DNA of 64,000 nucleotides from Bacteroidales bacterium (GTDB taxonomy: Bacteria > Bacteroidota > Bacteroidia > Bacteroidales > G3-4614), in NCBI GenBank assembly GCA_017935575.1, contig JAGBHI010000050.1, forward strand, positions 1 to 64,000, given 5' to 3'. Position 1 is the first letter of the stretch, and every line of letters begins with the position of its first letter. This document shows positions 1 to 64,000 of the stretch, one piece after another. The notes under the pieces were generated by a model. The model was not told where the DNA came from, made no database searches, and saw only the letters and a program-made list of their open reading frames with translations. A program made the translations under genes and the position numbers.

Positions 1-140
1 ACAAGAACTGAAGAAGTATATCCACTACTACAATAACGATAGGATAAAACTAAGACTAAAAGGAAAGAGTCCGGTGCAATACCGAACTCTTTACCAATAA
101 ATTTTATTATTAATCCGTCCAACTTTTGGGGGTCAGATCA
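1..140 (+). mobile_element. IS3-family insertion sequence, right end (partial)
   Basis: The window opens inside an insertion sequence. What remains is the last 33 codons of an IS3-type transposase (2-100) followed by a terminal inverted repeat at about 117-140. On the other strand that repeat begins TGATCTGACCCCCAAAAG, the typical IS3/IS150-type end (TG..CTGACCCC.AAAAGTTGGAC). The element's left part lies outside the window, so its completeness is unknown. It ends about 150 bp before the first GH85 gene. The identification combines the transposase tail and the terminal repeat, both seen directly. Confidence 0.85.
2..100 (+). CDS. IS3-family transposase OrfB, C-terminal fragment
   Basis: This is the 3' end of a DDE transposase (rve integrase core). 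The last 33 codons read in frame from base 2 to the TAA at 98-100 and contain YIHYYNNDRIKLRLKGKSP, followed by VQYR. That is the standard tail of IS150/IS3 OrfB proteins (Y-I-x-x-Y-N-x-x-R-I...SP). The catalytic residues are upstream of the window, so nothing can be said about activity. The fragment is cut by the window edge and not necessarily broken in the genome. Confidence 0.85.
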   Translation, partial: QELKKYIHYYNNDRIKLRLKGKSPVQYRTLYQ

Positions 141-233
141 TATTGCCTCCCTTTTTTTGTCATAATTATTGCTGTAAAAACCAAGATGTACGATTAGTCC
201 AATAAAAAGTGTTATTATATGAAAAAAACTATT

Positions 234-241
234 TATATTTG
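234..241 (+). promoter_or_regulatory. Bacteroidota-type -7 box before GH85 gene 1
   Basis: TATATTTG at 234-241 matches the TAnnTTTG -7 consensus of Bacteroidota primary sigma factor promoters and lies about 50 bp before the ATG at 294. No clear TTTG -33 element is seen at the usual 19-21 bp spacing, so the call is moderate. Confidence 0.45.
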
Positions 242-293
242 CAATATTATAGGGATATTATGTTTGATTAAAAAATTATAAAAACTAACTAAC

Positions 294-3200
294 ATGAAAA
301 AAGGATTACTAATTGCAGCATTAGGCACACTATTGCCAATGTTTGTTTATTCGCAGTCATGTCCTCAGCACGAACAATATGTTAAAATAGGTTCGGAAAC
401 AGTAAATTGGGGAGATGCATATGCTGCGTGGTCTCCAGGTAGAGCTTTTTATCAAGGTCTTGATACAGAGGCAGAGGAGAATGAAAATTTTAACATTTCT
501 CGTGTAAAACCACGTAAAAGATTTACCAATCCACAAACACAAGTTCGTCCCACACAAAATTCACTGCGTAAACTTTTGTGGTGGTGCCCAATAGGAGGAG
601 ATGGTTGGAATGCTTTGCCATCATACTATTTTGGAGGTGAACTTTGGACCATGTGGAGCTATACAGATATATACGGAAACTGGACAGCTCCGTTTGTAAG
701 TGTGCCAGCACCTATGCTTGACGTATGTCACAAAAACGGAGTGCAAATTTCTTGTCTTGCGGCAGTTCCTTGGGCTGCCAACATCTATTGTACAGACACA
801 AGCGGACACGGATATTATCTAAATAAATTAGTAGGAGATGCAGGAGGTTCAGAAAAATTCTTGAAATATTTAAAATATTATGGAATTGACGGAATAGGAT
901 TTAACTCAGAGTTCAGTTGGAGAGGGACATTGAGTGGTTCAGGTCCATACACGGGACTTGCATTCCATACAGCTATGAAAAAGTTCTTAGGCGACTGTTA
1001 TACAAAAGCAGCCGATTATGAAGTTCCATTTCACAACTGTTGGTATTCATTAACCAATAACTCGGGATTCTGTGGTGGTTCGTCTGCATTGAACGAAAAT
1101 AACAAAGATTGGTTCGATTATGAAGGAAAAAAAACATCAACAGCATACTTTACAAACTATTATGCAGCACCTTCATATTCACAAACATGTGTTGAAACAT
1201 ATTTTCCCAATCGTTCATCATACGACGTATATATGGGAGTTGACTACCAAGCAGGATACTCATTGCAAAACTGGTTGGTATTACCTAACTATGATATATC
1301 ATTAGGATTGTGGGGAGCACATAACCGCAATATGATATATGAGCAACGAGGAGAGAGAGGGTCAACGCCACTTCAAATGCAGCAAACATATTTGAAAATA
1401 ATGGAGAATGTATTTACAGGTTCAAGCAAGAACCCTGTAAATCCACCAGCAATGTCAGAGACAACCAAATTTAATTCAACAGCAGAAGATGCTTGGGGTT
1501 GGGCACAATTGATAACTGCACGCAGTACATTGATGTGTCAAGATGGCGGTGATTTGTCAACCGATCCTTTTGTGACAAACTTCAATTTGGGTAACGGATT
1601 CTTCTTTAATATAGAGGGAAAACGTCATGCAGATACAGAGTGGTATAACTTAGGAGTACAAGATTTCTTGCCCACATGGCGCTGGTGGTTTACCAATACA
1701 TATATGGGAAGAACAGATGCAGAGGTAAGTGCCGATTTAAATGCTGAATTTACATGGGACGATGCATGGTTTGGAGGTTCATGTTTACAAGTGTCAGGAC
1801 AAACAGATTTGACATATTTACAACTATTCAAAACCAAATACGATGTTAAAGCAAATGACTATTTGACAATCAGATATAAATTTGTATCAGGAACAGGAAC
1901 ATTATCATGGGCATGTTCGGCATGGGAAACAGAATCTACTCTTATAGAAAAGGAGATAAAGGGTGGAACTCCCGACGAAAATGGTTGGATAACAGTAGAG
2001 ACACAAGTAGGAGGTCGCTCTGGAATAAAACTTAATGATAAAGTATTAGCACAATTAGGTTTGAAATTCAAAAACACAAGCGATGATTTCAAGGTATTAA
2101 TAGGTCAAATATCATTGACAAGAGGTAAAGTTGGTAAATCAAACAAACCAGCAACACCAACAATAGAGAAATCTCGTATGATGTCACGTAACTACAAAGG
2201 TGTTGACATGAAGATAATCTACAATATGGAGTCTGCATATGCAGGAGAAGAGAAAGAGTTATGGGAGCCCATCTATAATAATGAAGTAGAGACTTCATAT
2301 TTCCGTATCTACACACAACAAGAGGGAGAAGAAGCAAAAGTGTTTACTGCAACAACTTCGTGGGCAGCATATGTAGTTGCAGCACCCTATGATGCGGTAA
2401 AAGGAGGAGGTTTGCGTATAGGAGTATCAGCAGTAAGTTTAGATTATGAAACTGAATCAGAGATAGCTTGGAGCGATTTCTTCTATCCCACAACAATTGA
2501 TCCTATAATTGAGGAGGGAACAGAGATTGACAAACCTATAATCAAAGTAAATGAAGAGTTTACTTTGAAATATACCGACCCCAACCACCCTGCAGCAACA
2601 TGGGAGGTTATAAACTCGTTGACAGGAGCATCTATTAAGACATTTGCTAATACAACATCAATAACAATGTCGTTGCCAACAATAGGATCATACGATATTA
2701 AAATTACTAATGCAGACGGAACAGTTGCATATACAAGAGGTATTATACAAATTTCTCCTGATGAAACAGGAGCAATACCTATTATTGGATCATTAACAGC
2801 AGATAAGACAAGTGTATATCCCGAAGAGAATATAACATTAACTACAACAACATCACGTCTTGGAGAGGGATCTGTATCGCGAGCAGTAAAAATAGAAGAT
2901 CCCAATTTGTTACGTTTCCCTGCACTTGTACAATCTCGTCCATATACATATATGATGTGGTTTAAGGCTGAAAAGCTTACACACAATAATCAAGGAACTA
3001 ACTTGATTGATAAACGCAATATGGACGATACATGGCCTCATAATAACTGGGGAGATTTCTGGGTTACAATACGCCCGGAGATGTCTGCAAATAAAGAGGT
3101 TGGAGGAAGTACATATTCAGACAGAGTACACCCTGCTGATGAGATATCATTCAATACATATGGTTGGACAGAACATGATGTCCCCAATAGTAATATGATG

Positions 3201-4124
3201 TCAAGTGACCATAGCGTAAAAGAGGGACAATGGACACACGTTGCTGTAACATTCGATACAGACGGAAAACAAAAAATGTATTTTAATGGTAAAAAAGTTG
3301 CAGAAACAACAACCTCTAAAATTACAAGCAATGGAGTACGTAACGGAGCAAGCAATGTATATGTAGGAGGTTCAAGCGTTTACAAGGCAGGATTTAATGG
3401 TTGGGTTGATGAGTTCCAAGTATGGGACCGCGTATTAACTGATGCGGAGGTACAAACTGCAATGAAAGGTTATGCAACAGCACCAAGCGGATTACAAGGA
3501 TATTGGACATTTGAAGAGACAACAGAAGTAGACGGAAATGCTGTATTCCCCAACTTAGGACAAAAGGGTTCTTCATATACAGCAGCTTACATAACTATGA
3601 AGGACACAGATGACGGACAAGTAGAACAAAATCTGCCATTCTCACCTAATGAGTTAGGTAATCCAATGATTACAGGTGCATTGAATGTATCAACTGAGCT
3701 TGAATGGAATTTAGAAAAAGCAACCGTCTCAGGTCAAAACGATACTAAATCAATAATATCATACGATGCAGCAGGAACATACACTCCCGGTTTAACCCTT
3801 AAAAATATGTGGGGTAGTGATAGCAAGGCCGTTGATGTAGTTGTTGTATCATGGCCTCAGGGAATAGAAGAATCAGCAGTAGAGATGTTGGGAGTATATC
3901 CTAATCCTTTCACAGATTTCGTTAATCTATCATTTGCTAAAGAGGGAGAATATACAATAGAAATAGTAGCCCTTGATGGAAAATTGATAGAAAGCAAGCA
4001 ATTCAATGCGACAGCAGGCGAATGTATGCGCGTTGATATCAATGGCGAAAAAGGAATGTATATAATAAAAGTATTAAACAATACCGATACAGCCGTAAGA
4101 ACCTTGAAAGTAATCAAGAAGTAA
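294..4124 (+). CDS. T9SS-secreted GH85 endo-beta-N-acetylglucosaminidase, paralog 1
   Basis: Predicted extracellular endo-beta-N-acetylglucosaminidase, which would cut the chitobiose core of N-glycans. Order in the 1276 residues: signal peptide (1-20); GH85 TIM barrel (about 85-470) with the family's Asn-x-Glu catalytic pair as N204 and E206 in GIGFNSEF; a beta-sandwich ending near 605; an FN3-like stretch (620-730); an Ig/PKD-like domain (750-830); a LamG/concanavalin-like domain (880-1090, with WTHVAVTF and FNGWVDEFQVWDR); a second Ig-like stretch; and a T9SS type A sorting domain over the last 80 residues, starting at YPNPFTDFVN. It is the first of three tandem paralogs and is closest by eye to the third. 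The GH85 assignment rests on motif reading; substrate is inferred from the family. Confidence 0.85.
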   Translation: MKKGLLIAALGTLLPMFVYSQSCPQHEQYVKIGSETVNWGDAYAAWSPGRAFYQGLDTEAEENENFNISRVKPRKRFTNPQTQVRPTQNSLRKLLWWCPIGGDGWNALPSYYFGGELWTMWSYTDIYGNWTAPFVSVPAPMLDVCHKNGVQISCLAAVPWAANIYCTDTSGHGYYLNKLVGDAGGSEKFLKYLKYYGIDGIGFNSEFSWRGTLSGSGPYTGLAFHTAMKKFLGDCYTKAADYEVPFHNCWYSLTNNSGFCGGSSALNENNKDWFDYEGKKTSTAYFTNYYAAPSYSQTCVETYFPNRSSYDVYMGVDYQAGYSLQNWLVLPNYDISLGLWGAHNRNMIYEQRGERGSTPLQMQQTYLKIMENVFTGSSKNPVNPPAMSETTKFNSTAEDAWGWAQLITARSTLMCQDGGDLSTDPFVTNFNLGNGFFFNIEGKRHADTEWYNLGVQDFLPTWRWWFTNTYMGRTDAEVSADLNAEFTWDDAWFGGSCLQVSGQTDLTYLQLFKTKYDVKANDYLTIRYKFVSGTGTLSWACSAWETESTLIEKEIKGGTPDENGWITVETQVGGRSGIKLNDKVLAQLGLKFKNTSDDFKVLIGQISLTRGKVGKSNKPATPTIEKSRMMSRNYKGVDMKIIYNMESAYAGEEKELWEPIYNNEVETSYFRIYTQQEGEEAKVFTATTSWAAYVVAAPYDAVKGGGLRIGVSAVSLDYETESEIAWSDFFYPTTIDPIIEEGTEIDKPIIKVNEEFTLKYTDPNHPAATWEVINSLTGASIKTFANTTSITMSLPTIGSYDIKITNADGTVAYTRGIIQISPDETGAIPIIGSLTADKTSVYPEENITLTTTTSRLGEGSVSRAVKIEDPNLLRFPALVQSRPYTYMMWFKAEKLTHNNQGTNLIDKRNMDDTWPHNNWGDFWVTIRPEMSANKEVGGSTYSDRVHPADEISFNTYGWTEHDVPNSNMMSSDHSVKEGQWTHVAVTFDTDGKQKMYFNGKKVAETTTSKITSNGVRNGASNVYVGGSSVYKAGFNGWVDEFQVWDRVLTDAEVQTAMKGYATAPSGLQGYWTFEETTEVDGNAVFPNLGQKGSSYTAAYITMKDTDDGQVEQNLPFSPNELGNPMITGALNVSTELEWNLEKATVSGQNDTKSIISYDAAGTYTPGLTLKNMWGSDSKAVDVVVVSWPQGIEESAVEMLGVYPNPFTDFVNLSFAKEGEYTIEIVALDGKLIESKQFNATAGECMRVDINGEKGMYIIKVLNNTDTAVRTLKVIKK

Positions 4125-4148
4125 ACTTATTAATGTAATAATAAAGGT

Positions 4149-4176
4149 AAAAGGGCCACTTTCAAGTGGTCCTTTT
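4149..4176 (+). terminator. Intrinsic terminator after GH85 paralog 1
   Basis: A 12-bp stem (left arm from 4149, right arm ending at 4176) with a four-base loop and a flanking A-run/T-run lies 25 bp after the stop codon. It separates the first GH85 gene from the second, which has its own promoter. Confidence 0.8.
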
Positions 4177-4214
4177 GTTGTATTAAAATAAAAATTATTA
4201 AACGGTAACAACAA

Positions 4215-4246
4215 TTTGTAAAAATAAATAAAAACAGCTAATTTTG
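4215..4246 (+). promoter_or_regulatory. Promoter of GH85 paralog 2
   Basis: TTTG (4215-4218), a 20-bp spacer and TAATTTTG (4239-4246) match the -33/-7 consensus of Bacteroidota promoters exactly. The start codon follows 112 bp later, so the mRNA leader would be about 105 nt. Confidence 0.75.
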
Positions 4247-4358
4247 TATTTGGTAAATTATATTATAGAAAAGTGTATGTTGTAGTATAAACCAAAAGCT
4301 ATACATCTCTGAATTACAAAAGGTTCTGTATAAAAACATTCTTTAAATAAATTTATAA

Positions 4359-7300
4359 ATGAAAAAACTATTATTAATGGCCATTGCCATTGCAACATAC
4401 GCAGGAAGCGTATTTGCACAAGCTATTCCATCTCACGATAAATACGTAGAGATAGGAAGTTCACAAAAAACATGGTATCAAGCATACCAAAATTGGCAGC
4501 CCGGAACACCGTTGTATAATGGCGATTCAAAGGCAGCATCAAACGAACAATTCTTCATCTCTCGTGTAAAACCACGTAAACGTTTTACATTTACAGCAAC
4601 GCAAGTAAAAGAGACCCTTAACCCCGAACGTAAAGTTTTGTGGTGGTGTCCAATTAACGAGTCATCATGGAATGCACTTCCATCATACTTCTTTAATGGA
4701 GAGGCATACTCAATGTGGAACTATACCGATACATACGGAAACTGGACAGCTCCTATGATTCAAGCACCGGCAGCATTCCTTGATGTATGTCATAAAAATG
4801 GAGTACGTTCGGGTGTTGTTGCTTCAGTACCATATGGAGCATCGCCATCACCAAACGATGGAGGTCATGGCTCTAATATCAATGCACTTATAAACGGAGG
4901 ATACGAAAAACTACTAAAATATCTTCGTTATTATGGAGTAGATGGTATTGGATTTAACTCAGAGTTCTCATGGAGTCTATTAGATCCTACAGGTTTCAAA
5001 AACTTGATGGGTAATTGTTACTCTAATGCAGAGGCTTACGGAGTACCTTTTAACAATGCATGGTACTCATTTACAGCAAACGGAGGAAGTTTTGGTGATT
5101 ATAGTGTACTTAATAGTGGTTGTGTAGAGTGGTTCCACTATAACGGTAAAAAAGTATCAGATGCATACTTCTTGAATTATAACTGGTCATCATCACAATT
5201 AAATACATCACAACAAACAGCCGAAGGCGTTGGCCGTTCAGGATTTGATGTGTATGGAGGAATGGACTTTCAAGGACGTTCACAAGCATCTTGGATTTCT
5301 CTAAAGGACTATAATATTTCGTTTGGTATTTGGGGAGCACACAATACAAATATGATATATATAAATCAAGGAGAAAATGGTTCAACACCAGTACAAAAAC
5401 AATTGACATACCAAAAAATTAGTGAGAATGTATTTACAGGAGCTTCATATAACCCTGTAAACACACCTCAAATAACAAATCTATTGTGTCACACATCAAA
5501 ATCAACAAAATTCCACGGATTCTCAAGTTTTATTACCGCACGTAGTACATTGACTCCTCAAGACGGAGGCGATTTATCAACAGATCCTTTTGTAACATAT
5601 TTCAATATGGGTAACGGTCAATTCTGGAAAGAGAACGGCGAAATAGCATATAATGGAGTATGGTACAATATTGGAATGCAAGATTTCTTACCTTCATGGC
5701 GTTGGTGGTGGACATCAACCTTTATGGGAAAAGATGCATCACTTGCATCAACCGATATGGAGGCTCTATTCAATTGGGAGGACTCATGGTTTGGAGGAAC
5801 ATCTCTTGAAATAAAAGGCTCAACAGAAAAGTCATATTTGCAGCTTTTCAAAACAAAATATCCCACAAACAGCACTGGAGATTACTTGACAATACGTTAT
5901 AAAGTTCTTTCAGGAACAGGAAAAATGTCATGGGCATGTTCTAAAGAGTCTGCACCTAAAACAGAGGTTTCAGCTTCAATTGTAAATGTTACCTCAAATA
6001 CAGAAATTGGAAACTGGGTTGAGAAACAAATTCAAATAACAAGTGGTCGTAATGGTATAAAATTACAAAACGATGTAGTTTGTCTATTAGGATTGAAATT
6101 TGAGAACACATCATCTGATTTCAAAATTCTTATAGGAGAGGTTGCATTAACAAGAGGTAAGCCAGGTAGCGTTGCCGCACCATCTGCTCCAACAATTTTG
6201 TCATCTGAGGTCCTCTCATATAACTACAAGGGAGCAGACGTTAAAGTTGTGTTTGATATGACTGCAAACGATACAAAATCATCAGGCCGTCAAGCATATC
6301 AGACAATCTATAATAGTGATGTAAAAACTTGGTTCTACAAAATATATGTACGTCAAACAGGCGGAGAACCTAAACTATGTACATCTACAACATCATGGGC
6401 TTCATACGTTGTAGCAGCACCTTATGATGCAGAGTTGGGTGGTAAAATACAAGTTGGAGTAAGTGCCGTAAGTTTGGACGGTCGCAAAGAGTCAGCAATT
6501 GCATGGGGTAATGAGCTTACATTACCATCACCCGTAATTATTGAGGGAGCAGAGGTTGACAAACCGGTAATCAAACCCAATGAGGAGTTTACCGTAAGTT
6601 TTATGGATCCTAACCACCCCAAAGGAACATGGGAAATAATAAACTCAGCAACAGGAAGTACAGTTAAGACAGTTTCTAATGCATCAGGAGTAACAACATC
6701 ACTTTCTGAAGTAGGAATGTATGATGTTAAGATTACAGCAGGTTCAACAGTATCATACACACGCGGACTTATTCAAGTTTCACCCGAAAGTACAGGAACA
6801 ATGCCTCTGTTGTCTTCGTTTACAGCCGATAAGATGAGTGCAACAACTGATGATAAAATAAACCTATCATATGTTGCAGACCGTTTAGGAGAAGGAAAGG
6901 TATCGCGTGCTGTTAAAGTTGATGACCCATATATGTTGCGATTCCCTACATTAAAAGCAACAGCACCTTATACATATATGATGTGGTTCAAAGCAGAATC
7001 AATTTCTCACGATACACAAGGAACAAACCTAATAAGTAAAACATCATTCACTGATGTATGGCCTCACGATAACTGGGGAGACTTCTGGGTACAAATTCGT
7101 CCAGAATATGGCGATCATGCAGAAAATGAAATCTCATTCAATGTATATGGTTGGACAGCGCACGACAATCCAAATACAAATATGATGTCAACAGGATATA
7201 GTGTAAATCTTGATCAATGGACTCACATTGCCATTACATTAGGTACAGATAAAACAGAAAAAATGTATTTCAATGGACGATTGGTTGCTTCAACCGTGGA

Positions 7301-8123
7301 TAATATGGTTTCAAACAACGGACAAAGAAGTAATGGAGATGTATATATCGGAGGAAGTGGTGTTTACAAGGCAGGATTTAATGGTTGGGTTGATGATTTC
7401 CAAGTATGGGATCGTGTATTAACAGATGCCGAAGTTAAAACAGCCATGAACGGATATGCAGAAGGAGCATCAATACCAAGTGGATTATTAGGTTATTGGG
7501 ATTTTGAAACCCTTGAAAGTGATGGAGAGTCATTCCCTAACCGTGGAACAAAAGGTTCTTCATACAAAGCACAATATGTTGAGAAGATAACAGGTAACGG
7601 TTCAACATATTGCGAGACAAGAGCCGTAAACAACGATCAATTAGGTATGCCTATTCTTCCAGGTTCATTAGAGGTTAAAACAACTGCAAAATGGGACGTT
7701 GCACCCGGAACAGTAGTAGAAACAAGCGGAACAGCTGCTGCAGGAACTGCAAAAGTTTCATATGCAGTAGAGGGACAATACACTCCAAAACTAACTCTTG
7801 AGAATATGTGGGGTAGCGATAGTAAAACAATAGACTTTATTACTATAACACAAGGAACCGGATTAGAAGATGCAGTAGTAGAGGAGATGGGAGTATATCC
7901 TAACCCATTCACTGACTTTGTAAACATTATGTTTACACAAGAGGGTGTATATACAGCTCAAATAGTAGCACTTGACGGACGTTTGATAGAAGATAAACAG
8001 ATGTCGGTAAATGCTAACGAAGGAGTAAGAATTGATATTAATGGAGAGAGCGGAGCATATATCCTACGTATTCTAAATGAAGAAGGAGTGGCAGTTCGTA
8101 CAATGAAGATTATTAAAAAATAA
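4359..8123 (+). CDS. T9SS-secreted GH85 endo-beta-N-acetylglucosaminidase, paralog 2
   Basis: Second tandem GH85 enzyme, 1254 residues, with the same architecture as its neighbours: signal peptide (1-20), GH85 barrel with N200 and E202 in GIGFNSEF, beta-sandwich, FN3-like and Ig-like modules, LamG domain (about 860-1060) and a T9SS type A tail beginning YPNPFTDFVN. It is the most diverged of the three: the loop after the catalytic pair is shorter (no equivalent of the SGSGPYTG stretch of paralog 1) and the region around residues 160-180 differs. That suggests a different glycan preference, which is inference. It has its own promoter and terminator, so the three genes are probably expressed separately. 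Confidence 0.85.
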   Translation: MKKLLLMAIAIATYAGSVFAQAIPSHDKYVEIGSSQKTWYQAYQNWQPGTPLYNGDSKAASNEQFFISRVKPRKRFTFTATQVKETLNPERKVLWWCPINESSWNALPSYFFNGEAYSMWNYTDTYGNWTAPMIQAPAAFLDVCHKNGVRSGVVASVPYGASPSPNDGGHGSNINALINGGYEKLLKYLRYYGVDGIGFNSEFSWSLLDPTGFKNLMGNCYSNAEAYGVPFNNAWYSFTANGGSFGDYSVLNSGCVEWFHYNGKKVSDAYFLNYNWSSSQLNTSQQTAEGVGRSGFDVYGGMDFQGRSQASWISLKDYNISFGIWGAHNTNMIYINQGENGSTPVQKQLTYQKISENVFTGASYNPVNTPQITNLLCHTSKSTKFHGFSSFITARSTLTPQDGGDLSTDPFVTYFNMGNGQFWKENGEIAYNGVWYNIGMQDFLPSWRWWWTSTFMGKDASLASTDMEALFNWEDSWFGGTSLEIKGSTEKSYLQLFKTKYPTNSTGDYLTIRYKVLSGTGKMSWACSKESAPKTEVSASIVNVTSNTEIGNWVEKQIQITSGRNGIKLQNDVVCLLGLKFENTSSDFKILIGEVALTRGKPGSVAAPSAPTILSSEVLSYNYKGADVKVVFDMTANDTKSSGRQAYQTIYNSDVKTWFYKIYVRQTGGEPKLCTSTTSWASYVVAAPYDAELGGKIQVGVSAVSLDGRKESAIAWGNELTLPSPVIIEGAEVDKPVIKPNEEFTVSFMDPNHPKGTWEIINSATGSTVKTVSNASGVTTSLSEVGMYDVKITAGSTVSYTRGLIQVSPESTGTMPLLSSFTADKMSATTDDKINLSYVADRLGEGKVSRAVKVDDPYMLRFPTLKATAPYTYMMWFKAESISHDTQGTNLISKTSFTDVWPHDNWGDFWVQIRPEYGDHAENEISFNVYGWTAHDNPNTNMMSTGYSVNLDQWTHIAITLGTDKTEKMYFNGRLVASTVDNMVSNNGQRSNGDVYIGGSGVYKAGFNGWVDDFQVWDRVLTDAEVKTAMNGYAEGASIPSGLLGYWDFETLESDGESFPNRGTKGSSYKAQYVEKITGNGSTYCETRAVNNDQLGMPILPGSLEVKTTAKWDVAPGTVVETSGTAAAGTAKVSYAVEGQYTPKLTLENMWGSDSKTIDFITITQGTGLEDAVVEEMGVYPNPFTDFVNIMFTQEGVYTAQIVALDGRLIEDKQMSVNANEGVRIDINGESGAYILRILNEEGVAVRTMKIIKK

Positions 8124-8149
8124 TCAACCACGTTAATATAGCCTACCCA

Positions 8150-8179
8150 AAGGAGGAATCTCTTATGAGGTTCCTTCTT
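8150..8179 (+). terminator. Intrinsic terminator after GH85 paralog 2
   Basis: A 13-bp stem including two G-U pairs (8150-8162 with 8167-8179) with a TTAT loop, followed by T-rich sequence, 26 bp after the stop codon. Confidence 0.8.
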
Positions 8180-8221
8180 TTTATATCTATTTAATAATGG
8201 TATAATTGTCTAAAAAAATAT

Positions 8222-8245
8222 TATCTTTGCGGTAGATACTACCGC
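8222..8245 (+). promoter_or_regulatory. -7 box with an adjoining start-site hairpin before GH85 paralog 3
   Basis: TATCTTTG (8222-8229) fits the TAnnTTTG -7 box. A perfect 7-bp inverted repeat, GCGGTAG ATA CTACCGC (8229-8245), begins on its last base, so it covers the expected transcription start. It could be an operator or a 5'-end hairpin that stabilises the mRNA. A TTG at 8206-8208 is only 13 bp upstream, too close for a normal -33 element. Confidence 0.5.
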
Positions 8246-8350
8246 GAAAATATGTTACACCTTGGCATAGCTCAAACAAGTTTGACACTGCTTTTGGTTA
8301 GCACTATATTTGCAATAATAATCTACTGTAAAAACATAAAGCATAAATAT

Positions 8351-11300
8351 ATGAAAAGAGTTTTAGCTGTTGTAGCAATACTACTATTACCATTATGTAC
8401 CTACTCACAATCGGCACCTCAACATGAGATGTATGTTAAGATAGGGTCGGAGAGTGCAACTTGGACCCAGGCATATGCAAATTGGTCTCCAGGAAATGAG
8501 GCATTATATCAAAACCTTGATGAGGAGGCTGCAGAGAATGAACAATTCTTTATTTCACGAGTAAAGCCTCGTGCACGTTTTACAAATGCATATACGCAGG
8601 TAAGAGTGTCTCAAAATCCGGAACGTAAGTTCCTATGGTGGTGTCCTATAGGAGGAGATGGTTGGAATGCCTTGCCCTCATATTTCTTTGGCGGAGAGGT
8701 ATGGACAATGTGGAGTTACACTGATATTTGGGGAAACTGGACAGCTCCATTTGTAACTATGCCTGCAGCTATGCTTGATATATGCCACAAGAATGGCGTA
8801 AAAATATCGTGTGTTGCCCCTATAGCATGGGCTGCATATATAACTCCCACATCAGAAGGTTACGGACAGATGCTTGCTCGTATGTTAACTGATGGTCCTG
8901 AGAAGTTTATCAAATATTTAAAGTACTATGGAGTAGATGGTATAGGTTGGAATTCTGAGTTTGATTTCAGCCGATTAAAACTTTCATCAGGACCTTATAA
9001 AGGACAAGAATTTCATACAGCAACAAAACTATTCTTTGGAGATTGTTATGAAACAGCCGAAACCTATGGAGTTCCTTTCCATAACTGTTGGTATTCAATG
9101 ATTAAGAATTTAGGAACAATGCCCTGTCCATCGCCACTTGATGAGACAAACAAAGATTGGTTTCACTACAATGGGAAACCAACATCAACAGTATATTTTA
9201 CAAATTACGGAGCAGATTTGTCTGTCTCTCAAGAGACACATGCAGCAAACTTTCCAGAGCGTTCATTATTTGATGTCTTCATGGGAGTAGATTATCAAGC
9301 GGGAACAGCCCTAAAAGAGTGGAAACAACTTAACAATTATGACATATCATTAGGAATATGGGGGGCACATAACAGAAATCTTATTTATGAACAGCGAGGA
9401 GAAAGAGGTTCTGCCCCCTTGCAGATGCAAAAGACATATCAAAAGTTATTAGAAACAGCCTTTACAGGTTCAACAGGTAATCCGATAAATCCCCCGGCAA
9501 TAAATAGTTACACCAAATTTAGTACAACATCAACAGATGCTTATGGTTGGGCTCAATATATTGTGGCAAAGAGTGTATTAACATGTGACGATTTATCAAC
9601 CGATCCATTTGTTACAAACTTTAACTTAGGTAACGGAAACTTCTTTAATGTGGCAGGGGAGCGTCAAGCTGATACTGAGTGGTATAACATAGGAATACAA
9701 GATTATATGCCAACATGGCGTTGGTGGGCAACCAATACCTATATGGGCAGAACTGAAGAAGAGGTAAGTACTGATTTAAGTATGGAGTTTACATGGGACG
9801 ATGCCTGGTTCGGAGGTTCATGTTTGCAAATATCTGGAGCAACAGATAAAACATACTTACAACTCTTTAAAACCAAATATGCTACTGCCAAATCAGGAGA
9901 CTATTTGACAATACGTTATAAAGTCCTTTCAGGAACAGGAACAATAGCATGGGCATGTTCAAAAGAGGAAACAGAGACAACCTCTGTTGAAAAAGTCATA
10001 AAATCGGGAGCAATGCCACAGTCAGGAGACGAAGATGAAAACGGTTGGGTAACTATTAGCACACAAATCAGTAATCGTCAGTTAAAGTTGCATAGTTCTA
10101 CCATAGCGCAAATAGGTTTGAAATTTACCAATACTTCCGATGACTTTAAAATATTAATAGGTCAAATATCATTAACAAGAGGAGAAGTAGGTAGTTCTGC
10201 AGTACCCAATATCCCTGTTGTTGATAAGGTTAAGATGATGGCTCGTAACTACAAGGGCGTTGATATGAAAATCATATATAATATGACTGATGCATACGCA
10301 GGAGAACCAAAAGAGGCATATGAACCGATATACAACTCAGATGTATTAACATCACAATATCGTATATATATCCAACAAGAGGGGCAAGAAGCAAAAGTAT
10401 TTACGGCAACAACCTCGTGGGCAGCATATGTTGTAGCGGCTCCGTATGATACAGAAATAGGAGGAGGAATACGTATCGGAGTATCGGCAGTGAGTCTTGA
10501 TGGCGAAAAGGAGAGTGAAATAGCTTGGGGTGAATGGTTGTATCCTATGAATATTGAACCAACAATAGTTGAAGGAACAGTTATTGATAAACCTATAATA
10601 AAAGCGAATGAAGAATTTACAATAAAATATATTGACAGCAATCACCCTGCAGCTACATGGGAGGTTATAAACTCGTTGACAGGAGCATCTGTACAAATAT
10701 TCAATAATACAAAATCAATAACACTATCATTATCAACCGAAGGCTCATACGATGTAAAAATAACCAATGGTGATGGGACAGTTGCATACACTCGCGGAAT
10801 TATTCAAGTATCGCCTATTGGAACAGGAGCGATACCTATTCTAACTTCTCTTACAGCAAGTACAAATGAGGCATATAAAGATGATGAAATAACATTGTCA
10901 TATACAACATCTCGTTTAGGAGAGGGAGCAGTATCTCGTTCAGTAAAAGTGGAAGATCCCAATTTATTACGTTTCCCCGAGGTGGTAGGTTCACGTCCAT
11001 ACACATATATGATGTGGTTCAAGACCGATAAACTAACCCACAATAGCCAAGGAACAAATTTAATTGATAAACGAAGTTTTACTGAGTCATGGCCACACAA
11101 TAATTGGGGCGATTTCTGGGTAACTATTCGTCCTGAGCAAATGGCACTAAAAGAGACAGGGGCTACATCAACTGCCGAAGATAAAAAACACCCTGCAAAC
11201 GAGATATCGTTTAATACTTACGGTTGGACAGAACATGATTGTCCCAATTCTAATATGATGTCAAACGACCATAGTGTAAATGAAGGACAATGGACACACA

Positions 11301-12196
11301 TAGCAGTAACATTTGGAGTTGATAATAAACAAAAGATGTATTTCAACGGGAAAAAAGTTGCAGAAACCACAATCCAACATATAACAAACAATGCCGTAAG
11401 AGTAGAGGGAAGTAGTGTATATGTAGGAGGAACAAGTGTATATAAGAGCGGATTTAATGGTTGGGTAGATGAATTCCAAGTATGGGATCGAGTACTTTCC
11501 GATACAGAAATACAAACAGCCATGAAAGGATATACAACTGCACCAAGCGGTTTGCAAGGCTATTGGACATTTGAAACAACCACAGAGAATAGCGAAGGTA
11601 AGAAAGTATTTCCCAATTTAGGACAGAAAGGTTCGTCATATGTTGCAGAGATGGTATCAACATTAGGAGAAGAGAATGCCTCTTCAGGAAAAGTAGAGAC
11701 CGTAATAAATGCATCAAACGATGAATTAGGTAACCCAATGATTTCAGGAAGCTATCAAGTAACAACAACTCCGGAGTGGGATACTACTGAAGCAGAGTTG
11801 GCAACATTGTCAAATGGAGCAAAAATATCATATAATGCGACAGGAACATATACAGCAGGTTTAACCCTTAAAAATATGTGGGGAAGTAGCGAAACCAAAA
11901 TGGTTGATATAGTAATAGTTCCATATCCAGAGGGAATAGAAGAGGCGGTTGTTGAGCATATGAGTCTATATCCCAATCCCTTTACCGATTATGTAAACTT
12001 ATCGTTTGCTAAAGAGGGTACATACACAATAGATATAGTAGCACTTGACGGAAAATTGATAGAGAGTAAATCGCTATCAGTAGAGGCAAATGAGATAGTA
12101 AGGGTAGATGTAGATGGAGACAAAGGAATATATATTCTAAAAGTAGTTGCCGAAAATCAATCGGTAGTACGAACAATAAAAGTTGTCAAGAGATAA
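8351..12196 (+). CDS. T9SS-secreted GH85 endo-beta-N-acetylglucosaminidase, paralog 3
   Basis: Third tandem GH85 enzyme. I chose the ATG at 8351 (1281 residues) because it gives a clean signal peptide (MKRVLAVVAILLLPLCTYS). An in-frame ATG 99 bp upstream would add a second hydrophobic stretch and sits just after the promoter hairpin. The barrel carries N201 and E203 in GIGWNSEF, matching the GH85 Asn-x-Glu pair. Downstream modules match paralog 1 closely: beta-sandwich, FN3-like, Ig-like, LamG (about 885-1095) and T9SS type A tail (YPNPFTDYVN). The first and third genes look like the more recent duplicate pair. Activity on N-glycans follows from the family and is not shown here. Confidence 0.85.
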   Translation: MKRVLAVVAILLLPLCTYSQSAPQHEMYVKIGSESATWTQAYANWSPGNEALYQNLDEEAAENEQFFISRVKPRARFTNAYTQVRVSQNPERKFLWWCPIGGDGWNALPSYFFGGEVWTMWSYTDIWGNWTAPFVTMPAAMLDICHKNGVKISCVAPIAWAAYITPTSEGYGQMLARMLTDGPEKFIKYLKYYGVDGIGWNSEFDFSRLKLSSGPYKGQEFHTATKLFFGDCYETAETYGVPFHNCWYSMIKNLGTMPCPSPLDETNKDWFHYNGKPTSTVYFTNYGADLSVSQETHAANFPERSLFDVFMGVDYQAGTALKEWKQLNNYDISLGIWGAHNRNLIYEQRGERGSAPLQMQKTYQKLLETAFTGSTGNPINPPAINSYTKFSTTSTDAYGWAQYIVAKSVLTCDDLSTDPFVTNFNLGNGNFFNVAGERQADTEWYNIGIQDYMPTWRWWATNTYMGRTEEEVSTDLSMEFTWDDAWFGGSCLQISGATDKTYLQLFKTKYATAKSGDYLTIRYKVLSGTGTIAWACSKEETETTSVEKVIKSGAMPQSGDEDENGWVTISTQISNRQLKLHSSTIAQIGLKFTNTSDDFKILIGQISLTRGEVGSSAVPNIPVVDKVKMMARNYKGVDMKIIYNMTDAYAGEPKEAYEPIYNSDVLTSQYRIYIQQEGQEAKVFTATTSWAAYVVAAPYDTEIGGGIRIGVSAVSLDGEKESEIAWGEWLYPMNIEPTIVEGTVIDKPIIKANEEFTIKYIDSNHPAATWEVINSLTGASVQIFNNTKSITLSLSTEGSYDVKITNGDGTVAYTRGIIQVSPIGTGAIPILTSLTASTNEAYKDDEITLSYTTSRLGEGAVSRSVKVEDPNLLRFPEVVGSRPYTYMMWFKTDKLTHNSQGTNLIDKRSFTESWPHNNWGDFWVTIRPEQMALKETGATSTAEDKKHPANEISFNTYGWTEHDCPNSNMMSNDHSVNEGQWTHIAVTFGVDNKQKMYFNGKKVAETTIQHITNNAVRVEGSSVYVGGTSVYKSGFNGWVDEFQVWDRVLSDTEIQTAMKGYTTAPSGLQGYWTFETTTENSEGKKVFPNLGQKGSSYVAEMVSTLGEENASSGKVETVINASNDELGNPMISGSYQVTTTPEWDTTEAELATLSNGAKISYNATGTYTAGLTLKNMWGSSETKMVDIVIVPYPEGIEEAVVEHMSLYPNPFTDYVNLSFAKEGTYTIDIVALDGKLIESKSLSVEANEIVRVDVDGDKGIYILKVVAENQSVVRTIKVVKR

Positions 12197-12259
12197 TTTT
12201 ATAATTTAAAATAGGGATACAGCATATTGTGTCCGCATATATATTCATACCAACACTAT

Positions 12260-12991
12260 ATGAAAAAAATAGTAATAGTAGGAGCAACATCGGGAATAGG
12301 AATGGAGAGTGCAAAACTATTCCTACAAAACGGATATATAGTAGGATTAGCGGGGCGTAGAGAAGAAAACCTTCTTACTTTACAAAAGGATTATCCCCAA
12401 ACTGCATTCATAAAAAAGATAGATATAACAGCACCCGAAGCTCCTCAACTACTGTCAGAGTTGATAGACGATATGGGAGGAATGGATATATACCTGCATG
12501 TATCAGGTATAGGCTTTCAAAATAAGGAGTTGCAACCACAAATTGAGATAGATACAGTAAAAACAAATTGTTTGGGAATGACTCAAATGGTAGTTAGAGC
12601 ATATGACTACCTCTCAAAAAACGGAGGAGGACAAATAGCCGTAGTATCATCAATAGCAGGCACAAAAGGATTGGGTGTAGCACCTTCCTATTCAGCAACA
12701 AAACGTTTTAATAATATCTATCTTCAATGCTTGGCACAACTATCCAGAATGCGTGGAGATAAAATATCATTTACAGATATACGTCCGGGATTTGTAGAGA
12801 CAGCCCTATTGCGTAGTGCAAACTACCCAATGAAGATGCAAGCCGACTATACAGCAAAAAAACTATATAAAGCGGTAGTAAATAAAAAGAGAGTAGCAAT
12901 AATAGATTGGCGCTATTCCATATTAGTAGCCTTTTGGCGGCTAATACCCAACTTTATATGGGAACGCCTTAAAATAGTAAAAACTAAGTAG
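12260..12991 (+). CDS. Short-chain dehydrogenase/reductase (SDR)
   Basis: Classical SDR of 243 residues: N-terminal Rossmann motif GATSGIG for NAD(P), a catalytic Ser in VVSSIAG and the YSATK motif (Tyr-x-x-x-Lys). The substrate cannot be read from sequence. The start at 12260 (MKKIVIVGATSGIG) is preferred over an upstream in-frame start because SDR proteins begin directly with the dinucleotide-binding strand. It lies 63 bp after the third GH85 gene with no clear terminator or promoter between them and could be read through from it. A perfect bidirectional terminator follows. Confidence 0.85.
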   Translation: MKKIVIVGATSGIGMESAKLFLQNGYIVGLAGRREENLLTLQKDYPQTAFIKKIDITAPEAPQLLSELIDDMGGMDIYLHVSGIGFQNKELQPQIEIDTVKTNCLGMTQMVVRAYDYLSKNGGGQIAVVSSIAGTKGLGVAPSYSATKRFNNIYLQCLAQLSRMRGDKISFTDIRPGFVETALLRSANYPMKMQADYTAKKLYKAVVNKKRVAIIDWRYSILVAFWRLIPNFIWERLKIVKTK

Positions 12992-12994
12992 CTG

Positions 12995-13036
12995 AAATAA
13001 AGAAAGTATCATGCACACATGATACTTTCTTTATTT
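12995..13036. terminator. Bidirectional terminator between SDR gene and lgt
   Basis: A perfect 19-bp inverted repeat (12995-13013 with 13018-13036) with a CACA loop, A-rich on the left and T-rich on the right. It can end transcription from both converging genes. Confidence 0.9.
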
Positions 13037-13107
13037 TAACCTATCGTTTAAATTTATTTTACAGTAGCTTATTATCTCTCTCCCTATGGATAGTTAAGGG
13101 GTGGGGG

Positions 13108-13989
13108 CTACTTATAATGCCTATGAATATGAGAGTGTCTATGAGAAATCTTACCACTCTTTTTCGGCCCTTGATTACCCTTTATAATAAAATATATACC
13201 GGCAATAATAAAAGGAATACTAAGAAGTTGTCCCATATTGAGCCATATACGTTCCATCATCTCTATCTCAAATAATTCTTGAGGTTGTTTAAGAATTTCA
13301 ATAAAGAACCTTGAGCCAAATACCCATAGTAGGAATGTTCCAAACAATACCCCCCTGCGGTTACCCATATCTCTTTTCCAATACATAAACATTAATGTTA
13401 CAAATAGTATCAGATAAGATAATGATTCATATATCTGAGTAGGGTGTGATGTCATTGTATATTGCGGCTCAGCTCCGTTTTGCCATGCGGCAATATTTGT
13501 TATGAAGTTAAAACCCCAAGGCATAGTGGTTTCGTAACCATATATCTCGTGATTCATAAGGTTTCCCAAACGAATCATAGAGGCAACAAGAGCAACAGGA
13601 ATTACCAACCTGTCCAATACCCATATCATACTGCGATGAGTAACTTTTTTAGAGAATATAAATATGGCAATAAGTATTGCAATTGCTCCTCCGTGGCTTG
13701 CAAGTCCACCTTCCCATATTTTTAATATCTCCCAAGGGTGTTCCGAGTAGTATTCCCAACCATAAAAGAAGCAATGTCCTAATCTCGCTCCAATAATAGT
13801 TGCAACTATTACATATACAAATAGTTTATCGCACCATTCTTCAGGAGCCTTATCATTTTTGAAGATTTTTGCTTCAATATAATATCCAATTAAAAAGCCT
13901 ATGGCAAACAAAAAACCATACCATCTTATCTCCAATCCAAAGATTGAAAACATCGTGGGGTCTGCATTCCAAACAATAGAGCTAAGCAT
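13108..13989 (-). CDS. lgt: Prolipoprotein diacylglyceryl transferase
   Basis: Inner-membrane enzyme that moves diacylglycerol from phosphatidylglycerol to the lipobox cysteine of prolipoproteins. The 293-residue protein has several hydrophobic segments and the family hallmarks: IGARLGHCFFY, the HGGAI motif, the signature RLGNLMNHEIYG (R-x-G-N-x-x-N-x-E-x-x-G) and HPTQIYE. Its C-terminus is basic and His-rich (HRHSHIHRHYK). The ddh gene ends only 39 bp behind it on the same strand, so the two are probably co-transcribed. Lipoproteins encoded nearby (the TPR and DUF4292 proteins) would be among its substrates. Confidence 0.93.
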   Translation of the reverse strand: MLSSIVWNADPTMFSIFGLEIRWYGFLFAIGFLIGYYIEAKIFKNDKAPEEWCDKLFVYVIVATIIGARLGHCFFYGWEYYSEHPWEILKIWEGGLASHGGAIAILIAIFIFSKKVTHRSMIWVLDRLVIPVALVASMIRLGNLMNHEIYGYETTMPWGFNFITNIAAWQNGAEPQYTMTSHPTQIYESLSYLILFVTLMFMYWKRDMGNRRGVLFGTFLLWVFGSRFFIEILKQPQELFEIEMMERIWLNMGQLLSIPFIIAGIYFIIKGNQGPKKSGKISHRHSHIHRHYK

Positions 13990-14027
13990 TATGTAATAAA
14001 TTATCTATTAATAATATCTGTCCAATT

Positions 14028-14924
14028 TTATACAAGATGTGAAATCCACTCTTCTCTATCTCCAGGTAAAAGATCAATTACAGGAACCTCAGGCAATGTG
14101 TAACAACCAGGTTGTTGGCGGAAAGTTGCACGAGCGGCATTAACCAGCATTTGAGCAGTAAGAGCAGGATTGTTTATCTTCATATTAAACTCAAATAGTT
14201 GATTTTGAGTTTTACCCGAAACTCCTTTACGACACATCATTACACCATGACCCATATCAAGAAGGTTATCAACGCACTCAACCTGCATAACGTGGGTTTC
14301 GTCATTTACAAAATAAGCATCGGCTTTTATTGCTTTTGCAACATCTTCAAAATTGTAACCATCTTCAACTTCAATATATACCATTCGTCTATGAATACCT
14401 GTTCCAACAGGAATAGTCATAGAAAGAGCAGCCTTAACACCTTCAATAGCTTTAACCGCAACAGTGTGTCCCATGCTCATTCCGGGTCCGAAGTTTGTAT
14501 ATGTGATACCTTTAGGAGCAGCAGCCTCCATAAGAGTACGAACTACAGAGTCGCTACCCGGATCCCAGCCTGCCGATATAATGGCAACAGCTCCGTTCTC
14601 TTTGGCAACCTTGTTAAGGTTTGCTCTAAGAGCAGATATTCCTGTGTGTATGTCATAACTATCGGCAGTGTTAATACCCAACGATAATATTTCTGTTGCG
14701 TACTCTTCAACTTTGCGAGTAGGAGTTGCAAGAATAGCAACATCAACATTATCAAGTTGTTTGATATCAGAAACAACCTTGTATTTTTTTATCTCTTCAG
14801 GTATATCGTTTACATTACGTCTTACAATACCTGCAATCTCCATATCGTTTGAAGCCTCAATGGCGTCAATAGTATATTTACCAATATTTCCGTATCCGAC
14901 TACGGCAACTCTTTTAATTTTCAT
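14028..14924 (-). CDS. ddh: meso-Diaminopimelate D-dehydrogenase
   Basis: NADPH-dependent enzyme of the short dehydrogenase route to lysine and peptidoglycan, making meso-diaminopimelate from tetrahydrodipicolinate in one step. Visible features of the 298-residue protein: Rossmann motif VAVVGYGNIGK, and the Ddh substrate-domain motifs SAGWDPGSDS and FGPGMSMGHT. I placed the start at 14924 (MKIKRVAVVGYG) because the residues encoded upstream overlap the promoter. A TAATTTTG promoter lies about 20 bp upstream on this strand, and lgt follows 38 bp downstream. Confidence 0.92.
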   Translation of the reverse strand: MKIKRVAVVGYGNIGKYTIDAIEASNDMEIAGIVRRNVNDIPEEIKKYKVVSDIKQLDNVDVAILATPTRKVEEYATEILSLGINTADSYDIHTGISALRANLNKVAKENGAVAIISAGWDPGSDSVVRTLMEAAAPKGITYTNFGPGMSMGHTVAVKAIEGVKAALSMTIPVGTGIHRRMVYIEVEDGYNFEDVAKAIKADAYFVNDETHVMQVECVDNLLDMGHGVMMCRKGVSGKTQNQLFEFNMKINNPALTAQMLVNAARATFRQQPGCYTLPEVPVIDLLPGDREEWISHLV

Positions 14925-14944
14925 ATTCTTAAAATTTGATTTCG

Positions 14945-14976
14945 CAAAATTAATATAATGCAATAATAAAAACCAA
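14945..14976 (-). promoter_or_regulatory. Promoter of ddh-lgt
   Basis: On the minus strand, TTG (14976-14974), 21 bp, then TAATTTTG (14952-14945) fits the Bacteroidota -33/-7 pattern. It lies in the 82-bp gap after metH, so ddh-lgt need not depend on metH transcription. Confidence 0.65.
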
Positions 14977-15006
14977 TTAATTATATTAATATAATTAAAA
15001 TATATG

Positions 15007-18000
15007 CTAAATAGTTAACCACTTGTTTTTATCAATATCAGAAAAACCTCGTTTCTTTGAATACTCTTCTCTCTGCTCCTCTCCAATATTTATAGTAAAA
15101 TATTCTGCATCTGGGTTTGCGATAATCATTCCGCATACCGAGGCGTTGGGATACATAGCTCCGTTTTCCGTAATATCAATGCCTAAATTCTTAAAATCAA
15201 TCAGTTTTTGCATTTCAAAAATAAGAGATTGATCGGGTAGGGAGGGATATCCAATAGCTGGTCTTATACCACAGCCTATGCCTTTTATGATTTTTGCGCT
15301 ATCTCTCTCCTCATAGGGTGAGTATCCCCATAACTCAGTTTTAACCAAGAAGTGAGTATATGCTGCAGCAGCTTCTGCAACTCTATCGGCAAACGATTGA
15401 AGTATCAAAGACGAGTAATCATCGCCATTGTCTCTATAATTTTCAATCAATCTTTGAATATCTATACCCACTGTAACAGCAAAAACTCCAATATAGTCAT
15501 CTCTATTCTCAGATGAATGCAATATAAAGTCGCTAAGGGCAAGATATTTTTTACCATTCTCTTTCTTCTTTTGTTGGCGTAAAGTGGGAATTACAAACTC
15601 TCTATTATTTCCCAATATAATCTCTCTCTCTCCCGAGCAGGCTTTATAAAATTTTACAGAGGCTTTTATTTGAGGGTTAATGCTCTCTATTATAGAGTCA
15701 ACAATGCGAATACAATCTTTGTGTAGTTGCATAGCTTCCGCTGCATTTTTGCGTTCGCTCTCTTCAAATGATGCCAGCCACGATGCTTTACAATGGTCGC
15801 ACCCGCTAACGTACGCAATAGAGGCATATTTGCCATTCAATTTCCAAACATTAAAAAATTGTCCCCAATTAATAAACTCCATCAGCTCCTTTATGCTAAA
15901 AGAGAGATTAATCTCGTCGCCAAACCTATTTGGTTTAATAGGGGTATAGTTGTTGCAACACTCTTTAGCGTTATCTTTATCAGCAACAGATAGCGGTACA
16001 ATATCATCAATTACTTTATCTTCCCTCAAAAATCTTTGTCGTTCCTTAACCTCTTTTATGAAGTTCTCGCGTAATTTAGGGTTGGTAAGTTTTGCCACTA
16101 CAATGGGGTCTTGCGAAGCATCTTTTACATAAACTACTGCTCCGCTGTATAATGGAGCAATTTTTACTGCAGTATGAAGTTCCGAAGTGGTTGCCCCACC
16201 AATAAGCAGTGGAATATCAAGAGCTCTCTTTTCAAGTTCCTTTGCAAGGTTGCACATCTCGTTTAACGATGGAGTAATAAGTCCGCTAACGCCAATTATA
16301 TCAGCATTAATTTCAACAGCTTTATCAATTATGGTCTCGGCACTTACCATAACTCCGAGGTCGGTAACTTCATAGTTGTTACAACCTAAAACCACCGAAA
16401 CAATATTCTTACCAATATCGTGAACATCGCCCTTTACAGTAGCAAGAACAATTTTTCCTGCACTCTTTGTCGTTGACGATTTCTCGTTCTCAATATATGG
16501 TTGCAGTATCTCAACAGCTCTCTTCATTGTGCGTGCGCTCTTTACAACCTGAGGTAAAAACATCTTACCTTCGCCAAAAAGAGTACCAACTTGGTTCATT
16601 CCCTCCATTAAAGGTCTCTCAATAATGGAAACAGCACTCTTATACTCTTTAAGAGCCAATTCAATATCATTTTGTAAATTTTCGGCATTACCTTTTATTA
16701 AAGCATTAGCCAATCTCTCGGGTAGAGTCATCGTTGATAATGTTTCACCACTATTGCTCTTGTTCTCTATCTTTTCGCCCTTTACCCTCTCGGCAACCTC
16801 AATAAGACGCTCTGTTGCATCATCTCTGCGGTTGAGTATAACATCTTCAACTGCCTCTAAAATATCTTTGGAAATGTCGTTGTAACTTACATTTGTTGCA
16901 GGGTTTACAATAGCCATATCCATACCGGCATTTATGGCGTGGTATAAAAATACCGAGTGCATAACCTCTCTGATATAGTTATTCCCTCTGAAAGAGAATG
17001 ATAAGTTACTAACGCCACCACTTACCTTGGCATAGGGTAAATTATCCTTAATCCATTTTGTTGCATCAATAAAGTCTTTGGCATAATTCTTATGCTCATC
17101 AATACCTGTGGCAACAGCCAATATATTGGGGTCAAATATTATATCGTTGGGGTTTATATCGCACTCTTTTGTCAGAATATCGTATGCTCTTTTACAAACG
17201 GCAATTTTCCTTTCATAATTATCTGCTTGTCCATTTTCATCAAAAGCCATAACAACAAGTGCCGCACCCATCTCTTTTATGCGTTTTGCGCGCTCAATAA
17301 AAACGCTCTCACCCTCTTTCAAACTTATTGAGTTTACAATGGCTTTGCCTTGAACACACTTTAACCCTGCTTCAATAACGCTCCAATCAGACGAGTCAAT
17401 CATAAACGGTACTCTGCATACATCAGGCTCTGCAGCAAGCAAATTCAAAAATGTAACCATTTCATCTTTTGCATTGAGCATGCCATCGTCCATATTGATG
17501 TCAATTATTTGAGCACCATCTTCAACCTGTTTTCTTGCTATAGATAGAGCCTCTTCATAATTCTTCTCATTAATAAGTCTGAGGAATTTGCGCGAGCCTG
17601 CAACGTTACATCTTTCACCAACATTTATAAAGTTATTCTCTTTACATACAGTCAATGGTTCAAGCCCAGAGAGAATTAAATTGTTGTTTACAGATGTTAG
17701 GGTATGAGGTGTAGCCTCTCTTGCAATTTCAGCCAATAGCTTTATATGCTCAGGAGTTGTACCACAACAACCTCCCATTATATTAACAAGTTTCTCATTT
17801 AAGTAGAGAGTCATATCTTCTGCCATCATTTGGGGAGTTTCGTCATACTCTCCAAAGCGATTAGGTAATCCTGCATTTGGGTGAACTGATATATAGTATG
17901 GTGCAATTTCAGAAAGCTCTCTTAAGAAAGGGAGAATATCTTTTGCTCCAAATGAGCAGTTAATTCCAATTGAAGTTATAGGAGCATGGGCAACAGATGC

Positions 18001-18684
18001 AACAAAAGCTTTTATGGTTTGTCCCGAAAGTGTGCGCCCTGCATTGTCAGATATTGTAAGAGACAACATTAATGGTAACGAAATATTCTTCTCTCTGAAA
18101 ATATTTTGTACAGCATCAATGGCACACTTAACATTGAGGGTGTCAAAAATTGTCTCTAATAATATGATATCAACTCCTTCATCAATCAATATGTTTATCT
18201 GCTCCTTATAAGCGTCAAAAAGAGAGTCGTATGTTATGGCTCTTGCCGATGGATTATTGACATCGGGCGATATTGAGCAACTCTTATTGGTTGGTCCTAT
18301 GCTACCGGCAACAAAGCGAGGTTTCTCTTTTGATGAGAACTCTTTGGCAATCTCTTTAGCAATTCTGACAGCGGTACGGTTTATATCCTTGACATAACTT
18401 TCCAAACCATAATCCGATAACGATACAGATGTAGCATTAAATGTGTTTGTCTCAATAATATCGGCACCAGCATCAAGATACGATTTATGAATATCTCTTA
18501 TTATTTGTGGTCGAGTTAATGCCAATATATCGTTGCAACCTTTAAGTTCTGATTTATGTTCCTCAAACAGAATTCCCCTAAACTCCTTCTCTGTCAGTCC
18601 GTATTTCTGAATTTCGGTACCCATTGCACCATCAAGAATTAAAATTCTCTCTTTAAGGAGTTCTTCAAAAATATATCTATTCAT
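15007..18684 (-). CDS. metH: Cobalamin-dependent methionine synthase
   Basis: Transfers a methyl group from methyltetrahydrofolate via cob(I)alamin to homocysteine. The protein is full length (1225 residues, against about 1227 in E. coli) with all four modules: homocysteine domain with zinc ligands C243, C306 and C307; pterin-binding domain (about 345-610, opening FINVGERCNVAGS); cobalamin-binding module with lower ligand H755 in GDVHDIGKN; and C-terminal reactivation domain (about 890-1225, with PDAEYFTINIG). It starts 12 bp after ruvC ends, so the two form one transcript. No cobalamin riboswitch is seen ahead of the pair. The PduO-type adenosyltransferase at 40.9 kb is the other B12 enzyme in the window. 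Confidence 0.96.
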   Translation of the reverse strand: MNRYIFEELLKERILILDGAMGTEIQKYGLTEKEFRGILFEEHKSELKGCNDILALTRPQIIRDIHKSYLDAGADIIETNTFNATSVSLSDYGLESYVKDINRTAVRIAKEIAKEFSSKEKPRFVAGSIGPTNKSCSISPDVNNPSARAITYDSLFDAYKEQINILIDEGVDIILLETIFDTLNVKCAIDAVQNIFREKNISLPLMLSLTISDNAGRTLSGQTIKAFVASVAHAPITSIGINCSFGAKDILPFLRELSEIAPYYISVHPNAGLPNRFGEYDETPQMMAEDMTLYLNEKLVNIMGGCCGTTPEHIKLLAEIAREATPHTLTSVNNNLILSGLEPLTVCKENNFINVGERCNVAGSRKFLRLINEKNYEEALSIARKQVEDGAQIIDINMDDGMLNAKDEMVTFLNLLAAEPDVCRVPFMIDSSDWSVIEAGLKCVQGKAIVNSISLKEGESVFIERAKRIKEMGAALVVMAFDENGQADNYERKIAVCKRAYDILTKECDINPNDIIFDPNILAVATGIDEHKNYAKDFIDATKWIKDNLPYAKVSGGVSNLSFSFRGNNYIREVMHSVFLYHAINAGMDMAIVNPATNVSYNDISKDILEAVEDVILNRRDDATERLIEVAERVKGEKIENKSNSGETLSTMTLPERLANALIKGNAENLQNDIELALKEYKSAVSIIERPLMEGMNQVGTLFGEGKMFLPQVVKSARTMKRAVEILQPYIENEKSSTTKSAGKIVLATVKGDVHDIGKNIVSVVLGCNNYEVTDLGVMVSAETIIDKAVEINADIIGVSGLITPSLNEMCNLAKELEKRALDIPLLIGGATTSELHTAVKIAPLYSGAVVYVKDASQDPIVVAKLTNPKLRENFIKEVKERQRFLREDKVIDDIVPLSVADKDNAKECCNNYTPIKPNRFGDEINLSFSIKELMEFINWGQFFNVWKLNGKYASIAYVSGCDHCKASWLASFEESERKNAAEAMQLHKDCIRIVDSIIESINPQIKASVKFYKACSGEREIILGNNREFVIPTLRQQKKKENGKKYLALSDFILHSSENRDDYIGVFAVTVGIDIQRLIENYRDNGDDYSSLILQSFADRVAEAAAAYTHFLVKTELWGYSPYEERDSAKIIKGIGCGIRPAIGYPSLPDQSLIFEMQKLIDFKNLGIDITENGAMYPNASVCGMIIANPDAEYFTINIGEEQREEYSKKRGFSDIDKNKWLTI

Positions 18685-18696
18685 TATTTTGATAAT

Positions 18697-19257
18697 CTAT
18701 TTAATAACTTTGTCGGAATTTTTAGCAATATACTCCTTCCAACTTTTGCACCCTTTCTCCAATATAGGCGATTTCATTTGGTAGTAGTGGCATAGAGCTG
18801 CGGCAACTGCATCAGTTGCGTCTAATTGAGGGTCCATTTTCTCTTGTGGAATATGTAAAATTCTTCTAAGCATATCCGCTACCTGTTCTTTTGAAGCACT
18901 ACCATTTCCTGTAACTGCAAGTTTTATCTTTAGAGGTGCATATTCGGTAATAGGTAATTCGTGATGAATAGCTGCAGCCATTGCTACACCTTGAGCTCTT
19001 CCCAATTTAAGCATTGATTGCACATTTTTTCCAAAAAAAGGAGCCTCAATGGCTAATTCGTCAGGAGAGTATTGAGTAATCAATCCCGAAACTCTTTCAT
19101 ATATTCTATTTAACCTCATATAGTGGTTTTCAAACTTACTAAGTTTAAGAGTTCCCATAACAACAAGATGCGGGTTCTTACCATCACTCTCAATGATGCC
19201 GTATCCCATAACATTAGTACCGGGATCAATTCCTAAAACTCTGTGCTTTTGAGCCAT
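18697..19257 (-). CDS. ruvC: Holliday junction resolvase RuvC
   Basis: Endonuclease that cuts Holliday junctions with RuvAB to finish recombination. The 186-residue protein has the four acidic active-site residues at family spacing: D11 in [13 protein letters not shown]71 in [10 protein letters not shown], and D146/D149 in DPQLDATDA (compare D7, E66, D138 and D141 of E. coli RuvC). The C-terminal 15 or so residues after YQMKSP vary in the family. It is followed by metH after 12 bp, a pairing without obvious functional logic. Confidence 0.95.
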
Positions 19258-19550
19258 TTATAAGGTTGAAATTAAATTATTAATATGATTTACGCTATTG
19301 TTTAAGCATATTGTGCAAAAATAGATAAAAATATTAGCATATATAGGTTGTATATTAAAAAAATATTGTAAATTCGCGAAGTATTTGAAATTATTTAACA
19401 TTTTGTTGTAATTTCAATTCAGAAAAGATATAGAATAGTAAAGAATATAGAATAGTTGTTTAAAACATAACCATGGCATATAGTTTATGGTTTGTATGAA
19501 TATAGTTTAATTGAGGAATTTTCAATGAAAATTTTGAGAGACATAAAGTG

Positions 19551-19588
19551 CAAAATCCATTAATCGAAATTTCGATTAATGGATTTTG
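19551..19588. repeat. Perfect 38-bp palindrome
   Basis: CAAAATCCATTAATCGAAA (19551-19569) is followed directly by its exact reverse complement (19570-19588), with no spacer. As RNA it would form a hairpin with a small AAUU-type loop. It is followed by TAATGTGTTTTT, so it could act as a terminator in the plus direction. As DNA it could bind a dimeric protein or extrude as a cruciform. Confidence 0.8.
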
Positions 19589-19609
19589 TAATGTGTTTTT
19601 CATGACTTT

Positions 19610-19641
19610 AGAAAGGTAGATCCGTGAGGCTTTACCTTTCT
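19610..19641 (+). terminator. Hairpin with T-run in the ruvC-gdhA gap
   Basis: AGAAAGGTA (19610-19618) pairs with TACCTTTCT (19633-19641) across a 14-nt loop, with TTTTT next. It reads as an intrinsic terminator on the plus strand, but no gene precedes it in that direction. Confidence 0.45.
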
Positions 19642-19664
19642 TTTTCTGTGGTATAAAAGAAAAA

Positions 19665-19786
19665 AGAAGCTGTCTAACAAGGTGATTTCTGCCTTATGCT
19701 TGCCCTCAAAATGCTCATTTACTCCAAGTAAACTCCGCTTTTTCGGGCTACGCAAGCCTTGAAATACCTCTTGTTATATAACTTCT
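19665..19786. repeat. Imperfect inverted-repeat intergenic element
   Basis: The outer ends AGAAGCTGTCTAACAAG (from 19665) and CTTGTTATATAACTTCT (to 19786) are imperfect reverse complements. The centre is the near-palindrome TTTACTCCAAGTAAA. The whole 122-bp stretch could fold into one long hairpin, as REP or MITE-like intergenic elements do. Family membership and copy number cannot be judged from one copy. Confidence 0.5.
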
Positions 19787-19830
19787 AACAAAAAGGGAGT
19801 GTCAAACACATTAGACACTCCCTTTTTGTT
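19787..19830. terminator. Terminator after gdhA
   Basis: A perfect 17-bp stem (19787-19803 with 19814-19830), loop AAACACATTA, A-rich on one side and T-rich on the other. It lies 18 bp beyond the gdhA stop codon and should terminate gdhA on the minus strand. Confidence 0.9.
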
Positions 19831-19848
19831 GTATATGAGTTGTTTATA

Positions 19849-21183
19849 TTATAAAACTCCTTGAGCCATCATTGCTTTTGCAACTTTCATAAATCCAGCA
19901 ACGTTAGCACCTTTTACGTAGTTTGTGTATCCATCTTCTTGTTTTCCGTAAAGAGTACATTGTGCGTGAATTTCTTTCATGATTGATTGAAGTTTTGCAT
20001 CAACCTCTTCTCTGCTCCAGCTTAGTTTGATAGAGTTTTGAGTCATCTCCAATCCACTTACCGATACACCACCAGCATTAGCAGCTTTACCTGGAGCATA
20101 AAGTATTTTAGCGTTCAAGAACTCTGCGATAGCTTCAGGTGTAGATGGCATATTAGCACCTTCTGAAACAGCGAAACAACCATTTGCAAGAAGTGCGCGA
20201 GCATCGTCTCCATCAATCTCATTTTGAGTTGCACTTGGCATTGCAATATCGCATTTCTCATTCCAAGGACGAGCACCTTCAACATATTTGCAACCATATT
20301 TTTCAGCGTACTCTCTGATACGTCCGCGTTGAACGTTCTTCAAGTTGAAGATATAAGCAAGTTTCTCCTCGTCAATTCCGTCTGGGTCATAAATGTAACC
20401 ATTACTATCAGACATTGTGATAACTTTTGCACCAAGGCTGATAAGTTTCTTAACAGTATATTGCGCAACGTTACCAGAACCTGATACAGCAACAACTTTA
20501 TCTTTAATATCAATACCTTTGGTTTTTAGCATCTCAAGCAAGAAGTAAACGTTTCCGTAACCAGTAGCTTCGGGACGAACCAATGAACCTCCGAACTCCA
20601 ATCCTTTACCTGTGAAAGTACCTGTGTTCTCAAGAGCCATTTTTTTGTACATACCGTACATATAACCAACTTCACGACCACCAACACCTATATCACCGGC
20701 AGGAACGTCTGTTTGAGGACCTATGTGACGCCACAACTCAGTAACGAATGCTTGACAGAAGCGCATAACCTCCATATCAGATTTACCGCGAGGGCTGAAG
20801 TCAGAACCACCTTTACCTCCACCCATAGGAAGAGTAGTAAGAGAGTTTTTGAAAGTTTGCTCAAAAGCAAGGAATTTCAAAATTGAAAGGTTTACTGATG
20901 AGTGGAAACGGATACCACCTTTGTATGGACCAATAGCATTGTTATGTTGGATACGATATCCCATATTTGTTTGAACTTGACCTTTGTCATCAACCCAAGT
21001 AACTCTAAAAGTGAAAACTCTATCGGGTATGCAAAGTCTCTCAATCAAATTATATTTTTCAAACTCGGGGTGTTTGTTATACTCCTCTTCAATTGTCATT
21101 AATACCTCTTCAACAGCTTGATGATACTCAGGCTCGTTGGGAAAGCGTCTTTTCAAATCGCTTAAAACTTTCTTTACTTCCAT
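19849..21183 (-). CDS. gdhA: NADP-specific glutamate dehydrogenase
   Basis: Hexameric glutamate dehydrogenase that assimilates ammonium onto 2-oxoglutarate. The 444-residue length is that of the small bacterial GDH I class. Active-site landmarks: GPYKGGIRFH (K88), PMGGGKGGSDF (K124) and PAGDIGVGGRE (D164). The cofactor domain shows VAVSGSGNVAQY. It is monocistronic, with its own promoter and a strong terminator. Confidence 0.96.
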   Translation of the reverse strand: MEVKKVLSDLKRRFPNEPEYHQAVEEVLMTIEEEYNKHPEFEKYNLIERLCIPDRVFTFRVTWVDDKGQVQTNMGYRIQHNNAIGPYKGGIRFHSSVNLSILKFLAFEQTFKNSLTTLPMGGGKGGSDFSPRGKSDMEVMRFCQAFVTELWRHIGPQTDVPAGDIGVGGREVGYMYGMYKKMALENTGTFTGKGLEFGGSLVRPEATGYGNVYFLLEMLKTKGIDIKDKVVAVSGSGNVAQYTVKKLISLGAKVITMSDSNGYIYDPDGIDEEKLAYIFNLKNVQRGRIREYAEKYGCKYVEGARPWNEKCDIAMPSATQNEIDGDDARALLANGCFAVSEGANMPSTPEAIAEFLNAKILYAPGKAANAGGVSVSGLEMTQNSIKLSWSREEVDAKLQSIMKEIHAQCTLYGKQEDGYTNYVKGANVAGFMKVAKAMMAQGVL

Positions 21184-21254
21184 TTTTATTAAAATTTAAA
21201 TTGTACTTCAAATTAAACACAAACTTTAATTGTGTGGTTTTTTTAAGACCGATG

Positions 21255-21286
21255 CAAAGGTAATATACTAAAACTAATTTTTGCAA
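21255..21286 (-). promoter_or_regulatory. Promoter of gdhA
   Basis: On the minus strand, TTG (21286-21284), 21 bp and TACCTTTG (21262-21255) match the Bacteroidota -33/-7 pattern. The start codon is about 72 bp downstream. Confidence 0.7.
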
Positions 21287-21432
21287 CTTTTTTGAGTATT
21301 TTTTTGACAAAAGATGATTTTTTTACAAATCAACTAACAAAAAGTTTTTATTAATGCAAAAAATATACCTTTTTGTTACAATTAATATTCGTAAAATATA
21401 CAACATCTATGCAATTAAATAAACGAGAAAAT

Positions 21433-21576
21433 AGTTGTTAGCCGAGTAGGGACAGAGCATGCTCTGTCTGCAGTTGTTCGTTTTTAGTTGTACGGTGCTT
21501 CGCACCTTAGTTTTTAGCAAATAAAGGCTCTAACAACTACCCGCGAGGGCGGCGAAGCCGACAACTAACAACTAAC
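21433..21576. repeat. Hairpin-rich repeat with AGTTGTTAG ends
   Basis: This stretch of about 145 bp lies in the gap between gdhA and dut. AGTTGTTAG at its left end is matched by CTAACAACT at its right end. Inside are three perfect small inverted repeats: GACAGAGCATGCTCTGTC (21451-21468), GGTGC TTC GCACC (21494-21506) and CGGC GAA GCCG (21550-21560). The local base composition is richer in GC than its surroundings. This layout resembles a MITE-like or mobile intergenic element. A related CTAACAACT string also occurs between umuD and umuC. Confidence 0.5.
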
Positions 21577-21671
21577 AACTGATAGCTGAATTTAGCTGAA
21601 TTTAAATTCCGATAAGTTGTCATACTCGCTCATATTTATTATCTTCGCACCATAAATAATAATAAAACAAA

Positions 21672-22109
21672 ATGGTAAAAGTAAAAGTTATAAATAAAGG
21701 AAAGCATGCGTTGCCTGAGTATGGAACTTTGCATGCAGCAGGAATGGACGTAAGAGCAAATCTTTCAGAACCTGTAGTTTTAAAACCTATGGAGCGTACA
21801 ATAATACCAACAGGATTATTTATTGAATTGCCCGAGGGATATGAAGCACAATTACGTCCACGTAGCGGATTGGCTATAAAAAAAGGTATTACATTGCTTA
21901 ATACACCCGGAACTATTGATGCCGATTATCGTGGCGAAGTTGGCGTAATACTTATAAATCTTTCGCAAGTGGACTTTGTTGTTGAAGATGGCGAACGTAT
22001 ATGTCAAATGGTAGTTGCTCCATATACAAGAGTAGAGTGGGAAGAGACAGAGACTCTTGAAGATAGTGAGCGTGGTGCCGGAGGTTTTGGACATACCGGA
22101 GTAAAATAA
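21672..22109 (+). CDS. dut: dUTP diphosphatase
   Basis: Homotrimeric dUTPase that hydrolyses dUTP to dUMP, keeping uracil out of DNA and supplying dTMP synthesis. The 145-residue protein shows all five family motifs: AGMDVRA, PRSGLA, the active-site segment [14 protein letters not shown] (catalytic D83), GERICQMVV and the C-terminal [10 protein letters not shown] arm. Its TAA stop overlaps the ATG of the next gene by one base, so dut heads the operon with the TPR and DUF4292 lipoproteins and the EnvC-like gene. Confidence 0.96.
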
Positions 22110-23839
22110 TGGTAAAAACCGGTCGTAGATACTCTTTTAATCTGATATTGTTGATGCTTTTAGTATCAACAACTATTTTGTGTGCATGTAAGCCAAAGCA
22201 AGAATTAGATGTTTCCGCTAAAACCCAATATCTATTGTTGGAATCAACAAGATTAGCAAATATGGGTAATCCCGATTCAACGGTAGTGGCATATGATATT
22301 TTAAATCGTATTCTTGAAATAAATCCTTCCGATGCTGATGCTCTCTTTCGTATAGCTCCATATAGTTATATGCTTGGCAAACAAGAGGAGTTTTATAATA
22401 ATATTCTTATCTCTGCAAAATCTGACACTACTAATTATTATTACAATACCACAGCTGCAAATATAGCTATGGAGTTGGGCGATATTACAACAGCGGAGAA
22501 GATATATCGTATGTTGATAAGAAACAATCCTGACGATGAAAAATTATACGATACGTTGGCAAGGACATATCTTAGAATGGGAGAGATTGAAAAGGCATTA
22601 GCATGTTACGATACAATAGAGATAATGACCGATAACATTGAGTATGTGGCAATGACTAAGGCTAATATATATGCTCAAATTAAGGATATGCCAAAAATGC
22701 TTGCAGAATTAAAACGACTATCAGCAGCATATCCTGATAATATTGAGTATCTATTGCCTTTAGCTTCGGCATATTTAGAGGTTGATAGCTTAGATAAAAA
22801 CAGGGAGATAATAAACAAGGTAAAAGCATTGGAGTCAAGTTGCCTTACATCATTGTCTGATGCCGAGTATTATGATAAAAAGGGCGATATGGACAGTCTG
22901 AGAATATCGGTCTTTAATGCGTTGGAGTGTCCTGATATTGATTTGATGACAAAAGAGTCTTTAATAAGAGACTTTTTAAACTTTATACTAAAAAAAGATA
23001 ATGATTATAAATCATTAGAGCGAGCAGATACTCTATTTTTATATCTTACCGAAGCATATCCTCGTGAAGTATCAATTAAAAATTTCTATGCCGATATGTT
23101 GGTGATGCAATCAAAATTTGCCGAAGCGGCAGAGCAATATCAAGCATCATTATATGTTGAGCCTTCTGATATTGATATTCATAGACGATTGATAGGAGTG
23201 TTGTATGAAAGTGGTAATTATAAGCAGATGAACAAGGCAATTGAAGATGCTCAACAGTATGTCGATTCTACGTTTATATTGGAAGCTGCATCATATTACC
23301 ATTTTTCAAAACAGACGGATAAAGCAAAAGAATATCTACAAGAGGCTATTGATAAGTATAAATCGTCTCCAATATTTCTGTCCGATTTATATACATTAAT
23401 GGGCGATATATATTATCGTGAAGGAGATGCAGATAATTCATTTAAATATTATAATTTGGCGATAAAAAGTAATCCTGTAAATATAGAAGCTCTTAATAAT
23501 TATGCATACCATCTATCTGAATATGGTGGCGATTTGGACAAGGCAGAGCAGATGAGCGCAAAAACAATATCGGCAAAACCAAATGATCCAACATATCTTG
23601 ATACCTATGGGTGGATATTCTTTAAAAAGGGTAACTATTTATTTGCTGAGTTATATATAAAAAAATCGCTTGAAAATGGCGGAGATAAAAATAGCGAAGT
23701 TCTTGAACACTATGGCGATGTATTATTTAAACAAGGAGATATTGAAGAGGCATTGAAGTATTGGGAGAGAGCATTGGCAATTGATAAAAACAATGCCAAA
23801 CTGAAAAATAAGATAGAGAATAAAACATACATTGATTAA
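22109..23839 (+). CDS. TPR-repeat lipoprotein
   Basis: Predicted lipoprotein of 576 residues: hydrophobic N-terminus with a lipobox ending LCAC, then tetratricopeptide repeats through to the C-terminus. Clear units include the one around NPDDEKLYDTLARTYLRMGE and that around NIEALNNYAYHLSEYGGD. TPR proteins are protein-interaction scaffolds; the partner is unknown. It overlaps the stop of dut (TAATG) and is followed after 7 bp by the DUF4292 lipoprotein. Position beside DUF4292 and EnvC-like genes suggests a role in outer-membrane or cell-wall assembly; that is inference. Confidence 0.85.
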   Translation: MVKTGRRYSFNLILLMLLVSTTILCACKPKQELDVSAKTQYLLLESTRLANMGNPDSTVVAYDILNRILEINPSDADALFRIAPYSYMLGKQEEFYNNILISAKSDTTNYYYNTTAANIAMELGDITTAEKIYRMLIRNNPDDEKLYDTLARTYLRMGEIEKALACYDTIEIMTDNIEYVAMTKANIYAQIKDMPKMLAELKRLSAAYPDNIEYLLPLASAYLEVDSLDKNREIINKVKALESSCLTSLSDAEYYDKKGDMDSLRISVFNALECPDIDLMTKESLIRDFLNFILKKDNDYKSLERADTLFLYLTEAYPREVSIKNFYADMLVMQSKFAEAAEQYQASLYVEPSDIDIHRRLIGVLYESGNYKQMNKAIEDAQQYVDSTFILEAASYYHFSKQTDKAKEYLQEAIDKYKSSPIFLSDLYTLMGDIYYREGDADNSFKYYNLAIKSNPVNIEALNNYAYHLSEYGGDLDKAEQMSAKTISAKPNDPTYLDTYGWIFFKKGNYLFAELYIKKSLENGGDKNSEVLEHYGDVLFKQGDIEEALKYWERALAIDKNNAKLKNKIENKTYID

Positions 23840-23846
23840 TATAAAT

Positions 23847-24668
23847 ATGAGAAAGTGTCAGATAATATTAATCTCAATTGTTTCATTATTGATTATAGCT
23901 GTATCATCTTGTAAGACAACCGATACTCTTGCAACGCGAGAAACAGAGGTAGAGAAAAAACAAAAATCAGAATTCTTTCAGAAAATTATGGTGCAATACC
24001 CTCAATTTTCAACAATGAGTTCAAAGTGCAATGTCTCTATCGCAAGTATCTCGTCAAAAGCTCAGATAAAGATGATAAAAGGGGAGTATATACAAATATC
24101 CTTACAACCTATTTTGGGAATAGAGATGTTGCGAATTATGCTTACCCAAGATACTCTTTATGTAGTTGATAAAATAAACTCGCAGGTGGCAATAGAACCT
24201 CTTTCGTCAATAACAGAGACTCTGTCTGCAAACGGAGGAATTAGTGAAGTTCAAAATATGATATTGGGATTACCATTTGCATTAGGTAAGAATATAACAG
24301 TATCTGATTACAATGAATTTGAATGGAGCTACCAACAAGAGGGAGTAAAGATGAAGAGCGATGTAGTACAAAAAATATCATCAATATTTTCTTATGATGT
24401 AAATGCACATCTATTGTCAACTGTTATTGAGTATGATTATTTACCAGCAGTAGAGTGTCAATATTCTGAATATAAAAAAGACGAAAATGGTATTGAACGA
24501 CCTTCGGTACTTACATTACAATCAAGAACTTCAAAATTCCCCATAAACGAAACCATAAAAATAACCAACTTTGCCCCGGAGTGGGATAAGAAAGTGGTTA
24601 AAGATACAAAAATATCATCACGATATAAGCGAGTAACGCTTAAAGGATTATTAGAGCAATATATGTAA
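23847..24668 (+). CDS. DUF4292 family lipoprotein
   Basis: Small lipoprotein of unknown exact role: signal sequence with lipobox VSSC, then a mostly beta-structured domain of about 230 residues resembling DUF4292, a Bacteroidota family with a LolA/LolB-like look. I take the ATG at 23847 (MRKCQIILISIV) rather than a TTG five codons earlier, because it leaves the lipobox in the usual place and does not overlap the TPR gene. The EnvC-like gene starts 1 bp after its stop. Function in lipoprotein or LPS trafficking is a guess from fold and context. Confidence 0.75.
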   Translation: MRKCQIILISIVSLLIIAVSSCKTTDTLATRETEVEKKQKSEFFQKIMVQYPQFSTMSSKCNVSIASISSKAQIKMIKGEYIQISLQPILGIEMLRIMLTQDTLYVVDKINSQVAIEPLSSITETLSANGGISEVQNMILGLPFALGKNITVSDYNEFEWSYQQEGVKMKSDVVQKISSIFSYDVNAHLLSTVIEYDYLPAVECQYSEYKKDENGIERPSVLTLQSRTSKFPINETIKITNFAPEWDKKVVKDTKISSRYKRVTLKGLLEQYM

Positions 24669-24669
24669 A

Positions 24670-25896
24670 ATGATAAAGAAAGTAGTTCTCATATTTCTAT
24701 CTGTTTTGATTTTTTTGCCGGTATCTCCTGCACAATCATCAAAAGTCTCTTCTTTGCAGAAACAGCAAAAAGAGGCTCAGCAAAAGGTTGCTACCACTAA
24801 TAAAAAATTAAAAGAGGCTCAAAAGAAGGCAAAAAAATCATTGAATGAATTAAATGTTATCACAGCCGAAATAAAGGCACAACGTAAGACGATAGGAAAA
24901 TTAAATAACGAAATAGAACGATTACGTAGAGAGGAGAAGGCATTGACCAGAAAAATTAATCTTCTTGAACAAGACCTTCAAAATAAAAAACAGGACTATG
25001 CAAAATCAATGCAAAGTCTCTATCGTAAAAATTCGGGATACGACCTATTTGTCTTCTTATTCTCGGCAAACTCATTTAGTCAAACTATACGACGAGTAAG
25101 ATATTTAAAGGAGTTTTCGTCATGGAGAAAACATCAGGCTCAATTGATAATGGAGCAACAAGATGAGTTAAATAAAAAACGAAAAGAGTTGCAAGATCTT
25201 CGTGCCGATAAAAACAGTACAGTAAAAAAACATACGGCAGAACAAGAAAAGCTAAAACAAAAGGAGAGCAAGCAGCGAACTGTAGTAAACAATGCCAAAA
25301 AGAACGAAAAAGCATTATTGAAGGAGTTGGAGAGACAGAAAAAAGAGGCTGCTGAGTTAAATCGTCAGATTGAGAAGTTGATAGCAGAAGAGGCTCGTAA
25401 GTCAAACAGTAAGTCAGAAGGAGCTAAATCTGATGCCTACGGTGGATATAAGATGACAAAAGATGAGCAGGAATTGGCTGCAAGTTTTGCTCAAAATAAA
25501 GGTAAATTGCCAATGCCACTATCGGGTAAATATATGATTGTAGGTCATTTTGGAAAGCAACAACACCAAGAACTTAAATATGTACAGGTAAACAATAGTG
25601 GAATAGTAATTAAAACGGTTCCCGGAACAGTTGCCCGTTCGGTATTTGATGGAGTTGTAACAAAAATCTTTGTATTGCCCGGCTATAATAGTTCAGTAAT
25701 AGTACGTCATGGTAACTATTTGACTATATACTCTAATCTTAAAGAGGTGCATGTTAAAACAGGCGATAAGGTTAAAACACGCCAATCAATAGGAAAGATA
25801 TACTCTGATCCGGAAGACGATAATACAACACTATTGCACTTCCAGCTATGGAAAGAGACAACAAAACTTAATCCCGAATTGTGGTTGGGAGAGTAA
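24670..25896 (+). CDS. EnvC-like murein hydrolase activator (degenerate M23)
   Basis: Secreted 408-residue protein: signal peptide (1-21), long charged coiled coil (about 22-240, rich in Lys/Glu/Gln) and a C-terminal LytM/M23 fold (about 280-405). The M23 zinc and catalytic His residues are not in their usual motifs: the HxH position reads LLHFQLWKE, and the first His-x-x-x-Asp motif is absent. That is the pattern of EnvC, which activates amidases rather than cutting peptidoglycan itself. It is the last gene of the dut operon. The E. coli analogue works at the division septum; the same role is likely here. Confidence 0.85.
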   Translation: MIKKVVLIFLSVLIFLPVSPAQSSKVSSLQKQQKEAQQKVATTNKKLKEAQKKAKKSLNELNVITAEIKAQRKTIGKLNNEIERLRREEKALTRKINLLEQDLQNKKQDYAKSMQSLYRKNSGYDLFVFLFSANSFSQTIRRVRYLKEFSSWRKHQAQLIMEQQDELNKKRKELQDLRADKNSTVKKHTAEQEKLKQKESKQRTVVNNAKKNEKALLKELERQKKEAAELNRQIEKLIAEEARKSNSKSEGAKSDAYGGYKMTKDEQELAASFAQNKGKLPMPLSGKYMIVGHFGKQQHQELKYVQVNNSGIVIKTVPGTVARSVFDGVVTKIFVLPGYNSSVIVRHGNYLTIYSNLKEVHVKTGDKVKTRQSIGKIYSDPEDDNTTLLHFQLWKETTKLNPELWLGE

Positions 25897-25911
25897 TTTG
25901 CAGAGTCTGTT

Positions 25912-26859
25912 ATGGAAAAAAGTAGAATAGAAATAACACGCTATACGCCCAATAGAGCACAAGAGTGGGATAATACTGTTGAAGAATCGCGTAACGGTAC
26001 GTTTTTGATAAAGCGTAGCTACCTTGATTATCATTCAGACCGTTTTGTTGATCATTCGCTCATTTTTGAAATGGACGGAGCTATAATAGCATTGTTGCCT
26101 GCTAACGAGGAGGGGACAACGCTCTATTCGCATCAAGGTCTTACCTATGGTGGATTAATTATGACATCTCGCTGTAAAGGATTAGTTGTACTTCATATAT
26201 TTGATCTTGTTAAACAATATATGCAGGAGCAAGGCTACAAAGAACTAATATACAAACCAATTCCTCATATATATCATAAAAGACCTGCAGAAGAAGACAT
26301 ATATGCACTGTTCCGTAATGGAGCTAAGGTTGAATATTGCGGAATATCATCAACTATAAGTCTTGCCGAAGAAGTTCAATTTTCTTCGTTACGAAGTAGA
26401 GGTGTAAAAAAGGCTCTAACAAACGGATTAACAGTAAAAGAGGAGGCTGATTTTGTAAAGTTTTGGGATATTCTGAAAGAGAATTTAAATCAACGACATT
26501 CAGTAAATCCTGTACATTCTTTAGACGAAATAGAACTGCTTAAAGAACGTTTTCCTGAAAATATACATCTTTATGTAGCCTATAAAAATAGTGAATTGGT
26601 AGCAGGAGTTGTAATGTACAAAACTTCTGTTTGTGTTCATTCACAATATATAGCCTCTTCTCCAATCGGTCGAGAGTTTGGAGCGCTTGATTTGGTATTC
26701 TCATATCTTATAAAAGAGAGGTACAAAGATGTAAAATATTTTGACTTTGGAATATCGACTGAAAATGGAGGTTTACATCTAAACGAGGGACTGCTCTCTC
26801 AAAAAGAGGGATTTGGAGCATCAGCAACCGTCTATCCTATTTATAAGTTGACAATATAA
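25912..26859 (+). CDS. FemAB/GNAT-like acyltransferase, cell envelope
   Basis: This 315-residue protein looks like the FemAB-related GNAT group found beside polysaccharide genes in Bacteroidota. There is an N-terminal half with an aromatic-rich start (NGTFLIKRSYLDYHSDRFVDHS) and a C-terminal half with YFDFGISTENGGLHLNEGLLSQKEGFGA, a pattern seen in aminoacyl/acetyl-transferases acting on envelope glycans or lipids. No membrane segment is visible. It ends 1 bp before the flippase gene, so the two are translationally close and probably serve one surface-glycan pathway. The substrate is unknown. Confidence 0.6.
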   Translation: MEKSRIEITRYTPNRAQEWDNTVEESRNGTFLIKRSYLDYHSDRFVDHSLIFEMDGAIIALLPANEEGTTLYSHQGLTYGGLIMTSRCKGLVVLHIFDLVKQYMQEQGYKELIYKPIPHIYHKRPAEEDIYALFRNGAKVEYCGISSTISLAEEVQFSSLRSRGVKKALTNGLTVKEEADFVKFWDILKENLNQRHSVNPVHSLDEIELLKERFPENIHLYVAYKNSELVAGVVMYKTSVCVHSQYIASSPIGREFGALDLVFSYLIKERYKDVKYFDFGISTENGGLHLNEGLLSQKEGFGASATVYPIYKLTI

Positions 26860-26860
26860 T

Positions 26861-28297
26861 ATGGGGCAAGAAAAGAGCATATATCAAAAAATCATCGGGG
26901 CCACAGCTCTATTTGGAGGAGTGCAGGTGATAAATATGCTCTGTTCTCTTATGCGAAATAAAGTCATTGCGGTATTGCTCGGAGCAGAGGGTGTTGGAGT
27001 TATAGGACTCTTTAATGGCGCAATAGAGATGGTCTCGTCTCTTACAGGAATGGGACTTCGTCAAAGCAGCGTTCGAGATGTCTCTGCTTCAAAAACAGCC
27101 GAAGCCTTTAAACGCATTGTAGCAATAGTTCGTAAGCTCTCCCTTTTGGTAGGTTTGCTTGGTTCAATGGTGTTCATTGGAGCAGCCCCACTATTGAGCC
27201 GTTTTACATTCGGAAGCGAAGAGTATCTGTGGGGTTTTGTAATATTATCAGCATCATTGCTTTTTAATGCACTATCCTCTGGAGAGCAAGCAATATTACA
27301 AGGTTCGGGCAGGCTTAAAATATTTGCACGTTCAACCGTAGCAGGTAGTGTAGCATCTCTGTTGGTGTCAATACCGCTCTACTATATATGGCGAATGGCA
27401 GGTATAGTACCATCGCTATTGCTCGCATCGTTTTTTACATTTCTGTTTAACTATATAGCGTCTCGTAAAAGTAAAGTACAATCACAAAAAATATCAGCAA
27501 AAGAGGCAATAAAAGAGGGAACTCCCATGCTTAAATTGGGAATATATATGACCATTAGCGGATTTATGACAACCCTCTTGAACTATATATTTATTGCATG
27601 GCTTAATCGTTATAGCTCTACTGCAGAGGTAGGCTATTATCAGGCAGGATTTACTCTTGTAACCCGATATGTTGGGCTTATATTTGCTGCAATGGCAACA
27701 GAATATTATCCTCGTTTGTCCTCGGTACAAAACGATAATAAGGCGGTGTCTCTTCAGGTATCACGCCAAATAGAGAGCTCTTTGTTGATGTTATTGCCAA
27801 TTATTGCACTCTTTTTGATTTTCCAAGAGTGGATAATTACGCTATTGTATGCATCGCAATTTGCGGTTGTAACAGATTATGCAGGATGGGCAATGCCGGG
27901 AGTGCTGTTTAAAGCAATATCATGGTCGTTAGGTTTTATACTATTGGCAAAAGGCGAAGGAAAACTCTTTTTGATAACTGAATTAATATCCGATGTAACA
28001 TCACTTGCAATAAATGTTTTTCTATACCACTATTGGGGGTTGGAGGGATTAGGTCTTGCATACACCATAAATTTTGCCATATACACAACATATATGTGGA
28101 TTATATGCAAAAGAAGATATGGATTTGCTCCAGAAAAAGCACTCTATCTTATATTGCTGATTACATTTGTCATAATATATTTGCAGGCAATAGTTATAAA
28201 CGGCGAAATCTCAAAATATATAATACCGTCATTACTTGCGTTTGTGGCTATACTATTCTCTTTGATAACACTGCGAAAAAGATTGATAAATAAATAA
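26861..28297 (+). CDS. Polysaccharide flippase (O-antigen translocase, MOP superfamily)
   Basis: Integral membrane protein of 478 residues with about 12-14 hydrophobic helices, typical of Wzx-type lipid-linked oligosaccharide flippases. The N-terminal NKVIAVLLGAEGVGVIGLFN segment and repeated paired helices are characteristic. It follows the FemAB-like gene by 1 bp, so the two form a small surface-glycan unit, although no other glycan genes adjoin. A 7-bp ATACACA/TGTGTAT inverted repeat (28305-28329) lies just after the stop and could be a weak terminator. Confidence 0.85.
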   Translation: MGQEKSIYQKIIGATALFGGVQVINMLCSLMRNKVIAVLLGAEGVGVIGLFNGAIEMVSSLTGMGLRQSSVRDVSASKTAEAFKRIVAIVRKLSLLVGLLGSMVFIGAAPLLSRFTFGSEEYLWGFVILSASLLFNALSSGEQAILQGSGRLKIFARSTVAGSVASLLVSIPLYYIWRMAGIVPSLLLASFFTFLFNYIASRKSKVQSQKISAKEAIKEGTPMLKLGIYMTISGFMTTLLNYIFIAWLNRYSSTAEVGYYQAGFTLVTRYVGLIFAAMATEYYPRLSSVQNDNKAVSLQVSRQIESSLLMLLPIIALFLIFQEWIITLLYASQFAVVTDYAGWAMPGVLFKAISWSLGFILLAKGEGKLFLITELISDVTSLAINVFLYHYWGLEGLGLAYTINFAIYTTYMWIICKRRYGFAPEKALYLILLITFVIIYLQAIVINGEISKYIIPSLLAFVAILFSLITLRKRLINK

Positions 28298-28450
28298 GGT
28301 TCCTATACACACTTAGTTATCCTGTGTATCCTAATTTAATATCGCTTCTAATAAAATAACCTTATGGGTTAAAAGGTAACTAATAATTAAAGTTATCAAC
28401 AATTATTTTAAATTTCTCGGTTTATATAAAATTATTATATAAAAAATCAT

Positions 28451-28458
28451 TATATTTG
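28451..28458 (+). promoter_or_regulatory. -7 box of dnaN promoter
   Basis: TATATTTG (28451-28458) matches the -7 consensus and lies 74 bp before the dnaN start. No good -33 element is seen. TTATCAACA at about 28393 is one mismatch from a DnaA box, but a single site is weak evidence. Confidence 0.5.
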
Positions 28459-28532
28459 CTTTCGTATGCCTTATAAAATGATATAGGCTGTAATTGTTTG
28501 AATATAAGTAAAATAAATAAAAAATAAGAATT

Positions 28533-29660
28533 ATGAAATTTGTAGTATCAAGTTCATCGCTATTGTTTCATTTGCAAGCGGTGGGAAGAGTAATCAGTTC
28601 AAAGAACACAATCTCAATTTTAGAGAACTTCTTGTTTAATTTATCAGGAGATAAATTGACAGTAACAGCATCTGACCAAGAGACAACAATGACAACTTCA
28701 ATTGAGGTTCAAGAGTCGGAGGGAAGTGGTTTGTTTGCAGTATCGGCAAAGATGTTGTTAGACTCTTTAAAAGAGCTTCCTGACCAACCATTGACTTTTG
28801 TAATAAACGATGATAATCTTGAAATTTATCTATACTTCCAAAACGGTAAGTTCAATTTCATTGGAATAAACGGAAGTGAGTATCCTCAAAGAGCAGCACT
28901 AAGCGATACAGCAAAAACTCTTTCAATGGGTTCAGACTCTCTTTTAAAAGGTATAAACAATACTGCATTTGCTCTTGCCGATAACGATTTACGTCCTGTA
29001 ATGAGCGGTATCTATTTTGATGTTCACCCCGAGTACATAGTATTTGTTGCATCAGATAGTCAAAAATTGGCATGCTTCAAAAACATGTCAGTAAAAACAG
29101 GTTTGCAAACATCATTCATTTTACCTCGCAAACCGGCTGCTCTGCTAAAAAATATTTTAGCAAAAGAGAGTGGTGATGTAACAATAACATTTGACGAAAA
29201 AAATGCATGTTTTACACTTGAGAACTTTGTTCTTAATTGTCGTTTGATAGAGGGTAACTATCCTAAATATGCATCGGTAATCCCTCAAAACAATCCAAGT
29301 CAATTAATAATTGACCGCTCGGTATTTACAACAGCATTGCGTCGTGTATCAGTATTCTCTGACCAAGCAAGCAGTTTGGTTAAATTGCAACTATCTCCCG
29401 ATAAACTTGTAGTATCAGCACGTAATATCTCATTCTCAACATCGGCAGAGGAGAGTGTTGCTTGCAGTTATACAGGCGATACAATGAATATTGGTTTTAG
29501 CGCAAACTATTTGATTGAGGTGTTGAACAATATGTCATCACAAGAGGTTTCAATACAATTATCAGACCCCTCTCGTGCAGGAGTTATAGTACCAATGCAA
29601 AACGAAGAGGAGGAAGATTTGTTGGTATTGTTGATGCCTATTATGTTAGGTGATTTTTAA
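28533..29660 (+). CDS. dnaN: DNA polymerase III beta subunit (sliding clamp)
   Basis: Ring-shaped processivity clamp that tethers polymerase III and repair enzymes to DNA. The 375-residue length and three repeated domains match the family. N-terminal MKFVVSSSSLLFHLQAVGRVISSKNT, here read in part, and the C-terminal VIVPMQNEEEEDLLVLLMPI stretch (the family's PM peptide end) are typical. It heads a conserved Bacteroidota cluster of exonuclease, coaBC, DUF4835, recN and rlmB. dnaA is not next to it. Confidence 0.96.
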   Translation: MKFVVSSSSLLFHLQAVGRVISSKNTISILENFLFNLSGDKLTVTASDQETTMTTSIEVQESEGSGLFAVSAKMLLDSLKELPDQPLTFVINDDNLEIYLYFQNGKFNFIGINGSEYPQRAALSDTAKTLSMGSDSLLKGINNTAFALADNDLRPVMSGIYFDVHPEYIVFVASDSQKLACFKNMSVKTGLQTSFILPRKPAALLKNILAKESGDVTITFDEKNACFTLENFVLNCRLIEGNYPKYASVIPQNNPSQLIIDRSVFTTALRRVSVFSDQASSLVKLQLSPDKLVVSARNISFSTSAEESVACSYTGDTMNIGFSANYLIEVLNNMSSQEVSIQLSDPSRAGVIVPMQNEEEEDLLVLLMPIMLGDF

Positions 29661-29667
29661 TAGGGTA

Positions 29668-30447
29668 ATGAAACTCAATATAAAAAATCCGATAGTCTTT
29701 TTTGATTTGGAGTCAACAGGCTTGAATGTTGCTACCGACCGAATAATTGAAATAAGTTATCTGAAGGTATGGCCAAACGGTAAAGAGGAGGTGAAAACTC
29801 GTCGTATAAATCCCGAAATGCCTATACCGGCAAGTAGTATAGCAGTTCATGGGATAACTGATGCCGATGTTGCTGAGTGTCCCACATTCAAAGAGGTTGC
29901 AAAAACAATAGCGTCAGAGTTGAAAGGTTGCGACCTTGCTGGTTACAACTCAAGCCGATTTGATATACCTCTGTTGGTAGAGGAGATGCTGAGAGCAGGA
30001 GTTGAGTTTGATGTGTCGCGCAGAAAGATGATAGATGTTCAGGCTATTTTCCATAAAATGGAGCAAAGGACACTATCGGCTGCATATCGTTTCTATTGCG
30101 ATAAGGACTTAGAAAATGCACATTCTGCAGAGGCAGATGCACAAGCAACATACGAGGTATTGCAATCGCAATTAGACCGTTACCCATCATTACCCAATGA
30201 TATGGGAGCTTTGGCTGAATTTACATCATATAATAACAATATTGACCTCGCCGGACGAATAATAAAAGACGAACAAGGCAGGGCAGTATTCAATTTCGGT
30301 AAACATAAAGGGAAATTGGTTTTTGATGTATTTGCAACAGATTTCGGTTTTTACGATTGGGTTCAAAAAGGAGAATTTACTCTGAATACAAAAAAGGTAC
30401 TAACTGAGTTATATATGGAGTACCAACTTAAAAAACGAGGCTTGTAA
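29668..30447 (+). CDS. DnaQ-like 3'-5' exonuclease (DEDDh)
   Basis: Exonuclease of the DNA polymerase III epsilon superfamily, 259 residues. The ExoI motif FFDLESTGL gives D13 and E15, and ExoIII reads HSAEADAQATYEV with the DEDDh histidine and aspartate. After the nuclease domain (about 1-175) is a small C-terminal module with FNFGKHKGK, typical of a putative nucleic-acid-binding domain found in this group. The ATG at 29668 is preferred over an upstream start inside dnaN. Its TAA overlaps the coaBC start by one base. It may proofread or act in repair. Confidence 0.88.
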   Translation: MKLNIKNPIVFFDLESTGLNVATDRIIEISYLKVWPNGKEEVKTRRINPEMPIPASSIAVHGITDADVAECPTFKEVAKTIASELKGCDLAGYNSSRFDIPLLVEEMLRAGVEFDVSRRKMIDVQAIFHKMEQRTLSAAYRFYCDKDLENAHSAEADAQATYEVLQSQLDRYPSLPNDMGALAEFTSYNNNIDLAGRIIKDEQGRAVFNFGKHKGKLVFDVFATDFGFYDWVQKGEFTLNTKKVLTELYMEYQLKKRGL

Positions 30448-31640
30448 TGTTGAAAGGTAAACATATAATATTAGGAATAACAGGTAGTATAGCAGCATAT
30501 AAAGCGGCATATCTTACTCGTTTGTTAATAAAAAAAGGAGCAGAGGTTCAAATAGTAATAACACCTGCAGGAAAAGAGTTTATTACACCTGTAACACTAT
30601 CTGCTTTAACAGGCAAACCTGTTGTATCCGAGTTTTTTACAGCCAATAGTGGAGAGTGGCATAGTCATGTTGATTTAGGACTATGGGCTGATGCAATGAT
30701 AGTTGCTCCCGCAACAGCATCAACAATAGCTAAGATGGCAAACGGCGTAGCAGATAATATGTTGATAACAACATACTTGTCGGCAAAAGCACCTGTATTT
30801 GTTGCTCCTGCAATGGATTTGGATATGTATAAACACCCATCGACACAAGCAAATCTCAAAAAATTACAATCATACGGAAATTATATAATTGAACCTGCAT
30901 CAGGGTTTCTTGCAAGCGGACTTGAAGGCAAAGGACGTATGGAGGAGCCCGAAAAGATAGTTGAATATTTAGAGCAATTCTTTTCAAAAGGTGCCCTGTT
31001 TGCAGGAAAGCGAGTGATGGTAACTGCAGGACCAACATATGAGAAAATTGACCCTGTTCGTTTTATAGGCAACTACTCATCGGGCAAAATGGGTTATGCA
31101 ATAGCCGAAGCATTTGCATCGCAAGGAGCAGAAGTAACATTAATATCAGGTCCTGTAAACCTATCGTGTAGTTCAGCAATAGAGAGAATTGATGTAAAAT
31201 CGGCAAAAGAGATGTGCGCTGTAGCTATGAGTAAGTTTGAAACTTCCGATATAGCAATAATGTGTGCGGCAGTGGCTGATTATGCACCAAAAGAGTATTC
31301 AACTTCAAAGATAAAACGACATGGAGAGATGACGGTTGAGTTAGTACCTAATCCCGATATAGCCGCAACTCTTGGAGCTGTAAAAAAAGAAAATCAGATA
31401 TTGGCAGGTTTTGCACTTGAAAGCGACGATGAAGAGTCAAATGCAACACTAAAGTTGCAAAAGAAGAATCTTGATTTTATCGTATTAAATTCACTCGCTG
31501 ATAAAGGAGCATGCTTTGGTTATGATACAAATAAAATAACCATCATCTCTAAAAATGGAGAAAAGGAGAGCTATCCGTTAAAAAATAAAAAAGAGGTAGC
31601 TCAAGATATTGTAGCCTACACATTAAAATTAAAAAAATAA
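30447..31640 (+). CDS. coaBC: Bifunctional phosphopantothenoylcysteine decarboxylase / phosphopantothenate-cysteine ligase
   Basis: Two-step enzyme of coenzyme A synthesis. Residues 1-185 are the FMN-dependent CoaC decarboxylase (GITGSIAAYKA; H74 in SHVDLGLW) and 190-397 the CoaB ligase (AGPTYEKIDPVRFIGNYSSGKMG). Two CoaC landmarks differ from E. coli: the PAMN motif reads PAMD (D124), and the active-site Cys segment reads LASGLEGKGRM with Ser where E. coli has Cys158. I suspect these are usual in this lineage but could not check. It overlaps the exonuclease by one base. Confidence 0.94.
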   Translation: MLKGKHIILGITGSIAAYKAAYLTRLLIKKGAEVQIVITPAGKEFITPVTLSALTGKPVVSEFFTANSGEWHSHVDLGLWADAMIVAPATASTIAKMANGVADNMLITTYLSAKAPVFVAPAMDLDMYKHPSTQANLKKLQSYGNYIIEPASGFLASGLEGKGRMEEPEKIVEYLEQFFSKGALFAGKRVMVTAGPTYEKIDPVRFIGNYSSGKMGYAIAEAFASQGAEVTLISGPVNLSCSSAIERIDVKSAKEMCAVAMSKFETSDIAIMCAAVADYAPKEYSTSKIKRHGEMTVELVPNPDIAATLGAVKKENQILAGFALESDDEESNATLKLQKKNLDFIVLNSLADKGACFGYDTNKITIISKNGEKESYPLKNKKEVAQDIVAYTLKLKK

Positions 31641-31643
31641 TAT

Positions 31644-32549
31644 ATGCGTAATATTCTGTTGTTTATATTATTGTTTAGTGTAGTAGCTCTTAATGCTCAA
31701 GAATTGAATTGTAAAGTAACAATCAATTCAGATAAGATTGAGAGTGCCGATACCGAATTGTATAATACACTCCAACAATCAATAACAGAGTATATGAATG
31801 ACCGTAAATGGAGTAATGCGCAAATAGCGGTTAATGAACGAATAGAGTGTACAATATATATAACTGTAAATTCAGTGGAAGATATTCGTTATAATTGCGA
31901 TATACAGATACAAGCAAGCCGTCCTGTCTATAACAGTAATTATACAACAACAACATTTAATTTTAAAGATACTGAGTGTAGCTTTACCTATCAAGAGTAT
32001 GAGCCATTGGTGTATAATGAAAATATCTTTGAAAACAATCTTACCTGCATACTAAATTTTTATGCAAATATCATACTTGGAATAGACTTTGATACCTTTT
32101 CTCTTAAAGGAGGAGAGCTCTTTTTTGACCAAGCAGAGAAGTTTGCGATGATGGGGCAAAGTTCGCAAGAAGCCGGTTGGGAAGCATTTGGAAGTACCCG
32201 TAATAGAGCAGCGATATTGGCAGCGTTTACTGAAGAGAGAATGTCGCCATACCGGGAACTACTCTATAATTACCACCGAAAAGGTCTTGACGAGATGTCT
32301 GTGTCAGTAGATAAAGGTCGTAAAGTCATAACAGAAGCTATAAAAAACAATCTTACAGCAGTATATGATATTAACTCAATGTCTGTAATAATGCCTATGT
32401 TTAGCGACTCAAAACTTGATGAATTAGTAAATATATATTCAGAAGCTCCACAAACCGAGCGAGAAGAGGTGTATAAAATATTATCAGACTTCTATCCTAC
32501 AGAAGAGCAACGTCTATCAAAAATCAAAAAAGGGAAAGAGACCCCATAA
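31644..32549 (+). CDS. DUF4835 family secreted protein
   Basis: Protein of 301 residues with a signal peptide (MRNILLFILLFSVVALNAQ) and no other membrane segment. It matches DUF4835, a Bacteroidota family consistently placed between coaBC and recN; the segment YNENIFENNLTCILNFYANIILGID is characteristic. Function is unknown; a periplasmic or outer-membrane role is likely from the signal peptide. It starts 3 bp after coaBC and ends 6 bp before recN, so it belongs to the same transcript. Confidence 0.85.
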   Translation: MRNILLFILLFSVVALNAQELNCKVTINSDKIESADTELYNTLQQSITEYMNDRKWSNAQIAVNERIECTIYITVNSVEDIRYNCDIQIQASRPVYNSNYTTTTFNFKDTECSFTYQEYEPLVYNENIFENNLTCILNFYANIILGIDFDTFSLKGGELFFDQAEKFAMMGQSSQEAGWEAFGSTRNRAAILAAFTEERMSPYRELLYNYHRKGLDEMSVSVDKGRKVITEAIKNNLTAVYDINSMSVIMPMFSDSKLDELVNIYSEAPQTEREEVYKILSDFYPTEEQRLSKIKKGKETP

Positions 32550-32555
32550 TAGATT

Positions 32556-34211
32556 ATGCTAAAAAAACTAACAATAAAAAACTATATACTTATTGACTCA
32601 TTAACTATTGAGTTTAATAAAGGATTGTCGGTAATAACAGGTGAAACAGGAGCCGGAAAATCAATATTGGTAGGAGCTTTGTCGTTGTTGGCAGGAGCAA
32701 AACCTGATGTAAAAAACATATCAGCAGGAGCAACAAAAAGTGTAATAGAGGGAACTTTTGATATATCAAATCTCTCTCTTAAAGAGAAGTTTGAGGAGAA
32801 TGATATTGATTACGATGCCGAAACAATAATAAGAAGAGAAATTAACGAAAACGGCAAATCACGTGCATTTATAAATGATACACCGGTATCTGTTGCAATA
32901 TTAAAAGAGATTGCAAAATATATAATAGAAATACACTCTCAACATCAAAATCTGTTATTGGCAGATAATACATTTCAGTTAGATGTTATTGATATGTATT
33001 CCGGAAATTCCAATATATTATCAGAATATAAGAGCTTATATAATACATTAAACCAGAAAGAGAAAGAGTTAAAACAGTTAATATCGGCTCAGCAACAAGC
33101 AAAACAAGAAGAAGAGTATCTTAAATATGTATTCTCTCAGTTGTCAGAAGCAGCATTAAAAGAGAATGAAGATACTGAGTTAGAGGAGGAGCAAAACCAA
33201 CTTACATACGCTGAAGAGATAAAAGAGTCGCTATATAAATCATCGTCATTGTTTGACGAAGAGAATGGCGTAATATCAAATCTCTCTACAATTTTATCAG
33301 AATTACGAAACGTTGAGAAGAAGATAAAAACAGGAGATCTCCTTTCCCGAATGGAGAGTTTATATATTGAAGCAAAAGATATAGCATCTGAAGTATATTC
33401 TCGAGCCGAGAGTACAATCTATGACCCACAAAGATTATCTGAAGTTGAAGAACGATTATCTCTAATATATAATTTGCAAAAACGATATTCAAAATCAGAT
33501 GTTGCATCTCTTTTGCAATACAAACAAGAGATAGAGACAAAACTACATTCTGTTGAGGGGGTTGAAGAGGATATAGCCAATCTTACACAAGAGATTGATA
33601 CTCTAAAAAAAGAACTTTCAGCAGTAGCAAACAAATTGACTAATGCGCGAAAGAGTGGAGGGGATACATTCTCAAAAACTCTCACAAATATGGCGCAACC
33701 CTTATCATTGCCCAATCTTAATTTTAAAGTGGAGTGGGAGCAAGAAGAGGAACTTACTGAAAACGGAGCCGAGCGAGCATTGTTTACCTTTTCTGCCAAT
33801 AAGAATATGCCTTTGACTCCTTTGTCAAAAAGTGCATCAGGAGGAGAGATATCAAGACTTATGTTATGTGTAAAGGCTTTGGTGGCAGATGTGCGGGCAA
33901 TGCCTATTATGCTTTTTGACGAAGTTGATTCGGGAATTTCAGGTGAGACAGCCGGAAAGGTTGCGACAATAATGGCGCAGATGGCTCAAGAACGTCAAAT
34001 AATAGTAATAACACACCTTCCACAAGTAGCAGCAAAAGGATTATGGCACTATAACATATATAAAGAGGATAGTGAGAATAAAACGGTTGCGTATATAAAA
34101 CAATTATCAGATAAAGAGAGGGTGGCTGAGGTTGCCAGAATGATGAGCAGTGATAAACCAACCGATGCTGCATTAAATTTGGCATCAGAGCTATTAAATA
34201 TAAAGATATAA
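32556..34211 (+). CDS. recN: DNA repair protein RecN
   Basis: SMC-like ATPase acting early at double-strand breaks. The 551-residue protein has a Walker A motif TGETGAGKS near the N-terminus, a central coiled coil (about 150-370), the ABC signature KSASGGEISR and Walker B IMLFDEVDSGISG. Length fits the family. It follows the DUF4835 gene by 6 bp and precedes rlmB by 6 bp. Confidence 0.96.
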   Translation: MLKKLTIKNYILIDSLTIEFNKGLSVITGETGAGKSILVGALSLLAGAKPDVKNISAGATKSVIEGTFDISNLSLKEKFEENDIDYDAETIIRREINENGKSRAFINDTPVSVAILKEIAKYIIEIHSQHQNLLLADNTFQLDVIDMYSGNSNILSEYKSLYNTLNQKEKELKQLISAQQQAKQEEEYLKYVFSQLSEAALKENEDTELEEEQNQLTYAEEIKESLYKSSSLFDEENGVISNLSTILSELRNVEKKIKTGDLLSRMESLYIEAKDIASEVYSRAESTIYDPQRLSEVEERLSLIYNLQKRYSKSDVASLLQYKQEIETKLHSVEGVEEDIANLTQEIDTLKKELSAVANKLTNARKSGGDTFSKTLTNMAQPLSLPNLNFKVEWEQEEELTENGAERALFTFSANKNMPLTPLSKSASGGEISRLMLCVKALVADVRAMPIMLFDEVDSGISGETAGKVATIMAQMAQERQIIVITHLPQVAAKGLWHYNIYKEDSENKTVAYIKQLSDKERVAEVARMMSSDKPTDAALNLASELLNIKI

Positions 34212-34217
34212 GCATAT

Positions 34218-34955
34218 ATGATAAAGAGCAGTGATATGATATTCGGCATTAGAGCCGTAGCAGAAGCGATATCAGCAGGTAAAGAGATTGATAAGATATT
34301 AATTCGTAAAGATCTTTCAGGAGAGTTGGCGGTAGAGTTGTTTGAAATGTTGCGAGGAAGCAATATTGTAGTACAACGAGTACCACAGGAAAAATTAAAC
34401 TCTATCACACGTAAAAATCATCAAGGAGTAATAGCATTTATCTCCCCAATAAATTATCAGCCAATAGAGGAGATTGTTGCATCGTTATATGAGCAAGGGA
34501 AAATCCCCTTTATATTGGTACTTGATCACTTGACAGATGTCCGAAATTTTGGAGCAATAGCGCGTACAGCTGAGTGTGCGGGCGTAGATGCAATAATAAT
34601 ACCATCTAAAGGTAGTGTATCAGTAACAGCAGATGCTGTAAAGACATCGGCAGGAGCCTTAATGAATATTCCTGTATGCCGAGTACAATCGTTATATAAC
34701 TGTGTAAAGTATCTAAAAGATTGTGGATTACAGGTAATGGGCGCATCTGAAAAATCAACTACTAACTATACTGATGCCGATATGACAACTCCTTTGGCAT
34801 TGGTAATGGGGGCAGAAGATAAAGGAATATCAACAGAGATACTATCGCTAACCGATACAACAGTGTCTCTCCCACAATATGGAAAAATAGCTTCATTAAA
34901 CGTGTCAGTTGCTGCAGGAGTAATGATATATGAAGTATTGCGTCAACGCAAATAG
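34218..34955 (+). CDS. rlmB: 23S rRNA 2'-O-methyltransferase, TrmH/SpoU family (RlmB-like)
   Basis: SPOUT-class methyltransferase of 245 residues. An N-terminal substrate-binding domain (about 1-75, GIRAVAEAISAGKEIDKILI) precedes the knotted SAM domain with DHLTDVRNFGAIARTAECAGVD, LVMGAEDKGIS and SLNVSVAAGVMIYE, the three SpoU motifs. The N-terminal domain favours the RlmB type (Gm2251 of 23S rRNA in E. coli) over TrmH proper. Last gene of the dnaN cluster. Confidence 0.88.
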   Translation: MIKSSDMIFGIRAVAEAISAGKEIDKILIRKDLSGELAVELFEMLRGSNIVVQRVPQEKLNSITRKNHQGVIAFISPINYQPIEEIVASLYEQGKIPFILVLDHLTDVRNFGAIARTAECAGVDAIIIPSKGSVSVTADAVKTSAGALMNIPVCRVQSLYNCVKYLKDCGLQVMGASEKSTTNYTDADMTTPLALVMGAEDKGISTEILSLTDTTVSLPQYGKIASLNVSVAAGVMIYEVLRQRK

Positions 34956-35029
34956 AATTTAAGAACCTGGTAAAAAGGAATAAAGTCATAAAAAACATAT
35001 TAAAATTTTTTTTTAATCTAAATAATACA

Positions 35030-35037
35030 TACATTTG
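35030..35037 (+). promoter_or_regulatory. -7 box of the GH2 beta-galactosidase gene
   Basis: TACATTTG (35030-35037) fits TAnnTTTG, about 97 bp before the chosen start. The -33 region is a T-run without a clear TTTG. Confidence 0.45.
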
Positions 35038-35094
35038 TAAATAAATAATATATAATGGATTACAAGGCATTGTCTTAAAAGGCAAGTGTCTTGA

Positions 35095-39921
<4,827 letters not shown>

Positions 39922-39944
39922 AAAACGGTGATAAATATAATTTG

Positions 39945-39974
39945 AGAGGAGAGAGGCGAAAGTCTCTCTCCTCT
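39945..39974 (+). terminator. Terminator after the GH2 gene
   Basis: An 11-bp stem (39945-39955 with 39964-39974) with an 8-nt loop, followed by TGTTTTTG, 23 bp after the stop codon. Confidence 0.85.
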
Positions 39975-40122
39975 TGTTTTTGAATAAATTTAGATCTAAT
40001 TTAAACAAAGCCCCAATACGATTGTTATATAATTACAAAAGTTATCCTCTTTCTTGTTTTTGATATATTTCAAGTAGTATGGTCGGCTCGTGAGAGTCGA
40101 CTCTATTTTTATACCCTCTTAG

Positions 40123-40153
40123 TTTCTAAAATTAAAACCTTTGTTTAACTTTG
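40123..40153 (+). promoter_or_regulatory. Promoter of the methyltransferase-like gene
   Basis: TTTC (40123-40126), 19 bp and TAACTTTG (40146-40153) resemble a Bacteroidota promoter. The start codon at 40172 follows closely, leaving a leader of only about 10-15 nt. A 12-bp palindrome AGAGTCGACTCT lies upstream at 40093-40104. Confidence 0.6.
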
Positions 40154-40171
40154 TATCAGAAACAGAGAGGT

Positions 40172-40891
40172 ATGCCAAATATAAATACTGCAAGCGAAAA
40201 AATATTGCACACTATTAAACGATATTATTCAAAAGGAGTACGCAGGGTAACAAAGCGTCGTGGATTTGGCGTGCACTCACCCTTTGTCTTTAACTTTATA
40301 ATAAGAGTAATTGAAGAGAAGGCGCAATACTATTCATATTCTGCCATAGAGGCGCAATATTTTAAAGTAAAAAAAGCATTAACTTCAAAGTCGCCGATAA
40401 AGTTGCACCCTCTAAAATTTTCAAAATTGATATTCAGGGTGGCAAATAGATTAAAACCAACTACCGTGTTGGAGTGTGGAACGGCATATGGCGTATCAAC
40501 AATTGCATTATCGCTTTCAAAAAACAATATACAACTAACCACCATAGAACCCAATGCCGAGATAGCGAGGTGGGTTGATGGGGCAATAGTTAAGGATTAT
40601 ACAATGGCGTTAAAGCAATACTATTCTTCAAATAGTGTTCCGGATCTTATATATATACGTATTCAAGAAAAATCATCTGACTATAAAGCAATATATGGTG
40701 CTATAACTCCATATATAAAAGAGAATTCTGCAATAATTGTTGCAGGAATACGAACAACAAAAGAGAACTATTCACTATTTAAAGAGTTTTCTGCCAATCC
40801 GATAATAAAAGTAACTATAGATCTTTACGATACAGCAATATTGGTGGCATCACCAAAGTTAAACAAACAACAATTTAAAGTTTCATTCTGA
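40172..40891 (+). CDS. Class I SAM-dependent methyltransferase-like protein
   Basis: Protein of 239 residues with a Rossmann-like core. VLECGTAYGVSTIALSLS resembles motif I of class I methyltransferases, and TTIEPNAEIARW resembles motif II with an acidic residue for the SAM ribose. The N-terminal region is basic (KRYYSKGVRRVTKRRGFGVHSPFVF); the HSPFVF segment is found in Bacteroidota proteins of this type. Substrate unknown. The ATG at 40172 is chosen over an upstream TTG that lies in the promoter. pduO follows after 7 bp and is likely co-transcribed. Confidence 0.65.
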   Translation: MPNINTASEKILHTIKRYYSKGVRRVTKRRGFGVHSPFVFNFIIRVIEEKAQYYSYSAIEAQYFKVKKALTSKSPIKLHPLKFSKLIFRVANRLKPTTVLECGTAYGVSTIALSLSKNNIQLTTIEPNAEIARWVDGAIVKDYTMALKQYYSSNSVPDLIYIRIQEKSSDYKAIYGAITPYIKENSAIIVAGIRTTKENYSLFKEFSANPIIKVTIDLYDTAILVASPKLNKQQFKVSF

Positions 40892-40898
40892 TAAAACC

Positions 40899-41444
40899 AT
40901 GAAGATATATACAAAAGGAGGTGATAAAGGTAACACTTCGTTGGTAGGGGGTACAAGAGTGCCAAAACATTGTTTAAGACTTGAGGCATACGGAACAATA
41001 GATGAACTCAATGCTTTTATAGGCGATTTATTAACTGATTTAAAGAGCAAGCCTGATATTGAATTGTTAAGTAAAGTGCAAAATTGGCTATTTAATGCCG
41101 GTTCAATATTGGCGTGTGAAGATAACATGGTTGAAAAAATGCCTGCTATAACCATGCAGCATATTGAGCAACTTGAACACCGTATTGACGAAATAGAGGT
41201 AGAACTCCCCAAACACAATAAATTTATACTACCAAGAGGCGTTTCGTCAGCAACAAAATCACATATCTGTCGTACAGTCGCACGTCGTGCTGAGAGGTGT
41301 ATATATGCCTTAAAATCAGAAGAAAAAGTTTGCGAAAAAGTGCTTATGTTTATAAACAGATTATCAGACTATCTCTTTGTTTTATCACGCTATTGTAATT
41401 TTATTGAAAAAAATGAAGAATTTTTTTGGGATAATCATTGCTAA
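40899..41444 (+). CDS. pduO: Cob(I)alamin adenosyltransferase, PduO type
   Basis: Makes adenosylcobalamin from ATP and cob(I)alamin. The 181-residue protein begins MKIYTKGGDKGNTSLVGG, the family's ATP-binding N-terminus, followed by RLEAYGTIDELNAFIGD and the C-terminal arm CRTVARRAERCIYAL with the conserved R-x-x-x-R-R-x-E pattern. It would supply coenzyme B12 for enzymes such as methylmalonyl-CoA mutase, common in Bacteroidota; none is in the window. It does not serve MetH, which uses methylcobalamin. Confidence 0.93.
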   Translation: MKIYTKGGDKGNTSLVGGTRVPKHCLRLEAYGTIDELNAFIGDLLTDLKSKPDIELLSKVQNWLFNAGSILACEDNMVEKMPAITMQHIEQLEHRIDEIEVELPKHNKFILPRGVSSATKSHICRTVARRAERCIYALKSEEKVCEKVLMFINRLSDYLFVLSRYCNFIEKNEEFFWDNHC

Positions 41445-41467
41445 ATAGAAAATTTTTCCTATTTTCG
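41438..41467 (+). promoter_or_regulatory. Promoter of the DUF2795 gene
   Basis: TTG (41438-41440), 19 bp, then TATTTTCG (41460-41467), one mismatch from TAnnTTTG. The expected start site lies just before a structured 5' leader of about 110 nt. Confidence 0.55.
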
Positions 41468-41470
41468 CGC

Positions 41471-41553
41471 CCGATTTAAAGAGAAATATTAAATAATTTA
41501 AAAATCGGAGCTGTGTTTTGCTTTAAAAAAGCATAAGAAATTCCTTTCCACAG
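41471..41553 (+). promoter_or_regulatory. Structured 5' leader of the DUF2795 mRNA
   Basis: Two helices lie in tandem: CCGATTT (41471-41477) with AAATCGG (41502-41508), extended inside by AAA/TTT; and CTGTG (41511-41515) with CACAG (41549-41553), enclosing TGCTT/AAGCA. Together they take up most of the untranslated leader. No known riboswitch class is recognised. It could set mRNA stability or translation. Confidence 0.4.
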
Positions 41554-41584
41554 TTGAATGATTTACTAAAAAACGGAAAATATT

Positions 41585-41806
41585 ATGTATTGGACATTAG
41601 AATTGGCTTCTAAATTGGAAGATGCACCATGGCCTGCAACAAAAGATGAATTAATAGACTATGCAATTCGCTCTGGAGCACCACTTGAAGTAATTGAAAA
41701 TTTGCAAGAAATTGAAGACGAGGGAGAGATATACGAATGTATTGAAGACATCTGGCCCGACTATCCCACAAAAGAAGATTTTTTCTTCAACGAGGAGGAG
41801 TATTAA
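41585..41806 (+). CDS. DUF2795 family small acidic protein
   Basis: A 73-residue acidic protein (MYWTLELASKLEDAPWPATKDELIDYAI..., C-terminus FFFNEEEY) that matches the small DUF2795 family of Bacteroidota; its function is not known to me. It has its own promoter and structured leader. Its last codons (FNEEEY-stop) reappear at 47482-47504, beyond the restriction/RiPP region, which marks this gene's 3' end as a likely insertion point. Confidence 0.8.
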   Translation: MYWTLELASKLEDAPWPATKDELIDYAIRSGAPLEVIENLQEIEDEGEIYECIEDIWPDYPTKEDFFFNEEEY

Positions 41807-41807
41807 T
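41785..41807 (+). repeat. Direct repeat, left copy (end of the DUF2795 gene)
   Basis: CTTCAACGAGGAGGAGTAT plus TAAT. It matches 47482-47504 at 21 of 23 positions; both differences are G to A at third codon positions. It lies at the left edge of the proposed island and may be an attachment site or target duplication. Confidence 0.6.
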
Positions 41808-41837
41808 AGTCTACAGATATGTTAAATAATTGAATAT

Positions 41838-41873
41838 CAACGCGATAGACAAAGATAATTTGTTTGTCGCGTT
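41838..41873 (+). terminator. Terminator after the DUF2795 gene
   Basis: A 16-bp stem with wobble pairs (41838-41853 with 41859-41874) and GATAA loop, followed by GGAGTTTT, 31 bp past the stop codon. Confidence 0.75.
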
Positions 41874-41900
41874 GGAGTTTTAAGGCCTTTTAAGGTGTGA

Positions 41901-41969
41901 TTTATTTGTCTAAATTACGGTTTTCCTTCTCAAAACCGGAGTTTATTTGTCTAAAATACATTACCTTTG
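41901..41969 (+). promoter_or_regulatory. dam operon control region: direct repeats, hairpin and -7 box
   Basis: TTTATTTGTCTAAATTAC (41901-41918) and TTTATTTGTCTAAAATAC (41942-41959) are 17/18 identical and start 41 bp apart, close to four helical turns. Between them, CGGTTTT and AAAACCG form a stem. TACCTTTG (41962-41969) is a perfect -7 box directly after the second repeat, with a TTTG only 12 bp upstream inside that repeat. A regulator bound to the repeats would cover the -33 region; the XRE protein at 45.2 kb is a candidate. Confidence 0.55.
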
Positions 41970-41992
41970 CTTCTCCTCAGGAATATTAAAAT

Positions 41993-41998
41993 AGGAGG
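41993..41998 (+). promoter_or_regulatory. Strong Shine-Dalgarno site of the dam gene
   Basis: AGGAGG ends 9 bp before the ATG at 42008. Most genes here have A-rich leaders without such a site, as is usual in Bacteroidota, so this fits foreign origin. TTCTCCT at 41971-41977 could pair with it, if transcription starts early enough to include it. Confidence 0.6.
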
Positions 41999-42007
41999 AA
42001 AAAGCAT

Positions 42008-42919
42008 ATGAGAAAACTATATACATATCCGGCAAAACCATTTGTTAAATGGGTAGGGGGTAAAACGCAACTTCTTGACGATATAAAGAAGGCTTTGCCT
42101 CGTAATTTATCACAGATAAATGATGTGACTTATATTGAGCCATTTGTTGGTGGAGGAGCTGTTTTATTTTGGATTTTGCAAGAATATCCGAATATAACTA
42201 AAGCTATAATCAATGATATAAATGAAGAATTAATTTGTACTTATCGTGTAATAAAATCAGATGTTGAAAAATTGATTCTTGAGTTGACACGAATTCAAGC
42301 TGAATACCTTGCACTGAATGACGTTGCAAGAAAAGATTATTTTTTATCACAACGTGAACGTTATAATGAAAAAAATAATTCAGATATTGAAACTGCTGCA
42401 TTATTTATTTTCTTGAATCGAACTTGCTTTAATGGATTGTACCGTGTAAATTCTAAAGGAAAGTTTAATGTCCCACACGGAAGATATACGAATCCTAAAA
42501 TTTGTGATGAAGAAACGTTGAGAGCTGATTCTGTTGTTCTACAACGAGTTGAGATTCTTTGTGGTGATTTTGCACAAACTGGTAAATATGCAGATAATAA
42601 TGTCTTGTATTATTTTGATCCACCATATCGTCCTTTAACAGAGACTTCTGCATTTATTTCTTATGCAAAAGATGGTTTTGATGACGCTGAACAGACACGT
42701 TTACGCGATTTTTGCGAGCAGATAGCAGCACACAAATCTTTATTTGTGGCAAGTAATTCAGACCCTCAAAATGTAGATAATGGAGATGATTTTTTTGATC
42801 ATCTTTACAAAAGATTCTCAATTAAACGAGTTTTTGCTGCGAGGATGATAAATTCAAAAGGAAATGGGCGTGGAGCGATTTCCGAAATAATGATTTCTAA
42901 TGTTGCCAATGCTTACTGA
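42008..42919 (+). CDS. DNA adenine methylase, DpnM/Dam type (GATC)
   Basis: Class alpha N6-adenine methyltransferase of 303 residues. Motif X/I region FVKWVGGKTQLL, EPFVGGGAVLF (SAM-binding motif I) and catalytic motif IV D204-P-P-Y are all present. Similarity of arrangement to the DpnII system predicts methylation of GATC on double-stranded DNA, protecting host DNA from the nuclease encoded next. It is preceded by a strong Shine-Dalgarno site and an unusual control region. The nuclease gene overlaps its end. Specificity is inferred from the partner nuclease. Confidence 0.92.
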   Translation: MRKLYTYPAKPFVKWVGGKTQLLDDIKKALPRNLSQINDVTYIEPFVGGGAVLFWILQEYPNITKAIINDINEELICTYRVIKSDVEKLILELTRIQAEYLALNDVARKDYFLSQRERYNEKNNSDIETAALFIFLNRTCFNGLYRVNSKGKFNVPHGRYTNPKICDEETLRADSVVLQRVEILCGDFAQTGKYADNNVLYYFDPPYRPLTETSAFISYAKDGFDDAEQTRLRDFCEQIAAHKSLFVASNSDPQNVDNGDDFFDHLYKRFSIKRVFAARMINSKGNGRGAISEIMISNVANAY

Positions 42920-43778
42920 TATGAGAGACTTTGATACATGGCTAGCTGGTTTTAGACCTTCTATAGCTGATTATAAATATTACGTTGATTTCGATAAGGT
43001 TTTCAATAATGTGGAAGCTATTAAAATTCCACTCAATATTTTGAATTCGCTTATAGGTTCCAAGAATATAGAAAATGAATTCAGAAATATTTTGGAACAA
43101 TATCCAGAAACTCTAAGATGTATTCCTATTCTTTTGGCCAAGCGTGAACTTGACATTATGGCTATGGATGAAGAGGGGCAGATTGATTTTCATTTTGACA
43201 AGCCCAATTGCACGAATGAAGATTATGTCAAATTCATGCGAAAGACTGGTCTTTTTGATTTGATGGAGAGTCATATTGTCAACAATCTTGTAGATTACGT
43301 GACGGGTATAGAAACAGGACTAGACTCAAATGGACGTAAGAATCGAGGTGGTCATCTTATGGAGAATCTTGTAGAGGGCTTTCTTTGTAAAGCTGGACTT
43401 GTGAAAGGTGTTGATTATTTCAAGGAAATGTATATTCATGAAATTGAGGCCAAATGGGGAATAGATCTGTCTTTGATCTCCAATAATGGTGGTGCAGAGA
43501 AAAGATTTGATTTTGTGGTAAAAGGAAATGATACCATTTATGGAATAGAAACTAACTTTTATACCAGTAGTGGTTCCAAATTGAATGAAACGGCACGTAG
43601 TTACAAAACTATTACCATGGAAACCAAAGATTTGGGATATTTTAAATTTGTTTGGTTCACCGATGGTTGTGGCTGGCGCAGTGCAAAGAATAATTTGAAA
43701 GAAACCTTTGATGTGTTGGAACACCTTTATAATATTGCGGATCTTGAAAATGGAATAATTCCAAAAGTTCTTATCTAA
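42900..43778 (+). CDS. Type II restriction endonuclease, DpnII family (GATC)
   Basis: Cuts unmethylated GATC. The protein resembles DpnII along its length: FRPSIADYKYYVDF near the start, NILNSLIGSKNIE, NLVDYVTGIETGLDSNGRKNR, and GSKLNETARSYK near the end. Probable nuclease residues are in FDFVVKG and the GIETNFY strand. The 292-residue form begins at 42900, inside the end of dam; ATGs at 42909 and 42921 are also possible, the last directly after the dam stop. Expression after the methylase is the usual safe order. The second methylase starts directly at its stop. Confidence 0.93.
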   Translation: MLPMLTDMRDFDTWLAGFRPSIADYKYYVDFDKVFNNVEAIKIPLNILNSLIGSKNIENEFRNILEQYPETLRCIPILLAKRELDIMAMDEEGQIDFHFDKPNCTNEDYVKFMRKTGLFDLMESHIVNNLVDYVTGIETGLDSNGRKNRGGHLMENLVEGFLCKAGLVKGVDYFKEMYIHEIEAKWGIDLSLISNNGGAEKRFDFVVKGNDTIYGIETNFYTSSGSKLNETARSYKTITMETKDLGYFKFVWFTDGCGWRSAKNNLKETFDVLEHLYNIADLENGIIPKVLI

Positions 43779-44660
43779 ATGCCAACATCCTATTATAAGT
43801 CAGAGAACAAGGATTTTACCCTTTTGAAAGGAGATTGTATCGAACTGTTGAATTCATTTGATTTTAAGTTCGATATGATTTTTGCTGACCCTCCTTATCA
43901 TCTTTCCAATGGAGGAATCAGTGTTCAAAACGGTAAAATGGTATCTGTCAATAAGGGCGATTGGGACAAGTCCAATGGATACGAGGAAGATTACCTGTTT
44001 GATAAATCTTGGATTTCTGCTTGCCGGAATAAGTTGAAATCCAATGGAACGATTTGGATAAGTGGTACTTATCATAATATTTTTTCGGTAGCTAGATGCC
44101 TAACAGAATTGGGCTTTAAGATATTGAACTGCATTACGTGGGAGAAAACAAATCCTCCCCCAAATTTATCTTGTAAATATTTCACCTATTCTGCTGAGTA
44201 TATCCTTTGGGCTCGTAAAGAGCCCAAAGTTCCCCATCTCTTCAATTATGAGTTAATGAAAAAGATCAATGGAGGAACTCAGATGCGTGATGTTTGGCGA
44301 TTACCAGCTATTGCACGATGGGAAAAGTCTTGTGGTAAACATCCTACTCAAAAACCATTGTGCGTTCTGTCACGAATCATTCAGGCTTCAACTCTTCCTG
44401 ATGCATGGATTTTAGACCCATTTACAGGTAGTAGTACAACAGGTATTGCTGCAAACCTATTAGGTCGTCGTTTTCTTGGAATAGATCAAAATGGCGAATT
44501 TTTGGACCTGAGTAAAGCCCGCCGAGAGGAAATCAACGACATCTCAAAACGTACTTTGTATTTGGAGAAACTTCAAAAGCAAGCTCAAATATTTGAAGAT
44601 AATGAGATTCAAGCTATTAATGAACCTTCTGTAGAATATGGGATGGACTTACCGTTTTAA
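43779..44660 (+). CDS. DNA adenine methylase, DpnA type (second methylase of the system)
   Basis: Beta-class N6-adenine methyltransferase of 293 residues: motif IV D37-P-P-Y comes first (FADPPYHLS), and the SAM motif I is near the C-terminus (DPFTGSSTTGIAA), with HPTQKPL between, as in M.DpnIIB (DpnA). DpnA methylates GATC in single-stranded as well as double-stranded DNA, which protects incoming DNA during transformation; that role is known for the pneumococcal enzyme and inferred here. It abuts the nuclease gene with no gap. The operon order is methylase 1, nuclease, methylase 2; DpnII of pneumococcus has the order M, A, B. Confidence 0.93.
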   Translation: MPTSYYKSENKDFTLLKGDCIELLNSFDFKFDMIFADPPYHLSNGGISVQNGKMVSVNKGDWDKSNGYEEDYLFDKSWISACRNKLKSNGTIWISGTYHNIFSVARCLTELGFKILNCITWEKTNPPPNLSCKYFTYSAEYILWARKEPKVPHLFNYELMKKINGGTQMRDVWRLPAIARWEKSCGKHPTQKPLCVLSRIIQASTLPDAWILDPFTGSSTTGIAANLLGRRFLGIDQNGEFLDLSKARREEINDISKRTLYLEKLQKQAQIFEDNEIQAINEPSVEYGMDLPF

Positions 44661-44662
44661 TT

Positions 44663-45199
44663 TTAATTCCAGATATTACATAGTTTATTATATAACATAG
44701 ATCTTCCGCTTCGATTCCAATATGTTATATCCTGTTCTATGAAAAGCCATTTTAATGACTTGAAGATAACCTCTATAGAGTGTCCAGATGTAAATGAAAA
44801 TTGGAAATATTCAGAATCATTGATCTGTTTACAAGCGAAAGTCTTATCCAACAGCCCTTTTAAACGAGAAAATTCAGTAGAATTTTCAGCTTTTTTATTG
44901 ATTAAATCATTTGTTATATCATCATGGCTTGGACGATTCCCAGTTGAAATGATATTACCATGCTTTCCATATCTAAATTGTGTGTTCTCAACTCTAACTT
45001 CAAAATCAACACCTTTATTTAGGGCTGTAGGACGTTTAAGATAAATGCGTTTATTATTTTGCAGTGTTTCTACAAAGTAGTAATATTCTGTAACCGAAGT
45101 AGTTGTACCGGGCATTTCTTTTAAAAACTCTTCAATAAGTTGTTTTCGGTAAGAAGCCTTATCCGCAGCGGTAATATTAAGTGTTATATTCGTAGCCAT
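44663..45199 (-). CDS. Unknown protein, convergent with the DpnII operon
   Basis: I do not recognise this 178-residue protein. It has no signal peptide or membrane segment. Visible features: a YYYFVETLQNNKRIYLKRPTALNKGVDFEVRVE segment (here in part: YLKRPTALNKGVDFEV), which looks beta-rich and could be a nucleic-acid-binding or nuclease-like core, and a C-terminal IEQDITYWNRSGRSML. It lies 1 bp after the XRE regulator gene on the same strand and is transcribed toward the second methylase, whose stop is 2 bp from its own. The tight fit suggests one functional unit with the restriction system, for example a modulator. Confidence 0.6.
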   Translation of the reverse strand: MATNITLNITAADKASYRKQLIEEFLKEMPGTTTSVTEYYYFVETLQNNKRIYLKRPTALNKGVDFEVRVENTQFRYGKHGNIISTGNRPSHDDITNDLINKKAENSTEFSRLKGLLDKTFACKQINDSEYFQFSFTSGHSIEVIFKSLKWLFIEQDITYWNRSGRSMLYNKLCNIWN

Positions 45200-45200
45200 A

Positions 45201-45416
45201 TTATTGTTGAAAAAGTTCTTGTATCTGAATATTTAGTGCTTTAGCAATTTTTTCTATATTACAGAGTGTGATATTCTTCTCTGCACGTTCAATCATTCCT
45301 ATATATGTGCGATGTACTCCAGCTAACTCTGCAAGTTTTTCTTGAGATAGTCCTTGGCTTATTCTATGCTGCTGTACATTCTTGCCAAATAGGAGTAGAA
45401 TGGGTTCTTTATTCAT
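45201..45416 (-). CDS. Small XRE-family DNA-binding protein (possible RM controller)
   Basis: A 71-residue protein that is essentially one helix-turn-helix domain: QHRISQGLSQEKLAELAGVHRTYIGMIERAEKNIT carries the helices (key: LSQEKLAELAGV and TYIGMIER). Size and makeup match controller (C) proteins of type II restriction systems, which time nuclease expression. It sits 1 bp before the unknown 178-aa gene and has its own promoter. Whether it binds the direct repeats before dam or the inverted repeat near 45527-45555 is open. Confidence 0.8.
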   Translation of the reverse strand: MNKEPILLLFGKNVQQHRISQGLSQEKLAELAGVHRTYIGMIERAEKNITLCNIEKIAKALNIQIQELFQQ

Positions 45417-45454
45417 TGATTAAAAAGAGTAAATTGTACTATATTAATTGATTG

Positions 45455-45485
45455 CAAATTTATCGATGCTACCTAAAGTTATCAA
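45455..45485 (-). promoter_or_regulatory. Promoter of the XRE gene
   Basis: On the minus strand, TTG (45485-45483), 20 bp and TAAATTTG (45462-45455) match the Bacteroidota promoter. The start codon is 39 bp downstream. Confidence 0.7.
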
Positions 45486-45526
45486 CATACTATAATTAGC
45501 AAACAGCGTTTCTGATTTAAATAGAC

Positions 45527-45555
45527 TGTCAGTTTAAATGTTTAATTATCTGACA
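45527..45555. repeat. Inverted repeat between the XRE and RiPP promoters
   Basis: TGTCAG (45527-45532) and CTGACA (45550-45555) form an inverted repeat with a 17-bp AT-rich spacer. It lies between two divergent promoters and could be a regulator site. The gap 45417-45740 holds otherwise only the two promoters and a TTTCCTG/CAGGAAA repeat (45647-45676) in the RiPP leader. Confidence 0.35.
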
Positions 45556-45598
45556 TATTGGCAGTATTTTCCTGTTTTTGTAAAAGTATGGTACAAAT

Positions 45599-45630
45599 TT
45601 TGTTGTTTTTTTCTAATGGTATATACTTTG
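45599..45630 (+). promoter_or_regulatory. Promoter of the RiPP precursor gene
   Basis: TTTG (45599-45602), 20 bp and ATACTTTG (45623-45630), one mismatch from TAnnTTTG. The precursor ATG is 111 bp downstream; the leader contains a TTTCCTG/CAGGAAA inverted repeat (45647-45676). Confidence 0.6.
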
Positions 45631-45740
45631 TCTCTAATCAAATAACTTTCCTGCAACAATTATAGATGTCAGGAAACATATAGTTAACGTCCTTAAGAGA
45701 CACATTATTAACCGCCTTTGGGCATAAAAACGATTAGCTT

Positions 45741-45863
45741 ATGAAGAAATTTCAAAAGCCCCAATTGGTAGCTCAAGGTTCTGCACAAATGGCGGATTGC
45801 CGACCAAATAGCAGACCGTGTGGTAGACCATGCAACCCTCCTGGACCTGGAGGACATCGCTAA
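45741..45863 (+). CDS. RiPP precursor peptide (Cys/Arg/Pro/Gly-rich core)
   Basis: A 40-codon gene, too short for most gene callers, that looks like the substrate of the radical SAM enzyme after it. The leader (residues 1-16, MKKFQKPQLVAQGSAQ) contains F4-x-x-P7-x-L9-x-x-x-G13, the pattern known from lasso-peptide and other RRE-bound leaders (Y-x-x-P-x-L-x-x-x-G). The tail begins at C20 and follows a four-residue period, RPNS, RPCG, RPCN, PPGP, ending GGHR, with cysteines C20, C27 and C31. The peptide has no signal sequence. The radical SAM gene with an N-terminal PqqD-like domain starts 53 bp downstream. The modified positions are probably in the Cys/Arg-Pro core; chemistry is unknown. Confidence 0.75.
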   Translation: MKKFQKPQLVAQGSAQMADCRPNSRPCGRPCNPPGPGGHR

Positions 45864-45867
45864 ACCG

Positions 45868-45901
45868 TATATCAGATGGTGGTAACACATCATCTGATAT
45901 A
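45868..45901 (+). terminator. Hairpin between precursor and maturase (attenuator)
   Basis: A perfect 11-bp stem (45868-45878 with 45891-45901), extendable to about 14 bp inside with one G-U pair, followed by TTAATTTTAT. It lies between the precursor stop and the maturase start. Partial termination here would give more precursor than enzyme mRNA, as seen in many RiPP operons. Confidence 0.6.
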
Positions 45902-45916
45902 TTAATTTTATCGTTT

Positions 45917-47359
45917 ATGAAGTATTTTAGAATAAATCAACAAGTTCTTTTTCGCCACTTTGGAGATTTCGGTTATATAACAGATAATAGAAATTTTGGT
46001 TATAACCTACCAGGAAATGATTTTATTCTTGGTGATGAAATTATTTCTGAAACTGGAGCCGATATTATATCTTGTTTAGAAAAGACTCCTCTTTCAATTG
46101 ATGAAATAATTCATAGAGTTATTGAAATTTTTGAACCAGAAGAGTGTCTGCGGTCTAATGTCATTGAATTTTTAGAACTTTTGTGTTCTAAAGGTTTTAT
46201 TCTTAGTGGAGAGTCTATTGAGGAATGTATGAATTGTAGTGCTATCATTAGAAATGATAGTCAAAGAGTAGTAGAGGCAGATTCAAGTACTATTGATACT
46301 CAAACATTTTTATCAGAACATTATGGAGATCGACCATTTCCTACAAGTATTCATGTTGAAATAGCAAGTGAATGTAATGAACGATGTGTTCATTGTTATA
46401 TTCCACATGAATTTAAGCAAGATTTGATTGATGAAAACTTATTCGATTCAATACTCAGCCAAGCTGTAGGATTAAAATTACTGCATATTACAATAAGCGG
46501 TGGAGAACCTATGCTTCATCCTCATTTTATTGATTTTATGAGAAAATGCAGAGAAGCAGATATGTCCGTTAATATTCTTTCTAATCTTACATTACTCAAT
46601 GATGAGATGATTGAGGAAATGAAGTTGAATCCATTGCTTAGTGTTCAGACTTCTATTTATTCAATGCAAGCGAATATCCATGATGGTATAACTCATCAGA
46701 AAGGAAGTTTATCTAAAACTGTTGCCTCGGTTATTAAACTGATAGAAAATCATATTCCTATTCAAATAAGCTGTCCTGTAATTAAAAATAATGTTGATTC
46801 ATATCAAGGAGTTAAGGAATGGGCTACAAAACTAAAAATATCTGTAGGCATTGATTACTCAATTATAGCGCAATATAATCATAACAAAAGAAATATAAAT
46901 TGTAGATTATCAGCAGAAGATTTAAAAAATGTTATATCCAAGCAGTTTGGAAGTGACCCGATGTTTCGAGAAGAGACAGAAAAGGAAATAACTGAAAGAA
47001 GAAAAAAGACTAACAATGATTACATTTGTAGTGTATGTAATTCTTCTATTTGTATTGGAGCAAATGGGGATGTCTTTCCTTGTGTTGGATGGTCAAGTAA
47101 GATTCTAGGTAATATTAAGTCTCAGAGTCTTCAGGATGTATGGATGAGGTCAGAGACAGTAAAGGATTTGAGAAAAATTAAGTTTGGAGATTTCATTAAT
47201 TGCAAAAATTGTAGTTCAAAAGATTTTTGTACCATTTGTATGGTAAGGAATTCAAATGAAAGTTCTTCTAGCAATCCATTTGAGTTGAGTCGGTATTTTT
47301 GTGATATGGCAAAAATTAAAAAGGATATCTACAATGATTATTGGAAAAACAATAAGTGA
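45917..47359 (+). CDS. Radical SAM/SPASM peptide maturase with N-terminal RRE (PqqD-like) domain
   Basis: Predicted RiPP-modifying enzyme of 480 residues. Residues 1-105 resemble a PqqD-type RiPP recognition element (DEIISETGADIISCLEK, then a helical wing ending LLCSKGFILSG). The radical SAM core follows with the 4Fe-4S cysteines C153, C157 and C160 (CNERCVHC) and SAM motif ITISGGEPMLHP. The C-terminus is a SPASM domain: C371-x-x-C374, GANGDVFPC and CKNCSSKDFCTIC, enough for two auxiliary clusters. The start at 45917 avoids overlapping the hairpin and precursor; a longer in-frame form from 45830 would. Such enzymes form thioether or C-C crosslinks in peptides; which applies here is open. Confidence 0.9.
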   Translation: MKYFRINQQVLFRHFGDFGYITDNRNFGYNLPGNDFILGDEIISETGADIISCLEKTPLSIDEIIHRVIEIFEPEECLRSNVIEFLELLCSKGFILSGESIEECMNCSAIIRNDSQRVVEADSSTIDTQTFLSEHYGDRPFPTSIHVEIASECNERCVHCYIPHEFKQDLIDENLFDSILSQAVGLKLLHITISGGEPMLHPHFIDFMRKCREADMSVNILSNLTLLNDEMIEEMKLNPLLSVQTSIYSMQANIHDGITHQKGSLSKTVASVIKLIENHIPIQISCPVIKNNVDSYQGVKEWATKLKISVGIDYSIIAQYNHNKRNINCRLSAEDLKNVISKQFGSDPMFREETEKEITERRKKTNNDYICSVCNSSICIGANGDVFPCVGWSSKILGNIKSQSLQDVWMRSETVKDLRKIKFGDFINCKNCSSKDFCTICMVRNSNESSSSNPFELSRYFCDMAKIKKDIYNDYWKNNK

Positions 47360-47400
47360 AGTTTCGTTTGTTTGTCTACCAATTCCTCTCATCGCCTCAG

Positions 47401-47415
47401 ACCGTCTCAGACGGT
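47401..47415. repeat. Inverted repeat after the maturase gene
   Basis: ACCGTCT C AGACGGT is a perfect 7-bp inverted repeat 41 bp after the maturase stop. It may be a weak terminator, but the loop is too small unless inner pairs open, and no T-run follows directly. Confidence 0.4.
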
Positions 47416-47454
47416 GTGGTTTGTTTGCGCAAATTTCATTGATTATTGCATAAT

Positions 47455-47510
47455 ATATTGATAATCAATATAGATAAACCTCTTCAACGAAGAGGAATAT
47501 TAATCAATAT
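47455..47510. promoter_or_regulatory. Palindromes ahead of umuD
   Basis: ATATTGAT A ATCAATAT (47455-47471) is a perfect palindrome. AATCAATAT recurs at 47502-47510. Between them, CCTCTTC AAC GAAGAGG (47479-47495) forms a small hairpin, which overlaps the DUF2795-end copy. The repeats could be an SOS or other operator for umuDC; no known LexA box is recognised. Confidence 0.4.
47482..47504 (+). repeat. Direct repeat, right copy (remnant of the DUF2795 gene end)
   Basis: CTTCAACGAAGAGGAATAT plus TAAT. In frame it still reads FNEEEY-stop, the exact C-terminus of the DUF2795 protein, and matches 41785-41807 at 21 of 23 positions. Upstream sequence does not continue the match. It marks the right edge of the proposed island. 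Confidence 0.6.
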
Positions 47511-47586
47511 CAAAAAGATAATAAACTTTTTAGGAATGGAAATAAAAATATGATAAAATGAAAAGTAAATATATAACAACTAAACT

Positions 47587-48036
47587 ATGCAAGAAGAGAT
47601 AAAACTTAATATATATTCGGCAGAAACAGATGTGGAGTTACCTATCCCTTTAGAAGAGGGGATAAAAGCAGGATTTCCAAGTCCTGCTCAGGACTATATG
47701 AACGATAGTATTGACCTTAATCGCGAGTTGGTACGTCATAAAGAGACAACTTTTTATGCACGAGTATCAGGTAACTCTCTTATTGATGCAGGAATTAGTA
47801 ATGGAGATATAGTAGTAGTTGATAAATCGTTAGAGGCTATAACCGGCGACTATGTAGTTGCTTTTATTGATGGTGAGTTTACAATTAAGGAGTTTCGCCT
47901 TGATGAGAAGAATAAATGCGCATGGCTTGTTCCTTATAATAAGGAGTTCTCTCCAATAAAAGTAACTCAAGAAAATGATTTTATGATTTGGGGAGTAGTA
48001 ACCTATACCATAAAAAAGATGACTACCCACTTTTAG
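47587..48036 (+). CDS. umuD: UmuD-like S24 peptidase, SOS mutagenesis
   Basis: LexA/UmuD-type self-cleaving peptidase of 149 residues. The cleavage site A28-G29 (KAGFPSP), nucleophile S64 in VSGNSLIDAG and general base K101 in FTIKEF are all present. Cleavage would give UmuD', the partner of the polymerase encoded 27 bp downstream. It lacks a DNA-binding domain, so it is UmuD rather than LexA. The region upstream holds palindromes but no promoter I can assign. Confidence 0.93.
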   Translation: MQEEIKLNIYSAETDVELPIPLEEGIKAGFPSPAQDYMNDSIDLNRELVRHKETTFYARVSGNSLIDAGISNGDIVVVDKSLEAITGDYVVAFIDGEFTIKEFRLDEKNKCAWLVPYNKEFSPIKVTQENDFMIWGVVTYTIKKMTTHF

Positions 48037-48063
48037 CTAACAACTAAAAACAAACAACTCTAA

Positions 48064-49332
48064 ATGATAGCCTTAGCCGATTGTAATAACTTTTTCTGCT
48101 CGTGTGAGAGAGTGTTTATGCCCTCACTTCGCAATAAACCCGTTATTGTCCTGTCAAACAATGATGGTTGTGTAATTGCGCGCAGTAACGAGAGTAAAGC
48201 GTTGGGTATAAAAATGGGACAACCATTCTATCAGGTAAAGAATTTAGTTGAAAAAAATGAAGTAGCAGTATTCAGTAGCAATTATACCCTCTATGGAGAT
48301 ATGAGCCGTAGAGTAATGTCGCTTCTCTCAACCTATGCTCCCTCAATAGACATATACTCTATTGACGAGGCCTTTCTTGATTTCACGGGAATTGCAGAGG
48401 GTGATGAACTAAAGCAATATGCAGAAAATATGGTACGCCATATAAAAAAAGGAACAGGCATACCCATATCATTGGGAATAGCCCCAACAAAAACACTTGC
48501 TAAGGTGGCTTCAAAATTTGCAAAGAAATACAAGGCATACAATGGAGTGTGTATGATTGATACGGAGGAGAAGCGACAAAAAGCATTGCAACTCTTTGAT
48601 ATTTCAGATGTATGGGGTATAGGTCGTAAAGCTTCAAAAAAACTACAATATCATGGCATAAAAACGGCATGGGATTTTGTCCAAAAATCGCAAACATGGG
48701 TACGAAACATGTTAACAATTACAGGTGAACGTACTTGGCGTGAGTTGCGTGGCGAAAGTTGTATTGAAACAGAAGAGTTGCCACATAAAAAATCAATATG
48801 TACCAGTCGTAGTTTCCCTGATAAGGGATTAAATAAGTTGTCAGATGTAGAGGAAGCTGTTGCAAACTTTGCAGCACAATGTTCGCGTAAATTACGCGAA
48901 CAGCATACCGTGTGTAAATCAATAACACTCTTTGCTTATACAAGCAGGTTTCGTACCGATTTGCAACAAGATTATATCCATAAAACAATAAATTTAGAGG
49001 TCCCAACAAATAATATTCAAGAGTTAGTGGCATTAGCAGTTGCAGCTTTACGAGATAATTGGAAAGGAGAAGAATATCTATATAAAAAGGCAGGAGTTAT
49101 TGTTTGGAATATATCTCCCGATAATGCAATACAAGGCTCTGTATTTGATACTATTGACCGTAACAAACAAACAGCCCTGTCAAAAACTATTGATGAAATA
49201 AACAAGAAGAATGGATATAATACCATTCGAGTGGCTTTACAAGGATATAATAAAAATTGGCATCTTAAGAGCGAGCATATATCAAAGCAATATACCACCA
49301 ACTTAAAAGATATTATTGAGGTAAAAGTATAA
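48064..49332 (+). CDS. umuC: Y-family DNA polymerase V catalytic subunit
   Basis: Error-prone translesion polymerase of 422 residues. The catalytic motifs are complete: ALADCNNFFCSCER at the start, YSIDEAFLDFT in the palm, then helix-hairpin-helix (SDVWGIGRKASKKL) and little-finger domains. A C-terminal DUF4113-like stretch is present (SVFDTIDRNKQTALSKTIDEIN in part). It forms an operon with umuD. The 27-bp gap holds a CTAACAACT string also seen in the repeat at 21.5 kb. Confidence 0.95.
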   Translation: MIALADCNNFFCSCERVFMPSLRNKPVIVLSNNDGCVIARSNESKALGIKMGQPFYQVKNLVEKNEVAVFSSNYTLYGDMSRRVMSLLSTYAPSIDIYSIDEAFLDFTGIAEGDELKQYAENMVRHIKKGTGIPISLGIAPTKTLAKVASKFAKKYKAYNGVCMIDTEEKRQKALQLFDISDVWGIGRKASKKLQYHGIKTAWDFVQKSQTWVRNMLTITGERTWRELRGESCIETEELPHKKSICTSRSFPDKGLNKLSDVEEAVANFAAQCSRKLREQHTVCKSITLFAYTSRFRTDLQQDYIHKTINLEVPTNNIQELVALAVAALRDNWKGEEYLYKKAGVIVWNISPDNAIQGSVFDTIDRNKQTALSKTIDEINKKNGYNTIRVALQGYNKNWHLKSEHISKQYTTNLKDIIEVKV

Positions 49333-49409
49333 GTCGCTATGTGAAGCTGTAAATTAAATTCATGAAATCTTTTATAAACAGCCAAAATTTGTATTAACAA
49401 AAATTATCA

Positions 49410-49530
49410 TTTTTTTTTTTTTTTTTGAGTGACTTTTTGCTATTTTTGCAACTTCTAAAAAACTATATAGAATAGTTTAATCAAAAATGGAGATAGACAG
49501 TTAGCGTTAGCTATCTGTCTATTGTTCAAT
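49410..49530 (+). ncRNA. Possible small RNA: T-tract, -7 box and hairpin
   Basis: In the non-coding gap after umuC, a run of 17 T (49410-49426) precedes TATTTTTG (49441-49448), a perfect -7 box. About 50 bp further, ATAGACAG and CTGTCTAT pair around an inner TAGC/GCTA helix (about 49492-49524). Together they could make a short RNA. No Rho-independent T-run follows the stem directly and no -33 element is at normal spacing, so this is tentative. Confidence 0.3.
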
Positions 49531-49587
49531 ATACCTATTCCTTATAAATGCTTTTTAATCTTAGTAATTATAACTCTTCTGTGGGAA

Positions 49588-49624
49588 ACAAAAAAAAGAG
49601 AAGATAACTTTTGTTACCTTCTCT
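49588..49624 (-). terminator. Terminator of the SRP RNA-tRNA cluster
   Basis: On the minus strand, a 12-bp stem (49624-49613 with 49608-49597) with one wobble or mismatch and an AAAA loop is followed by eight or more T. It lies 14 bp after the first tRNA gene listed. Confidence 0.85.
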
Positions 49625-49637
49625 CTTGAAATTTTAG

Positions 49638-49711
49638 AGCCTCTTGTCGGATTCGAACCAACGACCCCGAGATTACAAATCACGTGCTCTGGCCAACTGA
49701 GCTAAAGAGGC
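49638..49711 (-). tRNA. tRNA-Thr (TGT), copy 1
   Basis: A 74-nt cloverleaf on the minus strand. Acceptor GCCTCTT pairs with AAGAGGC; the D-arm stem is GCTC/GAGC; the anticodon loop TTTGTAA gives TGT (reads ACA, threonine); the T-arm is GTTGG TTCGAAT CCGAC; discriminator base T. CCA is not encoded. The anticodon stem CGTGA/TCTCG has a T-T mismatch at pair 29-41. It differs from copy 2 at two positions. Confidence 0.93.
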
Positions 49712-49730
49712 AAAAATATTTCAAAAATTA

Positions 49731-49748
49731 AAAACTCTTATGAGTTTT
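49731..49748 (-). terminator. Hairpin between the two tRNA-Thr genes
   Basis: AAAACTC TTAT GAGTTTT on the plus strand. On the minus strand it is followed within a few bases by TAATTTTTG, so it may terminate transcripts ending with copy 2 or guide tRNA processing. Confidence 0.4.
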
Positions 49749-49784
49749 GTTTAAATGGTGCAATCAACATTATCACCTTTTTAG

Positions 49785-49858
49785 AGCCTCTTGTCGGATT
49801 CGAACCAACGACCCCGAGATTACAAATCACTTGCTCTGACCAACTGAGCTAAAGAGGC
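49785..49858 (-). tRNA. tRNA-Thr (TGT), copy 2
   Basis: A second 74-nt tRNA with the same anticodon TGT, 73 bp upstream (in transcription) of copy 1. The two differ at a D-loop base (T for C) and at position 27 (A for C). The latter changes the first anticodon-stem pair to A-G, so together with the shared T-T at 29-41 this copy has two unpaired positions in a five-pair stem. CCA is not encoded. Its 5' end is only 4 nt from the SRP RNA. Confidence 0.9.
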
Positions 49859-49862
49859 AAAT

Positions 49863-49959
49863 GGGTAAGCGATCTTCATCGCGTCGCTACAACCGGCTAC
49901 CCTTGCTGCGGTCAAGCCCTGGGGGGGTTCGCAAGGAGCTGACCGTGGAGGACTTACCC
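49863..49959 (-). ncRNA. ffs: Signal recognition particle RNA (4.5S-like, small bacterial type)
   Basis: RNA component of the signal recognition particle, which binds Ffh and targets membrane proteins. On the minus strand the ends GGGTAAG and CTTACCC pair. The conserved helix 8 is seen as CCCCCCCAGG on one side and CGCAGCAAGGGTA on the other, the Ffh-binding internal loops of bacterial SRP RNAs. The length of about 97 nt fits the small class. It has a well-placed promoter and continues into tRNA-Thr after 4 nt, so it must be freed by processing of a joint transcript. Confidence 0.9.
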
Positions 49960-49964
49960 GACTG

Positions 49965-49995
49965 CAAAAGTAGTATATTTTCCTAAATCCTGCAA
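49965..49995 (-). promoter_or_regulatory. Promoter of the SRP RNA-tRNA-Thr cluster
   Basis: On the minus strand, TTG (49995-49993), 20 bp and TACTTTTG (49972-49965) match the Bacteroidota consensus, placing the start a few bases before the SRP RNA. Confidence 0.8.
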
Positions 49996-50093
49996 CAATT
50001 TTGATTATTTTTCTGAAATATTTTTATATTTACCTCTTAATGAGGAATTTAATTTTTTATTTTAATCAGTTTTTCTCTTTTCTGTAATATCTG

Positions 50094-50125
50094 TTTGCTG
50101 TTTTTGGAGCAAAATAGTACCTTTG
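50094..50125 (+). promoter_or_regulatory. Promoter of the DUF4199-glycosyltransferase operon
   Basis: TTTG (50094-50097), 20 bp and TACCTTTG (50118-50125): a perfect match in both boxes and spacing. The start codon is 19 bp downstream. Confidence 0.85.
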
Positions 50126-50144
50126 TTGTTTAAAGATTATAATT

Positions 50145-50675
50145 ATGGAACAGAATTCTAATAAGAATTTAATACAATACGCAATGGAGTATGGCTCTTA
50201 TTTAGGACTAATGCTCATATTTAAGTTTGTATTGGCTTCATTTTCTGCTACTTCGTCAATCTCAAATATATTGGCATCAATATTAATAATTGTAGTGCCT
50301 GTTATGGCTTTTTATTTTATGCGAATGTTTAGAGATAGAAGTAAAACTTACACTTATGGAAAATTATGCCTGTTTGGTATATATATGTACTTCTTTTCTG
50401 CTCTTTTAAGTGGAATATTTGAGTATGTTTATTATCAATATTTAAATCCCGATTATCTCTATGCTCAACAAGAGGCATTAAAAGTATTGGTAGAAGAGTT
50501 GGCTAAAGTTGACACCTCTCAAACAATGTCTGAATTTCAATCATCGTATGCTAACGTAGCACCAACTACAGCCATTCAGTTTGTATTTCAAGGGATATGG
50601 GGATTGTTTATGTTGGGTTCAATTTATAGTTTGATTTTGGCATTAATTCTCCGAAAGAGAGTTGTTGAGATTTAA
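50145..50675 (+). CDS. DUF4199 family membrane protein
   Basis: Small integral membrane protein of 176 residues with four predicted helices (about 15-35, 37-58, 70-95, 140-168), matching DUF4199, a Bacteroidota family of unknown function. In this phylum it is commonly encoded just before a dolichol-phosphate-mannose-synthase-like glycosyltransferase, and that is the case here with a 29-bp gap. A role with the glycosyltransferase in the membrane is inferred from this pairing. Confidence 0.82.
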   Translation: MEQNSNKNLIQYAMEYGSYLGLMLIFKFVLASFSATSSISNILASILIIVVPVMAFYFMRMFRDRSKTYTYGKLCLFGIYMYFFSALLSGIFEYVYYQYLNPDYLYAQQEALKVLVEELAKVDTSQTMSEFQSSYANVAPTTAIQFVFQGIWGLFMLGSIYSLILALILRKRVVEI

Positions 50676-50704
50676 GAATAACAAAGAATAGATATATTTA
50701 AGCT

Positions 50705-51652
50705 ATGGATATTTCAGTTGTAGTACCTTTATATAATGAAGCGGAATCGTTGCCCGAGTTATACGCTTGGATAAAACGAGTAATGGTTGCAAATAACTTT
50801 TCGTATGAGGTTATTTTCATAAGCGATGGAAGTACTGATTCCTCATGGAATGTAATTGAACAATTGTCGGCTGAAGATAGTGCTGTAAAAGGAGTTAAAT
50901 TCCGCCGTAATTATGGCAAATCCCCTGCATTACATATTGGATTTGGAAAAGCACAAGGAGATGTGGTTATAACAATGGACGCCGATTTACAAGATAGTCC
51001 TGATGAAATTCCTGAACTATATCGTATGATTAAAGAGGAGGGTTATGACCTTGTGTCAGGGTGGAAACAAAAAAGATATGACCCACTCTCAAAAACAATT
51101 CCGACAAAGCTGTTTAATGCTACAGCTCGCAAGGTTACAGGAATATATCTTCATGACTTTAATTGTGGACTTAAAGCATATCGCAAAGAGGTAGTAAAAT
51201 CAATAGAGGTTTATGGCGATATGCATCGTTATATACCATATTTGGCAAAGAGTGCCGGATTTACAAAAATAGGAGAAAAGGTTGTGAAGCACCAAGCACG
51301 TAAATATGGAGTAACAAAATTTGGTTTGGACCGTTTTGTTAATGGATATTTAGACCTTTTAACCTTGTGGTTCTTTAATAAATTTGCAGTAAAGCCAATG
51401 CACTTTTTTGGACTTTTAGGAAGTCTTATGTTTATCCTTGGTTTTATAGCGGTTGTAGTTGTAGGAGCAAGCAAACTATATTCAATGTGGAATGGGTTGC
51501 CATACCGATTGGTAACCGACTCGCCATATTTTTATCTGTCGTTAACAGCGATGATTATAGGAACTTTGCTATTCTTGACAGGATTTTTAGGAGAACTTAT
51601 TGCGCGTAATTCGCAAGAGCGTAATACATATAATATTGAGAAAGAGATATAA
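50705..51652 (+). CDS. GT2 glycosyltransferase, DPM1/ArnC-like
   Basis: Membrane glycosyltransferase of 315 residues. The N-terminal GT-A domain begins MDISVVVPLYNEAESLPELY and carries the acidic metal site in TMDADLQDSP. Two C-terminal hydrophobic helices (about 230-255 and 268-295) anchor it. Such enzymes move a sugar from a nucleotide donor to undecaprenyl or dolichyl phosphate. The sugar is unknown. Co-transcribed with DUF4199 and with nitroreductase 8 bp downstream. Confidence 0.88.
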   Translation: MDISVVVPLYNEAESLPELYAWIKRVMVANNFSYEVIFISDGSTDSSWNVIEQLSAEDSAVKGVKFRRNYGKSPALHIGFGKAQGDVVITMDADLQDSPDEIPELYRMIKEEGYDLVSGWKQKRYDPLSKTIPTKLFNATARKVTGIYLHDFNCGLKAYRKEVVKSIEVYGDMHRYIPYLAKSAGFTKIGEKVVKHQARKYGVTKFGLDRFVNGYLDLLTLWFFNKFAVKPMHFFGLLGSLMFILGFIAVVVVGASKLYSMWNGLPYRLVTDSPYFYLSLTAMIIGTLLFLTGFLGELIARNSQERNTYNIEKEI

Positions 51653-51660
51653 TATAGTAT

Positions 51661-52188
51661 ATGAATATAAATGATTTTTTGAAATTAGCTGAAGAGCGTT
51701 ACTCAATACGACGTTATGCCAATAAGGAAGTTCCGCGCGAAGTTCTTATGTCGGTTCTCGAATCGGCACGTATAGCGCCATCTGCCGTTAATTTTCAACC
51801 ATGGAAATTTTATATAGCTTCAGGAGAAAAAGCAAAGAAAATGGTTTGTGAATCGTACAATAGAGATTGGATTGCAACAGCTCCTCTCTATATTATCGCA
51901 TGCGGAGACCATTCGGTAGCTTGGCATCGTTCTTTAGATAATAAAGACCATACAGATATAGATATTGCAATAGCCGTAGAACATATATGTTTAAGTGCAG
52001 CCGCTGCAGGATTAGGAACGTGTTGGGTTTGTAACTTTGATGCGGAGATGTTAAAGAGAGATATGCAACTTCCTGAAAATCTTGAGCCAATTGCAATAAT
52101 TCCAATAGGATATCCCGAAGGAGATGGCGGTGTGCGTCCTAAAAAACGTAAAACTATAGAAGAGATAGTTCAATGGTTAGAAGATTAA
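51661..52188 (+). CDS. Nitroreductase family protein
   Basis: FMN-dependent oxidoreductase of 175 residues. The N-terminal RYSIRRYANKEVPREVL contains the family's R-(R/S)-x-R FMN-binding pattern, APSAVNFQPWKFY is the conserved flavin segment, and AAAAGLGTCWVCNFD lies near the second FMN site. The physiological substrate is unknown. It is the third gene in the DUF4199 operon; its last codons overlap the next gene by 16 bp. Confidence 0.9.
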   Translation: MNINDFLKLAEERYSIRRYANKEVPREVLMSVLESARIAPSAVNFQPWKFYIASGEKAKKMVCESYNRDWIATAPLYIIACGDHSVAWHRSLDNKDHTDIDIAIAVEHICLSAAAAGLGTCWVCNFDAEMLKRDMQLPENLEPIAIIPIGYPEGDGGVRPKKRKTIEEIVQWLED

Positions 52189-52682
52189 GATATATAAAAA
52201 GGGCGCTTGCTATTATAATGGGTGCTGTAATATTTTCCTCATGTGGCGATACTTATTGCGATGAGAGTGGAAGTGGAATGCCCTTAGTTGGCGTATATGC
52301 AATGGGAGTTCCTCCTATTGAGGCTCAAATGGATTCTGTAACTGTTTATGGAGTGGGGCAGGTGACAGATTCTATTTTATATAATAATGTATCAGGTATT
52401 TCCTCTTTTTATACCCCTTTAAATATAATGAAGGATAGTGTAAAATATGTTATTCAATATGAAAGTAAACTTGTAGGAGAGACTGCAAAACGAGATACGT
52501 TAACTTATGTGTATCGTAAACAATTAACTTTTGAGAAACAAGAGTGTGGAGCGACATATGCTTTTATTATTGATAAATTTTCATATACAACACATTCGTT
52601 GGTATATGCAGAGCTTGTAACTCCCGAAGTGGATAATCTTTCATCACAAACGGTAAAAATATATTATGCGACAAAAAATTAG
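52173..52682 (+). CDS. DUF6452-like lipoprotein
   Basis: Probable lipoprotein of 169 residues: basic start (MVRRLRYIKRA), hydrophobic stretch and lipobox FSSC, then a beta-rich domain with conserved-looking Cys (DTYCDES and KQECGATY). It resembles DUF6452, a Bacteroidota family usually paired with DUF6048. The start lies inside the end of the nitroreductase gene (16-bp overlap), and the next gene overlaps its end by 17 bp, so translation is probably coupled. Function unknown. Confidence 0.7.
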   Translation: MVRRLRYIKRALAIIMGAVIFSSCGDTYCDESGSGMPLVGVYAMGVPPIEAQMDSVTVYGVGQVTDSILYNNVSGISSFYTPLNIMKDSVKYVIQYESKLVGETAKRDTLTYVYRKQLTFEKQECGATYAFIIDKFSYTTHSLVYAELVTPEVDNLSSQTVKIYYATKN

Positions 52683-53382
52683 AATATTATTAATATTGTT
52701 TGTGATGCTTCCTTTGACAATAGAGGCAAAGAAGAGCATTATTGTAACCGAACAAGGAGATACCGTAAAATATCTTCACCCCAAATATAATGGAATAACA
52801 ATAGGCGCCGATTTACTATCGCCCATAGCTAATTTGGTTGGACAAAAATACGGTAATTACGAATTGAGCATTGATGCTGCATTTTATAATAGATTTTTCC
52901 CTGTGTATGAATTCGGAGTTTCATATGCCGATTATACGCCAGATGGTTCAAATTATACCTATAAATTATATCCCTCATTTTATAATAGGGTAGGTTTGAA
53001 CTATAATATAATCTATAATAAAAATGTTCCCGGAATATTTTATGTGGGTTTGAGATATGGATTTTCATTTGCAAAATATGAACTTACAAATATATCAGTA
53101 TCATCACCATATTGGGAAGTAGAGCAATCAGGGTTGTCAATTCCAAAATCAACCTCTGTAGCCCATTGGGGAGAGTTATTATTGGGCTTGAGAGTTAAGT
53201 TATACAAAGGATTGATGATGGGTTGGGCTGTGCGTTGCAAATTTGTTTTTGCCGATTCTCAGAAAGGAGATGCAAGACAGTGGATTGTGCCGGGATTTGG
53301 TAAAAGAAACAGTCCTTTAGGAGTCTCGTTTACCATTAATTACAGATTTGCTCCAAAACAAAAATTAAATATTAGATTATGA
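52666..53382 (+). CDS. DUF6048-like outer-membrane beta-barrel protein
   Basis: Protein of 238 residues with a signal peptide (MRQKIRILLILFVMLPLTIEA) and alternating aromatic beta strands ending GVSFTINYRFAPKQKLNIRL, the look of a small outer-membrane barrel. It resembles DUF6048, the regular neighbour of DUF6452. It overlaps that gene by 17 bp and the next glycosyltransferase by 4 bp. The pair may work together in the outer membrane; no function is known to me. Confidence 0.7.
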   Translation: MRQKIRILLILFVMLPLTIEAKKSIIVTEQGDTVKYLHPKYNGITIGADLLSPIANLVGQKYGNYELSIDAAFYNRFFPVYEFGVSYADYTPDGSNYTYKLYPSFYNRVGLNYNIIYNKNVPGIFYVGLRYGFSFAKYELTNISVSSPYWEVEQSGLSIPKSTSVAHWGELLLGLRVKLYKGLMMGWAVRCKFVFADSQKGDARQWIVPGFGKRNSPLGVSFTINYRFAPKQKLNIRL

Positions 53383-54221
53383 AATGCTCTCTTATAATAT
53401 CGGTATATAATGATATAAAAACATTATCCCTAATCTTTGAGGCGTTGAAAGTACAAACCGAAAAAGATTTTGAGGTATTGGTCGCCGATGATGGCTCGGG
53501 AAAAGAGTTTGTAGATAAGGTTAAAGAGCTTGTGTCAGAAGTCCCCTTTAAGGTAACACATATATGGCATGAAGATAAAGGTTGGAGAAAAGAGATAATC
53601 CTGAACAGAGCAATTGAAGCATCTTCAACAGAGTATCTTATATTTATTGACGGAGACTGTATTCCTCATAAAAAATTTATAGCAGAACATTTAAGGTTGG
53701 CTTCATACGGAAAAGTTGTGGCAGGCCGTAGAGTTATGTTGTCGCAGAAGTTAACAGACGCTATAACACCGGAACTTATAGCCTCAGGTAAGATGCACTC
53801 ATATATATTACCCCGTATATTGTGGGCTAGTTTAAAAAGAGAAGTTCGCCATGCAGAGGAGGCTATACGTCTTACAAATGGCTTTTTACGCCATTTCTTT
53901 TTAGAAGAACGGTGGGAAGGCTTATTAGGTTGTAACTTTTCTATCTATAAAGATGATTTGCTTGAAATAAATGGCTTTGACGAACGTTTTTCCGCTCCTT
54001 CAATAGGAGAGGACACAGATATTGAGGCGCGACTAAACAGAATAGGTATATATGCTAAGGTTGAACGACATCTGCTTACAGTTTATCACAAATATCATAA
54101 ATTAAACCATTCTGGAGCTGAGAATAATATTAAATTTTTTAACGAGAATAATAAAAATAATACAACATGGACGCCCTATGGAATAGTCAAAGGTGATGCG
54201 CCAAAAAAGGAAGAAGAGTAA
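53379..54221 (+). CDS. GT2 family glycosyltransferase
   Basis: Soluble-looking GT-A glycosyltransferase of 280 residues. It starts MKCSLIISVYNDIKTLSLIFEA, has the metal-binding segment FIDGDCIPHKKF and a C-terminal acceptor-side acidic patch SIGEDTDIEARLNRIG. The GNxxIYKDDLLEINGFDE-type stretch (CNFSIYKDDLLEINGFDE) matches the galactosyltransferase C-terminal domain of this family. Donor and acceptor unknown, probably surface polysaccharide. Last gene of the operon; a terminator follows. Confidence 0.88.
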   Translation: MKCSLIISVYNDIKTLSLIFEALKVQTEKDFEVLVADDGSGKEFVDKVKELVSEVPFKVTHIWHEDKGWRKEIILNRAIEASSTEYLIFIDGDCIPHKKFIAEHLRLASYGKVVAGRRVMLSQKLTDAITPELIASGKMHSYILPRILWASLKREVRHAEEAIRLTNGFLRHFFLEERWEGLLGCNFSIYKDDLLEINGFDERFSAPSIGEDTDIEARLNRIGIYAKVERHLLTVYHKYHKLNHSGAENNIKFFNENNKNNTTWTPYGIVKGDAPKKEEE

Positions 54222-54247
54222 AATTTTAAGTGTGAATATTGTATATT

Positions 54248-54284
54248 AAGAGGTATTTAGATGATTATCAGATACCTCTTTTTT
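54248..54284 (+). terminator. Terminator after the GT2 gene
   Basis: AAGAGGTAT (54248-54256) pairs with ATACCTCTT (54272-54280) across a 15-nt loop, with TTTT following. The rest of the gap to nuoA (54285-54524) holds only the nuo promoter and an AT-rich leader of about 120 nt. Confidence 0.75.
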
Positions 54285-54365
54285 ATTTGTTATCTTACCT
54301 CTTTTGTCGTGTGAAAAAAAGATTAAAAAAAGATTTTTTTCTCCTTAAAAAGAGTAGTGTAAAAA

Positions 54366-54397
54366 TTTGTAATTAAAATCATATTTTATTACTTTTG
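54366..54397 (+). promoter_or_regulatory. Promoter of the nuo-atp run
   Basis: TTTG (54366-54369), 20 bp and TACTTTTG (54390-54397) are perfect consensus boxes. The leader to nuoA is about 120 nt. It is the only clear promoter I see before atpD. Confidence 0.85.
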
Positions 54398-54524
54398 CAA
54401 AGTGTATATGGCAAAACTATGCTTTTTTGAGAGGGTCGGAGTGTCAAAATGGCAATGATTGTGCTCAAAATGTAGCAAAATGCAACAAATGATTAAAAAT
54501 ATAAAGTAAAAATTATATACAAGT

Positions 54525-54878
54525 ATGAGCAATCTATCATTATTAGTAGTTGTCTTCCTTACGGGAATTTCGCTTGTGGCTGCAGCTATTGCTATGGCAA
54601 AGTTGTTAGCACCACGAACTTTTAATCCGCAAAAGGGAGAACCTTATGAGTGCGGTATTCCTACTCGAGGAGGTTCATGGATGCAATTCAGAGTAGGATA
54701 TTATCTGTTTGCTATCCTTTTCTTGATGTTTGATGTTGAAACAGTATTTTTGTTTCCATGGGCTGTTTTAGTTAGAGATTTAGGTGCTTCAGCATTAGTT
54801 AGTGTCTCATTCTTTTTTGGAGTACTTGTTTTAGGTTTAGCTTACGCTTGGAAGAAAGGAGCATTGGAATGGAAGTAA
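54525..54878 (+). CDS. nuoA: NADH-quinone oxidoreductase subunit A
   Basis: Small membrane subunit of respiratory complex I, 117 residues with three helices. The family motif is clear: PYECGIPTRGG, then FRVGYYLFAILFLMFDVETVFLFPWAV. First gene of the nuo run; its end overlaps the start of nuoB by 10 bp. Confidence 0.95.
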   Translation: MSNLSLLVVVFLTGISLVAAAIAMAKLLAPRTFNPQKGEPYECGIPTRGGSWMQFRVGYYLFAILFLMFDVETVFLFPWAVLVRDLGASALVSVSFFFGVLVLGLAYAWKKGALEWK

Positions 54879-55456
54879 AAGTTGATTTGAAGTCGATGAA
54901 GCATGAGAACTTCAAAGATAATGAATATATTGAGCAATTAGTAAAAGAGTTGCGAGAAGGAGGAACAAATGTAATAGTGGGAGTCCTTGATGATATGATA
55001 AATTGGGGACGCTCAAACTCTCTATGGCCGTTGACCTTTGCCACCAGTTGTTGCGGAATAGAGTTTATGTCAGTAGGTGCCGCGTCCAATGATATGGCAC
55101 GATTTGGGTTCGAGGTAACCCGTGCCAGCCCGCGTCAAGCTGACTTTATAATGGTGGCAGGAACTATCGTTCACAAAATGGCTCCGGTTTTGAAGCGTTT
55201 ATACGACCAAATGGCATCGCCAAAATATGTAATAGCAGTAGGAGGCTGTGCCGTTTCGGGAGGACCATTCAAAAACTCATATCATGTAGTAAAAGGAGTT
55301 AATGAGATAATCCCCGTTGATGTATATATCCCCGGTTGTCCTCCACGTCCCGAGGCTATGCTTTACGGAATGATGCAGTTACAAAGAAAAGTAAAAGTTG
55401 AGCGATTCTTTGGAGATGTTAATAAAAAAGAGAAAAGACCTGAACAAGAAAAATAG
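54869..55456 (+). CDS. nuoB: NADH-quinone oxidoreductase subunit B
   Basis: Holds the N2 iron-sulfur cluster that passes electrons to quinone. The 195-residue protein has the paired cysteines in [10 protein letters not shown], and further ligands in [11 protein letters not shown] and [11 protein letters not shown] use the ATG at 54869 ([11 protein letters not shown]), which overlaps nuoA by 10 bp; an earlier TTG inside nuoA is less likely. nuoCD follows after 5 bp. Confidence 0.95.
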
Positions 55457-55461
55457 TATCT

Positions 55462-57084
55462 ATGTCAAACATACAAGATAAAATAAAAGCATTAGTGCCT
55501 GAGGTAACCGTTGAAGAAAACGGTCTTTCAATGGTGGTTGTTCCATCAGAAAAAATGCCTCAAGTAGCAGCCTATTTAAGTGAAAAGGAGTCTTTTGATT
55601 CATTAGTTGCCTTAATCGGAAACGATTGGGGAGAATCGCTCGGAGTTGTATATATAATAGACTCTACAAAAACAGGAGAGAGAGTTGTGCTTAAAACATC
55701 AACTACCGATAAAGAGAATCCTATGTTACATAGCGTAGCAGGAATTTGGAAATCGGCAGATTTGAATGAGCGCGAAGTTTATGATTTTTACGGAATACGT
55801 TTTATCGGACACCCCGATATGAGACGTATTTTCTTGCGTGAAGATTGGAAGGGGTATCCTCTAAGAAAAGATTATGATGCATCACCCGAAGCAAATCCTG
55901 TTCCTGTAACAAACGAGTATAATGCAGATACTACAATATCGTTGCGACAACAACTCGACGGAACTATTGTAGAGGAAGAGAGAACAATTTTTGCACCTGA
56001 AGATTATGTTGTAAATATAGGTCCTCAACACCCTGCAACGCACGGAGTAATGCGTTTCCGTACAGCTATAGAGGGAGAGACAATCAAGAAGATAGATCCC
56101 ATATGTGGATATATACACCGTGGAGTTGAAAAATTGGCAGAGGGATTAACATATCCTCAAACACTTCACTTTACCGACCGTCTTGATTATTTATCAGCAC
56201 ATCAAAATCGTCATGCATTATGTATGTGTATTGAGGAGGCAATGGGAATTGAAGTTCCGGAAAGAGCTAAATACATACGTACCATCATGGACGAGTTGTC
56301 AAGAATAGGTTCTCACCTTCTTTTGTATTCAACTCTTTGTATGGACTTAGGTTCAATCACAGCCTTTATATATGGTTTCCGTGATAGAGATAAAGTACTT
56401 GATATCTTTGACGATACTTGTGGTGGTCGTCTTATAATGAACTACAACAAAATTGGAGGAGTTATGGCAGATATTCACCCCGATTTTGTTACAAAAGTTA
56501 AGCAATTCATCAAATATATGCCTAAAGGATTAGAGGAGTATCACGCACTCTTCTCTGGCAATATTATTGCTCGTAATCGTATGGAAGGTGTTGGAGTATT
56601 ATCTCGTGAGGACGCTATAAATTATGGAATTTTTGGTCCTACAGGACGTGCTTCAGGTTGGGCTAATGACGTTCGTAAATTAGAACCATACGGAGTATAT
56701 GATAAAGTTGATTTTGAACAAGTTGTAATGACTGAAGGAGATACATACGCTCGTTATATGATAAGATTGAAAGAGATAGAGCAATCAATGCATATCATTG
56801 AGCAACTTATTGATAATATCCCAGAAGGTGATTATGCTGTAAAAACCAAACCAATAATAAAATTACCCGAAGGAAACTTCTTCAAACGAGTTGAAGGTTC
56901 TCGTGGTGCGTTTGGAGTATATATTGAAAGTAAAGGAGATAAAACTCCGTACCGTATGAAATTTGTAACTCAAGGTTTGAACCTTATAGGTGCTGTTGAT
57001 CATATTACTCGTGATCAAAAAATTGCAGACCTTATAGCAATTGGAGGTTCTCTTGACTATGTTATACCTGATATTGATAGATAA
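55462..57084 (+). CDS. nuoCD: NADH-quinone oxidoreductase subunits C and D (fused)
   Basis: Fusion of the 30-kDa (NuoC, about 1-145) and 49-kDa (NuoD, about 175-540) peripheral subunits, 540 residues. NuoC shows the [21 protein letters not shown] signature, read here in part, and NuoD has [16 protein letters not shown] and the quinone-site region GVSR-like segment of the family. Fusion is common in Bacteroidota. nuoE, nuoF and nuoG do not follow, as in other members of the phylum whose complex I lacks the NADH module. Confidence 0.95.
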
Positions 57085-57104
57085 AAAAAGAAAAATATTA
57101 CATT

Positions 57105-58181
57105 ATGTTTGATTTTTCAGCCATAACAATTTGGATAGACCAACTGTTACGTAGCGTAATGGCTCCGTGGGCAGTAGTATTAGTAGAAGGCGTTATAATA
57201 GGCGTGGTTCTATTACTTCTTTATGCTTTAATAGCATTGGCATTAATATATGCCGAGCGTAAAATTTGTGCATTTTTCCAATGTCGTTACGGACCAAATC
57301 GTGTAGGTCCCTTAGGTTTGTTACAACCTATAGCCGATATGTTAAAAATGTTGATAAAGGAGATTATATCGGTAGATAAGAGCGATAAATTCTTATACGG
57401 ATTAGCTCCATTCCTTGTAATCCTTTCATCAATGCTTACCTTTGGTTGTATGCCATTCGGAAACGGTTTGTTAACTCTTGATTTTAATATAGGAGTATTC
57501 TTCATAATGGCAGTATCATCAATAGGAGTATTGGGAATATTGCTTGCAGGTTGGTCAAGTAACAACAAATTTACACTTATTGGTGCAATGCGAAGCGGAG
57601 CTCAAATGATAAGTTATGAGTTGTCAATAGGATTGTCAATATTATCAGTAGTTGTATATGCAGGAACAATGCAAACATCGCAAATAATTGCAGCACAAGA
57701 GAATGCATGGTTCATATTTACAGGACACATTCCTATGTGGATTGCATTTATCATATACTTGATAGCAGGAACAGCCGAGACTAACCGTGGACCCTTTGAC
57801 CTTCCCGAAGCAGAGTCTGAGTTGACAGCAGGATACCATACAGAGTATTCAGGAATGCACTTCGGATTCTACTATCTTGCAGAGTATCTTAATATGTTTA
57901 TTGTATCAGGAATTGCATCATTGCTATTCTTGGGAGGGTGGATGCCTCTTCATATTCCAGGTTGGGAAGCATTCAATAATGTAATGAACTATATACCATC
58001 AGTAATATGGTTCTTCGGAAAAACTGCAATTATAATGTTTATAATAATGTGGTTTAAATGGACATTCCCACGTTTGAGAATTGACCAATTGATAAAGTTT
58101 GAGTGGAAATATCTCTTGCCCATAGGTTTATTCAATTTGTTATTGGTAACAATAATGGTTGTTATGGGCTGGCACTTTTAA
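57105..58181 (+). CDS. nuoH: NADH-quinone oxidoreductase subunit H
   Basis: Membrane subunit that forms the quinone entry chamber with NuoB and NuoD. The 358-residue protein has about eight helices, the [19 protein letters not shown] motif, [16 protein letters not shown] and the loop [28 protein letters not shown] (parts shown), rich in acidic residues. The expected nuoI, J, K, L, M and N genes do not follow: atpD starts 30 bp later. Confidence 0.95.
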
Positions 58182-58184
58182 TAG

Positions 58185-59720
<1,536 letters not shown>

Positions 59721-59731
59721 TAAAAACAACA

Positions 59732-59965
59732 ATGAAACTCCAAATAATATCAACCGATGGTATAATCTTTGAAGGAGAGGCAACAAAAGTGACTCTCCCC
59801 GGAACAGTAGGACCGTTTACTGTTTTGGAGAACCATGCATCTATACTTTCAACATTAACAAAAGGAGAGTTGGAGTATGAGAGTAATGGTATAGTTGAGA
59901 CTGTACAAATAAAAGGAGGATTTGTTGATGTAAATAATAATCAGGTATCAGTATGCCTAAGTTAA
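59732..59965 (+). CDS. atpC: F1Fo ATP synthase epsilon subunit (short form)
   Basis: Central-stalk subunit of 77 residues. Only the N-terminal beta-sandwich is present (KLQIISTDGIIFEGEATKVTLPGTVGPF...); the C-terminal helical hairpin that inhibits ATP hydrolysis in E. coli is missing. Short epsilon subunits are usual in Bacteroidota. Its last bases overlap the start of atpB by 13 bp. Confidence 0.93.
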   Translation: MKLQIISTDGIIFEGEATKVTLPGTVGPFTVLENHASILSTLTKGELEYESNGIVETVQIKGGFVDVNNNQVSVCLS

Positions 59966-61035
59966 GCAATATGATATTTAGAAGGTACATATTAGTATTA
60001 GCAATGTTGTTGTCAATATCATTTACAACAGCAACAAAGGCTTCTGCTCACTCAGAAGAGGAGGGAGGATTAAATGTAAAAGAATTAATCTTCCATCACC
60101 TTTTAGATTCTTACGAGTGGGAGCTACCTTGTACCCATGTAAAAATACCATTGCCAATAATAGTTCGTGATTATCAAGGTGAATGGCATCTTTTCAGTTC
60201 CTCACGTTTAGCGCATGGTGAGGAGTATGAAGGATTTAAAATAACTCATCATGGCGACAATTCAGGCAAAGTTGTAGGCATAAATGCAGAAGGAGAAGAG
60301 TATCGTCCATTAGATTTTTCGTTAACAAAGAATGTTACAGAGATAATGTTAGCGGCAATTTTGATGCTTCTAATATTCCTTCCAATGGCGCGATGGTATA
60401 AGAAAAATCCATATAAGGCTCCACGTAAATTCTTTGGAGGAGTAGAACTATTGATAGAGATGATATACGGAGAAGTTATTAAACCTATATTAGGAAAAGA
60501 TGCAAAGAAATTTGCTCCATATCTTTTAACCGTATTTTTCTTCATCTTTATAATTAACTTATTAGGAATGATAACTGTATTCCCCGGAGGAGCCAACTTG
60601 TCGGGAAATATAGCAGTAACTATGGTGTTGGCATTAATGACATTCTTGGTAATAAACATATTCGGAACAAAACACTATTGGAAAGACCTTATATGGCCCG
60701 AAGTTCCAATGTTTATGAAGTGTCCAATACCACTTATGCCGGTAATTGAGATATTTGGAGCATTAACAAAACCTATGGCATTGATGATTCGTTTGTTTGC
60801 CAATATGATGGGCGGACATATGATAACTCTTGTATTGGTATGTCTCATATTTATATTCTCAGCATTCGGTTTGGCAGTGCAAAGCGGAACAGCGGTGTTT
60901 TCAGTAGCATTTGCGCTATTTATGGGAGTATTGCACTTGCTTATATGTTTAATTCAAGCATATGTATTTACTATGCTGTCAACCATATTTATAGGATTGG
61001 CACAAATACACGAACATAAAGAAGAGAAAAAATAG
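59953..61035 (+). CDS. atpB: F1Fo ATP synthase subunit a
   Basis: Membrane subunit with the proton half-channels. The 360-residue protein has an N-terminal signal-like segment and a periplasmic-looking His/Glu-rich stretch (AHSEEEGG), as in Bacteroidota, then six or so helices. The essential Arg is in KPMALMIRLFANMMGGHM. The ATG at 59953 overlaps atpC; an ATG at 59971 just after the atpC stop is equally possible. Confidence 0.95.
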   Translation: MPKLSNMIFRRYILVLAMLLSISFTTATKASAHSEEEGGLNVKELIFHHLLDSYEWELPCTHVKIPLPIIVRDYQGEWHLFSSSRLAHGEEYEGFKITHHGDNSGKVVGINAEGEEYRPLDFSLTKNVTEIMLAAILMLLIFLPMARWYKKNPYKAPRKFFGGVELLIEMIYGEVIKPILGKDAKKFAPYLLTVFFFIFIINLLGMITVFPGGANLSGNIAVTMVLALMTFLVINIFGTKHYWKDLIWPEVPMFMKCPIPLMPVIEIFGALTKPMALMIRLFANMMGGHMITLVLVCLIFIFSAFGLAVQSGTAVFSVAFALFMGVLHLLICLIQAYVFTMLSTIFIGLAQIHEHKEEKK

Positions 61036-61061
61036 AAAACAATAAATAGTATTTATCATAA

Positions 61062-61328
<267 letters not shown>

Positions 61329-61338
61329 TATAATTCAA

Positions 61339-61836
61339 ATGGAACTGTTTAAACCCGAACTTGGTCTTTCATTTTGGCTATTGGTCGTATTTGTTTTGCT
61401 CTTTATAGTAACAGCCAAGTATGTTTGGCCTGCAATTGTAAAGAGTGTAGATGAACGCGCTGACCTTATAGACAAAGGAGTGGGTTATGCACAAGAGGCT
61501 AAAAAGCAACTTGAAAATGCAACAGAGAATGCTCAACAACTATTAGTTGATGCACAGCGTCAACAAATGGAGATTCTAAGAGAGGCCACTCAAATGAAAA
61601 ACCGAATAATAGAAGAGGCTCGCAGTGCAGCAACCGCAGAAGCAAAAAAAGTAATGGATGCTGCCGCAATCTCAATAGAGCAAGCCAGAAAGGCCTCAGA
61701 AGAGCAGTTCCGTGCCGAAGTTAGCGGTTTTGCATTGCAGATAGCCGAGAAGCTTGTGCGCAAGGAGCTGTCCGATGACAAAAGTCAGAAGGAGATTATT
61801 GAAAAGATGTTAGAACAGTTGGAGAAACAAAATTAA
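61339..61836 (+). CDS. atpF: F1Fo ATP synthase subunit b
   Basis: Peripheral stalk subunit: one N-terminal membrane helix (LSFWLLVVFVLLFIVTAKYV, 20 residues) and a long charged coiled coil of Ala, Glu, Gln and Arg. I start at 61339 (MELFKPELGLSFW, 165 residues), 10 bp after the atpE stop; a longer form would overlap atpE by 37 bp and add residues with no family match. Confidence 0.94.
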   Translation: MELFKPELGLSFWLLVVFVLLFIVTAKYVWPAIVKSVDERADLIDKGVGYAQEAKKQLENATENAQQLLVDAQRQQMEILREATQMKNRIIEEARSAATAEAKKVMDAAAISIEQARKASEEQFRAEVSGFALQIAEKLVRKELSDDKSQKEIIEKMLEQLEKQN

Positions 61837-61844
61837 ATTAAAAT

Positions 61845-62393
61845 ATGAGTGAAGGAGTAATAGCAGGGAGATATGCCACAGCACTATACAAATATTGTGC
61901 CGAGCATGGAGTAGCCACTACGTTGTATAAAACAGCGGAGGAGGTTGAAAAAGCCTTTATCTCAACACCTGAGCTACGAAAGACTCTCATAAATCCGGTT
62001 GTTCCAGCAAAAGACAAAATTTCCATAATGATGACCGTAGGCGGTAAAAACGCCGACAAATATTTTGAAAACTTTGTACGTCTTGTAGTTGATAAAAAAC
62101 GTGAAGAGTATATGCGTGAAATATTCTTGAAGTATTCACAAATATATCGTAAAAAAAACAACATATCATTAGTTGAAGTAACAACTGCTGTTGAGATTGA
62201 CGAGAATATGTTGAAAAAGATAACATCAATCATATCAAGTCGAACAGAAAGTAAAGTTGAATTAAAATATAAGATAGACCTTGCTATAATAGGAGGATTT
62301 GTCTTAAAAATAGACTCTCAACAATTAGATGCATCAATTGACAGAGAGTTAAAGAATTTGCGTTTAAAATTAGTAAACAGCAACAAAGTATGA
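61845..62393 (+). CDS. atpH: F1Fo ATP synthase delta subunit
   Basis: Joins the stalk to the top of F1. The 182-residue protein begins with [19 protein letters not shown], the usual OSCP/delta start (x-x-R-Y-A-x-A-L), has six or so helices, and ends in the family's beta segment [21 protein letters not shown], seen here. It overlaps atpA by 4 bp (ATGA). Confidence 0.94.
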
Positions 62394-63961
62394 TAAAACC
62401 GAGTGAAGTATCAGATATCTTAAAGCGTCAATTAGAAGAGGTTGACAGCCGTATCAATTTTGAAGAGGTGGGTACTGTCTTAAGTGTAGGAGACGGAGTA
62501 GCACATGTCTTCGGATTGGATAATGTACACGCGAGTGAACTTGTAGAGTTTGAAAACGGAGTACGCGGAGTGGCTATGAACCTTGAAGATAGTAATGTTG
62601 GTGTTATTTTGATGGGTGATACTGCAAAAGTAGAAGAGAATATGACTGTACGTCGTACAGGTCAGATAGCATCAATACAAGTTGGAGAAGGATTATTAGG
62701 CAGGGTTATAAATACCTTAGGAGAGCCAATTGATGGAAAAGGAGCAATAGAAGGAGAACTGATACCTATGCCACTTGACCGCAAAGCTCCCGGAGTAATT
62801 TATCGTCAACCCGTAAATGAACCTTTACAAACAGGAATTAAGGCAGTAGATGCCATGATACCTATTGGACGAGGACAACGTGAGTTGATTATTGGAGACC
62901 GTCAAACAGGAAAAACAACAATTGCCGTTGATACAATAATTAACCAACGTAAAAACTATGAGGCAGGAGACCCTGTATATTGTATATATGTGGCGATAGG
63001 ACAAAAAGCTTCGTCGGTAGCTGCATTAGTAAATACATTAAAGGAGCATGGAGCAATGGAATATACCATTGTACTTGCTGCAAATGCCTCAGATCCTGCA
63101 TCAATGAGATATTATGCCCCATTTGCTGGAGCTGCAATTGGAGAATATTTCCGCGACTCAGGACGCCATGCCTTAGTAGTATATGACGACTTGTCAAAAC
63201 AAGCAGTATCATATCGTGAGATATCGTTGATTCTTCGTCGTCCTTCAGGACGTGAAGCATATCCCGGAGATATCTTCTATCTACATTCACGTTTATTAGA
63301 GCGTGCAGCTAAAATTATTGATAACGAAGAGGTTGTAAAAACAATGAACGACGTTCCTGAATCATTGCGTCCAATGTTGAAGGGGGGAGGTTCATTAACA
63401 GCCCTTCCTGTAATTGAGACTCAAGCAGGAGACGTTTCAGCATATATTCCAACAAACGTAATTTCAATTACCGACGGACAAATATTCCTTGAAACAAACC
63501 TATTCCACCAAGGACAACGTCCGGCTATCAACGTGGGAATATCAGTTTCACGTGTAGGAGGAAATGCTCAAGTTAAAGCAATGAAAAAAATTGCAGGAAC
63601 ACTTAAAATTGATCAAGCACAATATCGCGAGTTGGAAGCATTTACAAAATTCGGTGGCGATATTGACCCTGTAACAGCAATGGTAATTGATAAAGGTCGT
63701 AAAAATAGCCGTATATTGGTTCAACCTCAATATTCTCCAATGCCTGTAGGTGAGGAGATAGCAATAATATATTGTGGAATTAAAGGTCTATTAAAAGGAA
63801 TTGAAATTGACAGAATAAAAGAGTTTGAAGATTCTTTCCTTGACCTTTTAAGAAACAAATATAAAGCAGAGGTTCTTGATAAATTGCAAGTAGGTAAATT
63901 AGACGAAAATATAGAGGCTAAATTGCGCGAAGCAGCCGAAAGTGTTTCAGCAAGATTTTAA
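62390..63961 (+). CDS. atpA: F1Fo ATP synthase alpha subunit
   Basis: Non-catalytic nucleotide-binding subunit, 523 residues. Walker [14 protein letters not shown], the [14 protein letters not shown] region and the C-terminal alpha signature ([20 protein letters not shown], 20 residues) are intact. It overlaps atpH by 4 bp, and atpG follows after 10 bp. Confidence 0.97.
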
Positions 63962-63971
63962 GTAAAAGAAG

Positions 63972-64000
63972 ATGGCAACAATAAGGGAGATAAAAGGAAG
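63972..64000 (+). CDS. atpG: F1Fo ATP synthase gamma subunit, 5' end only
   Basis: The window ends nine codons into this gene (MATIREIKG), which has the basic amphipathic start of gamma subunits (M-A-x-x-x-E-I-x-x-R-I). Its position directly after atpA is the conserved place for atpG. Confidence 0.85.

Follow-up and report, generated by a model that had tools for sequence, protein, structure and literature searches.

A putative mobile two-gene cassette of a new radical SAM RiPP family with a nearly invariant Cys/Arg/Pro core

In radical SAM RiPPs, the core usually varies and the genes are accompanied by those for transporters, proteases and immunity. A fixed core beside a diverged enzyme is a pattern known for cofactor-type RiPPs. 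A described system of direct relevance is the streptide pair SuiB/SuiA, in which the enzyme makes a Lys-Trp C-C link. The RRE domains of the PqqD group favour leaders of the W/Y/LxxP type (PMC12710340). A very small gene set has been described as radical SAM 'Cluster 59': a recombinase, a radical SAM enzyme and a peptide with up to six repeats of an Asp-Cys motif (PMC9062424). Here, a 20-residue core is preserved nearly letter for letter across several phyla next to an enzyme whose identity has fallen to about 40%, and nothing else is retained.

The locus was found in a stretch of 64,000 nucleotides from a Bacteroidales bacterium, in the following called the window. A short gene encoding the peptide MKKFQKPQLVAQGSAQMADCRPNSRPCGRPCNPPGPGGHR precedes that of a radical SAM enzyme (Table 1). 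The original prediction had proposed a 40-codon gene at 45741, followed after 53 bp by the enzyme; the ORF coordinates bear out both. The precursor family had not been recognised, and indeed the peptide has no family match among the Pfam and NCBIfam models.

Table 1. Coordinates of the features discussed in the text
Feature	Sequence	Coordinates	Strand	Remarks
Precursor peptide gene	window	45741..45863	+	40 codons, 40 aa
Precursor regions	window precursor	leader about 1-18; core from about Cys20		leader F/Y-x-K-P-x-L; Cys/Arg/Pro core
RNA hairpin	window	45867..45902	+	15 bp stem, -20.6 kcal/mol, between precursor and maturase
Maturase	window	45917..47359	+	ATG 45917, stop 47359, 480 aa
Maturase regions	window maturase	about 1-100; about 140-300; about 371-465		RRE (PqqD-like); radical SAM core; SPASM, two auxiliary Fe-S clusters
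DpnII-type restriction-modification system	window	42008-44660		complete: D12 methyltransferase, DpnII endonuclease, N6/N4 methylase
178-aa protein and 71-aa HTH_3 regulator	window	44663-45416	-	adjacent genes, between restriction system and cassette
tRNA-Thr (TGT) genes	window	49637-49858	-	tandem pair just past umuDC
Five radical-SAM-like genes	L129 (contig C81, 4-20 kb), same genome	4010-10187	-	consecutive, with CxxxCxxC
TPR protein	L020	7570-8454		
TPR protein	L023	7580-9376		
TPR protein	L031	7499-9031		
TPR protein	L032	7500-9017		
TPR protein	L042	2229-2852		
Sister locus	L008	1247-2919 and 2920-3618		amidohydrolase-like gene directly after
Sister locus	L055	5796-7440		
Cassette with broken maturase frame	L048	2413-4037		precursor intact

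A PqqD-like N-terminus, a CxxxCxxC motif and a Cys-rich SPASM tail had been read from the enzyme sequence, and Pfam scores and cysteine conservation agree with all three. PqqD (PF05402) matches residues 44-95 with 29.6 bits (cut-off 23.4), Radical_SAM (PF04055) residues 149-293 with 60.0 bits and SPASM (PF13186) residues 371-432 with 38.1 bits, the latter two also above their cut-offs. C153-x3-C157-x2-C160 is present. Little or no change is seen across 40 relatives in the SPASM cysteines 379, 389, 429, 432, 438, 441 and 462. An AlphaFold model (pLDDT 88, pTM 0.88; run without plasmid-derived rows) superposes on SuiB over residues 3-464 (5v1t, Foldseek E 2.8e-18) at an identity of about 16%. 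Over the catalytic part it superposes on CteB (5wgg, Z 27.0), SkfB (6efn, Z 23.9), ChlB and anSME. The modelled fold speaks for a peptide maturase guided by an RRE and equipped with two auxiliary clusters; the chemistry is not given by the fold.

Can the enzyme be assigned to a described family? Against the NCBIfam radical SAM families it has many weak matches, the best with 83 bits against cut-offs of at least 180. The PapB equivalog (NF047865) was rejected at 56.6 bits against a cut-off of 340, and the sactipeptide maturases AlbA, SkfB and StsB at 59.1 of 850, 49.5 of 300 and 64.7 of 625 bits. PqqE (68.0 of 381 bits) and the mycofactocin maturase (69.5 of 265 bits) fare no better, and the Tyr is absent from the core. 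Since no model matches the precursors and the maturase stays far below every cut-off, a named NCBIfam family for the pair was rejected. Because no curated thioether-family cut-off is passed, the chemistry is not transferable by homology. Aromatic cyclophane or streptide chemistry on the core was likewise rejected: W, Y and F are absent from all 27 distinct cores examined, and SuiB-type aromatic crosslinks on the core are therefore excluded. Elsewhere in the window's own genome a cluster of five radical-SAM-like genes has no obvious precursor peptide; two of the five encode short, similar enzymes of 308-311 aa.

The original prediction had suggested looking for a short gene upstream of homologous maturases. 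It is present in 46 of 47 loci, encodes 33-41 aa, usually lies 45-126 nt 5' of the maturase, and has a conserved leader and core. The sole exception is the Acerihabitans relative (L036), where a recognisable precursor is absent. A dN/dS near 1 is not seen. The precursor is under purifying selection (pS 0.47, pN 0.06, ratio 0.12, pooled over 14 pairs) and synonymous sites diverge. The recurrence and this ratio mark a real gene pair rather than a chance ORF. The consensus is M-x-Y-x-K-P-x-[IV]-L-A-Q-S-T-x-x-M-A-E-C-R-P-N-S-K-P-S-G-R-P-C-N-P-P-G-P-G-G-R, with a nearly invariant 20-residue core, C-R-P-N-S-[KR]-P-[SC]-G-R-P-C-N-P-P-G-P-x-G-R. Ten residues never change in 40 distinct DNA versions: P7, A18, C20, P22, N23, P26, G28, R29, P30 and C31.

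These alignments correct the picture gained from the window alone. Its leader had been described as F4-x-x-P7-x-L9-x-x-x-G13. P7 is indeed invariant and position 9 is [ILV]; Gly13 is not a family feature (30 of 40 distinct precursors have Ser there), and at position 4 Tyr stands in place of Phe in 37 of the 40, so that the family position is Y and the leader pattern reads Y-x-[KRT]-P-x-[ILV]-[LV]-A-[QK]. The four-residue period of the tail is real and conserved, its family form being RPNS / KPSG / RPCN / PPGP. Three Cys had been counted in the tail. Two of them, Cys20 and Cys31, are family-wide and invariant in 40/40 distinct canonical precursors; the third, Cys27, is Ser in 33/40 and does not characterise the family. 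Ser27 to Cys marks the small clade of the window in the tree (L017, L018, L056), and Cys at this position also occurs in L019, L054 and L048. In the last locus, a metagenome bin, frameshifts break the maturase frame, either by decay or by assembly error.

The core varies in a few loci. Its first half is shortened in L041 and L027 (C-NSKPSGRPC, C-SPKPSGRPC), and L046 has the variant CGGGKQCGRPCSKKA. In two sister loci, L008 and L055, the leader, the gap with its hairpin and the maturase type are retained, and the core is another Cys-containing one (GSFAAGCP...WCRQC and GSYAAGCP...YCRSC types). Such an exchange of the core with leader and enzyme retained is as expected for leader-guided enzymes. 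A related enzyme on a Thiodictyon plasmid (L015) lies with a second radical SAM gene and amidohydrolase, YcaO and TfuA genes.

The linked, conserved short gene, the domains and the fold support the RiPP reading with which the analysis started, and the enzyme very probably modifies the peptide. We assign a probability of about 0.58 to the following: the pair is a minimal mobile two-gene cassette of a new radical SAM RiPP family, with thioethers on the two invariant cysteines as the most likely modification. The N-terminal RRE of the maturase would bind the precursor leader Y-x-[KR]-P-x-[IL]. The radical SAM centre would take a hydrogen from a core residue and the SPASM clusters would help to modify the 20-residue core. 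Most likely the Cys20 and Cys31 thiolates would react with it, forming one or more thioethers to carbons of nearby residues, in a ranthipeptide- or sactipeptide-like fashion. An additional link from Cys27 is possible in the clade of the window. Host functions would remove the leader and take care of any export, or the product may act within the cell.

The same cassette may carry out another chemistry, a possibility which we regard as real and still rather doubtful. Arg, Lys, Asn, Pro or Ser would be altered by C-C or C-N links, epimerisation or oxidation, and the cysteines would serve for metal binding or a disulfide. Pro22, Asn23, Pro26, Gly28, Arg29 and Pro30 are as invariant as both cysteines, and SPASM enzymes of the same fold include the C-C crosslinker SuiB. 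Yet the core lacks an aromatic residue, and the sister families with different cores (L008, L055, L046) share mainly Cys. A new crosslink chemistry on Cys/Arg/Pro without aromatics would be of interest to enzymologists.

The distribution of the cassette is wide and thin. Maturase relatives at 40-80% identity occur in Bacteroidota, Bacillota, Thermodesulfobacteriota, Spirochaetota, Deferribacterota and Pseudomonadota. An alignment-based scan of 84,980 genomes yielded 39 loci, which lie in these six phyla and in a Parcubacteria bin. The carriers include isolates (Segatella buccae, Dysgonomonas capnocytophagoides, Pectobacterium peruviense, Acerihabitans) and complete plasmids; many others are metagenome bins, whose short contigs are open to misassignment. 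Viral contigs contributed two further full-length maturase relatives. Prevalence is low throughout, the window's own genome being counted each time: a relative at E 1e-30 in 4/198 genomes of an order-level set, mostly of the same order; 6/393 genomes of the order, including one with the sister type and its other core; and 2/395 genomes in a draw from the phylum. A second genome set, taken as an independent hold-out and rejected as such, has the precursor in four loci as well, with peptides matching those of earlier loci, probably from the same species. A tblastn search for orphan precursors in phage and plasmid collections with the 38-aa peptide gave zero matches and missed even the known carrier plasmids, in keeping with the low power of so short a query.

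Several observations point to mobility. In the tree, phyla are mixed on well supported branches; Peptococcaceae group with Desulfatitalea, in a group which also holds Parabacteroides. A relative is also present on conjugative plasmids of E. coli, Salmonella and Photobacterium (about 41% identity, 98% of the length). On the IncF plasmids of E. coli and Salmonella the pair is flanked by a serine recombinase gene and its second, partial copy (75-88% identical), and in Photobacterium another recombinase lies upstream. The three gamma-proteobacterial settings have a stretch of DNA in common which begins close to a promoter-like TTGACT box, includes precursor and hairpin and ends at the maturase start. 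Judged by these sequence comparisons, the cassette looks to have spread between bacteria as a mobile two-gene unit, which would move as about 1.7 kb, a promoter of its own and the internal hairpin included. One contig of 5520 bp (L047) has a terminal overlap of 162 nt with the cassette across its ends, so that either a small circular element or an artefact of assembly may lie behind it; a PADLOC PDC-S21 candidate defence gene is found on it as well. Since E. coli and Salmonella plasmids carry it, the cassette, which needs only two genes and whose short peptide has a known sequence, is testable at once in a laboratory strain.

Clustering of the ORFs around the 47 loci leaves the pair alone as widely conserved. 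Exporter and protease genes had been reported missing beside the window's pair; none is widely conserved beside it over the 47 loci, nor is an immunity gene. Recombinases, integrases and a TPR protein recur, in five loci each. The TPR protein was rejected as a conserved operon partner: it lies directly downstream in five Bacteroidota loci, 106, 125, 59, 63 and 90 bp after the maturase, and is absent elsewhere. In three loci it has a further C-terminal domain, DUF2971-like by eye. For this Bacteroidota subset a role as receptor or effector partner is conceivable. In about 15 loci, restriction-modification, TIR, AbiL-like or type IV restriction genes (PADLOC hits) are found no more than 6 kb from the cassette, and the DpnII system of the window is placed likewise; the control was small (88 ORFs of random same-order regions) and had PADLOC hits too, and the comparison is not a significance test. 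The link of nearby restriction and abortive-infection genes to the cassette is a lead, suggestive only. In the window, DpnII-type genes, an HTH gene and the cassette form an accessory block (41.8-47.6 kb), and in same-genus genomes its left flank and its umuDC right flank are found elsewhere or beside other genes. The 178-aa protein has no family match and is possibly, with its HTH_3 neighbour, a regulatory or toxin-antitoxin-like two-gene unit.

What would such a peptide do? The fixed core argues for one constant product and against an arms-race bacteriocin. Together with the missing export and protease genes it makes a constant product, active within the cell or leaving it by general routes, the likelier case. 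Tentatively, and with less conviction than for the chemical alternative, one may think of a fixed-product RiPP acting inside its producer, a self-sufficient two-gene module that is mobile in the manner of toxin or defence cassettes. Examples would be a crosslinked Arg-Pro peptide directed at a universal cytoplasmic target (the ribosome, an invading phage), or a peptide cofactor serving many phyla. An ordinary secreted bacteriocin-type RiPP, with genes for export, cleavage and immunity elsewhere, appears improbable: a cleavage motif of the double-glycine type is absent from the leader, only the pair is widely conserved in the neighbourhood, and a core so little changed across phyla is not what arms-race peptides show, although a small, cationic, Cys/Pro-rich peptide which is plasmid-borne in Enterobacteriaceae would suit that role.

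The hairpin between the two genes is a further constant. Its z is -5.6 in the window, and from -3.3 to -6.5 in 10/10 loci folded against shuffles; all 41 folded gaps reach -15.9 kcal/mol or better. The sequence of the stem varies between clades. In gamma-proteobacteria a T run follows, resembling a partial terminator. Probably the hairpin is an attenuator or an mRNA-protecting stem which provides precursor in excess of enzyme. Hairpins between precursor and enzyme genes are common in RiPP operons, and PPGP-type stretches can slow ribosomes. That the short ORF is a cis-acting leader peptide, whose Pro-rich end and hairpin control a single downstream radical SAM enzyme with another substrate, would agree with these features and is nevertheless most improbable, for a PqqD-type RRE in the enzyme is matched by the Y-x-x-P leader of the peptide, codons vary freely while amino acids do not, sister loci swap the whole core and keep the leader, and such hairpins are ordinary in RiPP operons.

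Beyond the original prediction, the analysis adds the cross-phylum distribution, the mobility and the conserved hairpin. In the literature searched, no paper contains the core motif and none describes the family; what is covered of a Bacteroidales RiPP survey (PMC10352776) concerns other clusters, and the 2026 NCBIfam covers neither precursor nor enzyme with a model. RiPPs of the RRE-radical SAM-SPASM kind are known; of this family, with its near-invariant core and its existence as a minimal mobile cassette, that literature appears to contain no description. It looks like a family of overlooked modified peptides which likely has an important job.

How, then, does the cassette compare with the known systems? 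With SuiB/SuiA it shares the RRE-radical SAM-SPASM architecture, the best full-length fold match and the short precursor beside the enzyme; it differs in its core free of Trp, Tyr and Phe. The fold of the catalytic part, a Cys-containing core and RRE guidance, here predicted, are common to the cassette and CteB, PapB, SkfB and AlbA. Ranthipeptide and sactipeptide maturases differ nonetheless: the cassette enzyme is far below their curated cut-offs, the core sequence is unrelated, and the thioethers are here a proposal. The copies on E. coli plasmids resemble 'Cluster 59' as a minimal pair of peptide and radical SAM enzyme with an adjoining recombinase, but Asp-Cys repeats there stand against a unique R-P-x-x core here (PMC9062424). 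PQQ and mycofactocin are alike in PqqD-type leader recognition, here predicted, and in one nearly invariant core across phyla. Both, however, use a core Tyr, which is absent here, and the cassette is patchy, mobile and free of further pathway genes. With a fixed core and a diverged enzyme it follows the pattern of the cofactor-type RiPPs, and it is unlike them in being rare, patchy and mobile.
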